The position numbers and the translations under genes are program-made. From Falciphora oryzae (lineage: Eukaryota > Ascomycota > Sordariomycetes > Magnaporthales > Magnaporthaceae): DNA of 64,000 nt. The stretch lies in contig JNVV01000037.1 in the NCBI GenBank assembly GCA_000733355.1, positions 87,767 to 151,766 on the forward strand. The letters are read 5' to 3'. Position 1 is the first letter of the stretch. Every line of letters begins with the position of its first letter. This document shows positions 1 to 64,000 of the stretch, one piece after another. The notes below the pieces were generated by a model. It searched no databases. It was not told where the DNA came from and was given only the letters and a program-made list of their open reading frames with translations.

Positions 1-178
1 CAGGTGCCGGCCTTACCAGCACCCAGGACGGGCCGCCGCGGGTCGGCCAAGCCGGTGGCGTTTTGGGAGGCTATGCCCCGTGGGCGGAAGAGGACCGGGT
101 GGGCTTGGGGGCGAGGCTGGAAATTAGAAGCAGACACACCCTGAGGACGGGTACCCCAAGGACAAATACGAGGAGATA

Positions 179-221
179 AGTCGGAGTACCCCCTGTCGGC
201 CACCCCCCCTTCCGGCCACCT
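179..221 (+). repeat. left terminal inverted repeat of pogo element
   Basis: 43 bp, perfect inverse match to 1994-2036, starting AGTCGGAGTACC directly after the TA target site. The motif GGCCACC occurs twice inside it, a short internal direct repeat that could be a transposase binding site (inference). Confidence 0.95.
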
Positions 222-406
222 GGCCGGGGCCCACTACACCACCAAACCCGGTGTATTCAATTGCAAATATCTACCGCTATTCAACCAACCATAATGCAAA
301 AGTGTACTGATTCCTAATCAGAATTTTCCGCTATTTCAAACGCACTTTCCTCCACCTTTATAGCATCACCCCTTATCTCTACAACTCGGCGTATATCTAC
401 GAAAGC

Positions 407-1891
407 CTAGTTGGGATCCGGCACAACCTTTTTCCTTTTGCGAAGGCGTTGCGCCTCCAATTCGGCCTCTAATTGCTTAATTTTTTGCTGGGCCGTAGCC
501 AACTCGAATTCACGCACTTCGTACCCTTTTTGGACCTTCCGGAAAAACAGGCGCGTCGTGGGACTCGGCGGGGCCCGGGCCTTAAAAGTGCTAATTTGGG
601 TAGCTAGCCCTCGGCTTCGTTTAAAAGTCTCCCAGCCAACTTGGGACAGCCGGAGGGGGACCTCTGAACGTCTTTTGGCCCTGTTATCCTTAGCGGATTG
701 TTGAATTGCGGATCGCCGGCCGTCTCGGTTGGAATTTTCAAGCAAAAGCCGGTTTATAAGCGGCTTAAGCGGATTCCGTAGCCAAAAGCCTATTGCCCGC
801 CACCTTAACGCAATTATATAAAAGGTAAAGGCTTTGGTGCGTGCGTAGGCATAGGCCGTTAAAAATTGACGCTTTCCCACCACTGTAAAGCAGGTAAATA
901 AAGCTTGGGACCCTAGTTTTTGGCGGTAAGCGTGTTTGAAAGGGCTAAAGATGAATAAATCCAAAGGTTGCAGAACGTAGGAGGTATGGGCAGGTAAATA
1001 TAAGAAATAAACGTCGTTTTGCAAGCAAAAAAACATAAACTTTTTGGTTACGTGGGATCCGTAGCCATCCAGTATCAGGAGACGTGGTGCAAGGGTAGGG
1101 GGTTAGGTGCCCGGGAGGAAGATTTTTTGCAACCACTCGACTCCAGTACTATCAGTAATCCACCCGTTGTTTGTTGCAGTAAATTCCCAGCCTTTAAAAG
1201 GGCCTAAATCTTTTGGAAACCACTGCTCCTGCACGCTTTTTCCTTTAAATATAATAAGCGGAAGAAAGGTAACCCCCGTGGCCGAAACGCACTCGATAAA
1301 GGAGGTCCAAATGCGGGTTCCGGGCTTTTTTCTTTGCAAAGGCCGGGCCTCTGCAAGGCCTAAAACAAGCCCGTTACCCGTTTTACCCTTTTGCAGGCCC
1401 CCCTCGTCAGCGTTGTACGTATTTTCCGGCTTTATCCGGGCCACCCCGGGGACCTGCAAACGTGCCCACCACTTTTTTATTATAATAGTAGTAGCGCTTT
1501 TAACCCGTGCAAATTCCATGCGCCGTGTTCTCCCATAACGGATCTCCGGATATCGGCCTAAAAAACCGCGTATCCAATATTTCCCTAGGGGCTGGGAGTC
1601 TCCCTATTAAAGTAGGATCTCTTGCGCAAAAAAGCGGACTTCTGCGTGCGTCGGTGGGAGCCCCAAGGAGGCCTAAAAAAGCACCCAATCTACTAAGCGC
1701 TTCTCCTGCTCCGGAGGTATCCGCTAATACTGTTCTTGTGCCTGTCGGCCGGGTAGGGATCCCGCTAAACGCCGGCGTAGGGTGGTTCTCGGTATGCCCC
1801 AAAGTCGGGCGGCCCGCGAGATAGGGACCTTTGCCTGCACGGCCGCGACGGCCCGTTCGACGTCTTCTTCGGTATACTGTTTCTCTGGCAT
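407..1891 (-). pseudogene. pogo/Fot1-type transposase, five in-frame stops
   Basis: One continuous reading frame of 495 codons from the ATG at 1891 to the stop at 407, with no frameshift. It opens with a Psq-type helix-turn-helix (start MPEKQYTEEDVERA), continues with a CENP-B-type HTH region, then the DDE_1 catalytic domain. All three acidic residues are visible: the first in NADEGGL, the second in LILDGYGSH, the third in LQPLDLFIF. The C-terminus is a short basic coiled coil ending KRKKVVPDPN. In-frame stops lie at 1724-1726 (TAG), 1673-1675 (TAG), 1607-1609 (TAA), 1604-1606 (TAG) and 1103-1105 (TAA). Each can come from a glutamine codon by one C-to-T change at CpA, the preferred RIP target, so the element is not autonomous. 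Confidence 0.92.
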
Positions 1892-1993
1892 ATGAGCATT
1901 GGATTGCAGTAAAAAGTATGGAAAACGGATCAAAATTGAGGGATTTACGGCGGGTTGAAGACGTGGCCATATCTGAGGCAGTGGGCCTGTTTG

Positions 1994-2036
1994 AGGTGGC
2001 CGGAAGGGGGGGTGGCCGACAGGGGGTACTCCGACT
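1994..2036 (-). repeat. right terminal inverted repeat of pogo element
   Basis: 43 bp, perfect inverted copy of 179-221 including a run of seven G. The TA duplication follows at 2037-2038. Confidence 0.95.
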
Positions 2037-2071
2037 TAGACGGAGCGAGCTGGCCAAAATAAAGGACAACT

Positions 2072-2338
2072 TGTTGGATTGCGTTGGCCGGTGCAGGCAA
2101 TCGGTAGAGCTCAGAGGGCCGGACCCGAGGGCCAGAGGGCCCGCAGGACTGGGAGCGGGGGAACGGCCCTTTGGTGATCTGGATCATGTATATATAGCCT
2201 CCCTTCTGCTCCCTCTCTGGCAGATAGATTCCTTTCCTCAGTGTGCACAATAGATTATGATTCCTCTGATATAAGGGATCATTGTTCACCCTGTTTTGGA
2301 GATCTCCGAGCCCACAGGAGTACATACTCCTACCAACA
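2072..2338 (+). mobile_element. probable solo LTR of an LTR retrotransposon
   Basis: A 267-bp segment starting TGTTGG and ending CCAACA, the inverted ends typical of LTRs. It contains a TATATATAG box near 2190 and a T-rich stretch after it, as in a U3/R region. Flanking 5-mers (CAACT and CACGT) agree at only three of five positions, so a clean target duplication is not shown. The bases after it (TGGTGAATTTGAG from 2343) could be a primer-binding site, but no gag or pol follows. I see nothing else in 2339-2615 before the PKS ends. Confidence 0.45.
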
Positions 2339-2615
2339 CACGTGGTGAATTTGAGAAGGCCGCAGATATTTCTAACCAATCAAAAGCTAAGGGTTAATCG
2401 GAATCAAAGGCGGACTGTATCGTTATGGGTTGAAAGTAGCTTGAAAATGCGGCCGATTAATACAAGTGGTGTCGTGACTTTGGTGGAGAGTCCGGCATCG
2501 GTTTGCCGCCCGAAGTCGTACTGGACGACCCCTTGAGAGAGAGGAAGGAAAACGAAGGTCTTCAAAATGCCTCACGAAAAACCGTGTCGCGATCCCGTAC
2601 TCATCCGTCCCCCGC

Positions 2616-5600
2616 TCAACTCTTCGCGGCCGCCCTAGCCACCGCCCTGACAACCATCTTCTCCGCCAGCGCGTACAAGGAGGCCGCGTTGACGATATCG
2701 AGCGTGCTCAGCTCCGCGCCCGCTCGCCTGCGCGTCCACCCACGCAGGTCCACCGCCGACAGCGAGTCCAGCCCGTAGGCCGCCAGCGGCTTCCCGGGCT
2801 CGACCGCCGTCTCCATCCGGAGCAGCTTCGCCACTTGGGTCGACAGCAGCCCCACGGCAGCGTCGACCAGCGCCGGGCGGGGGGCCGTGGGGCCGGGTCC
2901 CGCCGCGGCTGCCGCTGCCGCTTCCTGGACCATCATGCCGAAAGCGCGGGTGGCCTGTTCCGCCTCGTCCTGGTCCTTGCCATTGCCGCCACTGTCGGAA
3001 TCGCCGTCGACGCCGTCGCTTTTAAAGAGATGCCCGAAGCGCACGTCGCCGACCAGGTCCGACCAGCCCGCATGTAGCGGGTACGCCAAGCCCGTCATCA
3101 TCTGGGGCGCGCTGTCGGCACCGCCAATGGGCCGGTGGCGGTCCTGCTGCAGAATCGAGTATGTGAGGATGCCGCGGAGCGCTGCCTCGCCTATGGGCGG
3201 CCACTGCCGCGCGTCGAAGCGGTCGTTCAGGTCCGAGCTGGACTCCGCCATGACGCCAACGTCCTGGATCACGCCCAGGTCGACCGTGTTGGCCGCGAGG
3301 CCGAGCTGCCGCCGGTAGCTGGCAAAGGCGTCCAGAAAGGCGTTGGCTGCGACGTAGCTTGCCTGCCCTTTGTTTCCGACGACGCCTCCCATGCTCGAAA
3401 GCATCGTGAAGAAGTCCAGGGGCCGTGGCTGTTCTTCCTGCGAGGCTCTGTGGAGGTTCCACGTGCCCTGAACCTAGGGCCTCACGACGGCGTGGTAGTC
3501 CTCCACGGTCGTTGTCTCGTAGGGCCGGTCCCGCAGGACCATGGCGCCCTGGACGACGCCGGCAATCTTGGGGCTGGCCGATCTGAAGATGCGCCTTACA
3601 AAGTCCGCGTCGCCCACGTCTCCCCGCGCTTCGCTGACCTCGCACCCGAGAGCCCGGCAGCTGTGCACGATCCTGGCCGAGGCTGCGTCGCCGAGGCCAC
3701 TCCTGCTGCAGACAATAATGTGGCGAGCCCCGTGGCGAGCCATGTGGATGGCAAGACTCCCGCAGAGTCCCTTGAGACCGCCGACGATAAGGTACGAAGC
3801 CTTGGCTTTCAGCTGAAGCTGGCGGACGGCAGGCTTGATGGGCAGCTGCACATCGTTCTCACTTGACCTTGGTCCGTCGGCGTTCCCGTCGGTGATGACA
3901 ACCTTTCCAATGTGCTGCCCTCTCCGGATGAAAGCCAAAGCGGCCGGGATGGCATCGAATCCGAAGGTGGTGATCGGATGTATCGGCTTGATGTGGCCTG
4001 CCCCGACCAGCTTGAACACCTGGCTCATGAGTCTGGCGGATAGTTCGGGCGTAAAGTGTCGGGTGTACGAGAGGTCGATGGCGCGGAACGTGCAATTGCG
4101 GTCGAATGGCTCCATGGAGAGTGCGTTGCGGTCGACAATGTCCCTTTTGCCGATCTCAACCATTGTCCCGCCGTCTGCGCAAAGCCTCCAGGACGCATCT
4201 AGAAGCTCTCCCGTGAGCGAGTTGAGAATGACGTCGACGCCGCGGCCGTCGGTGGCGTGCATTATCTGCTCAGCGAACGCCACGTCGCGGGAGGAGAAGA
4301 TGCGGCTCGGCGGGATGCCGAAATTGCTGGTCAGGAACGCGCGCTTCTCGTCGCTGCCGACCGTGGCGAATATCTCGGCCTTTTTGTATTGGGCCAGCTG
4401 GACAGCGGCAAGCCCGACTCCGCCAGCCGCCGAGTGAATCAGGACCGACTGTCCCTCCTGCAGGTTTGCCAAGTTGAACAGGGAGTGCAGGGCAGTCATG
4501 TACGCCAGGGGAACGGTCGCCGCATCTTCGAAGCCCATCCAGTCCGGGATGGGGTGCGCTCGACCCTGGTGGACGCGCACGCGGTTGGCATACAGGCCCT
4601 TGGCCACGACGGCGACGCGATCGCCGACCCGGAATCCGGTGACTCCTGGGCCCAAGCGTCGAACCGTGCCGGCACACTCACAGCCGATCGTGAACTCGTT
4701 CTCGGGAACGATGCCCATGACCGTTGCAGCGTCCTTGAAGTTGATGCCCACCGTCCGGACTTCAACCTCGACATGGCACGCCTCCAGCTCCTCGGGCACT
4801 TCCGCTTCCACCTCGCGCCAAGCAAGGTCCAAGGTGCCGGCACGCTCGCCGTGTATACGCACCTGCACGTCAGTGCCGAACAGGCCCTTGACCACGGGCT
4901 CGCCCGCGCCGTCGACCTCGGCCCGCTTGAAGGCGTTCAGAGCCCGGTCGGGAACCACCCTCTGCGTATGAAGCACGCCCCCACGCTCCGCAAACTCGGC
5001 CTCTGAGGTTTGACCGTCTCGCAACACGCGAAGCACCCTGTCGACGGCCCACGCTGTCGCAGGGCTCGCGCCGGACTCGACGTCGAGCACTGTCAGCCCG
5101 GCTGAGGGGTCTTCGCGGCGCACCGACCTGAACAGCCCGTTGACCAAGGCCCTGTCGGGGTCCGTCACGCGCCCGTGCTGCGCGCCTTTGGTGACCCACA
5201 GGATGGGCGTGCCCGAGCCCGTGAGCGCCTTGATGGTCTCCCACTGGCGCCCATTGATGGTCGCGAGGACCGGGCTGAAAAGCTCGTCCAGAATCAAGAC
5301 AACGGTGTTCTTGTGCTTCTGAAAAAGCAGCTGTGTGATGTCGCGCTGCTCGGCCACCTTCCAACCCGACGCCTCCAGCGTGTTTCGGAGCGACTGCGCC
5401 AGTCTAGGAGTGCTCTCTTGGAGTCGCAACACCGACAGATTCCAGGGGCCCGAGGCCTGGCCGGTCGCAAGTGGTTGTTGCTCTTGGCGGTTGGCAGGCA
5501 TGCGACCGACAAGCATCGTCCCTCCTTCCTTCGCTACAATACGCGCCCCAACGGCCGGTCAAAAAGCTCGCCGACTTTACCGAGACGGCCCAGCGTGCGG

Positions 5601-8600
5601 CGATTCCAGACCGTACTGGAATCGTCCTGTCCGGCAGTCTTTTTGATATCTGTCTCGGACGCGGTGGTCTCGGACGAACTGTCCGAGGAGCGCTCAGGGG
5701 AGAAGCCGCCGGAATCCACGGTAGGGTCCGAGTCAGATGAGTCCGAGGAAGTGTCGAGATCATGTTCATCGCCGGTAGCGAGGGCGGGTTGTACCCTATC
5801 GAGCCCCTCAGGCGCCGTCGGCGCCGCCTCGCGCGCGACAAAGATGACGAATGATCCGGGCTCCATCCGGGGCTTCAGTCTCCGAGCCACGTCTTCCGGT
5901 GCCAGTGGAGCGCGACTGGGTCCATAGGGGGCTTTGACAATAGCCAGATCATAGGCTACATCGACAGGTAAGCCAAGTGCCCCGCTGGCCACGTCCGCTA
6001 GGGAGAATGAGGCTTTGCTGTGCGACTCGTGTTGCGCTCGAATCTCGACCAAGGACTTGGCGTCCGTGGAAGCAAAGTCGTACCGGGAGTACGCCGCCCG
6101 CATTGATAAGGACTGCTCAGTGGTGGCGTCGAACCACACGCTTGACGTGCCGTCGTCGCCAAGGCTGATTTCAAGGACCTTGAGGTTGGGCTTCCTGTGG
6201 GCCACGAGGTCGATGATGAAGTCCAGCGTGGGCTGTCGGGTCTCGCTACCGGGAGCCGTGAGGTGCGCCAGCTGGTCCTCCGTCAACAGGGAGATATCGG
6301 GCTTCCAAGAGAGGCGGTGGAATATGTGGAGGACCGGCTGCAAGCCGGCATCTAGCTTGGTGACGTGGATGCCTCGTGCCCGCACAAGAAGCTTGCCGCT
6401 GTCCGGATCATGCACGCCGACGTTGGCAAGGTAGCTCTTGGCCTGATCCTTGCGGCCACGCTCCGAGAAGACCGCCTCAGCCACCGAGAGCCCCTCGCTC
6501 AAGACCTCAGGCACGCGGTTGATGAGCACCTCGCCCAGCGCGGATGGGACGAGGATATCCTGCCAGCGACAGGGCTCGCCCTCGACGAGAGCCGGGTTTA
6601 CGCTCTGGAAGCAATTGTCAAGAACAGCCGGGTGTATGGGATAGTACGACTGGGGATCCCATTTGGATTTGGGCGGGTCCATCGAAATGCGCGCGCGGCA
6701 CTTGCGTTGGCCGCTGCTGGACTCGACGTCCAGTATCTTCTGGAAGGCGGGGCCAAAATTCATGCCGGCCTCTTTCTGCGCCTTGTACCATAGCTTCGCT
6801 GAGGTGTGGTGATGGAGAGGCGCGAGTGCAGGGCCAGCCAAGGCTTCGTCGACAGTCTCTTCATGCACTCGAACAGAGCCATGGCAGTGCTGGAGCACAG
6901 CGCCCTCGACCTCTGACGATATGCGGAACTCGTGCCAGTCCGCGCCGCCCGCCACCGGCGCCAGCGACAACACGACGCCCACAGGCTTGTTCTGTTCGAG
7001 CACCAGGGCGCGCTGGAACCGAACGTTGCGGAATCGGTATGCCAGCTGGTTCGGCGAGTTGACCGCCTGTTCGGGCTTCAGCATTGAGTGCTTCTGATAC
7101 ATGGCCTCGAGCGCCATGGCGAGGTATCCAGCTGCAGGCATCAACACGTCCGGGCCCATGACGTGGTCTCGCAGCCATGGCACGTCGTCCAGGCTCAGGC
7201 GCTTGCGCCAGATGGGCACCTGCCAGGGGGTGCCGAGCACTTTGCCACCGATGAGGTCGTGGGTTTTGAACGGCTTGAAGCGCCAGTCCAGACTGGACTG
7301 GTTTTCGAACCAGTACTTGATCGAGTGGTTCCACGAGTAGTTGGGGAGGTCAACGACGACGCGGGGCAAGTCCGCTGTTGCTCCTTGGCGTACCCCGTTG
7401 GCCCGAGCGAGATTGACCTCGGCGCCGGCATTAAAGAGACGGCCGGCCACATCCAGCAGCGTCTTGGCAGTGTCTGGGCCGCGAGACCAGGAAGGGAAAT
7501 ACGTCACATCGGCTGCGACGGGAAGAGATTTGAGCACCTGGGATACCGGCCCAGACAGTGCGCCTGAAGGCCCGATCTCGATGAGGATGGTGGGCTTTTG
7601 CGGGTCCGAAACCATCGCAGCGAGCGCTTCGCTGAAGCGAACAGGCGACACCATGTTAGTCTGCCAGTAGGCGGCGTCCGTCGGCCCCGACCTGCTAGAC
7701 CCGGTGACTGAGGAGAACATGGTGACATTAGAGCCTGTTGCATCGGTAGAGCTAAACTCGCCGTCTTTGGCGAGAAGAGTTTGATACTCTTTGCCTATGA
7801 CCTCCATCAATTCCGAATGGTAGGCCAGGTCCACCTGGAGCAGGCGGGCAAAGTGGCCAGCCGCCTTGATGTCAGCTGCAAGTGCTCCAAGCGCCCCGAC
7901 CCTTCCGGAGATGGTGACGCTGCTAGGGCTGTTGAAGCAGGCGATCCATACGTCCCCGGCGAACTTCTCGAGGAAAGCGGCGACGGCATCGGCACCAAGA
8001 CCGACGGCGAGCATGCCCGTGTCTTTTTCCGCCTCATCCCGACGGTTCACAGCGGCCCTGCCTCTGTAAAATGCGGCCTTGATGGCAGAGGCGCGGTCGA
8101 GGAAGCCGGCGGCGTACGCTGCCGCAATCTCGCCCGATGAGTGGCCGACCACGCTCACTGGAACTACGCCCCAGGACTCGAGCACAGCCAGTATCACGAG
8201 CTGCAGAGCAGTGACCAGGGGCTGCGAAAACTCGGGCTGGCGCAGGTGTTCAGGGGAGCGAGGCTCGACAAGCTCATCGAGCAAGGACCAGCTAGGACGG
8301 TCAGGTAGGCGCTCAAGAACGCCGTCAAGCTCGCCCAGAACGGCCCGTGCCGCGTCAGGAAAGAGATCGAGGAGGGCCTTTCCCATCTCCGGCCACTGGG
8401 CGCCTTGGCCAGTGAAGACGAAGCCAACCCGCGGCGCCTTGGGGCTCTTCTTCCCAATATTGAAGTCGCCGGGCTGGAGATCAGTGGTGCTCGTTGTGGC
8501 GAACGCCCGGTACCAGAACCTCGAGCGTCGCTCCGCCAAGGTGTAGGCAAGGTCCGAAAGGTCGACACGGACCCGTGGGTTGGTGAAATGCCTACAAAGC

Positions 8601-10268
8601 GCGTTGATGTTGGCCCGAAGACTCGCCTCGTCGTTGGCAGAGAGCACCAGCGTACGCAGCCCGGCCTCGGTGCTGCCGCCTTGGGCACCAGAGGAGTTGG
8701 CCTCGAGGCTCAGGTCCCCTGGCGGATAGGAAGAAACATGCCGGACAGGCAGCTCCACGGGCGCCTGCTCGACGACGGCATGGCAGTTGGTGCCGCCGTA
8801 GCCGAACGAGTTCACGCTGGCCCGTCGGATTTTGCCCGGCTCATCGGGCCATGCGATTGCCGTGCGCGACGCCCTGACCTTGTTCCCGGCAAAGTCAATG
8901 TTCGGGTTCGGGTTGATGAGGCTTGGGGTCCCAGGGATCCGTCCCTTCTCCAGGCAAAGCACCGTCTTGATCAGGCTAGAGCTGCCGGCGGACGGCTCAG
9001 AGTGGCCGATGTTGCTCTTCACGGAGCCGATGATCAGAGGCGTCGCGGCGTCGCGTGTGGGCGCAAAGACAAAGCCCGCGCCGTTCACCTCAGTGGGATC
9101 TCCGGCGGGGGTGCCCGTGCCGTGGCATTCCAGGTAGGCCGTATCGTTGTAGTTGCTGATGCCGGCGGTGGCATATGCCTGCCTGATTGCAGCGGCTTGC
9201 CCTTCAGAGCTGGGGCTTGCCAGCCCATTCGTACGGCCATTGCTGCCACAACAAATGGGAAGGTTAGCCACATATGCGCCAGGGTTTTTTGGGAGGCAGA
9301 TAAACGAAGACACTGGCGGCAGGAGGGCGCCGCCGACAGCGCCAACCAACGAGGCCTTTGCTGCTTCCAGTGTCTTCATGTGATCCATTCCTGGTTATAA
9401 AACGGATTCATGACCGATATCTCCACGTACCTTGTCGAAGCCGTCCCCCGAATGACGGCACGGATCGGATCTCCATCCCTCACAGCATCTGCAAGTCTCT
9501 TGACGATGACGGCGCTCACGGCCTCGGCCTTGATATATCCATCGGCGGAAGCGTCGAAGGAATGGCACAGGCCCGACGGCGAATGCGCCTGGCCCAGGCT
9601 GCCGACGTCCTGGACATGTTCCGGGTTGAGGAAGAGGTTGCTGGTTGCGACAATTGCCGCGTCGCACTCGGCATTGTGCAAGGCGCGAACAGCCAGGTGT
9701 ACACCCACCATGCTGCCCGCGCAAGCGGTGTCGACGGTGACGCTGGGGCCCTTGACGTTGAGGAAGTAGCTCAGCCGGTTGGCCATGCTCGAGCGCCCGA
9801 TCCGACGACGTGGTTGGCCGCCCGGTCCAGGGGGTCGCGGTTCTGGATGTCGGCATAGTCCGTCGCGAACGAGCCGACGAAGCAGGCGACTGAGCTCCCG
9901 TCCAGGCGCTCCAGCGTCAAGCCCGCATTCTCGAGGCCTTCGAAGACGACCTCGAGCATCTGTCGCTGATTCGGGTCCATGGATACAGCATCGGCCCCGG
10001 AAACCTCGAAAAAGGAGGCATCAAAGTCGGCAGGGTCCACCTCGCCGAGGAACATGCCGCCCGGCGGACGCATCGTCCCCGGCTTGAGCGACCCATCATA
10101 GTGGGTATCGACCCGGAAGCGCGACGCGGGCACTTCACGCGACGCTATCCCACCCCTCTCGAGGAGTTCCCACAGCTTTTCAGGAGAGCTGCTACCCCCT
10201 GGCAGTCGACAGGCAAGGCCTATAATCGCCACGGGCTCCAGCTGCGGCTGTTTCATGTTGGCGGCCAT
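2616..10268 (-). pseudogene. highly reducing type I polyketide synthase, KS-AT-DH-(psiMT)-ER-KR-ACP, disrupted
   Basis: An iterative HR-PKS of about 2490 residues starting MAANMKQPQ at 10268. KS (about 10240-8760) has its cysteine in DTACAGS and both histidines (ECHGTGT, NIGHSEP), and is split by a 188-nt intron (9243-9430, GTACGT..CAG). AT has GHSSGE near 8140. DH has a WLRDHVMG histidine near 7170, although the usual Gly of HxxxG is Pro, and an HPAVLDNCFQ aspartate near 6600. A methyltransferase remnant follows (about 6300-5800), with LEISLGDDG in place of a SAM-binding loop. ER (4900-3920) has HSAAGGVG, KR (3820-3250) has GGLKGLCG and ASYVAAN, and ACP has YGLDSLSAV near 2768. Lesions: a frameshift near 9790 in KS, a frameshift near 5550 between psiMT and ER, and an in-frame TAG at 3474-3476 in KR where lysine is expected. 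It cannot make a full synthase as assembled. Confidence 0.93.
9243..9430 (-). other. intron inside the KS domain of the PKS
   Basis: Donor GTACGTGG and acceptor GGCAG join ACAAG to C-AATGGC and restore the KS stretch TASTSNGRTNGL, matching the family. Read through, the 188 nt would insert about 63 foreign residues into the KS. Confidence 0.88.
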
Positions 10269-11032
10269 GGCTGTGGTGCGTTGGAGATACTCACGCCACC
10301 TCAGATTCCGCCTTGAACAGGTTCGTGCGTGCAAGAAGTTGATATCAAAAGATGGGAGGAGAAGAGTCTTGCTATTAGCTGTGACTGCCCAGGAGGAATT
10401 CAACCTGCCTCACCGGAATCCCCGCGCCCTTTTAACTCCCCCGACTTGCAAACTGAGCCATTCCCTCCTGATAAGAGACACCCAATCATCCACTTAACAT
10501 GATTTCGGCAACTATGTCTAACCCCCTCCTTCCCCCCACCGTCGTGCCATTGACGATGCACTTGTTGAGGGGATAGCCGACGCGTACCACGCTATTCTGC
10601 ATGGGCATGCTCATGCCTGCCCGGCCGTTGCGGCTAGTAGTCGGTGTGCCTACATCGCAACGCACATGGGCGGACTGCAGCACAGGTCAAACGTGAACAA
10701 GGAAACTGAGTTGTATGGCGTGCCGACCTGAATCAAACCTGAAATCGCCGTCCCGGCCAACACCACTGTGCTGGCTAGCGGTGCCAGCCGTTGGAATGCC
10801 GGAACATAGGTGGCATCACGCTCCACGGGTAGATGTTTGCCATCCCGGGCCGGCCCGGCCGCGAAGGGAACGACGCTAGCGAAGGTGGGCGAAAGTCCCC
10901 GATCGCCAGGTAGGCGATAGCGCTCTTCTCATCTCCCAGCGGCCGAGGTCCACGCCGAGTCAGCCGCGGGTCCCGCCCCGGACGGAATGCTGCCCCGTAT
11001 ACGCCATAACCCCCGCCCCCCGGTCTGTTACC

Positions 11033-11058
11033 GGGGGTTGGAAAAGTTTCCAACCCCC
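11033..11058. repeat. perfect 12-bp-arm hairpin
   Basis: GGGGGTTGGAAA (11033-11044) and its exact reverse complement (11047-11058) are separated by two bases. There is no U-tract logic in a fungal genome, and no neighbouring gene explains it. It may belong to a relic mobile element. Confidence 0.8.
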
Positions 11059-11668
11059 CTGCCGCCATCATCAAATATAACAAGTGACGGGAGGCAGCGT
11101 GCTTAGCGGAGCAGCACCTCCGCCTATCGGGGGTACAGGCCCCCGCCCCGGAAATGTGGATTCCACCAGACGCCGTCCCTATCTATGCTGGAGTTGCCGT
11201 CGGTCTAGAACCACTCACCGCTAACCGGTTGCTGACACGTGGTTTGACGACTTGTAAGTGTTATCCTCCGCCGACCCGCACGAGTTGAAGATAGCGTTTC
11301 CCCATGCATAAGTGGAAATGGACCCTACGGAACGTCTCTTCCTCCCCAAATGATCACGAAGCGTTTCTCCCACCCCAGGCCCAGCGTCACGTCAACCCCC
11401 GAGCGGGGACTAGCAAATGCGGGCATAGACTTGGTTGGCTAGTAACGCTCCGGGATAGCCATAGGAAAAGTATAAGGGTAGCAAGGGCGAGTAATTAGGT
11501 TCAGTCATTTCCCGACAGTTTTAAATCGTTCTCTGCCAGACGCCTTCCGGGGGCGCAAGTCGTGGCGGGGAGCTGCTTTCAAAAGCCGCCGTGCTGGGGC
11601 CTTATAAAACTGTTGTAATTACTATGCAGTTTGCGAGAGGCCATAGCGGATCCCAGCCCAAGTTAAGC

Positions 11669-11765
11669 ACATACAACCATACGCACTGGGATATACATCC
11701 CGTTCGCTACGGGCAACGCACAGCAAAGAGGCTTGGCTGCGGTATGCCGTAGGTTTAGAATGGTT
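11669..11765 (+). pseudogene. degenerate 5S rRNA-like sequence
   Basis: The start ACATACAACCATACGCACTG resembles fungal 5S rRNA (known form ACATACGACCATACCCACTG), followed by ATCCCGTTCGCT, the counterpart of the conserved ATCCCGTCCGCT. About four bases are deleted between these blocks, and the 3' half is only faintly similar. Dispersed 5S genes and RIP-damaged pseudo-5S copies are known in Neurospora. I infer a dead 5S gene or a 5S-derived SINE. The 3' boundary is a guess. Confidence 0.5.
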
Positions 11766-12587
11766 GGCTGAAGCCACCGAAAAAGGAAAAGAAAGTCGTA
11801 GCCGCAATATAAACTTTCCAGTGTGGGTCCTATATATGGGTCCTTGTCAAGTGCCGTAAATCCCAACCGCAGATCTTTCCCTTTTTACCAATCACGTATT
11901 TTTGATAAGGATAGATTTAGGGGTCCTTCCTATCCGGGCAAACGTGTGCGGTTTGATGGCACTCGAGGGAACGGGCGAAGTGGAGCCGATGGAGCTGGTT
12001 CCCCAAAGGATTGCTGCAAGCTAGTCGTGTCGCATGGTGGGCGCTGGCTCAGGCGGGCGTATACTAAGTACGTAGACAGTGCGTTTCTTCTTTGTTTTCT
12101 TGGTGTAGTCGCCGATCAATTGCCCGACGAATGACAGTCCCCCGGCGTGCCTACACATTTGCAACAACAGAATGCAGTGTAATAGCCGGATCCTTTGGTG
12201 GCGGTGGTGCCTGAGGTGCAGCACGGATTGAGGCATCCGGCTGCACAAAGGTGGCTGAGGGAAGTTGGCCTCAGGCCGTGCCACTCTCCTCTACTACTTC
12301 TACGTACTTCCCCGACTGCCTTCATGGCAAGACGCGTCCGCTGGCCATGCCAACTCCCCAAAAAGTGCCTTGCTCCTCGAGAGCATCATAAATCGTCATG
12401 TCTACCGCAGCATTTACCACGCTCCCGCGGCCTTCCCGTGCCGGCACGCCGTCGGAGTGCTTCGAGATCTGCAGTAAGTGACATAGCCTACTTCCGTTTG
12501 CCATCGGGAGTCAATAGGAATAAGGGGCGGCCTGACCAACTTCGTCATGGGTTTATAGGCAAAGCAATTCTGGAAGCCCAATCCAGA

Positions 12588-13055
12588 GGAACGAAGCTCT
12601 GCGCCTCGAACGGGGCATACCCCAGCGGGCTGGACGCGTGCTTCAATTGCGTGGGCGCGAGCGTCGAGATTCCCAGCAGCTTCTTCCAGTGCCCATCTCC
12701 TACAGGCGGTAGTTCACCATCTGTAGCGAGTCCCGTGGCGGGCTCGATTCTCGAGGCGCTCGTCCTCGCTCTGCTGGTCGCCGCGGGCGTGGTTTCCCAC
12801 CGGCGACGACGCCGACGGAGGAAGAACGGATTGCTGTCAGCTGGTGATGAACCTCGCGACAACACCAAGCAACGTGCACAACTGCATTCGGACGGCATCC
12901 TGCAGGTCCGAGCACAGGAAATGGAGGTCTAGCGTCCTCCCGGCGAGCTGGCGGCGGTGACTGCCACCCAGCCGGGGCGGATTGCGGAACTGCCGGTGAA
13001 GGAGGTGCCCGCCCAGGAGATGGAGACCGACGCTAGGGGGTGGAGGCCGGGTTGA
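12588..13055 (+). pseudogene. C-terminal relic of a fungal single-pass membrane protein
   Basis: The frame shows an extracellular Cys-containing stretch (LCASNGAYPSGLDACFNC), a Gly/Ser/Pro spacer, a hydrophobic segment (SILEALVLALLVAAGVV, about 12744-12794), then a basic run of seven arginines and a cytoplasmic tail. The tail has the pattern AQLHSD..EMEV..RIAELPV..PAQEMET, which I recognise from many ascomycete membrane proteins of the WSC/mid2-like type. A TAG at 12930-12932 interrupts the tail, and the frame then runs on to TGA at 13053-13055. The ectodomain upstream of 12588 is not recognisable, so this looks truncated and dead. Confidence 0.55.
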
Positions 13056-13297
13056 AAGTTGACTACGACCCGGGAACCCGGGGAACTTTCCTACTACAAT
13101 TGCGCCGACGTTCGGGATAGGCAGATCAACGCTATTGAATTGATGTGTCCATGCAGGAGCCGGTTGCCTGAAGCTGAGAAATTCCGACGTGCTATTTTAC
13201 GAAATAAGCAGCAGCACAATCGCTGCAAGTGTTCCCTATAAGAACCCGATACCAGGCATCTTCTTTGAAGTCGGTGATCGAGACCGATGGGTACATG

Positions 13298-15195
13298 TGC
13301 TTAAATATCTTCCAACCCTCAACTATACGAGGACCTACAAGCGCTCCCGGATGTGCGGGCCATCCGGGTCCTAACCATCCTGCCGGCGGGTGACCCCGAC
13401 GAACCCGTGGAATGCACGCTTTCCACCCGGAAACTCGAGGACCCGGCACTGTACGACGCGCTCTCGTACTACTGGGGCGGCCCAGAGGAAACAGTGCTCA
13501 TCATATGCGACAACCGCGAGGCCCGCGTCACCACCAATCTCCTGGCTGCGTTGCGCCGACTATGAGACCACTACGAGCCCCTCGCGATATGGTCGATGCA
13601 ATTTGCATAAACCAGCAAGTCCCAGCCGAGAAGGCAAACCAGGTCATGTTGATGGGCAGGATCTACAGCGGCGCGGCGAGGACACTGATCTGGCTGGGAC
13701 CAGGCGCCCCGCGGACCACAAGCGCGACGTCCGTCTGCCTGAAGATGGAGGGCATCTGGGGCCGCTGGAGCTCCATGTCGGATGGGGAGCGGTATCAGCT
13801 GGAGCCCGAGCTGGGCGATAGCGACGACGAGTGCTGAGCGACCTAGACGCACCCTGGTGGCGGCGCGTCTGGGTCCTGCAGGAGCTGTGCCTGTCAAAAA
13901 ACCCCGTCCTGTTTTTCAAAGCCTGGATCGAGTCGTACGAGTTCTTCACCCTTCAACTGTCGCGAGAAAAGCGTTTTCGCAGATTCTCCAAACCTTCTAC
14001 GAACGCCGGCCTCTATCACGCTAGCATCATGCAGGGCATGCAGGAGACGGTGCATAATGCCTACCAGGCCAGACAAGAGTTATGGTTATCCGACAAGCTG
14101 TTCGACATTCTTTGCCTATTCCAGCCCTTCCAGTCTACCGGCAAGAGGGATAAGGTGTTTGCCCTGGTCGGCCCGGCCGATCCCTGCAGCCACGATACCC
14201 TTCCGGACTACGAGACCGGCGGGATCGCCTGCTACAACAGGACTGCCTTCTCCATCATCAAAACCAGCCGGAAACTCTTGGCCTTAAGAGCAGCAAAAGC
14301 TTCATATCTCTCCGTCACTAGGCTACCAGGTTTACCCACTTGGGCGCCAGACTGGTCCACTGCAAGGGAGGGTAACGACGGGCATCTGCTGATAGACGTC
14401 TTGACGAACTTTTGCTGCCCCGATGCCGCTCCCGATAGAAACTTCGCCCCAAGACCACAGTTTTGGACAATGCCCGGGCTGCTCTCGGGGACAAAGACGT
14501 CGCCGCTCCCGGACCAATGTGGCCTGGTGTTTTGGTTCTCTCTGGGCTAGTGTTCGACTCAGTTGACGAACTGACAAACACAAACACCCTGGCCTATCTT
14601 CACGGTCGCCACGATATCACGATGCTTGAATCGAGAGGCGAAACATGGGACACCATAGACTTCTGGTGCACATTTACACGTCGGAATGGCCCTTACGCGT
14701 CAGGAAGGTCCTGGGTGGAGGCGTTTTGCGCCACCGTCACCCGCGGACGGGCACTGCAGTACGAGGGCGGTGTCGAGCATTGCGCGATGGCGGTGGAGTC
14801 GAACGTCCATAACGGGCACCACAGGCTCGAGCCCACGCTACCAAAAGGGCACCACCCTATGGCAGGTCCCGGAAAAAGAAACGATGGATAATCTTCTGGA
14901 GTTGGGCAAGCCCCTCGATCACGTCTCCGGCCGCACCCAACAAGGACGCTTGGCCGATCATGTCTTACACGATAAGGCCTTCCTCGATCGCGCTTCGAAG
15001 CCCTGCGGCCCCCATGACGAAATCACCGGCCGGCGTCTTGCCAAGTCGGCCAACGGGCACCTGGTTCTAGCGCCGGACGTGGCGCGAAAGGGCAACAAGA
15101 TTGCGCTACTAGCGGGAGGCGACTGGGCGTACGTCGTTCGTCTTGTGGTGGGCAGCCAAGTCCAGCAGCAGTCACAGCAGCAACATCAACGATAG
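13298..15195 (+). pseudogene. HET (heterokaryon incompatibility) domain protein, multiply frameshifted
   Basis: HET-family motifs appear in order but in changing frames. LYDALSYYWGGPEE and TTNLLAALRRL (to 13565) are followed by a TGA, then VDAICINQ and AARTLIWLG (13590-13720) in another frame. PWWRRVWVLQELC and LPTWAPDWS (13850-14360) are in a third, and GLVFDSVDEL with a C-terminal helical part (14540-14770) in yet another. A typical HET ending, LVLAPDVARKGNKIALL, closes at 15195. At least four frame changes plus one nonsense codon (CGA-to-TGA type) exclude a functional product. HET proteins normally trigger cell death after fusion of incompatible hyphae, and they turn over rapidly in fungal accessory regions. 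Confidence 0.85.
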
Positions 15196-15404
15196 GAGTA
15201 TGTGGGGGATTGCTACGTGTACGGAATCGAGTTTGACGAAATTTGCAAGGACAGGGAGTGGGAAACCATGCCCTCCGCCTGATGATGCCTTGCATTGAGG
15301 ATCCCCCAGCGTGGGAAGGCAGCTTGGCTAAGCATCCTTAAGCCATGGATGACTACCTGGATATATAGAGGCAGGTGCCTGGTGTATTTCTCTACCCCCC
15401 TCGC

Positions 15405-16100
15405 GACAGAGATTACCTCGGCTAGTGCTGATACAGAAGCAGCGTACAAGACCGAGAATATGTAGATCTTGATACGGCTCGCGGTGGCGATCCAGTTCCG
15501 CATTTCGACCGCGACGAGTGAGCCGACTCCATAGGCTGCCAGCGGCTCAGTCAAGCTGAGAGAGGGCGGGCCAGCGCCGAAGATGGCTGCGAGCCGTGCT
15601 GCTACAGCCCGCTTCCCCCCGTCTGCCCGCGCTTTCTCGTCCGTCTGGCTCGGCGCCCGGCGTCCCGTGGCAAGAGCCCCGAGACGGCGAGGGATTCAAG
15701 CCTCTTGGGTAGCGCCATCGAAGCGCGGCTTGTCCCCCCGGACAAATATGCGTACGCTGATCGGGTTATGCAGTTGGGCGTCGTGGGGCGGGCAAAACAG
15801 CCACCGCCAACGACACCCGAGGCGCGAGGGTCCATGACGGCCTTGTTGCCGACCGCACGACCACCCTTGAAATTGTGAAAAGCGTTGCCGTGGTCGATCC
15901 CCATGTTATGGGCGCGGAATAGAAATTGGGACGGGTCCATGGTTTGTTCGGGTTTTTCGTTCCTGTTTGCATGTCCATGCAAACATCTCCAGGACTGACA
16001 GAGAAGATTCTGAGCGCGGACCAGCCATCCGTCTCTTCCGGCGCAAGCAGAAAGCGGACCTCACACCCACCTGACTCGGGAATGGCGAGAGCGTTCACAA
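15405..16100 (-). pseudogene. relic of a second PKS: DH fragment joined to ACP fragment
   Basis: Reading the minus strand from 16100, a DH-like piece appears (NALAIPESGGCEVRF..WSALRIFSV). After a frame change comes a second DH-like piece (NMGIDHGNAFHNFKGGRA, near 15900) resembling the GI.YGPAFQ region of PKS dehydratases. About 150 bp further on, near 15550, an ACP-like piece follows (PLAAYGVGSLVAVEMRNW). In that ACP the usual Asp before the carrier Ser is Gly. KS, AT, ER and KR are absent, so most of the gene has been deleted. The similarity is by eye and moderate, but the two pieces lie in the right order and strand for one ancestral PKS. Confidence 0.7.
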
Positions 16101-16156
16101 AGCCGCCGTCCTGGAGCTAGTAGCGGCGGCCTTGGGAGAAAAAAAATACAGGAAGC

Positions 16157-16298
16157 AAAAGCTCACTGCCCAACCTCGAGGGTGGACAGCTACGAAACCC
16201 AATGGGTTTACTTCGATCGGAAAAGCTCGCTTACCCAACTTCGGGGGTGGGTAGCTACGAAACCCGGAACCCGGTGGCTTTGGTAGTTTACTTCGATA
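16157..16298. repeat. imperfect tandem duplication
   Basis: AAAAGCTC-CACT..GAAACCC..GTTTACTTCGAT at 16157-16217 recurs at 16221-16298 with substitutions and an inserted stretch of about 15 bases. No gene function is evident. Confidence 0.75.
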
Positions 16299-16321
16299 TA
16301 TCGGATAAAATTCGCGGCCCC

Positions 16322-16432
16322 AGCGGGGGTCGAACCCGGGCACAATCCCACCACAGGAAAGGCAACGGTTTAAGGTTTTGGTCTCGGTGCTGAACTGACG
16401 CTTCCTCATAACCCGCTACGCCAACATTGAAG
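16322..16432 (-). other. tRNA-derived sequence with box A and box B (SINE relic or tRNA pseudogene)
   Basis: On the minus strand, TGGCGTAGCGGG (16412-16423) matches the RNA polymerase III box A consensus and GGGTTCGACCCC (16326-16337) matches box B. They are 74 bases apart, longer than in an intronless tRNA. Four of five T-stem pairs form, but the acceptor stem does not close, so I do not call a functional tRNA. Confidence 0.4.
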
Positions 16433-17561
16433 TTTGGCGTCCGGGTTCGACGTCTACTGCACGCTGAGCGACAGGCTATAAGGCTTGGACCACGGGGACG
16501 GTAGGAGCGAGGGGGGTTCAGAGAGCCAGGGACCGCGTGCTGCCACCGTCCCATTGGTGCCGACAATGTCAATCCCGACTCTTGATTCGGCATGCGACTA
16601 GCCTATATCCCCTAGTCGACCCGGTGGTCCGCCAGCTACGACACAATAACACCAACTCCCCAGGCCATTTTGGGACGCTGGGAGGATATGGTGCTGGCAT
16701 TGAGAGCATTCGGCCACCATGGAAATCGTGCATCGGGAGTCCATCGGAACCTTCAGTCTCCGCGCAAAAACACCGTCTTCCTCTGGCCTCGCCAGTATCC
16801 GGTCGAGGCGATGACACCTCTGCATGGGGCGGGGCATAACAACACATGTGAAAGGAGATGGCTGGAATAGATAGGGACGGACAGATTCATGTGGGAATCA
16901 AACGGAGAGGATCCAGGACGCACGCCAATAACGTTATCATTCCGGCTTTGAAGTTAATAATCCAGCCACGGCATCGAGCATCCCCCACAACGTTCCTTGG
17001 AGTGCGGTCGAGTTTAGCAATACGCTAATGCAACCTTATCTGCAACGCTCCCATGACGCGGTACAAACGCGAGCGATGCTTAGCTCTTTGAACACAGCAA
17101 GGGAGGCCACACCAGGGTATAGACAGTCAGTGAAAATGGCTACAGCCATCCTCCTTCGTCCTTCCTAATTCGAATAAGGATGATGCCACGCCCGCCGTGT
17201 CCTAGACCACGTTATGCTACACTCCCAGTTTAGTCACGGGCGCTGGCCTCCCTTGCCTTTGTCAGCAGCAACATCAACACCATTCCAACGCGTGCAGAAA
17301 CCAGAATTGTACGCAAAAGCGTGCCAACGTTATCGGCCTCATCCAGGGATGCACCCACCAAAGTACAAATGGACCTGGCACAAAACGACCCAAGTTCAGC
17401 CAGTTGAGTCCATAACTCCATTCGTCCAAGCTCGCACTGTGTCTCTTCCCGTATAAGCCCACTACCCCACAACCATCCGGATCCAGATCCAGTCCGCGGA
17501 CAGCCTCCCGTCTCACACGCAGCCTTGTTAGCGCCGTCACCACACGACCTCCTCACCAAAA
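16433..17561. other. intergenic, no gene seen
   Basis: About 1.1 kb without a protein-like frame or RNA gene. The last part presumably held the promoter of the SDR downstream. Confidence 0.6.
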
Positions 17562-18384
17562 ATGCCCACCATCGTTCTGATAACGGGCGCCAACCGGGGC
17601 ATCAGCCTCGGCCTCTCAAGCGGTATCTGCTGCTACCGAACCACATCGTCGTCGCCACCGTCCGGACCCGGCCCACCCCACCGCCAAGGCTCTTTCCGGA
17701 CTGCCACGGCCGAGGGGACCAAGCTCGTCCTCGTCAAAATCGCCGCCAACGTCTGGCAGTCGCCCTTTGATGCCATCGAGATCCTCCGGGCCCAGGAGGG
17801 CATCGAGCACCTGGACGTCGTCATCCCCAACGCGGGCATCGCAAGTACCTACCCGCTGGTCCGCGAGGTCACCGAGGAGGTCCTCGACGCCCACTTCCGC
17901 ACAAACACCTACAGCATCCCCGCGCTATTCCAGGCCGTGCGCCCGCTGCTGCAGAGGTCAGCGAGGGAGCCCGTCTTTGCCGTCATGGGCACCATTGCAG
18001 GGAGCCTCAAGTAAGCATTATTTTTACCCCTTGGTCAACAATGCGCATTAACGAACTAACGGTAACAATAACAACAACAGCACGCAGCCCCCGTTCCCCA
18101 ACTCGGCCTACGGCCCGTCCAAGGGCGCGTCGGCGTGGTTCAGCATCCGGCTCGACGCCGAGGAGGAGTGGCTCAACTCGTTCTCGCTCGCGCCCGGCTG
18201 GGTGCACACGGAGCTGGGCGACAACGGCGCCGAGGCCTTTGGCGTCGCCCAGGACACGCGCGACAAGCTCATGGTCTCCATCGACGACTCGTGCGACGGC
18301 ATGATGAAGGTGCTCGCCAACACCTCCAAGGCCGAGCACGGCGGCAAGCTTGTGCTTTACAGCGGCAGCCCGATGCCCTGGTAG
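17562..18384 (+). pseudogene. NOR-1-like short-chain dehydrogenase/reductase, frameshifted
   Basis: Classical SDR: ITGANRGISLGL (nucleotide-binding TGxxxGxx, with the last Gly replaced by Ser), NAGIAS, and the catalytic pair in AYGPSK. An intron of 70 nt (18011-18080) joins GSL-N-TQPPFPNSAYGPSK correctly. The overall sequence resembles norsolorinic-acid ketoreductases of polyketide clusters. Between about 17620 and 17690 the family-like sequence (LKRYLLLPNHIVVATVR) is in a different frame from both sides, so two or more indels scramble about 25 residues next to the cofactor site. It lies beside ACP debris, suggesting that it was once part of a polyketide cluster. It could be read as an open frame, but the damage makes activity unlikely. 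Confidence 0.78.
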
Positions 18385-18404
18385 AGAGGGTGGGGAGGGA
18401 GGGT

Positions 18405-18721
18405 AGGATATTACCACAACCGCGGCACTGGCGGCGCTGGCCAAGGCGCTGGTGCCGATCCTGCGTCACCAGCTCACCAAGCTGCTCCGGCTTGAAACTG
18501 AGATGGAGGCGAGCGGGCCGCTTATATCGTACGGCCTCGATTTACTATCGGCCGCCGAGCTGCGCGGCCGGGTGAGCCAAAAGTTGGGCGGCAAGCTCAA
18601 CACCCTTAACATCACCAACGTGGGGTCGCTTGTCGCGCTATGTGACGGGCTGGTCGCTAAGCTGTCCGAAACCGGAGGAGGGCCAAGAGAGACGGCTGCA
18701 AATGTAGAGGTAATTCGTTAG
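18405..18721 (+). pseudogene. orphan ACP fragment with lost carrier serine
   Basis: The frame ILRHQLTKLLRLETEM..PLISYGLDLLSAAELRG..LNTLNITNVGSLVAL closely parallels the ACP of the PKS at 2.7 kb (VAKLLRMETAV, AAYGLDSLSAVDLRG, STLDIVNAASLYAL). The phosphopantetheine attachment serine of the DSL motif is Leu (DLL), so it cannot carry an acyl chain. It starts just after the SDR stop. No KS, AT or other PKS domain precedes it on this strand. Confidence 0.75.
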
Positions 18722-21076
18722 TCACAAGGGAGGCGGGCGCGAGGTCAGGGCTTGTTATCCTCGTGGGGATGGGTTGCTGTCGCGTTCCCCAAATAAAAGC
18801 TTGCAATACCATCCATGCATGTCCCAAAATATGTGTAGAATGCACGGCCAGGTGGTTGGAAAACCCAGCAGTTCGTGGTTGGGGTCCATATTATGTGTCG
18901 GGTCTTCCAATTACTCGGATGCAGCGTCGACTTGATTTGGGCGCCGTGCCGCCTACCACCTCCAGCCGCCGCAGTGGCACAGTGGTGCCGGTGGCTGGAA
19001 ATGGAGACGAAGCGGCAGCCTGAACTAACGTGACAAGCAACCACGCAGTGAACCTGCCTCGGATGCCCAATCAATGTCGGGGACTGTTGACTTGTCTGCG
19101 CTTGCAATGCTTGTGTGACTTATTTGAGGTTCAGGAAAGCCAACAAAACGCGGTTCTTGATCAAGTTTGCAAAAACTTGCCCAAGCATCCCCGAAGCTCC
19201 CACACTCCCAACCCTCGCAAGCACCTGCTAAACGCAAGCCGGTAATGGGCGAGAGAACTCGCCAAAGAAATACTGTGTACGCCGGCGCGGCAGTGACGGC
19301 ACTCACCTGACTCGGAAACGGCGCGAGGCAGGTACGCTGCAGCTTTTGAGGCCATTCGCTGTCGACCCTCCAAGCCAAGGCCCAAACCTGTTTCTGTGGC
19401 ACCAACGACGTGGAAAGCTTGGCGAACGGTGGCGAAAGGAGCGGAAAGGCTTGGCGCAGTCACCAGCTGGCACCTCCGGGGTCTCATTGGCTCAAGCGTC
19501 ACTGACCTTACAGGTGGGTCCACCCCTGTCGGCGCGGGTCGATTGGCTGCCATCCCATCGCAGAACCGCCAGAACTTGCGACGATCGTCCCGCAAACCTT
19601 GTCCAGACCCTCCATCTCGCAGATGCAGTGGCACGCACCGCGGGCGGCCACTTGTGCTGTTCCTGCTTTGACCAAGACAGCCACCCACCTGGTTAGAGTC
19701 GTGGTGGTGTGGTTGCTCACTCGCTGGCCCTCGTCTAGCCGAGCGACTGATGTCAGTTTGCATCCCCACCGCCAAAACCAAGGAATCGTCGACGGAGAGG
19801 CCACCGGCAACGCTGGTTAAAATGCCGGCCACCCCGGGCAGCCATCCGCTCCGGATGGCTAATTCCCCTTCGCGAAAGATGGACACCATCCACCCCAGGC
19901 TCCGAAGTGTCCCCTTGCCCAATAGCCGGTTCAAGACAAGAAGAAAGAAGCCATATATCTGAGGGGCTGCTGCTATCTTGGTAGTTGCCATATCCAGTAT
20001 CGGTGCCGACTTTCTTCTATTGCGCGCAAGTAAAAAGCTATCAAAGGAGCTGCGACCACTTGACATACCACGACAGTACTCCGTACCCCCCGAGAGGCAG
20101 GAACAAGGGCCATCGCTGGTCATACGAGCAACCGTAAGGGCCTACTTCATTCATTCGAAGGGGCCCGAATTTGCTTTGTTTCGGGCGGTTTTTAAGGCCG
20201 CGCCAAGCGGCCAAACGACTGGCTCAGAGTGCAGCGCTCCGCTGGCCGGGCGGCTAACTTGACCCCACGACCCGCCGACCCGCGCGACAAAGAAACCCTC
20301 AGCGGCGCCCTGTGGTCGAAACAAAGACCGGTTGCTATTTTTGCCCTCTCTCAACGCCTGCCACCGTGGTCACCAGGGACAACTCTCCCAGCCCGGGGCA
20401 GGGGCAAAGAGGAGATCCGGAGACGCATCTCGTGCAGGGTCGCTGGAATTGCACCCGAAGCTGCGGCCAGCGGCTGATCCCCTGCTGTAAGTCAACTTCC
20501 CGCTGCTGCCCGTTCGTCCAATCACCACCCCGTGTCAGGGGGCCGCCCCACTCCAACCTGCCTTATTGGGCAAGGCTCAATGGCAGGCCCTGCTACTGAG
20601 TCCATTGTGTGCAGTCGAGCCGCGCCTATTCATATACTATTGTCACTGCCCGTCAATGGGACTTTGCATTGTCCTGCCTTGGTATTCTTCCTCTCTCACC
20701 TACTCGTCGTGTGCCTTTTCCTTTTGCCTCCTTCCCTGACAGTCATGGCTCATTATTCACTCCTATTCTTGTGACCCCGCCCGATTTCCCTTTGTCCAAG
20801 ACCGGGCTTTCTTTGTCGACCTTGACGGCCGCCTAATCCCTCTAATACCAGTCACTCAGCATTTGTGATCGTCTTCCTATTCTCTTTCCTTTTTTTTCTT
20901 CTTCTCTGAACATCATTTACTTTCTTGTTCGAAACGACCATACGAATTTCCTATCACGTCTCTCTGCGACTTCAAAAATCACGAACACATTCCGATACCA
21001 ACAAACCTCGTCAGCTGGACTAAGACGAACTACCTACCTTTCTAGAACCAACTATTCAACCAACCAACAACCAACC
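18722..21076. other. intergenic region and prm1 upstream sequence
   Basis: 2.35 kb without a convincing gene. A 320-codon open frame on the minus strand (19161-20123) has no protein-like features. The last 400 bp before the prm1 ATG are strongly pyrimidine-rich, as in many fungal promoters and leaders, and end in a run of ACCAACCAACAACC-type repeats just before the ATG. Confidence 0.6.
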
Positions 21077-23341
21077 ATGGCATTCCCTAGACTGCCCCTC
21101 AGCCTGAGGAGCAGACCAGTCGGGACGCGCGAGGCCGCGGCGCCGGTGGACCAGGAGCGCGATCTCCCAAGCGTGCGCACCGGTGGTCAGCCCGCCCCCT
21201 TCCTCGGCCTGAGGTCAAGGCTGTCCCAGATATGGCTCAACCTCTGGACCATCCTGCTGCTGCTGGTCCTGATCCGCGTCATAATACTCCTTGCCGGCCT
21301 GAACGAGAACATCGGCGACGCCAAGGTCCGCGCGCTCTCGGCGTGCAGCAAGGTCGAGGACATTGGCAGCGCCATGGCCTCGATGCCTCACTACCTGTCG
21401 CGCGGCGTCAACAAGGTCGCCACCGAGGGCATCTCGCACGCCATCAGCGCCATGGTCCAGGTGCTCATGCTGATCCTGACCGCGGTCGAGAACATCATCT
21501 ACTTCGTCATCAACTTCTACGTCGGCACCTACGTGTGTCTGATCGCCGCCTTCATCCACGGCACCTTCGACATCGGCGTCGGCGCCGCCGATGCCGTGAC
21601 CAAGGTCATGAACGACGCCATTGGCAAGATCTCCAACGGCCTCAACGACGAGATTGGCAACTTCCAGAAGACTGTTAACGACATCATCGACAAAGTCAAC
21701 TCGGGCACCAGCCTCGGCGGCCTCATCGGCGGCTCCGGCATCAGCATCCCCAAGCTGGACGTGGGAAGCAAGCTCAACGACCTGCGAAACATCAAAGTCG
21801 ACAGCGGCGACTTCGTCAAGAGCCTCAAGGACATGAAGGACAAGACGCCGACGTTTGACGACGTGCAGAACTTCACCAAGCAGGCCATCGCCGTCCCCTT
21901 CGACCTCGTCCGCAAGGAGCTCAACAAGAGCGCCGAGACGTGGACCGTGCCCAGGAACATGTTCCCGCTCGCCCAGAAGCAGGCCCTCTCCTTCTGCTCC
22001 GACAACAACGCCATCCGCGACTTCTTCGACGGGCTCTACACAGTCGCCAACAACGCCCGCATCGCCTTCCTGGTCGTCATCCCCATCCTCGCCATCCTGG
22101 TGTGCATACCCATGGCTATCATGGAGATCAGGCGGTACAGGCACCAGAAGGAGCTGTCGAAGGAGCTGTCGCGGCAGATGATCAACCGCGAGTTCGACTC
22201 CATGGACGCCATCTACCAGTCCTCGCGCCCGTTGTCGTCGCGCGTCGGCGTCTGGCTTGGCAACAAGTTCAAGGGCAGCGACCGCGAGTACCTGGTCCGC
22301 TGGGCCTGGGCGTACGCGACCTCGCTCCCCGCGCTCTTTGTTCTGTCGCTCGCCATCGCCGGCCTCTTCTCGTGCTTTTGCCAGTGGATCGTGCTGCAGC
22401 TCGTCAAGAAGGAGGCGCCCGCGCTCGTCAACAAGGTCGGCGACTTTGCCAACGACGTCGTGCACACGCTCGAGGGCGTCTCGACCAAGTGGGCCACCGA
22501 CGCCAACGGCGTGCTGCTCAACTACAACAACGAGGTCAACAACGACGTGCTCGGGCACGTGCGCACGGCCACGTCGGCCGTCAACAACACGCTCGCCACG
22601 TTCCAGACGGAGATGAACAAACGCCTGGACCAGGTCTTCAAGGGCACGGTGCTCGAGAACGTGGTCAAGGACGTGGTGCGCTGCATTATCGGGCTCAAAA
22701 TCGAGGCGGTCGAGAAGGGCCTGACGTGGGTGCACGAGCACGCCAAGGTCTCGTTCCCGCTCTTCCCCAACGACACCTTCAGCAGCGGCGCGCAGGAGTC
22801 CATCTCGGGCGACTCAGAGATGAATTCGTTCCTGTCGAGCCCGTCGAGCGTCACCACCGACGAGATCACGGCTGCCGTCTACCGCGTCATCAACTACCTG
22901 CAGAACGGCATCATCCAGGACGCCCTCGTCTCGGCGGGCCTGCTGCTGCTGTACGTCATCGTCGTGCTCGTCGGCGTCATCCGCGCCCTGCTCAACATCA
23001 CGGGCCCGCGCAAGAGCACCCGCGGCATGGGCGGCGGCTACCAGGGCAGCCTGACGAGCGCGCACGAGAAGGAAGGGATGGCGGGGGCGGGAGGATACCA
23101 TGACGCCCCGCTGTACGCGCCGCACGACGACAGGCGCGAGTACGACTACGCGACGACGCACGAGATGAAGCAGCACCCGGTCCCGACCGCCACGCAGCCC
23201 GGCGTCGGGAGGCACCAGTCGTCGCGCGCCGTCTTTGTCAGCGACGCCGACGACGAGAGCAACGGCAGCGCCCACCACTACCCCAACGAGAAGAAGGAGG
23301 CGCCGGGGAGCAAGGGCAACTACTACGGGCAGCCGTTCTAG
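21077..23341 (+). CDS. prm1: plasma membrane fusion protein Prm1
   Basis: A single exon encoding 754 residues that I recognise as Prm1, the multispanning protein that stabilises plasma-membrane merger during mating-cell fusion. Hydrophobic segments lie near residues 53-75 (LWTILLLLVLIRVIILL), 130-165 (VLMLILTAVENIIYF onward), 328-350 (IAFLVVIPILAILVCIPMAI), 410-440 (LPALFVLSLAIAGLFSC) and 618-640 (GLLLLYVIVVLVGVIRALL), the usual Prm1 layout. Long amphipathic extracellular loops between them contain several NxS/T sites. The tail is hydrophilic and acidic. The ATG is in good context (accATGG) after a pyrimidine-rich leader. It is the first intact gene after the pseudogene block. Confidence 0.93.
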   Translation: MAFPRLPLSLRSRPVGTREAAAPVDQERDLPSVRTGGQPAPFLGLRSRLSQIWLNLWTILLLLVLIRVIILLAGLNENIGDAKVRALSACSKVEDIGSAMASMPHYLSRGVNKVATEGISHAISAMVQVLMLILTAVENIIYFVINFYVGTYVCLIAAFIHGTFDIGVGAADAVTKVMNDAIGKISNGLNDEIGNFQKTVNDIIDKVNSGTSLGGLIGGSGISIPKLDVGSKLNDLRNIKVDSGDFVKSLKDMKDKTPTFDDVQNFTKQAIAVPFDLVRKELNKSAETWTVPRNMFPLAQKQALSFCSDNNAIRDFFDGLYTVANNARIAFLVVIPILAILVCIPMAIMEIRRYRHQKELSKELSRQMINREFDSMDAIYQSSRPLSSRVGVWLGNKFKGSDREYLVRWAWAYATSLPALFVLSLAIAGLFSCFCQWIVLQLVKKEAPALVNKVGDFANDVVHTLEGVSTKWATDANGVLLNYNNEVNNDVLGHVRTATSAVNNTLATFQTEMNKRLDQVFKGTVLENVVKDVVRCIIGLKIEAVEKGLTWVHEHAKVSFPLFPNDTFSSGAQESISGDSEMNSFLSSPSSVTTDEITAAVYRVINYLQNGIIQDALVSAGLLLLYVIVVLVGVIRALLNITGPRKSTRGMGGGYQGSLTSAHEKEGMAGAGGYHDAPLYAPHDDRREYDYATTHEMKQHPVPTATQPGVGRHQSSRAVFVSDADDESNGSAHHYPNEKKEAPGSKGNYYGQPF

Positions 23342-24743
23342 GAACAACGGCGGGACCCAAGACCGTCACTGCCCCCGCCCACTAGACCGCGCGATATGGT
23401 CTAAGTGGTTTTTTTAACGTCTCTCTTATTGCTCCGATTCCTTTTCTCGTCAAAGTTACATATACCCAAGGGCGGCTTGTCTGTGTCTGCTTCGTTGTTC
23501 TGGTTTCCTTTTTCCCCTTCACCCGCTTGATGGCTTCGAGGATGTTTTCTCGCCGCTGGTTGGGCGCTTTTTTGGCATCAATATTTTGTTCTGGTCTGTT
23601 GATTAGACGGTGGATAAAGCCAACACATGACCCTCAGTTTTCCTTTTTTTTTCTCTCTCTCCATAACTACAGTTTTGCATTTTTGTTACCATCTCGCATT
23701 ACTGCTTAATATCCGCGTTCCTTCTAGACGGATTCAGGGGTTTGCTGTTTCCCTCAATTTTTGGTCTACAAAAAAAGGACTTGCATTTCCATGCAAAGCT
23801 TTTCGCTTCTCGACTTTCCTTCTCATCTCTTGATACCCTGTGGCAACTTGTCCCGCAGCGCAGGACATGCTTGACCATGGAAGAAAGAAAGGCACACCTA
23901 TCTGTGAAACCCAGAGTGACCGAGGGTGAAGGCATGGGTCTAGGAAGGGACATTGGCTGCCGGAACCCTCGTCCGAAAGATTGACGATGGACATATTCTC
24001 ACGAGATTTCACGCCGCAATCTGTCGCACAGACTAGAGATGAATCAAGACAGTGTGCTCCCGATGTAGTATCTCTTCAATATCGTTTATCGCCGAGTATC
24101 GTGGCTCACAGGTCCTGTCAATAATTGCAGCATTCCCCGGCAAAATATGCCAGGGGAGACAAGTGACTTTGAGGCAGGTGGCACTATTAGCTGTAAAGGG
24201 AGACGGATGGGATGGGGAAGGCAATCTGCGGGTTGGGCTACAAATCACCCCGTGGATCTCAGAGGAAAACGAGATTGAAGCTATCCAATATAGGCCTCGG
24301 TGCCTGGAACCTTCTTTCTCGGCCTTTCTCTCCCTCCCTTTTTTTTCTGCTGCCGCCTAGCCCGCCCACGACAAAGAAGTTGGCACCTCCCTCCGCTGAA
24401 AAAAAAAAAAAAAAAGAAAGGGCGGATAATTAATGGGTACAGGAACAGGAAAATTACAGTAACAGGGAAAAATGCAGGAGAAAAACGATACCGGAAAGGA
24501 TACGAGGAAAAGATACAAAAAAGAACCTTATTATGTCAATCGGGGTGCCATCTTTTTGTCATGATCGAGATGGTAGCTTGTCGTTTCCATGGTTCCCCTG
24601 AGGTCGCGACCACCCCAAATAGGACCCTGGAGTTTCCTCTTCCGGCATCGGCCAGCCCGCCCAACACGGCGGCGGAAGGTGGGGTCTGCAAGCAGCAGCT
24701 CCCGCCGGAACGGGATTTACACAGCACAAAGGTGGAAATTTTG
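23342..24743. other. intergenic, no gene seen
   Basis: 3' flank of prm1 and 5' flank of the tryptophan synthase gene. It contains a run of 16 A near 24400 followed by a degenerate purine-rich tract (24416-24525). Confidence 0.6.
24416..24525. repeat. degenerate purine-rich GATACA/GGAAA tract
   Basis: Irregular repeats of the type GGAAARGATAC follow an A-run. A similar tract follows the A-run at 44127-44148. The origin is unclear. Confidence 0.6.
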
Positions 24744-24750
24744 TGACTCA
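24744..24750 (+). promoter_or_regulatory. TGACTCA site, likely CPC1/GCN4 element of tryptophan synthase
   Basis: Perfect match to the binding site of the bZIP cross-pathway control activator (CPC1/CpcA/Gcn4), 163 bp before the ATG. Tryptophan genes are classic targets. The function is inferred from motif and position. Confidence 0.6.
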
Positions 24751-24912
24751 AGCGGAGCCCTCGACGTCAGCAGAGTGTAAAGGGAGCGCGACCTCTGTTT
24801 CCATTGCTTCCCGTCCAGACTCGATTTTTCCCTTCCCTCGTTTTGTTCCATTGGCTTTGCTCGTGATACCTCGCTCGTACCAGGTTGCTTCAATTGAACA
24901 TCCCCGGCCATC

Positions 24913-27454
24913 ATGGAGCACATCAAGAAGGCATTCGAGCGCTGCAAGGCCAACGGCCGGGTGAGGATCTCCCTTCGACTTGCTACCCCTCAATGCCGCT
25001 TGCGGAGCGGACTGGCGATGGCTTCAAAGAATGGGGCGCGGCGCAAACCATGAGGCGAATCTGGTTCAATCTAACTTATTCCTTTTGTCATGTCTCCAGG
25101 CAGCGCTGGTCACCTATGTCACGGCCGGATTCCCGACGGCGGCGGACACCCCCAACATCATGGTAGCGATGGAGAAGGGCGGCGCTGGTAAGGCCCCTTC
25201 CGACCCGACCCCTGAGACAGCGCAGCGCAGACGACAAAACGCTAACGAATCAATTTGTCTGCAGATGTCATCGAGCTCGGCGTGCCCTTCACAGACCCCA
25301 TCGCCGACGGGCCTACCATCCAGACAGCCAACACGGTGAGCCAGCAGCACATGCCAAGAGCGTGGTAGGGAGAAAGGCAGACGAAGGGATAAGGCGTACA
25401 GCGGAAGGCTGACGATGCGAAATTGCTCCACACTCGATAGATCGCATTGCAAAATGGAGTCACCATCACCTCGGTTCTCCAGATGGTCCGGGACGCGCGG
25501 AAACTCGGCCTCAAGGCCCCCGTCATGATGATGGGCTACTACAACCCGATGCGGGCATACGGCGAGGCCAAGCTGCTCCAGGACTGCAAGGAGGCCGGCG
25601 TGAACGGATTCATCCTCGTCGACCTCCCCCCTGAGGAAGCCGTCTCCTTCCGCAAGCTCTGCAGTGTTGCTGGGTAAGCTCTTTACCCCTGGCCCTACCT
25701 CCTATGCGCCATTCTGGTGACTCACATCTGACAACCATACCTCGGGCCATAGACTTTCGTACGTCCCCCTGATCGCGCCCGCCACCTCGGACGCCCGCAT
25801 GCGACTTCTTTGCCAGCTGGCCGACTCCTTCATCTACGTCGTCTCGCGCATGGGCGTTACTGGCGCCACTGGAACCCTGAACGCCGCTCTCCCGGAGCTG
25901 CTGGCTCGTGTAAAGAAGTATAGCGGCAACAAGCCCGCCGCCGTCGGCTTCGGCGTCTCGACGCGCGAGCACTTCCTCGCCGTCGCGGGGCTGGCTGATG
26001 GTGTCGTCGTCGGCAGCCAGATCATCACGACCCTCAAGAATGCCGAGCCTGGCAAGGCCATCGAGGCCACGCGTGAGTACTGCTCGTACCTGTGCGGCCG
26101 CGCCTCGGTTGAGGATGTGGCCGAGGTCACGGCCGCCCCGCCTACCGAGGACGGCGTCAAGACGGCGCCCGGCGATGAGGCCGGCGCCAAGCCCGGAACC
26201 GCCGAGGCCAACGATGCGGACCTCGTGGCGCAGCTGGCGGCCATGCATGGCAAGATCCCCGACCGGTTCGGCGAGTTCGGCGGACAGTACGTGCCTGAGT
26301 CGCTCATGGACTGCCTGACGGAGCTTGAGGATGGCTTCAACAAAATCAAGGACGACCCGGCCTTCTGGGAGGAGTACCGGTCCTACTACCCCTACATGGG
26401 CCGGCCAGGCCAGCTGCACCTGGCGGAGCGGCTGACGGAGCATGCGGGCGGCGCCAAGATCTGGCTCAAGCGCGAGGACCTGAACCACACGGGCAGCCAC
26501 AAGATCAACAACGCGCTAGGCCAGCTGCTGCTCGCTCGGCGATTGGGCAAGAAGCGCATTATCGCCGAGACGGGCGCGGGCCAGCACGGCGTCGCGACGG
26601 CCACGGTCTGCGCAAAGTTTGGCATGCCCTGCACCATCTACATGGGCGCCGAGGACGTGCGCCGGCAGGCATTGAACGTGTTCCGCATCCGCCTCCTGGG
26701 CGCGGAGGTAGTGCCCGTGACGGCGGGCACGCAGACGCTTCGCGACGCCGTCAACGAGGCACTGCGGGCTTGGGTCGTCGACGTGGACACGACGCACTAC
26801 ATCATCGGCAGCGCCATCGGCCCGCACCCCTTCCCCACCATCGTGCGCACATTCCAGTCCGTCATTGGCAACGAGACCAAGGAGCAGCTGCAGAAGCTGC
26901 GCGGCAAGCTGCCAGACGCTGTTGTGGCTTGTGTCGGCGGTGGCAGCAACGCTGTGGGCATGTTCTACCCCTTCTCCAACGACCCTTCGGTCAAGCTGCT
27001 GGGCGTTGAGGCGGCCGGAGACGGAGTAGAGACACTTCGGCACAGCGCCACTCTGTCGGCCGGCACCAAGGGCGTCCTGCACGGCGTGCGCACTTACGTG
27101 CTGCAGAACGAGCATGGCCAGATTCAGGACACTCACTCGGTCTCGGCTGGGCTCGATTACCCAGGCGTGGGTCCGGAGCTGTCCAACTGGAAGGACAGCG
27201 AGCGTGCAAAGTTTGTGGCCGCTACGGATTCGCAGGCTTTCGAGGGATTCCGGCTCATGAGCCAGCTGGAGGGCATTATCCCCGCGCTTGAGTCGGCTCA
27301 CGGCATCTACGGTGCCGTCGAGTTGGCCAAGACAATGACCCCTGACCAGGACGTTGTCATCTGCCTCAGTGGCCGCGGTGACAAGGATGTTCAGAGCGTG
27401 GCTGACGAGCTGCCTAACATCGGGCCCAAGATTGGCTGGGACTTAAGGTTCTAA
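24913..27454 (+). CDS. TRP5: bifunctional tryptophan synthase (alpha-beta fusion)
   Basis: Five exons: 24913-24960, 25100-25187, 25265-25335, 25441-25673 and 25753-27454, giving 2142 nt and 713 residues. The alpha part (residues 1 to about 260, TIM barrel) cleaves indole-3-glycerol phosphate. It shows [15 protein letters not shown] with the catalytic Glu and Asp. The beta part (about 315-705) condenses indole with serine using pyridoxal phosphate bound to the lysine in [12 protein letters not shown], and shows the phosphate-binding GGGSNAVG. The linker carries an Ala/Glu-rich insert. Introns crowd into the alpha half and the beta half is intron-free. The single-chain arrangement is the fungal norm. 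A TGACTCA site lies 163 bp upstream. Confidence 0.97.
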
Positions 27455-28226
27455 GCGATGATGCGTTGGGTTTTTGAACGTGTTCCAGAGTAAAATGCTT
27501 GCTCAGCGATTATATGACTGGTTAAATCAAGGATCGGGAGTCAAAGGGGAAAAAAAAATATCCGCATAGTCGGGGCTGATGCAGGAAAAGGGATACACAG
27601 ACTATAGGATAATAGACCTAAGACCTGAGCATCAATACCTCGGACGAGTTTCGGCAGCCGATGTCGATAGACCCATGCCTTCCTTCCATGATCATGTATG
27701 ACCTGCCTGCACCGTCGAATTCTACTAGGGAACGCCGGCAATACCAGTTAGTTCAAAACTTGCAACGGCCGATAGTAAAGCATCTTTTTGCAGGAAAGGC
27801 AAACGGGAATTGAAATGACAGATGAACAGGGTATGAAAGGGATAGGAGTGAAAGGGGGGAAAGGAAAAGGAAAAGGAAAAGGAAAAGGAAAAGGAAAAGG
27901 AAAAGGAAAAGGAAAAGGAAAAGGAAAAGGAATAAAAGGGTAAAAAGGAAAAGGAATAGGAATTCGAAAGGACACCAAATAAACAGGAACAGGGATCCGG
28001 TGTTTCAATGCATCTCCGGTTTGTTAGACAGACTGCCGCGTGAAATATGGTGAAAATACGCACATCGTCATGCATTTAGCGATGTATTCGCGGCTGGCTA
28101 CTCCTGCCTGAGGCCCGGTGTGTGTTTTACAACGTTCATGTTTATACATAATGCCGCCCACATCCGCTAGATGTTGCCAAGGCTGTGGACGCACAGTCTG
28201 TTGACTGTCCAGTCCCCGGGGCAAGT
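27455..28226. other. convergent intergenic region with hexanucleotide repeat
   Basis: 3' flanks of two convergent genes. Apart from the AAAAGG repeat nothing is recognisable. Confidence 0.7.
27861..27930. repeat. (AAAAGG)n microsatellite
   Basis: About 11.7 perfect copies of a six-base unit. Imperfect copies continue to about 27960. Confidence 0.95.
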
Positions 28227-29066
28227 TTATGGCCGTGCCGCGTCCCTCGTGCTAGGTTTCGGCTCCTCCCTCATGAAACCGTCGTCAACAGCCTCAGGCT
28301 CGGCCGCGCCCTCAGCCTCGGGACCGCCAAGGTTGAACTCCTGGTCCGTATCCAGCATCGCCTGCGTCTCCTGCATCAACGACTCGGCCGTGTAGCCGTC
28401 GGGCAGGACCTGAGTAGCCGCAGACGCAGCAGCCAGGCCGGCGGGCGGGAGGCCGAGCGCGACCCTCTGGGCCGCGAACCTCTCCTGCACGGCGGGGGTC
28501 TGCATCAGCCTCCAGCGCAGCCTCCACCCCCAGGGCCCCAGGTCTTTGATGCGCTGGGCCTTTGAGCCGAGCAGGTACTCGTCAAGCCCGCCGACCTTGT
28601 CGAGGGTGCGCAGGACGCGGGTCGTGATCTTTGTGCGCACCATCATGCCGAGGGCCTCGGACCACAGACGCCGGCTCTGGACGTTGGGGCGCCACTTGCG
28701 CGGGGTCTTGACGGCGTGCTTCTTGGACACGTTGTGGCCGAAGCGGATGGTGGCGGACCCGTACAGCCCCGTGTTGGACTGCTTGTAGACGCGCCGCTCG
28801 CCGTAGGGGTACGGCGGGATCTCGGGGTGCGCGGCGGTGGGTGAGGGTATGGGGATGTCGCTGTCGCGGACCGGCTTCTGCTTGTAGGCGCCGGGGGCGG
28901 TAGAGGTGAATGGGCGTCGCGAGGTCGGCGGTGCGGCTGCTGCTGCTGCTGCGCCTGCCAGCAGCGTCCTGCTAGTCCGGTGGGCGGCGGCTGTGCATGT
29001 GGTTGTGGTTGAGGGTCGGGCCGCCAGCAGGCCAAGGCCCCTGGCGAGAGGCCTTGACGGCAGCAT
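28227..29066 (-). CDS. MRPL24: mitochondrial large-subunit ribosomal protein bL28m
   Basis: Single exon of 279 residues. The N-terminus is rich in Arg, Ser and Ala without acidic residues (MLPSRPLARGLGLLAARPS), a typical mitochondrial targeting sequence. The bL28 core lies around residues 95-175: GLYGSATIRFGHNVSKKH, then TPRKWRPNVQSRRLW and MVRTKITTRVLRTLDKVGG. The acidic C-terminal extension (about 205-279) is fungal. It acts in the mitoribosome. It is divergent from the gene at 29477 with 410 bp between the two ATGs. Confidence 0.92.
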   Translation of the reverse strand: MLPSRPLARGLGLLAARPSTTTTCTAAAHRTSRTLLAGAAAAAAAPPTSRRPFTSTAPGAYKQKPVRDSDIPIPSPTAAHPEIPPYPYGERRVYKQSNTGLYGSATIRFGHNVSKKHAVKTPRKWRPNVQSRRLWSEALGMMVRTKITTRVLRTLDKVGGLDEYLLGSKAQRIKDLGPWGWRLRWRLMQTPAVQERFAAQRVALGLPPAGLAAASAATQVLPDGYTAESLMQETQAMLDTDQEFNLGGPEAEGAAEPEAVDDGFMREEPKPSTRDAARP

Positions 29067-29439
29067 CGTCGTGGCTGTCCGGGGTCTGGATTTTTTTATC
29101 GGGGCCGAGAATTGACGACGGGTCTTTTCAGCCGGCCGGGGGCGACACTCGTGGAATTGTGTTTCGAGGTCAATTGGCGTTGCCCGAGTGCGGCACTATC
29201 TTCCCACGCTGCTTGAGACTATTCCCAGATGCTGCTTGCTCCAAAATTCAGCGCAGTGGACGAGGCTGCGGGGCCCCTGGTTGAGTCATGTGACCTCGCG
29301 GGAGTCTCGCGCGGGGCCGACCTCGGTCGTCGCCTTTATTTGGAAACGTCCATCGCCTGAGCCACGGTGACATAGGAGGTCAGCTCGCCTCGTCCATCGC
29401 CGAATCGGCAATCAGACAACACACACCCACGCATTCACG

Positions 29440-29476
<37 letters not shown>
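29067..29476. promoter_or_regulatory. divergent promoter region ending in a 35-A run
   Basis: 410 bp shared by two divergent genes. TGAGTCA occurs at 29282-29288. From 29442 to 29476 there are 35 consecutive A that run straight into the ATG of the downstream gene. Confidence 0.6.
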
Positions 29477-29479
<3 letters not shown>

Positions 29480-30730
29480 CTCCCGCCAATTGACGATGCC
29501 GTGCTGCAGAACAATCCCGAGTTCGCGACGCTCTACAACACGCTGACGACGGCGGTCTTGAACGACGATGGCTCGACCATAAACGACCCCTCCTCCAAGG
29601 AGCGCGATGCCACCCGCGAGGTACGATGGGACTGACGCTTTGTTTTTCCAATTCCCTTGCGATCTATACTGTTCTAACAATCCCGACTCCCCTCACAGAA
29701 ACTTAAAAAGCATCGCCTCAAGGCCGCAAAGCACCATCTCCTGATCGACGCCCTCTCCACCGTCTCCCCACCCCCACCAGCCGAGCCAAAGCCGCAACTC
29801 CAACAACTAAGAAGGACGACAACAAGCACATCATCCGCCCCTCCCCCATCCGCCCAATCCGCCGCCGGCACCGACCAGCTCCCCCCACCCCTAATCGACC
29901 TGCTCCTCCTCCTCCCGCCCCTCCTCTCTAGCTCTGCGACCGCCGACCCGGACCAACAACCCGCCCTCGACCCAGCAACCCTCGACCTCCTCCTGACCAG
30001 CCCGCCGCTGAGCGACCTCCCCATCCTTCTCCCGCACCTCTGGCCCCTCCTGTCCGCCTCCCTCCAGACGTCCGCCCTCTCGCTGGCCCGGCACGCCCAC
30101 CCCTCCACCAACCCCTCCTACCTGCACCGCCACCTCCCCACCCTCGGCCCCTCCATCGCCTCCTCCATGACCGCCCTGTCCGCCTCCAAGCANNNNNNNN
30201 NNNNNNNNNNNNNNNNNNNNNNNNNNNNNNNNNNNNNNNNNNNNNNNNNNNNNNNNNNNNNNNNNNNNNNNNNNNNNNNNNNNNNNNNNNNNNNNNNNNN
30301 NNNNNNNNNNNNNNNNNNNNNNNNNNNNNNNNNNNNNNNNNNNNNNNNNNNNNNNNNNNNNNNNNNNNNNNNNNNNNNNNNNNNNNNNNNNNNNNNNNNN
30401 NNNNNNNNNNNNNNNNNNNNNNNNCTGTGGGCCGCCAGGGCGGACGTGTACGCGCCCGAGGCCAAGGCCGCGCTGGCCGCGTACGCGGCGCACCTGCGCG
30501 ACTCGCGCGTCAGGCTGGCCGAGGGGTGCAGGGCGAGGGAGGCCGAGCTGGCCGAGTACGGGGTCGTGATTGCGGAGGAGGGGGGTAACAATGATGATGA
30601 GGGTGGCGGTGGTGAGAGGGACATTTCGGCCAAGGAGCGGACAATGCGCGAGATGGCCAGGGTGCTTGGCGAGATGGAGCGGGAGATGGAGGACATTCAG
30701 CGGGATCTGGACCGGCTTGGTCGGGCGTGA
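29477..30730 (+). CDS. conserved fungal protein of unknown function, C-terminal coiled coil
   Basis: Two exons: 29477-29620 and 29699-30730, with a 78-nt intron of GTACGA..CACAG. The product is about 391 residues and stays in frame across a 232-base N gap (30193-30424). The start MLPPIDDAVLQNNPEFATLYN is followed by a basic helix (KLKKHRLKAAKHHLL), a Pro/Gln-rich linker, a leucine-rich helical part (LIDLLLLLPPLL) and, after the gap, two Ala/Arg/Glu-rich helices ending in a heptad-like coiled coil (ARVLGEMEREMEDIQRDL). I do not recognise a named family. It looks like a structural or complex subunit, but that is a guess. The ATG directly follows 35 A. Confidence 0.8.
30193..30424. other. assembly gap (232 N) inside a coding exon
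   Basis: The reading frame on both sides agrees with the stated gap length, so the size estimate is plausible. About 77 residues are unknown. Confidence 0.99.
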
Positions 30731-31144
30731 GGACAATTATGTTGGTTCCAAGGCAGATTGTCCGATGAGGTATGCTTGCCCTCGACTCGTCACTGCCCAC
30801 AAATCGACTGCTGGTGAATAGGAGAAGAAAGGACTTTTTATTGCTCTGTTGTACAAGTCGGATGTGTGCCATGTCCGATTGGGTGTCGGGGCATTGCTCG
30901 TCTATGATCTAGATCTATGAGGACCTGTCCCTGAGCCGGTCAAGTGCCAAGAGTTGGAACCAAAAAGGAGATCCCCCGGGAGGTTGGTATGCCAAACCCG
31001 TCGATACGTCCCAAATGCCTTTTCCACAAAATCCGCTTGCCGTTGTACTTTGTCCCAATTTTGCCAGCCGGTAACATTTCCGCCTTAAAAAAGCCAAATT
31101 CATATCCCGCTGAGCCTCGTTCATCGTTTGGTCCGTTTCGCGAT
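30731..31144. other. convergent intergenic region, no gene seen
   Basis: 3' flanks of the coiled-coil gene and the aminotransferase gene. Confidence 0.7.
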
Positions 31145-32744
31145 TTAGCCCTTGACCTTGAAGATGGCCTCGGCCAGGCGGCCGACGTTGTCGCTCGTGA
31201 TGCCGGCGACCGAGATGCGGCCGTCCTTGGTGGCGTAGACCGAGTGCTCCTTGGCCAGCGCCTCCATCTCGGCGGGGCTGAGGCCGGTGTAGGCGAACAT
31301 GCCGATCTGGCTGGTGATGTGGGACCAGTCGTGCTTGGAACCCAGCTTCTCCAGGTTCTCCTTGAGCAGGGCGCGCATGGTGATGATGCGGTCGGCCATC
31401 TCCTTGACCTCGCCGAGCCACTGCTGGTACAGGGCGGGCGTGTTGAGGATCTCGGCGGCGATGCGGGCGCCGTTGATGGGCGGGTTCGAGTACATGGGAC
31501 GGACGAGGATCTTGATCTGCGAGTCGACCCGCTTCTTCTCCTCGGCCGACTCGGTCACGACGGAGAAGATGCCGGCGCGCTCGCCGTACAGGCCCATGTT
31601 CTTGGCGAAGGACTGGGCCAGGCAGACGTTGTGGCCCTGGGCGACAAAGTGGCGCAGGGCAAAGGCGTCGCGGTCGACGTCGCCGCTGGCGAAGCCCTGG
31701 TAGGCCATGTCGAAGAAGACGTAGTGGCCGGCCTCCTTGACGGCCGCCTCGATCTCGCGCCACTGCTCCTGGGTCGGGTCGACGCCCGTGGGGTTGTGGG
31801 CGCAGGCGTGGAAGAGGAAGATGCTGCCCTTGGGCGCGGCCTTGACGTCGGCGATCAGGCCCTCAAAGTCGAGGCCGATGGTGTCCTTGTTGTAGTAGCG
31901 GTACTTCTCGACCTTGAGCCCCGAGTGGTTGAAGACGGCGGCGTGGTTGGCCCACGAGGGGTTGGGCAGGTAGACCGTCTTGGCGCCCGGGTACCACTTG
32001 GCCAGGAAGGCGCCGCCGATGCGGAGGGCTCCCGTGCCCGAGATGGACTGGGTCACGGCGGTGCGGGCGAGCACGTCGCTGTTGTCGCCGTAGGCCAGCT
32101 TGGCGCCCGCCGCCGTGAACTCGGGGACGCCGGTGATGCCGGCGTACTCCTTGTTCATGCGCGACGACACCACCTTCTCCTCGGCCTGCCTGACCGACGG
32201 CAGCACGTACGGCTTGCCCTTGTCATCGCGGTAGGCGCCGACACCTGGCATGCAGCAGCATGTATGTGAGTCAATGGCTCGAGATACTGCCGGTCTGGTG
32301 GGGGTGGATCGTACCGAGGTTGATCTTCTTGCCGAAGCCGTCGGCCTTGAAAGCCTCGGTGATGCCTATACCAGACAGAATCGCAGATTGTCAGCCATGT
32401 CCCCAGGTCCTTGTCACATCTCCCAAGAGCCCCCAAAGAGGTTTCATACCCAGAATGGCCTGGTAGTCGGGACGGTCGAGAGGCAGGCGGTCAGCACGGC
32501 GATTGGCTGTCGATCGAGGGATCAGTGTGGCCACGACTTACATCCTAAATCGCATTCGGGTTAGCCAAACCCAATTCCACCTTGTTTGCTTGGACGCTGT
32601 CAGCGCAGGAACTCAACAACATACCGGAGGACCCTGCGGGACGCCGGCCCACGTCGATGCCAAGCGCACGGCGGGAGTGAATCTGGCAGCGACCACGGTC
32701 CTGGGGGCGATGCGCCTCGAGGCGACCCTCATGGACGAAAGCAT
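31145..32744 (-). CDS. AAT1: mitochondrial aspartate aminotransferase
   Basis: Four exons on the minus strand: 32625-32744, 32450-32459, 32315-32365 and 31145-32244, totalling 1281 nt and 426 residues. The second exon is only 10 nt (GCCATTCTGG). It gives GPPAILGITEAF at the splice and keeps the frame. Most homologues read GPPDAILG, so one residue is missing. The protein transaminates aspartate and 2-oxoglutarate with pyridoxal phosphate. The lysine is in [16 protein letters not shown], with [16 protein letters not shown], and the substrate arginine region near the C-terminus. The N-terminus [20 protein letters not shown] is a mitochondrial presequence. A TGACTCA site lies about 165 bp upstream. 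The length matches the mitochondrial isoenzyme. Confidence 0.95.
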
Positions 32745-33396
32745 CTTGGGCGGCTGTGGATGCAAGTCCTGCAAGAGCAATGGAACGGAGGAAGACAAGA
32801 TCGACTTGTCGACGGCAGTGCGTTTGGCTTCTATCCCAGCCGAAATATCACGAGATTTGAAACGAGTTCCGGCGGTCGGCGGTAGAGGAAGAGCTTCCCC
32901 TCTGAATTGACTCAAGATCCAAGAAAAATTGGCCCATGACACCACAAGCCGAGGGAAAATAGTGGGGCTGCGATGCAACCAGATCATGCCACCCTCAGTC
33001 GACTTGCGCACCAATCAGCGCGGGGCAGCATTTCCAGGACGACCGAGCCCCTGAATTGAGCTAACAACGGAGCCAGCCTTTTTGCCTACCGGGCTGAAAA
33101 ATGTGCGACAGGGACATCCATTTTAGAGACTGAGCTCAAATAAAAACGCTGTCCCGTTGAATGCTCCGGTGGATACCTCGGCCAAATAGTATAGGAGCTT
33201 GCCAAACACCACGGGGACCGACCGAATCACCTCTATCCGCAACTACCTAGGTACCCCCTCCGAGCAAAACGTCTAACGTGCGATGCATGCTGCTAATAAT
33301 TATGAAAGCACAAACCACCGCTGAGCACCTCCGGTAGATATTATTGCGCTCAGAAGGTGGGGAGAAAAACGATCGCGATTCCGATACAGACCACGC
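32745..33396. other. intergenic, aspartate aminotransferase promoter
   Basis: Between the aminotransferase start and the end of the DUF3716 gene. It holds the TGACTCA site at 32908-32914 and a TACCTAGGTA palindrome near 33244, a motif often seen between Sordariomycete genes. Nothing else is seen. Confidence 0.65.
32908..32914 (+). promoter_or_regulatory. TGACTCA site, likely CPC1/GCN4 element of aspartate aminotransferase
   Basis: Perfect bZIP half-site dyad about 164-170 bp before the ATG at 32744. The spacing is nearly the same as in the tryptophan synthase promoter. Function is inferred. Confidence 0.5.
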
Positions 33397-36300
33397 TCAG
33401 GCCGACTCGGCCACGGACATGATCTGGAGGTACGCGTCGATGTAGAGCCTGTTCTGCAAGACCGCAGAATCGCCCGGGCGGATCTTGACGTTGCCGCCGA
33501 ACCCGATGCCGAACGTCCTGTCCCCGCTCTGGACCCTGACCTTGCCGGTGAGGACGGTGCACAGGCGCGTGCAGCGGGCATCTGGGCTCAGCGAGAGGCT
33601 GCAGCCGGGCTTCAGGAACTCGACCCTGCAGGACACGCCGTCCGCGACGGGCACCAGCTTCTGGCCGGTCAGGTAGGCGCTCGAGAAAGCAACATCTGTT
33701 CCAGGTGATGTTTGCTGTTAGTGTATCCCGATTCCGTGAGTCAAAAGTGGAAGGCGATGAGAAGCACATACTGTCCGACTCGTCTTCACCACACGGCACA
33801 ACGCCAGGACCGAACTCCCAGTCGTCCATTTCGAGGGTGCCGCCCAGCCCAGATCCCATCGAGACGATAGCCCTGCCGACATCCGGGCGTCCCGCGGCAT
33901 GGTCTTTGCGGCTCAAACCACTGCCACGGTCCTGGTCTCCCAAGACGCTTCCGTTGTCCGGTGTAACGGTCTTGTCGGAGCCCTGTCTCGAACGGTTCCG
34001 CGTTTGCGGAGTTGCGACCTGGGCCTCGACACCGTCCATAGGGACATCTGCATCCGCCTCATCAGGGCCCTTTGCCGGCTCCGCAGATCCTTCGGCGGTT
34101 GAACCACTGCGAGAAGGCGCGGCGCTGCCAGCTGATGGGCGGCGGGCGGCACGGTGCCGAGAGGGCCGCGACAGGTCCTTCAGGTTGTAGTTGGGTGTTT
34201 TTACAGCGCGGCTCCGTGTGGACGACTCTGCCGCCGCCGCCGCTGCTGCTGCTGCTGCTGCCACCGAAACCGGAGATTGCTCGGCCTCGGGCACCTTGGG
34301 CTTTTCCGCTTTGGGGCTATCCTTCTGGGCCTCTCGAATAGCCTTTGCCCTCTGCTTGGATTGTGCCGAGAGACGGCCGGCCGCGGCATTCGCGGCGGAG
34401 TAGACTTCGTGCCTCACTTTGACAGGATCGAGGTGAGGGAAGCGCTCGGCGGCTTCTCTTTTCGACTGCGCCTGCAGGGAGCAGTGGGTCTGGCCTCCGT
34501 GGTAAACGCAGTTGGCGCAGCCGTAGATCATGAATTGAGGGTGAGGCGGGGCATCAGGTGGCATCGTGACACAGCCTTTGTATGGGCCGTATCCCCCTTT
34601 ACACCGGGTGCACGGGTCTGGGGCGTAGGGACCTGTGATGTGCATGATCATGGAAGAGACATCCCGCGGTACAGAGTCCTTGAACTGGTGCGCTGCTACC
34701 CACGAATCGTTCCACTCCAAACCCCGGAGCCGGCGCAGGTTTAGAAAGTCCCGAACGTACATCTTCTCGGGTATTTCGCCGCGATGCACCACCGTGAACT
34801 GTTGGATGTAGTTCCACATCAGCTCGGCGTTAGCCGGCATGGGCGCAGAGAAGTCTCCGTTGTTAGCCTTGACGGCAACCTCTGTCCCCATGGCCTCGGG
34901 CACCACGGTGGGATCATGATCTGCAGAAACAGGAGCTTCCGTTGCAGAAGGTTGTTGGGTCGGGCGAGACGCTGCCTGGTCTGGAGGGGATTCAATCGAG
35001 GGCTCGTCGGGTAGATCAGAAAGCCCCGTGCCATGCTCCTCAGAAGAGTCCGAATCCTCGTCCGGGCCCTCGTCAGAGCCATCCTGTGGTCCTTCGGGGA
35101 GCGGCACATGCGATCTCCCCTCAGAGGGTTGAGGGCTGCAGTGATCAGAGACATCAAAGCCATCATCAGGGCCGTGAGAGGAATCGTCGTCGGGGCCGTC
35201 AGCGGATGGTGCAGCTGGCCGGGATTCGGAGTACGCAATGTTGAGGGCCGTGGCTACCGCTGTCGCAAACAGTTTCGGCTTCTCCTGGGTAACGACGATT
35301 GCACACGCATCTGGCGATTTATTTCCGTAGGTTCCCTTCTTGGTCAAGGTTCCATTGTTATTGTCGTGGAACGTGGTTGACCGGTGCTCTTGCTGCAGTG
35401 CAATGATTAGCATGCTATTTGAGGCATGGGACAAAAAAAAAAAAAGGGAACTAAAAAGTAACTGTGCCGGCTTTAGTGACATACCTTGAAATGACGACCC
35501 AAGTCGAAAAGACTAGAGAATGATGTACTGCAACCAAGGACAGGGCACGGCCAGGGCTTCTCTGAGTGAGAGGTCTTGATGTAGCCACCTGGAATGATAG
35601 CGCCATGTGCATCTTCCAGATTGCCATTGCTCGCTTTTGTGGAACGCAGTCAATATTATTCGTGACAAGGTGCAGAGAATCGCTGTCATGATACGTACCT
35701 TTGAATTGAGAATACTTCCTTCCATCCGACGACGTTGTGAGGTGGGGCGGGATATAGCCAGTCGTGCTGTTGGTATCTGTTCAACGCTTTTGTTAGCAGG
35801 ACGCGCTTTTACTAGGTAGGTAAGTAGGTAGGTATGTGTGCGTATGCGATAATAACGTTTCCACATCCGTTTTAACGCGTTTTAATACCGCGCGCTATTC
35901 GATTAGGTATTATCCATTTGGAATAATCGATGAAAGAGTTTAAATAAATATTAAAATGCTGTAAAGTATTATATCATGCTTACCTTTTGTGCGTTTTGCG
36001 TTAGGATAGCCTTCAGCTTCCGCGCTTTTTCGTCGTTTTTCGCCGTGACTCTCACTTGTAGAAGTGGAGCCCCAGCTCGCGCTCCGATCGCTTCTGTCAA
36101 TATCGCTTTGAATCTTCAAGATATCGAGGCTGGAACGCGGTTTGACGCCGTTTGTCGATGGCTGCTTGATTTCGTACTTGATGGGGTAATTCCCATCCGT
36201 CGGCGGCTGTTTGTTGATCGGAGTCATCTTGCCCCCTCCGCTACGCCGCATCATGAAGCGCGGAGCGGGCGAAGGCGCCTCGCCCGTATCGCTTCCGCCG

Positions 36301-36572
36301 GCCGAGGCGTTGGATGGCGGTGCCAGTTTTAGCGACGGCACAGAAGTCTGGGGCAGCGCATTCGCCGTCGTCCAGGTCGTGGGGGAATCGCTGTCCAATG
36401 GCGGCTGGGCGAGAGAGGCCGACCGCTGCGTGCCTGCCGGGGCGACAGGCTTGCTGGTTGCATCCATTGCCGCGGTTCCAGTGGTGCAGCCCGAGTGCCA
36501 AAGCGCGTGTGCGAGCACGCCACGCGCGGCGTGGCTCTGTCTCAGCCAATCGACGCGATACCGGTGCGCCAC
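33397..36572 (-). CDS. C2H2 finger / DUF3716 / cupin-like multidomain protein
   Basis: Five exons on the minus strand: 35984-36572, 35699-35776, 35485-35633, 33772-35392 and 33397-33695, totalling 2736 nt and 911 residues. A start at the internal MDATSKP (36467) would give 876. Order: a disordered Ser/Pro/Lys-rich N-terminus; a C2H2-type finger (CPVLGC, 12 residues, then HFKQEH) created across the third intron; an acidic repeat region rich in DGPDD/DEGPDEDS; a DUF3716 Cys cluster (CTRCKGGYGPYKGC and CANCVYHGGQTHC); an Ala-run and basic linker; and a C-terminal beta-rich cupin-like domain (PVADGVSCRVEFLKPG to VKIRPGDSAVLQNRLY). Such fungal proteins are probably nuclear regulators, but the target is unknown. 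The first intron (207 nt) is AT-rich and carries a TAGG repeat. Confidence 0.85.
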
Positions 36573-38683
36573 CTAGCAGCGCGTTCGATCCGACAGGTGG
36601 ACGGGTCCCGTGTGGTGTGTAGGTAAAGACTCAGAAAGCCCCAACGATTCCTGAATTGCTCCGAAACATTTTAGGTGAAAAGCAGGTCAACTTGCTCGCG
36701 CCTGGCAAATTAAAGTTCCCAGGATCTACTGCCGGCAGAATTACACCGCCCGCGAGGACACTTTGACCCCTTTTTCCCATCTGCGCAAATTCCCAAGGAG
36801 GCAGGCGCAAGTGCCATTCAGCAAGTCGGCCCTTCCCTACAATGAAAACTTGCGCGTTTTAGACGAGAAAAGTGTTGCGTGGCTGCTTCTACACCTCTCC
36901 AGGATCATAAATGTTAGTGGGAGGCACACAGCGTTGCAACAAATTTGCAGCACAAACAAATGTATCAACCAAGTGGGGCTAGGGTAAAGGTACAATATTT
37001 TAAGTACGATTCTCTATGCAGAAAAGTGTACCGGGTACATCTCTATCGGGAAAGGAGGCACCGGAAAATAACGTTTGTGATCCTGGAGGGTGTAAAATCA
37101 AATTTATCCTTAGACGAGCGAGATCTGAGAGCGACCCCACGGCCCACCAGAAACGTGGAGCAGTGTGGACCCCGATGCCAAGATGCTTTGAAAAGGGCCC
37201 CCAATGTCTTCCAGTTCCTGCATGTGTGGCTGAACTTGAAACCAGGAGAAGCTGGAAAACCCTGGTTGCCATCGCCACGCCAGGCCCCCGTCTCCCTGCG
37301 CAAGCAGGTGGCAGCACCAGTCGATTCGACGACGCGGCCGCCTGTTGCAATACTTTTTAGTTGCGCGATTTTGCGAGACATAAAGCAAAGATCTGCGTCT
37401 TGTCCATGCGGTCTCGCCCGACCGCTTCATGTCGTCTTAGCGCACTATGGAAGCATTTGGCGCCGGCTGATCTTGAAGGCTCGTCGTTGCTTGTCATCGA
37501 CGGAAACAAGTGTTTTTTTTTTTTTTTTTTTTTTTTTTGTGGAAAGCCCAGGTCTCAGCCCCTATTGTCCTGTCTCACGACGGAACGAGTTGACGCCGTT
37601 TGCTCCTGCCAAAGAATAATTCAAGAAAAAGGCTGCTCAGTCTCGGGCCTATTTGTCTCGGGAGCTGGCGGGTGACAGATTTTGTTCTTTCTTCTCCCGC
37701 ACAACAAAAACCGCATCTTCCGGCCAGGATTCTGTTTGGGAAAGCGCCGTGGCTTTTCTTCTTCATGGATGGCTGTCCATGTTGTCGGAAGTGACGGTGG
37801 GGCGTCTAGGCCCAGACGTTGGATCGCGGCTCTTGGCCCCTGTCACGAACCAGAGCCGCTCAGATCCTCTGGCCTACCGTGCCCACCCACCCACTGCCCC
37901 GGCACTTGCCTGCCGCAGTTCTCCCCCTGTGCTGCCTTCATCCGAACAAGCAAAGACGTTTTATCCGTCAATCTCGGTAGCCTTATCTCTTCCCGGGTAG
38001 ATGAGATCGAAACGTTGAGAGGAAGTGCTTCGCGACCTCTCAGCTTCCGTCCGAACCATAGTATCCCGGATTTCCTTACTCCTACAATCCATCTTTAGTT
38101 CTTGTCTTTCAAATGTATCATGTTGTTGATACAGGACTATCCGTAACACAAACCGGCCAAGCCAGCCAGAAGAAGGAGTTGGCGCCGGCCAACTTCTCCG
38201 CCCAAGCCTCGCTACCCTATACGGCAAACCCCCCGGTTTCTTCCCCACAAATCATTGCATACAAGAAATTCGGTCCTCTACGTGCAGAGGAGCCCCTCGC
38301 AACGAGGGCTGAACTCGGACTGCAAGGTATCGGCAACCCGCATGCTCTCGAATTGCTTGCCGTTTCATAGACCCGCTGAGGCTCTGGGCGCAAGCAATGG
38401 CCATTTCATTGTGGCTGGCTTGGCGATATCCACGCATCCCATTAATGTCATCCTTTTCCTCCTGTCCATAGCCGGCCTGGGCCCCCTCCTGCTAGCATGC
38501 AGAGGGCGGACATCCTTTCCACCATCATTGCTACCCAAAGGGCGAGCCCCTAAGACCCTGGACGGTCGTTCCTCTCGTTGACTTCCCCATACCCAGCCTT
38601 TGCCCTAATACCAGTTGACTTCCCCGCCACTATTTGTCAGTTTCCTAAAAAAAAAAAAAAAAAAAAAAAATTACTTATTAATC
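36573..38683. other. divergent intergenic region, no gene seen
   Basis: 2.1 kb between two divergent large genes. It contains 26 consecutive T at 37513-37538 and 24 consecutive A at 38647-38670, the latter 13 bases before the next ATG. Small frames here are not protein-like. Confidence 0.65.
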
Positions 38684-41600
38684 ATGTCCGAAGGAGCATG
38701 CCCAGTCCCTGGCTCCATGGGCGGGAGATGCCCTGGATCAAGGCTGGGCCGTCGAGGGGGCAGTCAGTCGCTTCGCGGACCACGTGGATGTTCTTTTTCC
38801 GGGTATTGCCAGCCTGGAGATATCCACGCCGCTTTTGACGTGAGTACCCACCGCACATCATACCAAATTTAGAGATCGCCTCCTGACTCGAGCTACCCAT
38901 TTTCAGATCCCGAGGGGTGTTGATGCCGAGGAGTGGCTAAGACTGCGGTATGGCCTTCGAGATCCGATCATAAGTCTTGCTACCAAGCTCCAGTCAACAC
39001 GAATGGGAACTAACAGGATCATGCAGTGAGCGTAAAACAATTAACGAGGTCCTATACTCCAACATACCAGCCCCAGACGTCCTCAACAAGACCAAGAACG
39101 TCGACACGCTCACGGCCAGCGACCACGACCTGCTCGCCGTCGCACTCGGCGCCCCCGTCCGGCAGGTCATCCTCAGGGCCGAGGAGGTCGGCCCCAGGAG
39201 CGGTTGGAGGGATGGCTACCTGACAGCCGAGTATGGTTTCGTCCCTGCCGATGCCGACGAATCCCCCGCCGCCCTGGCGGCGTCGCCCGGCCGCATCTGG
39301 TCGGACCTCTGCGAGCGCATGCCGGGCTGTGTGGCCCGGGGCCGCGTCAGAGACTCGGTGGCCGCCCTCCCCGTCGTCGAGGGCACCGAGGACGCCATCC
39401 CGGACGCCGCTCTGTGGGCTGCGTGCGTCGCCCTCGGCATGCTCTGCTCCATTTACCGGTACGAGGAGAACAACGACGGGAGCGAGGGCGTTAGTGTTGC
39501 CTCCTCGTCGGCCAAGCGCATGGTCGAGATGAGTGACGACGTTGTGGAGGAGCTTAAGGGGATACCAAAAAGCATCGGCCTCCCCTACTTTCAGGTCTCC
39601 AAGCGCCTGGGGAGGGCCATCCCGCATCTCAGCTTCGTCGACCAGTCATCCTACAACACCAAAGTCAGGGATCCGAAGTCCATATACCCCTATGTCGCCC
39701 GCTTCGACAACATTGACCTGAGATGGCCAATGTTTGGCGAAAGGACCGAGATCGCCTTTCTCAAGGGCTGTGCCGACACATCTGGTGGGTCATGAGTCTC
39801 CTGCCGCCTTGTACCCCTTTTTATTTTTAACTTTCTTTTCCCCTCTTTTCCTTTTTTTCATCAGCCTTTCTAACGATGGATAACTACAGCCTCCTTCCAG
39901 CACGGCCCGGACGCAATCGCCAGCTGTCAGGAACATGTGATGAACAGGAACGTGGAGGGACTCCTGCGCGAGCTGATCCGGCTAAAGGAGATACTAGAGA
40001 GGATGCCAAACGCCTTTCACTCGATATCGCCGAACCCAAGCTCTGGCGACAATTTCGTTTCAGCCGAGGAATGGGTCAGATGGGGACAGTTCTCCAAGCC
40101 CCTATCCAAGCGCTGCGCCGCGGCTTCTGGTCTGCAGTTCCCACCCTATCTCCTCATGGATGCGTTCCTAGGGCGGAAAAGGTACGACTCATTTCCGGGA
40201 GCCGAGGGCGTCCACCCGAGGGCCCGGCAGCCGGCGAACCTGCGCGCTTTCATCGCGGCCGTCGAGTACCACTACAGCATCCCCGAGTTTGTCGAGCGGT
40301 CGGGCGACCCCCGGCTCATGGGGGTGTTGGATGGTATTGTGGAGGCCTATTCCGGAGAACGTGGGTTCATGGGAGTGCACCGCTACAAGGTGTTCGGTAT
40401 CCTTGAAGTTGCTGCGAAAACAGGGCGTACCGAGACCAACGGCGCTTCTGGTGCGGCTGACGACACCAAGCCGTGGGAAGAGACTCACAAGCAGTTCTCC
40501 GAGTCGATGCGCGAACGACTAGAGCCCTACAGAGGAGACATCCCGGAGCCTCACCAGATGCGCGGCACCTTTGAGGAGTGCAGGTACCGGGCCAAAATAC
40601 TCGGCCGTGACTTCATCGATAATGACTCTGCCCGGACTATCGCCGGCGTCACGCTCGATATCCAGAACACGGGCATCACCTTCCAGCCTGGAGACCGCCT
40701 GGCCGTCATGCCGCTCAACAGCTGGGAGGAGTGCGCCCGAGTTGTCGCCGCGCTCGGTCTTGACGCTCTGCTAGACGCGCCCGTAAAGCTAGACTCTAAA
40801 TGGACGCGATTTGCCAAGCGCATCGAGTCCGTTTCGCGATCCGGCCCGGCGCCCGATCTGACTGTCAAGGACATTCTCCGCCGCGGTCACCTGGCTCCCC
40901 TGACACAGGAGCTCGTGCTCAAGATCCACTCCTTGCTACGCGCATCGTCCAACAGTGTCTTGCAGGTTCTTGCAACGGACGAGTGGCCGGTCAGGGGCTC
41001 CCTGGGTGACCTACTGCAGTCGGCTGTGCTCGACACTCCCTCGAACGTCTGGGACCAGGCCTTCGACCTCCAGGGGGATCTGGCCTGGCTTGGCGAACTT
41101 ATCCCCGTCGAAGTGCCGAGGACCTACTCCATCTCCAGCTTCCCCGACGAACTCCTCCCAAGCACGGTCGACCTGACCGTCTCGCGCTCCGAGTACCAGC
41201 TCTGCTCAACGTTTGCCGGCAAGGATCACGTCGCCAGGTCCAGCGTCAGCAGCGGCTTCCTGAACCCGGCGGTGGCGTCGCACGACGAGATGATGCCGAT
41301 CGACGAGGACGTCATGATTGGCGTGTCGCGGCCCGTGGCCTTCCAGCTGCCGCTGGACGGCGCGGCCCCCTGCGCCTTCTTCGCGGGCGACAGCGGCATC
41401 GCTCCCTTCCGCAGCTTCTGGCAGGCCCGCATCGGGACCGGGACCGTCGGGCGCAACATCCTGTACCTGGGCGTGCAGTCGCGCGATAAGCCCTGCTACG
41501 AGAATGAACTGCGCCAGTACGTCGGCAGCGGCCAGATGGAGGTGCACCTCGCCTTCTCGCGCGACTCCCGCGGGCTGGTGTTCGACCCTTATAGCCGGGA

Positions 41601-43932
41601 CCTGATCGAGCACAAGGTCACGCCGCGTTACATTGACGCGCTAATCGTCGAGCAGGGAGCCACCGTCTGCGATATGGTTATGAGCAAAAAGCAGGGCGGG
41701 CTCGGCGGGTATCTTTACGTATGCGGATCTGTTTCAGTATTCGAATCCGTCATGAGTGGCATTAAAAAGGCCATCTACAACCACCGTACGGCCACCATGG
41801 AGTCGGCCGACGTTATCGTCAACACGGCGTTTGCCGAGCGCCGCTTCATGCTCGACGTCTTCATGACGCCCAAGCCGCTGCCGTGCAACCTTCCGACCAT
41901 CCCCATGTCGCAGCTGGCCCTCAACACAGGCCACCGGCCTGGGCAGCGCATGTGGATCGGCGTGCATGGCAAAGCGTACGACGTTACCGATTTCTGCCCT
42001 ATGCATCCGGGCGGTACGCTAATTATTAAATCGAACGCCGGCGTCGACTGTTCCAAATCGTTTGATAACCTCGCCCATACCAACAACCCGGAGGTGAGCA
42101 GCCTCCTGACCAAGTACTTTGTCGGCCACCTGACGCCCAAGCCCGACTTCCACAGCAACCACGAGCTGGGTGGCCTCTACGACCTCTGGGCAGACTACCT
42201 GCGCACGAGCGTCGAGACGTTGGTAGCCCAGAACTTCGAAATGAACCTCATCGTCGGCGAGAAGATGGACTCGCCCATCGACCCGAGCATGGTCTGGTTC
42301 CAGGGCAACATGTTCTCCATGAGAGGCGTCCGAATCTTCTACAAGTACCAGTCGAGACTTTTGCAGAGCGGATTTTCGGCCTTGTTCGGCCCGAAATTTC
42401 AGGAGTTGGTGCTGAAACTGTCGTTCAACCTCGCCAATTCGGCCTCCGCCGGCGCCTCGCCGCGGCTCCCGGACGTCCTGGGCGTTATCGCGCGCGCAAA
42501 GACGTCCGAAGAAGCCGTAACTACGTCCAAGGAGATATCAGCCATCGGGCGCTTCATCAGCCACAGCGAAGACGCGCGCTTCCACGAACAGGGCATCATC
42601 AACTACGCGACTCAAGCCATCGAACTGGATATGGGCCTGCTTGAGGATATCCGCATGGAGGCCTGCCATGGCATGGACGCCTTCGACGCCCTCTCCAGCC
42701 TGGATAACGGATCCGAGGCCGAAACGATCACGGCGCTGGCCACGTTCCTGATGCAGGTGCTGGAGCGCATGGCGAAGCGACTCGAGATCTTCTACGGCAA
42801 GCTCGCGCAGCTCTCGGTGTACAGGCCCGAGATCGAGCGGAATCCGGCCCGGACGCGCTGGCGCCTGGTGCATCAACGCGTGCGTGACGGGTCCTTCTTT
42901 GTGCTCACGCAGAACATGTCCATGGCCGCGCCGCCGTCCTTCCAGCCGCGCAACCAGCCGACGGTAGACTTTGACCACATCATCAGCCAGGTCCGACACA
43001 CCCTGGCCGTGAACCCGGCGCCCATGCTTGCTCAGAATCAACAGCAGCAGACGCAGCATCGCTCTGCAGCAGCTGCGCCCGCCCAGCCGGCAAAGACGGC
43101 GACCCTCAACTCGATGCACCACTCGCGGACCCAGGCGCCGCCCAACGGCGCCTCGGCATTTGAGAGCTACGAGAACGGCAACGCGCTCAACCGCATGAGC
43201 ACCTTTATGGACCGCAACATGCGCGCCATCCGCCGCCTGTCGCGCGCCCCTGCCGGCCCTCCTCCAACCTTTGCCGCCCCGCCCCCTATCCCCGGCATGA
43301 TCGCGTACGGCAACGACCCCAACAACAGCAACCACATGCAACAAATGCTGCAGCAGAACCTGCCGTACCAGATCCAGATCCCGACGCCGCCGTCGAGCCG
43401 CAGCTCGAGCCGGTCCGCAGCCCTGGACCGCGTGCACACGACGTCGCCTGAGCAGCAGCACTTGATGCACAGCGCGGCGCCGTCTACGGGCAGCCCGCTG
43501 GCGGAGAGGCGAGTGTCCCCGCAGGCAATGATGATGGCGGGGCTGCAGCAGAAACAGCAGCACCCACCCACACCGCCCATGAGCGGTGCGAGCGTTATGG
43601 CGGCCATGATGGGCAAGATGAACGTGCGTGGGCGTGTTGGCGGCGGCGGTGGCAGCCCCAGAAGCAGTAGCAGTCGGAATAACAGCCCCGCCGGTGGTGG
43701 TTTCGGCCGCGCAAACTCGTATGCCGGGCCGCCTTCGGGGCAGCACTTCCGCCACCCCTCGGTGAGCGCCGTCTCGGTCGGCGGTGGAGGCGGTGATGCC
43801 GGTGCAAGAGTGGGTAGGCCGCGGACGGCAACGAGTACGAGCAGCGGCGGGCCGCTTAGGACCTTCAAGCTGGGAGAGCTGGTTGTTGGACAAAATCAGG
43901 GGAAGACGCAGACGGTGCCGCCGACATTTTAG
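38684..43932 (+). CDS. IDO-like haem domain + NADPH/FAD reductase + cytochrome b5 fusion protein
   Basis: Four exons: 38684-38839, 38907-38947, 39027-39784 and 39890-43932, totalling 4998 nt and 1665 residues. Residues about 60-500 form an indoleamine-2,3-dioxygenase-like domain with LPYFQVSKRLGR and the family's proximal-histidine signature RGFMGVHRYKVFGIL (His482). The other IDO signature (GGSxxQSS) is not conserved. Residues about 545-975 form a P450-reductase-type FAD/NADPH module: PGDRLAVMP, RTYSISSFP (from Arg729), SVSSGFL, GDSGIAPFRSF, FSRDS, YLYVCGS and a C-terminal RFMLDVF. No flavodoxin/FMN domain precedes it. Residues about 1000-1075 form cytochrome b5 with HPGG (His1024) and the second haem ligand in LAHT (His1048), 24 residues apart as in b5. 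An unrecognised helical region (about 1090-1320) and a disordered Gln/Ser/Gly tail follow. I infer electron flow NADPH-FAD-b5-haem. Confidence 0.9.
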
Positions 43933-44820
43933 ACGCGTGGGTAGTAGTGCGGGCGGGGAGTTGGTGATGGAAGGTTATAGGGGCAGATGGCGTGTACTTT
44001 AGCTAGTGTGTCTAGTAGAGAATATCAATAGATAGAGATAAGGGGGGACCACTCTCGGGTCGCGTTGATTCCGATATCTCTTTTCCCTTGAGTTCCGTCC
44101 TAATGATGTCCATCCTCGTTCACCACAAAAAAAAAAAAAAAAAAAAAAGATGGCACCCCCCGCCTGCACCACGGGCAAAAAGCATTGAAGGAAAGGTACA
44201 AGGAGACGAAACGATACAAAAAAGGGCGGGAGATAAAAATAAAAGGATACAGGAAATAGGAAAGAATATCGGGGAAAGGAAAAGATACAAGAAAAAGAAG
44301 AATACATAGGAATAAGAGAAATACATAGGAAAAATGAAAAGATACAGTAAAAAGGAAAATATCTAGGAAAAAGGAAAGGATATAGGATAGAAAAGCTCAT
44401 ATTGGGAGTTGCGGGCATTGGCTGCTTCGCTCCTGCTGTTCGAGTCGTCCAGATCCATCTTCCGAGGTCTCAGGGTCGGCCGGGCAGCTGTCAAAATCAT
44501 ATCTGAACGGCAGGACATTGCAACGTTTGGGAAGACTCCCTTGAGAGCAGCCATTCTAGCAGAGCAGCTGGCAAACAGGTGGTTGGCCCAAGTGTACCAC
44601 TGATCGGCAGTTGTTTGTCCAGCCAGATATCCCAAGGCAGCCACTCCAAGTCAACCAGGCTCCCCTCCCACAAGGGCTTAGCTAGTTAGACCTTGCCAAA
44701 CTCGAATTCTGACCTAGCAGTCACGACCACCTCCCAGCTCCGTTACCCACACACAAACACTTGCTCATCAATCTCAGCCAACACTACCACATCGTCAAGC
44801 CACGTGCTAACACAGTCACC
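43933..44820. other. intergenic with A-run and purine-rich repeat tract
   Basis: 22 A at 44127-44148 and a degenerate purine-rich tract at 44200-44397. The 60 bases before the next ATG are an ordinary CA-rich leader. Confidence 0.65.
44200..44397. repeat. degenerate GATACA/GGAAA purine-rich tract
   Basis: Repeated ATACATAGGAA, AAAGATACA and GGAAARGATA motifs without a strict period. Similar in kind to the tract at 24416-24525, and likewise behind an A-run. Confidence 0.65.
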
Positions 44821-45789
44821 ATGACTCATTATAAGAGTCGCAACCGCCGCGGCTTCAGCAAGCAGAAGGCCCCCAAGCCAGCCGAGGGCCTGGAGCCGCA
44901 GCCCCAGGCGGCAGAGCCCGAGGCCATCACTCTGGCGGCTGGAAGGTACCGCGCGAGCCTCGCTGGTCTTCTTCACTCGGCGGACGCGGAGAATGCCAAG
45001 ACTAACCCCGCCGCTGTCAGCGTTGCAGCCGATGCCGCGGACTCGGCCGAGCTTCAGCAAGCGGCCATGGCCATGGTCGAGCTGGCGACGTTAGCTCAGA
45101 CACCAGCTCAGGGCGTCGCGGGCCTCAAGACGCCCAGCGACTTTGAGGCCGCCTTTGATAAGCTTGTACGTATGGACATGATGCATGCCGCCGCCCACGC
45201 AGCTACTAACCGTGACAACAAAAAGAGCGTGTCGCCGCCTAGCGACGAGGTCGCTGCGGCACCCGCCGTCGAGCAAGCCGCCACCATCCAGACCTCGCAC
45301 CCCGCGATGATGGATCCCGCCTTCGCACAAGCAGCCGCCGGCGAGAAAGCCATCGCCACCCAGACCCCGCGCCCGGCAATGATGGACTCCGCCTTCGGTC
45401 AAGCAACCGTTAGCGAGAAGGCCACCACCATCCAGACCTCGCATCCCGCGATTATGGACCCCGCCTTCGGCCAAGCGGCCCGCGACGAGCAGCAGCACCG
45501 CGACGACGCCTCGAAGGAGGCCGGCGTCGGCGTCGGCGTCGGCATCGCCAAGCCCGTGGCCGTGAAGCTCGCTCCGGCCCGGTCCGCGGCTGCGCGGCGC
45601 CGCAACCCCGATGAGTTCCGCCAGTCGCTCCTGGACCAGGTGCAGCGCATCAAGGCGACAGAGAACGCGCCCGAGCAGCTGCACCAAGTCCTGGCGGAGC
45701 TCCGCGCGTGCATCGACGAGAGGATGACTGAGTTTGTCGACATTGGCGGCGTCGTCTTCGATCTGGGATGCGGCGGACCGTATCGTTGA
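44821..45789 (+). CDS. orphan Ala-rich protein with three 24-residue repeats
   Basis: A single exon of 322 residues, start MTHYKSRNRRGF in good context (cacagtcaccATG). The N-terminus is basic and the middle Ala/Glu-rich. Three tandem 24-residue repeats (45271-45486) have a core like QTSHPAMMDPAFGQA. A Gly-Val repeat follows, then a helical C-terminus (FRQSLLDQVQRIKAT..ACIDERMTEF). No signal peptide or membrane segment is seen and no family is recognised. Codon usage is like that of its neighbours, and the repeats conserve protein more than DNA, which favours a real gene. Confidence 0.72.
   Translation: MTHYKSRNRRGFSKQKAPKPAEGLEPQPQAAEPEAITLAAGRYRASLAGLLHSADAENAKTNPAAVSVAADAADSAELQQAAMAMVELATLAQTPAQGVAGLKTPSDFEAAFDKLVRMDMMHAAAHAATNRDNKKSVSPPSDEVAAAPAVEQAATIQTSHPAMMDPAFAQAAAGEKAIATQTPRPAMMDSAFGQATVSEKATTIQTSHPAIMDPAFGQAARDEQQHRDDASKEAGVGVGVGIAKPVAVKLAPARSAAARRRNPDEFRQSLLDQVQRIKATENAPEQLHQVLAELRACIDERMTEFVDIGGVVFDLGCGGPYR
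45271..45486 (+). repeat. three tandem 72-bp coding repeats
   Basis: Units 45271-45342, 45343-45414 and 45415-45486 each encode 24 residues with the shared core HPAMMDPAFGQA or close variants. Confidence 0.9.
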
Positions 45790-46942
45790 GCCTTCGGGAC
45801 GCCGCAACCCAGGTGAGCGAAGAGTGTCGGCTCCGTGTCATCCATGGAGGGAGGCTGTGATGAGGCTACGGCAAGGGGTTGTCATTCCTTCCGCTGCTTC
45901 CTGTCACCTGCAGAAAAAGAATGGCTGATCGGGACCGGTAGGTTGCTTTTGCCCCCGCACCCTATTGCCAAAGAAGAGCCGCAAGCCAACGGCGCTTCCG
46001 TGTGTCAAAAACAATGGCAACTGACAAGACAGCCAGGATAAGGAAAAAGAAAAGGGATCTTATGTGTCCCATGGACTCAGGCACTACCTTCACAAGACAC
46101 TTTGTCGCAACGATTAGGGTGGAAGCAGACAGTCAGAGACACAGTCATGGGCAGGAGGCCATTGAGTGAGAGATGTGTGATATCCTCCACTTGGTGTTGA
46201 GCACATGGAAGACAAAGGATCAGGACTTGGCAATACCGCTTGGGTCGATTTGTTTGGCGTAAATCAGGGAATGCATGGATGGAGTTTAGGATGTTGGGGC
46301 CGCCTAAGATATTTGAGTAAAAGGAGAAGAGAACCCAGCGTGGCAAACTGAAGTACAAGAGGATTAATGAGGGACGCTCATCAACAAACTCAGTAAAAAT
46401 GATGCAAGTGACTGGCAGACAAAGCCATGTCGTCAGCCAGCCGCACGTGACTCAGCGTGGGAGCCGTCAATCCCAAAAGGTGGCTGGGACCTGCAGGGTT
46501 TTGCGCAGCTCGCAAACCAAACGTGGTTGCGGCTCCACCCTGCGCATCAATTTCTTGCGACAGACAAAGAAAAGCAAAGCTTGCACAATTCTGATCAGAA
46601 CAAACCATCCCGCTCTGGAAAAAGACATCACCAGCTGCAGCCTTTGACTTTGTCCCCGCGCCCAACCCTCCTTCAACTGAAGGCGTTACACCCCGACACC
46701 TTTTTCATCGCCTCTGCTGCCACTATCCCATTCCTTAGTCGCGCAATCCAGTCGCGTCCTTTAGAGCGACCGAACCGCTCCCTCGCAGAAGCGTTGGAGC
46801 CGTGCGGTGTTTCGCACGAGACGCGCGCGCATTGATTGCCACCCACGATTGAACCTGGCCTGTCGACACTCCGTGCCATTGAAGATTTTGACCATCTGTC
46901 TTGCATCCCGTCAACCGCGATTCCGCGCGCCCTGCAATAATC
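45790..46942. other. intergenic, no gene seen
   Basis: 1.15 kb. It contains TGACTCA at 46448-46454, about 490 bp before the KH gene. No protein-like frame. Confidence 0.65.
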
Positions 46943-48821
46943 ATGGCCGAACAAGCCACGAGTCTCCAGGAGATCCTGGCGCGCCTCGGTATGCTGACGC
47001 CCTGAACGCTGATGAATCGAAAACTCGAAATGATGCTGACTGTGCGGTGTGACGACGACCAAGGCGCCGCGCAATCGGCCCAGCCGCCTCCCCCAGGCAG
47101 CGCCATGCCCGCGTATCCTCCTTCACAGCAGTCGTACCCGCCGCCCGCTGGCGCGCCATACGGCGCGCCTCCCGGCGCCTACCCCTACCCCCAGCCCTCG
47201 GCCAGCGGGAGCGTCGACCTATCCAAGGTGGCACCCTACCAGTCCGGAGCCACAGGAGCCGCGCCAGGCGCCGGCAGCATCCAGGACGCCATCGCCAGGG
47301 CGAGGAGCTTCGCGGCCGACCACGGCGCGACGCCATACGAGCGCCCTCCCGGCTATGGTGGCGATAGGCCCGGAAGCGGCGGCCCGCCCAGATACGGCAG
47401 GTCGCGTTCCCGGTCACCATCCCGGCGTGACGGCGACTTCCGTGGAAACTACAACCCCTACCGCGAGGACCGCGGGCGCGACGGCGGCTCTCGCGATCGC
47501 GACCGGTCCTTCTCGCCTCGCGGACGCCGCGCTGGCGGCAACGTGTTCTCTCCGCGTGGCGGCCACGGAGGCGCTCGCGAACGATCCCCACTCCGCGGCG
47601 ACGACAACTCGGAGACGATGCAGATTGAGGGCAGCCTCGTCGGCCTTATCATCGGTCGCCAGGGCGAGAACCTCCGTCGCATCGAGGGCGACACGCAGTG
47701 CCGGGTGCAGTTCCTGCCAGCCTCGGCATCTGATGGCGACCACCGCCTCTGCAAGATCACTGGACCTCCTCCCAGGCGTGCCGAGGCCCGCGCGGCCATC
47801 AACCGCATCATCGACGACAGCGGCATGACACCCCTCAACAGGGGCGGTTTTGAGCGCGGCGGCAGGCCAGAACGTGGCGGAGCCGGTGCCATGGTAGAGC
47901 CCAAGGAGGGCGAGGAGTGCCTCCAGATCATGGTCCCCGATAGAACCGTGGGCCTGATTATTGGTCGTGGCGGCGAGACTATTCGTGACCTCCAGGAGCG
48001 GAGCGGGTGCCATATCAACATAGTCGGAGAGTCCAAGAGCGTCAACGGGCTGCGCCCCGTCAACCTGATTGGTACTCACGAGACGTCCATGAGGGCCAAG
48101 AACCTCATCATGGAGATCGTCGAGAGCGACACCCGCAACGGCGGCCAAGGAGGACCCGGCGGCCCGCCCCACGGAGGGCCCCGTGGCCATCGCGGCGATC
48201 ACGGTGGCATGGGCGGCGGCATGGGTGGTGGTGATAGGATCAACGACTCCATCTACGTGCCGTCGGAAGCCGTTGGCATGATCATCGGCAAAGGCGGCGA
48301 GACCATCAGGGAGATGCAGAGCAACACGGGCTGCAAGATCAACGTCTCCCAGTCGTCCGGCCCCAACGAGACGGAACGCGAGATCGGTCTCGTCGGCAGC
48401 CGCGACTCCATTGAGAGGGCGAAGCGCGCCATCGAAGACAAGGTCGAGACGGTCCGCCAGAAGAACAGCGGCGGTGGTGGATACCGCGGCGGCCGTGGCG
48501 CCCACAGAGACTACGACAACCCGAACTATGGCCAGCCCTCTAACCACAGCGCATCACAGAGCCAGCAGCCGCCGGCCGCCCAGGCAGCGCCGGGACAGCC
48601 GGCCCCTGCTGCTCCAGGAGGTGCTGACCCCTACGCAGCCTGTAAGTTCTTCTTGACCCCTGTAATCCCGCGTTTGAGGGTGTAGCCCCGTCTGACTGCA
48701 GCCTTCCACAGACGGCGGTTACCAAGCATATGCTGCTCTATGGTTTCAGGCCATGGCGCAGGCCCAGCAGGCCGGCCAGACGGCCGAGGGGGACAAAAAG
48801 AATCCGCCTGGAACATCGTGA
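46943..48821 (+). CDS. triple KH-domain RNA-binding protein
   Basis: Three exons: 46943-46988, 47064-48641 and 48712-48821, totalling 1734 nt and 577 residues. The start is MAEQATSLQEILARL. A Pro/Tyr/Gln-rich region and an SR/RG-rich stretch (SRSRSPSRRDGDFRG) lead to three KH domains: GLIIGRQGENLRRI (about 205-270), GLIIGRGGETIRDL (about 300-370) and GMIIGKGGETIREM (about 408-475). These are type-I KH folds with intact GxxG loops. The spliced C-terminus (DPYAAYGGYQAYAALWFQAM) resembles the YxxY motifs of FUBP/KSRP-like proteins. The likely role is binding single-stranded RNA or DNA in mRNA metabolism. The first exon is very short, so an unspliced reading would miss the true start. Confidence 0.93.
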
Positions 48822-50651
48822 TGTCTCAGTGCACGCTCACGCCCACCGACTTGACGCCTCGCAGGTGCTTCTTGATGCAGTGATGCTCGATGAAACGCTT
48901 GACACACGCCTCTTTGTCTGCCTGCCTGCCTGCCTGCCTGCTGCTGCCTGCCTACGACGTCGTCTTAATGACCTGGATCGCCATGACCGTGCGTGCGCAC
49001 AACGACTATATAACCGACCCCATGAACGCCCTCACCGCTTGTACCAGTACTACGCCTTCCTTCCTTGTCACGAGTCTTTGCCTCCGTTTCTTCTACACCT
49101 TTCTCTTTGCATCTACGCTCGCATCTACGAGATACCCCTGGGGACCCGGACTGCACGCCACGTTTTTTTTTTTCCTTTTTGCGCCATGCGTCGTGAGCGT
49201 CTTGTGCGTGACCTGACTCTTGTCTCGCTCGACGCCCCAGTCCTGCCTGCGTCTTGGATGGAATATCTGTCTGCTGATTTGGCACCTGCACGCTGCTTCG
49301 TCCACTGGTCGTAGACCTGGCCCAGACTTTCATGACGATGATCATGGATGATGTCGGGCCTTGACAACTGGTGACACCTGCTGTTGCTTTTGTGGCTGGC
49401 CAAACCAAACTACCCGACGAATCCTAAAATGACGACAACAACAATGGCCTCATCATTTTTGGCGACTTGAGCCCCCCAGCCACTCCCAACTCCGTTTCTC
49501 TTCACTACGCATTTACCTATCTACTGGCATCTTATGGGATTCACATGAGGTATCACCCCACCAGGTCTGCACCCGGTCACGGTCCCCTGGTTTGCTACTA
49601 CTACCTGGTCCTTCATTTGGGCAAAAGCACCTCGTTTGTGTCGTCTAACTTTGGGCTATGACGAACAGGGGCAACCCCAGATGGATGCCACCTTCAGTCG
49701 ACCGATATGCCTCTGCTGCTTCGGTCTGCATGCCGTCATGTTGCTGGTCTGATTTCGTCACCATGTGTCCTCTTTTTCTGGGGAGGATACCTCTGGCTCA
49801 CGCTCAAAACGCTGCTGTCGCCATTGCATGCTATGCACGGGGGGGTGACTGATGAGGGTGAAGGGTGGATTCATGAACCACGGATTCGGCCGCCTCCATA
49901 TACTTTTCTTTTCTTTTCTTTTCTATTTCGTTGTCTTTGCGGGTAAATAAACCCGCAGTGTGTACGGCTTGGACGCGGTTTTTTCGTCGGTTCCCTTTTT
50001 TTTTTTTTATCCTTCGCCTATTACTTTTTCCTATACTATTGCTGCTGTTCCCATTGATTCTGGGTCTTACTCGGGAACGGTCACCAGAGTTTCGAGCGGC
50101 GGACTGCCGTCCTCTCCGCCGCACCCAGCTCCACCAGACAAGGGCATTTTACCTCCCATTGTAAGAGGGTATGGGTTTCTCGGAATCGGTTTTTTTTTTT
50201 TTTTTTTTCGCTCTGTCTCTCTTTTCTTTCTCTTTTTCTGTCTGCCACCTAAACAAGTCGTCGATGGCTTATTATTCGCGACAAGCGGGAGGAACGAAGA
50301 GGGGAATGCCCGATGGGATGGGGTACAAGGGACACGAAAAGCACTATTATTTTTATGCGCAGATAACCGAGATTTTGGAATGCTACCATCGTTCTACTAT
50401 AAGTGGTTGCCCGCGGCGGTTCCTTGCATCATCGCGACCATATGTGCCGGGCCAGTTCGTCGCGACACCACAAGTGATTGGCCTGCCCCACATGCCGAGA
50501 GAACCACCCACAAAACGGAACGGGCAAAAAAAAAAAATAACTTATGATGGAAGCCGTTACCAGGGGGGAACTTGTGTGAAGAAAAAAAAAAAAAAAAGAT
50601 GTGACGCCAGAACCCCTGAAAGGAGCTAACGACGATTTGCACGGTGAGAAC
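48822..50651. other. intergenic between KH gene and tRNA
   Basis: 1.8 kb with T- and A-runs (for example near 50188 and 50583) and no protein-like frame. The first part is probably the KH gene 3' UTR. Confidence 0.65.
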
Positions 50652-50732
50652 CGACAACGACAAGATTCGAACTTGTGCGGCCGAAGCCATATGATTTCTA
50701 GTCATACCCATTAACCACTCTGGCACGTTGCC
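50652..50732 (-). tRNA. tRNA-Ser(AGA)
   Basis: 81 nt, no intron. The acceptor stem GGCAACG pairs with CGTTGTC. The D arm contains AGTGGTTAAT. The anticodon stem TATGA/TCATA encloses loop CTAGAAA with anticodon AGA. A long variable arm (GGCTTCGGCC) is typical of serine tRNAs, and the T arm is ACAAG-TTCGAAT-CTTGT. CCA is not encoded, as usual in eukaryotes. Confidence 0.95.
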
Positions 50733-51398
50733 TGATGAAGGAATCCTCGCCGGACAGGGCCCTCAAGTGTGGTCCACCGCCACGCAGGGCTTGCGGATCC
50801 ATGACTGACTGACTGGCTTTTCTCTTTTCTTTTTTTTTTTGTTTTTTGTTCGTGAGTTTTCAAGATATGGGTAGGTGGTCGCTGGTGACCAGAATGGTTC
50901 TCTCTCTACTTAGGTACCCCTTTCGCTTTTCGCCTTGTCATGGCCTCCGGCTAGGGTGAGAGAGTGAAGAATCCGAAATATCCACCCAGTGGCCTAGTAG
51001 TTAGTGTATGGGAATGATCCAAGAGGCGAGGGAAGAATCAATGCATGAAAAGAGTACAACGTCTATATGTCATGATAACAATGCCCTCATAACGATGTGC
51101 ATGTCAGAACGCAGCATGAAAACCCGTTTACAACCTCCCTCGCATCCGAAAAAACGCCACTGCCAAGTCTCCAACGGGGAAAAACAGCAACGGAGCCGCA
51201 CGTGACGCCCGGAAAGCCGGCCTCGCGAGTGAGCAGATTTGGTGAGGCAGACCCCCAAGAACCAGAAAATCCAAAGGACAGGAATAAGAGATGTATTATG
51301 CAATATTTGGTTCCTCTGTCCAACACAAACACCGCAGAAGAAAAAAGTAACAAGAAAAGAAATCACAATGACCCCGCTACCCAATACCCTATCCATAA
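50733..51398. other. intergenic, no gene seen
   Basis: 5' flank of the tRNA and 3' flank of the DnaJ gene. A box-A-like TGGCCTAGTAGTTAG near 50991 has no box B behind it. Confidence 0.6.
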
Positions 51399-52625
51399 TC
51401 AAGAAGCCTTCGCCTTGCCCTGCTGGCTATCAGGCTTGCCGTTCCCGCGCAGCAGCCTCTCGAGCCGCGCGCACGAGGGCTTGGGGTGGCTCTTTGCGCG
51501 CTCGAGCATGTCCTGGTCGACGTAGAACCAGCCCTGGGCGGCCTCGTGCAGGCGCTGCTGCTGGTGCGACTCCTGCTCGCACTCGCGCTTGAGCCGGTTC
51601 ACAAACGTGACGTAGGCCTGCTGGTGCAGCTGCGACACCTTGTTCTTGTTCTGGCGGATCTTGGCCCAGTCCTCCTCGCGCACGAAGAAGTTGAGCCCGC
51701 TGTCGTGCACCTGCCGGTGGCTGTGCGCGCCCAGCGGCATGTCGAACACCACGTCGGGCACCGCGGGCGCCGTCGAGCCAGCAAAGAGCGACGTGATGAG
51801 CGGGATGACGAAGAGGAAGATGACGGGCAACAGGCCTATTATCGTCGACAGGATGCTCGCCTCGGCCTGCTGCTGCTCCCCGCCTGCTGCGCCGTCCCGC
51901 GGTCTCCTCCTCGGCCGCCCGCCGCCGAACTGGTGTACCCTTATGCCGGGGCCGCCGCCCATGTTAAAGACGAACTGCGGGCCTGTGTCGAAACCTAGAT
52001 CATCACCACATTTAGCATACGTTATGCCCTCGGGCAAACATTCACAAATAGGTGCTCGTCTCTTACCTCCGCCAAACGGTCCACCAAAGCCGCCCCCGCC
52101 AAAGAACCGCCTGAACATCTCCTCGGGGCTGATCTCCTCCTCGAACCCGCCCCCGAACCCGCCTCCTCCTCCCCCACCCCCGCCACCTCCGAACCCGCCG
52201 GCGGCGCGTTGCCTGTTGGCGAAGCCGGCAAAGGGGTTCTGCTGCTGCTGCTGCTGGCGGGCGCTCTCGAACCTCGAGTCCGGGTCCGTGCCGAACCGGT
52301 CGAACTTGTCGCGCTTCTCCTTGTCGCCCAGGACCGAGAAGGCGCGCGCGACCATCTTGAAGGCCTCGTCGGCGTGCTCGTAGCCATTCTTGTCCGGGTG
52401 CGTCAGGAGCGACTGTTTCCTGTAGGCCTTTTTTATCTCGGCGTCGCTGCACGAGGCCTCGACGGCCAGGATCTCGTAGAAGGCGGTGGCGCGGCACCGC
52501 CGGATCCGCAGCACCGCCGCCTTCTGCTCGGGCGTGCAGCCGCGGCCCTGGTTGCCCTGGTTGTGCTCGCGGGACCGCGCCGCGCCGCCGTTGGCGGCGT
52601 CGGCCCCGGACGTTTTTGCGCTCAT
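51399..52625 (-). CDS. ER-membrane-type DnaJ protein (J domain + DUF1977)
   Basis: Two exons: 52067-52625 and 51399-51994, joined across a 72-nt intron (GTAAGAG..GATCTAG), 1155 nt and 384 residues. The J domain (about 43-112) has the HPD motif (LLTHPDKNG). A Gln-run and a long Gly/Phe region (about 120-185) follow. The single membrane segment (STIIGLLPVIFLFVIPLITSL, about 235-260) precedes a DUF1977-like C-terminal domain (GLNFFVREEDWAKIR). This is the architecture of DNAJB12/DNAJB14-type proteins that assist Hsp70 in ER-associated degradation. The intron is in frame and lacks stops, so a retained-intron isoform with 24 extra residues is possible. Confidence 0.92.
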   Translation of the reverse strand: MSAKTSGADAANGGAARSREHNQGNQGRGCTPEQKAAVLRIRRCRATAFYEILAVEASCSDAEIKKAYRKQSLLTHPDKNGYEHADEAFKMVARAFSVLGDKEKRDKFDRFGTDPDSRFESARQQQQQQNPFAGFANRQRAAGGFGGGGGGGGGGGFGGGFEEEISPEEMFRRFFGGGGFGGPFGGGKRRAPICECLPEGITYAKCGDDLGFDTGPQFVFNMGGGPGIRVHQFGGGRPRRRPRDGAAGGEQQQAEASILSTIIGLLPVIFLFVIPLITSLFAGSTAPAVPDVVFDMPLGAHSHRQVHDSGLNFFVREEDWAKIRQNKNKVSQLHQQAYVTFVNRLKRECEQESHQQQRLHEAAQGWFYVDQDMLERAKSHPKPSCARLERLLRGNGKPDSQQGKAKAS

Positions 52626-53801
52626 GTTCGGTAGCGTGTGGTGGTGGCGCTTGGTTGTTTTATTTGGGGGACTGCGCGAAGGCGCTGAAGCGGGGGAGGG
52701 AAAGGGATGTCGGAGGGGCGGTCAACAGCGGGATATACGGGATGCCCGGCCTGGCGAGTGGCCTAGAGGCGGTTGTTGTTTACAGTTGTTGCTGTCGTCT
52801 TGTATGTGTTTTTATCTGCCTTTCCTTTCTTATTTTCTGTCCCCCCACGGGGTTGGTGGACCGTCACCGAATGAGCGTGGAATAATGCCACGCTGCTCCT
52901 TAGGAAGACCCTGGTCGAATGACCTCCCTCTAGTCGGCCGCTAGGGGCACCGCGGGACCGTGGGCGGCGTGCGGAGGTCGGCGGTTGGACGATGGCCCGT
53001 GAATGCTGAGGAGGTTTCGTGGATTTCGTGGCCTNNNNNNNNNNNNNNNNNNNNNNNNNNNNNNNNNNNNNNNNNNNNNNNNNNNNNNNNNNNNNNNNNN
53101 NNNNNNNNNNNNNNNNNNNNNNNNNNNNNNNNNNNNNNNNNNNNNNNNNNNNNNTCGGCGGTTGGACGATGGCCCGTGAATGCTGAGGAGGTTTCGTGGA
53201 TTTCGTGGCCTCTTTTTTTTTTTTTTTTTTCCTGCCTCTTGGTTCGATGTCTCAGGTCGATCGGAAAGGTGGGAAACTGAATTCCAGCGGGGTTGACAAG
53301 CAATTAACAGCCCCCTCGCTTGTCGTCTCTGCCTCAATGTCTTCAGCCTGGCCCGCTCGATTGCAGTGCAGCGGCGCAAAGGTTCGTGGTGTTTCGGCGA
53401 CGTGGTTGAAGAAGCTCGACGACGGAGCCTCGCACCGAGTCAACAGCCTGCGCTCGCCGCTGTGGACAGCTTCCAGAACTGAGTGAACTCGAGTGGGGGC
53501 GCCGCAGCCGAAGCTTCTCATTGGCAGCCCCAGACTCGCGGGTCAGCCCGGACGATGCTTAGTCACCGTCGTGCCGATTGGTAGCGACGTCGCGTTCATC
53601 GATTCTATTCAGAAGGTGCATGGATGAAAATTGGGTGTTCCACCGTTGGGCCTCAAGACCTGTCCCATTTTTGCTCGCTTTTGACCGCACATCGACGTGT
53701 GCAAGCGACTGCAGCGTCCGGAAGTCTCGTGGCGTATACAGTCTACACGAATCCGTCTATAATTATTCAAGCCGAGGTGGTCATCAGTCGGATAACATAC
53801 A
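52626..53801. other. divergent intergenic region with assembly gap
   Basis: Shared upstream region of the DnaJ and Aim19-like genes, broken by 120 N (53035-53154). The 57 bases on either side of the gap (52978-53034 and 53155-53211) are identical, so the two contig ends probably overlap and the gap may not exist. Confidence 0.8.
53035..53154. other. assembly gap (120 N) between identical 57-bp ends
   Basis: 52978-53034 equals 53155-53211 base for base, immediately before and after the Ns. Confidence 0.95.
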
Positions 53802-54322
53802 ATGGCCATATTCACATCCTCACCCGAGCCCCCGCGCTCTGTCGTCTCGCAGCTCGAAGCATGGGGCAGTACGTCCACCTCACAACTCTTTCTATCCAAA
53901 CGGGAAAGCTCACAACTCACGACTCACAACCCACCCCACCCAAAACAGCCTCCTCCATGCCCTCAATGGGCCTGGCAACCCTCGTAACAGCGCTGCACTT
54001 CCGCCCCTTCCAGCCCCTACCCATGGCCTTCGTGCCCGTCCTGGTCTTCAACAGCTACCTCTCCCTGGCCGGCTGGGCCATCGACGGCGCGGGGCTGACG
54101 GCCGCCTGGAGCGGCATGTACGCCCTGCTGGCCCTCCGCCGGCGGCCCGCGTCCCTGCGGTCCAAGTTCACGGCGAGGGGCCTCGTCCGGGGCGCCGCCA
54201 TCGGGCTCGGCGCGGCAAACACGGTCGCGGGCGGCTGGGTCTACTTCACGGGCGACCGGCAGAAGGAGAAAGCCGAGAGGGTGGCGCGGAACAGGTGGGG
54301 TGCGTTCGGCAAGGAGAAGTAG
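53802..54322 (+). CDS. small membrane protein, Aim19-like
   Basis: Two exons: 53802-53868 and 53949-54322, with an 80-nt intron GTACGT..AACAG, 441 nt and 146 residues. The start MAIFTSSPEPPRS leads into a compact body with three to four hydrophobic stretches (MGLATLVTALHF, MAFVPVLVFNSYLSLAGW, AAWSGMYALLAL, RGAAIGLGAANTVAGGWVYF) and a basic C-terminus (KAERVARNRWG). Length and pattern resemble the fungal Aim19 family of mitochondrial membrane proteins; this is recollection, not a search. A longer open frame starting upstream reads through the intron and is less likely. Confidence 0.72.
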
Positions 54323-55426
54323 AACAACAAAAAAAGTAAAATAAACCAAAAACAAGATGGATGGATATGATGTAGTGGCGACGTAATAATGCATCATGAG
54401 TAAATAGAAACGACAGAAAAATGAATAATACATGAAAAAATACCGGCCATGTTCAGACGACGGCAGGACCCATGTTGGGGGTTGCGCCCTGGTCGAGTCT
54501 GAGATGGCGCCAAGGCGGCTTCATGCAAAACGCTTGGCTGTGCGGCTCCGACGCCCGCCAGAAGGGGTGCCCGTCACGATGCCCTGCCGTCTGCGCCCGA
54601 GCCCGGAGCTGCGCGGAAAGGAAAATCCACCCCCAAGACAAAGGTGGATTATACACGGACGTCGCTTGTGGCATTTGATACCACCTGGAATACCACCACT
54701 GCGGGAAGCAAAGTCGCTCAAGTTTCACCTTTCAGCATATTGAGACAGTGGCAATAGAGTGATGCTGTCGTGAGAGGCTCTTAATCCACCGCCTCTAGTC
54801 TATTTTTTCTGTATGTTTCGACATGGTAGTACATTGGGGGGAAGGGGCATCGACTTCTTGCTTAGGGGAATAGTTGCTCGACTTGGGGAAAATATTGAAA
54901 GACCTGGTGGCATATCACGAGCTGACCAGAGGCTGGGGTGCTAATAAAAACAAGAGAACCAAAAACGAGTCCATAGAGTCCCGACGGCGACAAAAAGCAA
55001 AAAGGCAAAAAAGAAAAGCAGCACGCAATAACAAACTGCCGACCCAAGTTACAACTCCGGGAGACGTCTCAGCTCTTGATGGTCTCCTCTTTATCCATCT
55101 AAAAAGGCACCTCGCTTTCACTCCGCATCTTCTGGAGCGTGCCCAAACGATTCTCACTATCTTCCCAATGTTGCTTTCTGGGTTTAGCTCCCTTCTCAAA
55201 CGCTCGGGCTTTTGATTGTAGCCAGTGGTGCGAATTCTGCAAAATGCTGTGGGGGCCGGGGTAGCTAGCACATGCCGCTAGGCCAATCCCCAAGGGAGAT
55301 GGGCATTCGCTGGCGCCAGCAGTAAAAAGGATGAAAAGAGAAGCGTTTTGGCGCAAAACGGGGCTTTGAACAAAGGAAAGGGGTAGAAAAGATATATGTG
55401 CAGTGGACAAGTCGATGCTTGTTGGC
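54323..55426. other. convergent intergenic region, no gene seen
   Basis: 1.1 kb of 3' flanks. No protein-like frame or RNA gene. Confidence 0.65.
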
Positions 55427-56509
55427 TCATCGTATGTCGACAAAGTGATCCCGCGGGTGCCATGCAAAACTTGAGCTCGGGGTGAGGCAAACGGCTAGGA
55501 CGAAGACGGTGAACAATGCCGCTCGAACGAAACACCACGTCTGCAGCGCCAGTGGTGATTTGCGGGTGAACATGGACGATGAGATGTTGGCCGACTCGAA
55601 GGCGGTGATGTACCGGATATCGCACTCGCGCTCCTTGGGAGACGCGAAGGACTTGTACTCGTCCAGGATTGACGAGAGCTCCCAGCCCGTGACCTTCCGA
55701 ACGACTCCGACGACGCAGCCAGTCCGGTGCTTGCCGTGGTTGCAGTGGATCAGCATGGGGTGGTTCTTCCGGTCGAGGACGAGGCGGAGAATGGCCTGCA
55801 TCGTCTTGACCGGTATGTCCTCCTTCTTGGTTCCCTTCATCTCGAAGATGTGGTGCTTGATGCCGTTGGCTCGAAGGAATGACCGATAGCCCTTGGGGAG
55901 CTCCTTGTTGACCAGCGTCCTAATCCGAACGGGTTAGCACGCGTGCTCAAAGGGCTATCACTTGGAGGTGGGGGATGTATCTTACACTACCGTCCGCAGT
56001 TGCAGGCCCTCAACAAAGGCAAAGTCCTCCGGCTGGGGATAGCCACAGCGGTAGACGCCGGGGACAATAACCCCAAAGTTGGTGGGCCTGCCGGTCAAGG
56101 GCAGCGAGGCCTTATGCAGGCCAGCCTCGAGGGGGACGCCTTGGTTGTAGTAGTCCTTGACGGGGTCGAGCGGCAGCAGCTTGCCGTCTTCGTTCCAGCT
56201 CAGCGGCTCCGTGGGGTCGGCCCACGCGTCGAATGACATGCGATCCGGGAAGACGGCCGTGGTGGCCGTGGACGACGAGGACGGATATATCTCGGAGCTA
56301 ACAGCCGTTTTGCTGCTGGAAGTCGAGCCTCTTCTTTCCATGGCTTCGGGGATGAAATAGTCTTCGCAACTCGAGTTCCTCTTGGATTGGCGTCCTGCAC
56401 CCTTGTGGTCGGCACCCTCCTCGGTCTGGGCCCGAACGCTCCTCTTGGACACGGTTTGTCCCGCAGCCTCCATCTCTTCGTTGGGTCCAGGGAAACCAGC
56501 TATCGGCAT
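55427..56509 (-). CDS. SIW14: Siw14/OCA-type dual-specificity (inositol pyrophosphate) phosphatase
   Basis: Two exons: 55986-56509 and 55427-55919, with a 66-nt intron, 1017 nt and 338 residues from the ATG of MPIAGFPGPNEEME. The N-terminal 130 residues are disordered and Ser-rich. The PFA-DSP domain begins near NFGVIVPGVYRCGYPQ, continues RTVVTLVNKELPKGYRSF, and has the catalytic P-loop HCNHGKHRTG with Cys and Arg in place. Family members cleave the 5-beta-phosphate of inositol pyrophosphates. The C-terminus is unusual in ending with a hydrophobic stretch (FVRAALFTVFVLAVCL) that could be a tail anchor. An earlier frame start at 56644 is open but not supported. Confidence 0.88.
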
Positions 56510-59500
56510 CGGGGAGAGTAGTTGGAGAGAGAATATAGGTAGAGCCAGCCGAGTCTCTATGACGAGCAGCAAGACGAGCTGGGTGGTGGGATCGTAGGCG
56601 CAGTTGAGGATGGAGCGGTCGGTCCGGTCTGGTGCTAGGCACACCGGGGAGGGCCAGGTGGTGGTGCTCAGAGAGCACCAGCGTTGAACTGATTACAGAG
56701 TCCACGGATCATTTTGTCGATGGAATGGTCGGTGGAAACGGAGAATGAAGAAGGTTGGAAGCGCACACGAAAGCGAAGCGAGCCAAACCGTATGTCGAGG
56801 GGGTGGGAGATGGGGGTGTTTTGTGGGAAGACTGGAGGAGGACGTGCGCCTTGTGGGTTGAGGTGGGTGCAGAGGGAAGAGGGAAAGGGCCGCTGCCAGC
56901 GAAAATTATAATACGTTCAACTAATGGGTTTCGATCAGCGACAGATCGACCCAACAGCTGGCAGCACACGGCGCTACCAGGAGGCGTGTTTGTGTGGCTG
57001 CTCTTTCTGCATCTGTTATTATTTTCCCAACTTTTTTTTCTTCCTTTTTTTTCCTGTCCTTTCTTCCGCCCTTGTGGGGTGCCGGCTGCAGCCCCAGTTG
57101 CCCCGTCGGCCGGGTTCGCGTGGGGGACAGGTTGCCAAGGGTCCCCCGGTTTCCGAGCTTCGTTGCGGTGACCGGAACTTGAACGGGAACTCACTCAACC
57201 AGAGGCCCTGCTCAGTGCTGATCGATTCGACCCCAGTGGCTGCCAATTGACTCGAAACGACCTGGGGGCGGTGGAAGCTAATAATGTTCAATGGACTGAA
57301 CGAGGCGTGCACAGCAAGCGTCGAGAACAACAGCGCTGCTGCACGACGACCCAGTGCGGGCTGGCCAGGGCGGGTAGTGGCGCAATAACGACGAAGCATG
57401 AGTGGCCGAGGCCAAGAGCGGGCAGGCAAGGTTGCAGGGCGGGCTGGTTGAGTTCAGGGCGAGCTGAAGGCTGGCTTTCGAGGCACAGGGGGGCAAAAAA
57501 AAAAAAGGACCGGAAAAGCAGCACCCAGAATGCACGCGTGACACTGACCAGGGGGGATTGGTTGGGTTTTGATTGATTACATTGATTACAACGCTGAGTG
57601 ACTGGCCGGCTGCGCGGATTGGATGCGCGGCGAGGCAGGCGGTCGCGTGTGCCTGCATCCAATCTTTCCTGCTGGCTGGCCTGGAACCTCGCGGCTTTGC
57701 ACTGCAGCAGCTGGACGCGGGCGTCGTGGAGTCGGCAGGCTGCACCTGCCCCAAACGAGCCACCGACGCCCGTCTTCTTATTCGAGCAAGAGGTGGCGTG
57801 GTGGTGACAACCCTGACGACCACGCCAAAAAGGGCGATTGGGGGTGCGGGGCCCCAGCGGGAACTTTCACCGTCAAAATGGAGCCCATCGGAACGCACTA
57901 AATCGGAACAAAGAGCCCGGTTGCATTGGCCGGCTGGATGTATCTTTTATTAGGTGTGGACAGCCGACAGCGACATCGAGGCTTTTTTGGGTCTCCGAAT
58001 GGAACCTGAACGCTCCTGGCAGCACAACTCTGCATCCATAATCCCATTCTGGCGGCGCGCAGCTGTGCCAGCACAAAGCAAATGACAGAATAGGCACACA
58101 GCGGCACTCAACACACTGTCGCCAAAGAGGACTCAATCCTCCTGATGCAACCCATCGGTGATTGCATTTCCATTCCCATAGCAGACCGGCTTGGTCCATC
58201 GATTGAGCCTGTCGCGGCGCCAAGGTTTGGCCCTGATCTCACCGGATGTCCCGGCCCCAGTGCAAAGCGCGCTAGACGTCATATCCGTGGGCCCTTTCGT
58301 TCGACCTCGCCGCAGGTTCTCGGGACTTCTACCTCTGCAGAAGAGGATGAAGGTGGGAGGCACCACGTTGGCACGAATAGGCACAATGCGTTGCAGCGCC
58401 GATCATCTCACATGAAACGGCCGATCGGCTTGCCATTCACTTGGTTACGTTTAAACATTCCCTGCGAGCCTGACCAACTGGGAATGCAGGACATGTATCG
58501 TACTTGGAAGTAAAAACAAACGCGCGTGCAAAACAGCTGGTACCTGGCAGTGCTGGCGTGCTGGCCAAGAGCAGAGAGACACGGGGCGCGGCGAGGGAGG
58601 CGCGCTAACGACCCGGGCGTCCGGGCGTCCCAGCCTATCCATTTGATAGGTCGCCAGAACGGAATACGTCAGTTGCAAAATCAGGCGACTCCTCGGAGCT
58701 AACACAGGCGTCACCGACCTCGGCACGGCCTGGGCTCTGAATTGCATCAATCAACTTGAGGAGGCACGCAAAAGAATAATGGGGCAAGTATCAGTGTTCC
58801 CAGACGCCCGTTTTGGCCTGGTGGCGTCTGACGTTGATCGGTTTGTTATACAGCAAGGATCCGGCTTTCGCCTAGACTTGTGTCGTCTTGTCAATTTACT
58901 CGCCTCTGGCTCCCCCTGACTTGGCGGTTCCAGTCCCTCAGTCTATTGAAACCAAATCTATTGTTACGACAATTTGATGTTGTATTTTGCCTGCCCGCCA
59001 GGACCCAAGCTAGAGGCACGGTGGCTTCCCCCTTTTTCCCGCTATGGAGGTTACCTAAACTCCAGGCGAATCGCCCAATAGTTCACCCTTGAGAGCACGA
59101 TCCATCCCCCGCCTCCTCTCCAACGCTATTCATCTTTCATCTCGGATCCATCCGCCCACAGATGTTTAGCAGCGAGGTCGGCACCTAGGCCGGCACGCAC
59201 GCGCGCAGGCAGCCTGCATGATTATCCCAGACCCAGGCCGCCCCAAAAGCCAACCACCCCACCACCACCTGCAACCGTCACCGCCCTGCTGGCCCGTTCG
59301 CAGCAGCAGCGAGTGACACGCCGCTGCGGTGCCACAGCGGCTGAGGAGCGGGACCGATGATTATGCGCCGCGGGCACAACCACAACAGCACGAAGCGTTC
59401 GTCGCCCCCTGGTGCTGGGGCGGCAACGGCCCGCATGCGCTGCTGCTGCTGGTAAAGAGGTTGCTGCTGCCGCTGCACGCGACCCTGCGACGGCGATCCT

Positions 59501-59644
59501 AGGTCTCGGTGAGGCCAGCACTGCCAGCCTACGTGTTCCGTCATATCCCTGTCGTGCCCTAGCCCGGTGCGTTGTTGGGGAGGCTCCTCCTCTGCTCGCC
59601 CGCTTGCCCGTCCGTCCGCCTTGCGGTCTGTTACGTGTGCGAAT

Positions 59645-59677
<33 letters not shown>

Positions 59678-60371
59678 CCTGGATGCCTGTGCCCTTGCTG
59701 ATTGGAAGGACCCTGGTCTTGGGCGCTTAGGTCCCCTTTCTGTCGACTACTTCTCGGTGAACAGGGTCAGTCGGTAGTCGATTGGATGAAGAAGGTCAAA
59801 CCACAACGGGGGTTGAGACAACACGGACGACTTTGGGTGCTTTTTCCGCCTTTGGTTACTGGTCACACGACAACCGACACCGAACGGATTAGAAGAAACG
59901 TCCAGGCTCTTCCTCCCGACACCCGCTGCTTCTCCGGAGGGTTGGGCAACCTTCTGCCTTCCATCCGGCTTGCTCTGAAACCTTAGGATAATTAGCATTG
60001 GCCTTCCGGCGGCACCACAAAAATTGCCTTTCCACAGTTGGCTACGAGCACCAACCAGGAGATCAAGTGTCATAGATGCTGGGAGGCACACGGGTATCAT
60101 AAACTTCTATCTAATCTAGGGCCGCGTACTCAAACAGAAAGACATACCGCCGTCGTCTCTGCGGCTGTTTATCAAAGGCTAATATTATACAAGGAACTGA
60201 TCCAGAGTCTACATACTGTATGCTTGGGCGCAGGGGGGAAATTATGTCCTAAACAAGCACGATAAGAAGGGGGAAAAGAAAGGCCGGTTTATCTCCCGTC
60301 GCTATGCACAAAAGTTATCCACAAAAAAGAGCCCATCCACGAGCTGCGTGGAATGAAAGGATACATAAAGG
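56510..60371. other. long gene-empty region
   Basis: 3.9 kb between the 5' end of the phosphatase gene and the 3' end of ima1. Open frames (for example 57278-57898 minus) are compositionally unlike protein. It contains a (GT)n repeat and several A/T runs. I see no tRNA or 5S gene. Confidence 0.6.
59651..59677. repeat. (GT)n microsatellite
   Basis: About 13 copies of GT, with further GT-rich bases on the 5' side. Confidence 0.95.
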
Positions 60372-62715
60372 TCAGCGTCGCACTTGGATGCCACCGCCCG
60401 TCAGCTTATGCTGCACCAGCGGCCCAAGGAACGCGTTCCACAGCTGGTGTAGTACCAGGATGGAGACGAACCAGTTGCCCTGCGCCCGGCAGGCCACAAG
60501 TCCTTGGTCCTCGATGTAGCACTTGAGCGCGATGCGGACCGCCACACCGAGCTCCACCAGCCCGATGACCGACCCGACGGCGGCCGTCAGGACCCAGGGT
60601 CGCCTGGTCGCCGTCGCCGTTGCCCAGAGCATCAGCCCCCTCAAGTTGTTGAGGCCGACCTTGGCCCACACGACGAGGCTCAGACAGCACACGCCCAGGG
60701 CGAGGTGCGAGCCGTACTCGGGCGGCACGAGCGTAGCGTAGCCCGGGATGAGCAGCACAGCCGAGACAACGAGCAGGGCCATGTCAGACGAGCTGCCCCA
60801 ACGAGCTGGAGGTGAGGCTGGGCGCGAGCTTCCCGCTCCCGCTCCTGATCCTCTCCGGTCCCCACCCATCCGGGCCTGGCTGGGGCTGATGGAAAAGGCC
60901 TGGCCGAAGAGGTCCGACAGCGTGTTTCGTGGGTCGGTGCTGGTTTCAGCGAAGAATGAAGGCTCCTTGAAGGCTACGTCGTGTCGATCTTCGCCCGAGT
61001 CGGCCGGTTCCTGGCTGGAGAACCTGGGCCCGAAAACGGGGGCTCTCTCCTCCACTGGCGGCTGCTTCCGTAGTCGGGCGGCAGCCGGGGGGTTGAGCGC
61101 TCGCTGGGCGATGCTGGTAGGTGCTGGAGGTACTTTATACCAAAACTGGCGGCGGTCCCCACTCTCGGCGGGCGTCTGGCCAAAGCCGCGGAGGGGTTCT
61201 TCTGGCGAGCCGAACGAGTTGAAGGCGCGGTGCTTGGATTGTGTCGGCGTCCAGTCCATTTCCGTGTCATACTGGACGCTCTGAGGTTCCTGAGGAGCGG
61301 CGAACGGGTTCCTGCTGGGAGGCGTGGCTGGCTCTCTTGCAAACCCATTGCTCTGCTGCCCCCAGAGGAGACGCCGCGTGGCGCTCGACGGACTCGGATA
61401 CCGGCCAGTATACCTGGCCGCAGAATTTGAGGGCTGAGTACTTGGGCTAGGGCTGAGGTCTGGAGCAGGCGTAGATGGGGTCCCCAGGACATCGTCCAGT
61501 ATTTCAGACATGCTGGCGGGCTCATTCCCGCGTGCTCGCTGCGGGGTGGACTCTGACATCACAAGGGACTTTTTGGGTGCCGATGCGAATAGAGGGGTTG
61601 TGTCTGTCCGGATTGCGCCAAGGGAAAGCCTGGAGATCTGTCTTTTGTTAGACTGATACGTCGATATATGCGGGAGTAAGGATAGGTTGGCCTACAAAAA
61701 ACACAAAACCAAGCATGAAAGCGTGCGCCGCCAGCTGGGTCGGCACCTCAGACGCCTCTTGAGCGGAGATGTTCGGGATCCCGAGGGCGAGAATTCGCAA
61801 CAGCATGATGATGGCTTGGTACGTATACCACGTCGAGAATCCCAACAGGTGCTTTGTAAACCCGCGGATCGTTTGCACCAGAAACGGATTCCACCAAATG
61901 CTAGCCGCAGTGACCGTGATGCTCCATTTCATCAACCGCTCTGGGCCCGGCAGCACCACGAAGAACCTGCCCACGATCGCGTCTAGAATCCAGCGACCCC
62001 AGACGCTGCCCAAGAACGACACCTGGTACTGGCCGACAAGCTCCCGCATGATGGACGCGTGCCAGAGCGCCTGCAGCACGAACCCGGCGAGCCACAGGTA
62101 CCGGCCGAGGGCGCCGACCGCCCCGAGGAGGCTCGTCGCCGCGGTGGGCGTGCGCTCCTGCCTGCTGCGGTCGATCATGCGGCGGAGGTGGTCCGTCTTG
62201 GCCGTGTACCCAGCCTTTGCTATGCGCTGGAGCACCTTGGGCTCGCACTGCGCGCAGACCTGGGGGTACTGCTTCTCGAGGCCCTTGCGGTACCTGTAGA
62301 AGTTGCGCTCCCGCTCCTCGTACTCGGGGTCGTCAGGGTCGTCGGGGAGGTACTGCGCCAGAGAGCTCGTGAATATGCGCTGGTTCTTGAGGCATGTGGC
62401 GCAAAAGACGCCGCTCGATGGCTCGGACACGGGACTGGCGAAGCTCGGCTTCGAGTCTGACTTGATGGATGCGGCCGTGGCCTCGAGGGGAGGATCCGTA
62501 ATCTCCCCATTCTGTGATTTGCATGAGCATGTTAGATCACATCAGTCTGGCTTTCCTAGAATGGGCTGTAGCGGCAGCACTCTTACCTCGTCTAGGTAGT
62601 TTGTCGCATCGCAGCTGGGGCAGTCAAAGTGACGGACGCTGCCATCGTTGCGGGTAGACGTCTTCCGCCCGCAGTAGAAGCAGGTGAGGTATCGTGACCG
62701 CCGGAGGGTTGGCAT
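60372..62715 (-). CDS. ima1: inner nuclear membrane protein Ima1
   Basis: Three exons: 62587-62715, 61696-62511 and 60372-61637, totalling 2211 nt and 736 residues. The N-terminal Ima1/NET5 zinc-binding domain shows RYLTCFYCGRKT, FDCPSCDATNYLDE and, after the first intron, NGEITDPP, VFCATC and CAQCEP. Four or so membrane segments follow in exon 2 (LGRYLWLAGFVLQALWH, SITVTAASIWWNPFLV, AIIMLLRILALGI). After a long disordered nucleoplasmic stretch there are further hydrophobic segments near the C-terminus (ALLVVSAVLLIPGYATLV, GVCCLSLVVWAKV). In fission yeast Ima1 tethers heterochromatin and centromeres at the nuclear envelope. The exon-2 donor (TTT|GTAGGC) is weak but keeps the frame. An extra 12 residues could be gained by starting at 62751. 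Confidence 0.92.
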
Positions 62716-63224
62716 GGCGGCTAAAGGCGCAAAATCATCGCAGGGAAACAAAGATGCCGATGATTCCGCCTTAATGGCCTGCGGTTTGCCTTGTTCATGA
62801 GGCTTTCTGGTGTCTGTGGCGATGTTGACATCAGTCGGCGCTCAGCCCAAAACATTGAAATCGATGAGACCAATCGCGAAGATGCCTGCCGGCTCGCATG
62901 CGCAGCCCCACCTGTGTGTGGGTCGACCAGCTTGACGGGTCGCAAGCTCTCAGGAGAAGTCGCCAGCTTCATCCATCGAACGGATTGCATTGCTTCGACT
63001 GAGGGGTGACATGAGCAAAGAATGCGACAACCTTCAGAGCCCAGCTCATTCTAGGGCTGTACCTAAGGCCACCAAAAAGGGAAGCCGGCCTGCGTTCGCA
63101 TAATATGGCAGCGCCAAAGACGGTCGCAGCCATGACTGGTCGAGCTGAGAAAAGCTCTCTCAGCGGTAAGTTGCTTGAGGTTCGGGAGACTGACAGCTGA
63201 ACGCCCCGCCAAATAAATCCATAG
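62716..63224. promoter_or_regulatory. divergent promoter region of ima1 and ALG14
   Basis: 509 bp between two divergent ATGs. No conserved element recognised. Confidence 0.55.
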
Positions 63225-64000
63225 ATGCTGACCTCCCACGACGTCATTTCTGAAGACCGTCATGATGTCGCTGGCAGCCGCCAAAAGCCATTGACTGAGG
63301 ATGATTTAAACATCGTTGACGCACTTGGAGACAATGATATTCGCTACTATGTCTCGGCCATCGTTGGGGCTTTGGCTTTCTTGGCTTCAAGCGCAATGCT
63401 TGTCCCGCTCTACATCTTGATCTCGATCATCGTTATGATTGCCATTGCCGGAGTCACTTTCATTGTGGTATGTCTCTTCGAGGGTCCCCCATGGAAAGGG
63501 ACAACCTGCCAATTGACCACTCTAACCTCCTAAATAGTGCCGCCACGTATCGTTGACCCGGGAGAGGACTCGACAGAAAGGCCCCCTGTGGGCAGCCAGC
63601 ACAGGCCCCAGCACGCCCGGCACGGAGCACCTGCCCGCCGTGTACTACACCTACATCCTCGGCTCGGGCGGTCACACGGGCGAGATCTCCGAGTTCATCA
63701 AGCGCAGCTACGAGGGCCGCGAGAACCTGCACCGCAGGTACATCATCACGTCGGGCGACACCCACTCCCCGAACGTCGTGGCCAAGCTCGAGACGCTCAT
63801 CCGCGACACCGCCCGCGGCCAGCCGACAGGCACCTGGGATGTCGTCCGCGTCGCGCGCGCCCGCAATATTCACCAGCCGCTGTGGACCGCCTGGTACACG
63901 TCCCTGCTCAGTGCCCTCTCCATCGTCAACGCGCTCGTCAAGGAGCCGTGCAACCGCCCGAGAACGCAGTTCGGGGCAGATTTCCGCTACCCCCATGTCA
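63225..64000 (+). CDS. ALG14: ALG14, UDP-GlcNAc transferase membrane subunit (5' part)
   Basis: Exon 1 63225-63467 and exon 2 from 63538 to beyond the window end, with a 70-nt intron (GTATGT..AATAG, branch-like CTAAC). Exon 1 encodes a hydrophilic head and two hydrophobic segments (YYVSAIVGALAFLASSAML, YILISIIVMIAIAGVTFIV) that anchor the protein in the ER. Exon 2 enters the GT-B Rossmann half: YILGSGGHTGEISEFIKRSY, then YIITSGDTHS. Alg14 recruits the catalytic subunit Alg13 to the cytosolic ER face for the second step of N-glycan lipid-linked oligosaccharide synthesis. The 3' end is outside the window. Confidence 0.93.

Follow-up and report, generated by a model that had tools for sequence, protein, structure and literature searches.

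A single-chain protein of fungi and Actinomycetota that joins an IDO-fold domain to an NADPH reductase module and cytochrome b5

Introduction

The closest described relatives of the protein analyzed here are indoleamine 2,3-dioxygenases (IDO1, IDO2 and the fungal IDO alpha, beta and gamma; PF01231), in which the haem enzyme and its reductants are separate proteins, whereas here they form one chain. Two papers, including PMC13142367, describe in vitro turnover of IDO1 sustained by cytochrome P450 reductase (CPR) with or without cytochrome b5, and both mention a suggestion that b5 is the physiological reductant. The original prediction for this locus started from a dependence of IDO on b5 and CPR; the relevant passages of PMC13142367 call the operation of these systems in vivo unclear. 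PrnB, an IDO relative, is reported to form no product in vitro when supplied with CPR or b5. The histidine-ligated haem-dependent aromatic oxygenase (HDAO) superfamily (IDO, TDO, PrnB, TyrH, SfmD and MarE; PMC11791213) has the IDO fold in common with our protein, whose conserved ligand residues would probably also hold a His-ligated haem; a built-in reductase or b5 goes unmentioned for these enzymes in the relevant passages of PMC11791213, whereas the fused protein carries both.

A haem domain and an NADPH reductase are likewise united in one chain in P450 BM3 and nitric oxide synthase, which share the reductase fold; here, however, the putative haem domain has the IDO fold, b5 rather than FMN would be the one-electron carrier, and the order is haem-FAD-NADPH-b5. 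The FAD-NADPH module is shared with the sulfite reductase flavoprotein (SiRFP), CPR and the reductase of nitric oxide synthase, but the fused protein has no FMN (flavodoxin) domain and continues into b5. Flavohaemoglobins of fungi and bacteria also join haem and FAD/NAD(P)H in one chain; compared with these, the fused protein lacks a globin domain and has an additional b5 and a helical domain.

Results

The gene lies at positions 38684 to 43932, on the + strand, of the window, the 64,000-nucleotide stretch of Falciphora oryzae DNA that was analyzed; all features below are on this strand. Recomputed splicing and comparison with relatives reproduced the predicted coordinates, strand and four exons (38684-38839, 38907-38947, 39027-39784 and 39890-43932), separated by introns at 38840-38906, 38948-39026 and 39785-39889 and totaling 4998 nt (1665 aa plus stop). 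The protein P0001 of Gaeumannomyces hyphopodioides is 90% identical over 100% of the spliced product, and its alignment to the translation, inspected by eye, continues across the start and each of the three exon junctions. Exon 1 encodes Cys-Pro motifs (MSEGACPVPG..GRCPG..GPRGCSFSG) that are kept in many relatives: 74 of the 120 listed have two CP pairs among their first 45 residues. An alternative frame in exon 1 that looked more protein-like was dropped, as relatives match the frame of the model.

The IDO-fold domain occupies approximately residues 54 to 515 (38910-40479) and is split by introns 2 and 3. As originally predicted, the IDO profile (PF01231) matches within the first 500 residues (residues 132 to 365, E 1.1e-10, 41.4 bits against a curated cut-off of 26), this match spanning only profile positions 8 to 211 of 412; bacterial relatives score 98.4 and 85.6 bits. 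A complete IDO fold is nevertheless predicted, the part beyond the Pfam match being modeled by AlphaFold in the relative P0125. In profile comparisons, the fused family matched a 13-row canonical IDO profile with 99.6% probability (E 4.8e-24) and three canonical rows with 95% probability, and gave no useful match to single canonical IDOs. The canonical profile includes bacterial IDOs, for which a first one-sequence scan had found none.

Within this domain, the equivalent of the proximal haem ligand of human IDO1, His346, is His482 (40378-40380), a histidine in 240 of 242 family rows, and its partner Asp274 corresponds to Asp409 (40159-40161), an aspartate in 224 of 228 rows (H346 and D274: 18/18 with a letter at the position and 19/19 of the fused rows). 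Alongside these two residues, R343 is retained across fungi and bacteria. The alignment of the proximal helix is not unique. Placing the histidine needs a 3-residue insertion before it that canonical IDO lacks: MAFFT aligns His to His, with the insertion at a helix break in the AlphaFold model, while the profile comparison with the 13 canonical rows did not confidently place the proximal His. In the 50 structural alignments listed, the residue offset at the end is 86 for 14 and 88 for two, the latter being His-to-His; the remaining ones end past the proximal helix or carry IDO2 numbering. Assigning the proximal ligand to the PPAHRNFL histidine, which would have meant that the haem ligand was lost, was considered and rejected. 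Counting back from the last residue of human IDO1, that histidine is His303, with His346 in the LRSYHLQIVTKYI helix, and an IDO2 alignment displays both motifs.

Elements of IDO that recognize tryptophan, on the other hand, are lost. Arg231 is present in 13/13 canonical rows but is replaced in the 19 fused rows (A17 K1 S1), in a gapped region where the alignment adjoins a deletion and is less certain; the segment that follows it in canonical IDO is missing from the fused proteins. The GTGG(T/S) loop occurs in 12/13 canonical rows but in 0/120 of the fungal fused proteins listed and 0/3 bacterial ones. His303, present in 13/13 canonical rows, is absent from 17/19 fused rows; across 233 family rows the position reads L148 W32 I25 H12 V8 M6 Q2, and in the window copy it is Leu436 (40240-40242).

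Downstream, we located an FAD-binding part of the CPR/SiRFP type at 40585-41193 by Pfam, structure comparison and alignment (FAD_binding_1, residues 551 to 753, E 7.8e-11; RTYS at residues 729 to 732, 41119-41130) and, by Pfam and structure comparison, an NADPH-binding part at 41383-41874 with the motifs GDSGIAPF, SRD, YVCGS and LDVF. NAD_binding_1 matches residues 817 to 868 with E 0.0013, its 19.7 bits in the window copy lying below the cut-off of 22, and was matched in 29/29 relatives (E up to 0.1). A structure match, together with RxYS and GxGxxP residues in the family alignment, identifies the module as the diflavin-reductase type; the listed structural matches of the long model cover its FNR part only. 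Pfam searches of the whole product at E up to 1 returned no flavodoxin/FMN, nitric oxide synthase oxygenase or globin family, which agrees with the predicted P450-reductase-type module devoid of an FMN domain. The cytochrome b5 domain (41932-42132; Cyt-b5, residues 1000 to 1066, E 1.6e-13; Pfam and alignment) has its two haem-ligand histidines at His1024 (42004-42006) and His1048 (42076-42078), 24 residues apart as foreseen and conserved in 239/239 and 238/239 rows. All four profiles proposed for the search were thus found, NAD_binding_1 below its cut-off in the window copy.

Beyond b5, a predicted all-helical C-terminal domain occupies approximately residues 1075 to 1345 (42157-42969). It had been missed in the original description. 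Pfam searches at E up to 10 gave no match for it, and its matches to PDB sequences stay at chance level. The low-complexity tail (42970-43929), delineated by alignment, contains a conserved island, RMSTFMDRNMRAIRRLSR (about 43192-43245), and ends in PTF; among the 120 relatives listed, the island motif RAIxRLS is found in 53 and the terminal PTF in 93, and the tail is absent from bacterial relatives.

All four Pfam domains occur together in 116 of the 120 relatives listed, and bacterial relatives, of 1127 to 1162 aa, are single uninterrupted open reading frames with the same domain order. Both observations support one polypeptide and make separate transcripts unlikely. A survey of the fusion in Pezizomycotina had been suggested, but the architecture is not confined to that group: it occurs widely in Ascomycota and also in Basidiomycota and Actinomycetota. 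No relatives were found in viral contigs, or on plasmids by DNA and protein searches, and a Pseudomonadota sample, which had no positive control from that group, gave 0/398. A branch supported at 100/100 puts the fused proteins and the 13 canonical rows on opposite sides of a tree that is unrooted and has long branches, and no place inside canonical IDO was obtained from it. In 3/3 bacterial loci the upstream neighbor is a CBS gene. The F. oryzae genome has one copy of the full-length fused gene and three other IDO loci.

Discussion

The computed fold, domain order and conservation describe an IDO-fold domain, an NADPH reductase module and b5 in one chain, and such a protein probably powers its own haem oxidation. 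We somewhat favor a self-sufficient IDO-fold haem oxygenase with an NADPH-FAD-b5-haem route, acting on a small aromatic or heteroaromatic substrate other than tryptophan. In this scenario, NADPH would reduce the FAD of the SiRFP/CPR-type module; b5, in place of the usual FMN domain, would accept single electrons and hand them on to the IDO-fold domain at the N-terminus, whose His-ligated haem would bind and use O2. The protein would then contain two haems and turn over by itself. Docking or regulation is the probable role of the helical domain, and also of the tail that the fungal proteins carry. With the haem-holding residues retained but the elements for recognizing tryptophan lost, the substrate is more likely a different small aromatic or heteroaromatic compound than tryptophan. 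The original prediction had named tryptophan, other indoles, and NO or O2 handling as all possible; tryptophan is now the less likely substrate. Several points count against the favored reading: the ambiguous alignment of the proximal helix, the loss of His303 from most fused rows, the less certain R231 alignment, the failure of PrnB to form product with CPR or with b5, and the departures of the window copy from invariant residues.

The protein might instead handle NO or O2 in the manner of flavohaemoglobin or a soluble NADPH oxidase, with NADPH-FAD-b5 keeping the IDO-fold haem ferrous for conversion of NO and O2 to nitrate, or for a superoxide or peroxide signal. The lost tryptophan-binding elements, with no other substrate pocket identified, would fit, a single genomic copy and wide occurrence in Ascomycota would suit a stress or signaling role, and the bacterial CBS neighbor and the tail motif common to many fungal members point the same way. 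We nevertheless regard this as rather unlikely, as no globin family was matched at E up to 1 and the IDO-fold enzymes described in the literature passages act on aromatic substrates.

CPR and b5 usually act for separate partners, and the IDO-fold part could be a haem-free or noncatalytic regulatory domain. The reductase and b5 would then feed electrons to other proteins, such as P450s, desaturases or a different haem protein, and the helical domain could dock such a partner. The loss of the tryptophan site and of most His303 residues would be in keeping with this, but after haem loss one would not expect fungi and bacteria alike to retain R343, the proximal His and the Asp that partners it, and the domain order is constant, so we find it unlikely.

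If the protein were still a tryptophan or indole 2,3-dioxygenase that carries its own activating system, the fold and the haem ligands would be accounted for, and CPR and b5 do activate IDO. A true dioxygenase, however, needs no net electrons, reduction only priming the haem, so that the presence of a reductase in the chain suggests another type of cycle; with R231, its following segment, the GTGGT loop and mostly His303 missing, and three other IDO loci in the genome, this reading is quite improbable. That two adjacent genes were joined by the gene model, or that the protein is simply a sulfite reductase or a nitric oxide synthase, can hardly be entertained: databases do label relatives as sulfite reductase alpha-component, nitric oxide synthase or NADPH-hemoprotein reductase, but exon 4 is open from within the IDO domain to the gene end, the bacterial frames are uninterrupted, P0001 scores far below the equivalog cut-offs of the NCBIfam models for sulfite reductase alpha (CysJ), with 88.3 bits where 432 are required and 74.5 where 668 are, and no synthase oxygenase or flavodoxin family was matched at E up to 1.

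If the self-sufficient oxygenase reading is true, it adds a self-powered member to the His-ligated haem oxygenases. For the broader proposal, an ancient class in Dikarya and Actinomycetota in which b5 is an electron gate replacing FMN, the substrate is not tryptophan and the helical domain is regulatory, a histidine-haem counterpart of P450 BM3 so far named sulfite reductase or nitric oxide synthase, the balance is even. For the reduction of IDO-type haems in cells, b5 and P450 reductase have been proposed, and passages of PMC13142367 call their operation in vivo unclear; a natural single chain would make the route directly testable, and the intron-free bacterial versions would offer workable material. 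The present names could send searches for fungal nitric oxide synthases astray. NOL2 and NOL3 of Magnaporthe and NCU05185 and NCU05006 of Neurospora, as they appear in passages of PMC4948021, were considered as possible family members.

The window copy itself is substituted at seven sites where no more than a single row among the other 120 deviates. This count equals the 95th percentile per row (median 1), compared with 1, 2, 1 and 0 in the four relatives closest to it. At residue 819, within the NADPH motif (41389-41391), the invariant glycine of the family is Asp in the window copy.

Results

Our data support the predicted anatomy of the fused IDO-like gene, in which an IDO-like haem domain, an FAD/NADPH module, and cytochrome b5 lie on one chain. 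Four exons separated by GT-AG introns make up the gene (window 38684-43932), whose product has 1665 residues, and the prediction of a single four-exon gene was borne out by a 90%-identical relative that covers 100% of the query. This protein, from Gaeumannomyces hyphopodioides, is the best of the 120 matches listed among 305 relatives at E <= 1e-3, obtained from approximately 5.8 billion proteins searched and 7987 candidates scored. All four Pfam domains occur in 116 of the 120 listed relatives; the other four lack one domain each, namely, IDO (P0004 and P0119), NAD_binding_1 (P0032), or Cyt-b5 (P0044). The profile matches anticipated in the original prediction (IDO, FAD_binding_1, NAD_binding_1, and Cyt-b5) were found at E up to 0.1 in 29/29 aligned relatives, an alignment with which the window translation was compared by eye.

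The 50-Mb source genome yielded a single full-length copy of the fusion, with 93% and 95% identity to the G. hyphopodioides protein across the long exons, the remaining matches being short and weak. Three further IDO loci, on contigs C5, C4, and C1 of this genome, each carry both the YxPxxH and RxxH motifs. A long A run (~38648-38671) lies directly 5' of the fusion start codon, and a T run (~37513-37538) lies farther upstream. On the minus strand, a 478-amino-acid open frame (42541-43974) antisense to the low-complexity tail is most likely a composition effect.

Among the matches listed, fungal sources include Sordariomycetes, Leotiomycetes, Dothideomycetes, Cyphellophora, and Trichophaea, together with the basidiomycetes Serendipita, Marasmius, and Rhizoctonia. 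The three basidiomycete models begin within the IDO domain yet retain its later part. Of 246 Actinomycetota genomes searched with PF01231, four gave matches, and two of these (G142 and G164) contain a fusion-type long open reading frame. These bacterial fusions (1162 and 1127 amino acids; IDO at 98 and 86 bits) have the NAD domain, the b5 domain (68 and 54 bits), and the helical end, with FAD_binding_1 under the cutoff (19.5 and 26.4 versus 32.3 bits); the G142 protein is 26 to 27% identical to the fungal rows. G500, a third genome belonging to the same order, has a copy with 93% identity on a contig of 5.8 Mb, making 3 of 30 genomes of that order positive. A sample of 396 Actinomycetota gave no fusion beyond G142 and G164, a sample of 398 Pseudomonadota, a group for which a positive control was absent, gave none, and the plasmids searched yielded no relatives. 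The bacterial copies are thus real but rare. The fusion occurs in Pezizomycotina, for which a survey was proposed earlier, and its presence also in Basidiomycota and Actinomycetota makes the family wider than that proposal.

To examine the haem site of the IDO fold, we aligned 13 canonical IDO sequences (3 from the source genome, 1 of them a rough exon join, and 10 bacterial) with 19 fused domains (16 fungal, handpicked from 331 proteins, and 3 bacterial), with residues numbered as in human IDO1. The equivalents of F163, D274, R343, and H346, each present in 13/13 canonical rows, are found in 17/19, 19/19, 17/18, and 18/18 fused rows, respectively, the last two counts covering rows with a letter and one fused row ending before H346. 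At S263, canonical rows have S or T (13/13) and fused rows S (19/19). R231 and H303, also canonical in 13/13, are kept in 0/19 and 2/19 fused rows; at S167, canonical S, T, or H is mostly C or M in the fused set, and the GTGG(T/S) loop after the proximal helix occurs in 12/13 canonical, 0/120 fungal fused, and 0/3 bacterial fused sequences. By our reading, the fused domains retain the haem-holding side of the fold and lack the tryptophan side. Across 335 aligned rows including fragments, with only rows bearing a letter scored, the H346 equivalent is His in 240/242 and the D274 equivalent Asp in 224/228. Of the 133 members that are at least 1380 amino acids long, 130 keep this Asp and His together with the FAD arginine and the b5 histidine pair; the remaining three contain gaps. 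The title of a reference cited in PMC13142367 describes Asp274 and His346 as essential for haem binding.

Aligning His to His with H346 requires a three-residue insertion immediately before the histidine; MAFFT places it there, and the AlphaFold model of the relative P0125 has its helix broken at this site (residues 426 to 429). Among 50 structural alignments listed, the matching offset of 88 residues is the end point in 2 and an offset of 86 in 14; the rest end past the proximal helix or carry IDO2 numbering. A profile comparison over the 13 canonical rows did not settle the placement of the proximal helix.

In the IDO-domain tree, for which the tool flags long branches, one branch (100/100) parts fused from canonical rows, and this split stays at 100/100 after omission of rows bacA, bacC, and C1. 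The fungal fused rows form a single group (100/100), which the bacterial fused rows adjoin without forming a group of their own. This topology would be explained if the fusion arose once and was then either transferred or passed on by long vertical descent.

The window protein carries seven substitutions (A110V, L428P, W431R, H629R, G770S, G819D, and F853P) at positions where no more than one other row of the 121 departs, three falling within conserved motifs: HLRAW (two) and the NADPH motif (one). Rows have a median of 1 such departure, with a 95th percentile of 7. Six further rows reach at least 7 (one with 12, one with 8, and four with 7), but the counts for the four relatives nearest to the window protein are 1, 2, 1, and 0. 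Judged from sequence, these substitutions may reflect sequence error, strain-specific change or divergence, or decay with loss of function.

Discussion

The fusion protein, of a family common to fungi and bacteria, is probably an IDO-fold haem enzyme made self-sufficient. Electrons would most likely pass from NADPH through FAD and b5 to haem, with O2 most likely activated at the IDO-fold haem, a route that we consider plausible. In a classical dioxygenase, electrons are needed only to restore the ferrous form. A reductase that is permanently attached would suit either a frequently autoxidizing enzyme or an NADPH-consuming, monooxygenase-like cycle. Turnover of IDO1 in vitro is supported by CPR with or without b5, the operation of these systems in vivo being called unclear in PMC13142367. 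PMC4191572 notes that b5 has been put forward as the physiological reductant and reports that in a b5 assay, mouse IDO2 improved and human IDO1 was less active than with methylene blue. His-ligated haem aromatic oxygenases act on aromatics using O2, H2O2, or both, and for one of them, PrnB, product was absent with CPR or b5, according to PMC11791213.

A CBS-domain gene stands directly upstream of the fusion in 3/3 bacterial loci, preceded in G142 by a weak receiver-like match below the cutoff. Also upstream in G142 are genes for a RidA-family protein and a pyridine-nucleotide-disulfide oxidoreductase, whereas the G164 and G500 fusions are followed within ten bases by a predicted AMP-binding enzyme resembling acyl-CoA synthetases. 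Such neighbors point to a metabolic or stress unit but leave the choice of substrate undecided. Downstream of the fusion in the G142 locus (L029) are an arsenite-methyltransferase-like gene (1243-2340), named by eye, and an unnamed 200-amino-acid gene (2343-2942).

Ten long open frames scanned around the window gene include KH-domain, DnaJ, and DUF3716 proteins and parts of a polyketide synthase, with no match for four of the ten. The polyketide synthase frames (3480-9394, minus strand) comprise the C-terminal part of a ketoacyl synthase, acyl transferase, dehydratase, zinc-dependent dehydrogenase-type, and KR domains. A tryptophan synthase (Trp_syntA plus PALP; 25721-27451, plus strand) lies ~11 kb upstream of the fusion, probably by coincidence.

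Among the open-access titles and abstract openings listed, none describes the fusion, a silence that is not proof of absence, subscription journals (e.g., the Yuasa and Ball fungal IDO papers) being outside this scope. For four Neurospora crassa mutants in NOS-like genes, possible members of this family, PMC4948021 reports that the change in NO was not dramatic. Public records name members as sulfite reductase alpha-component, nitric oxide synthase (inducible or brain), NADPH-hemoprotein reductase, or indoleamine 2,3-dioxygenase; for fungal members, "nitric oxide synthase, brain" and "sulfite reductase alpha-component" are misleading.
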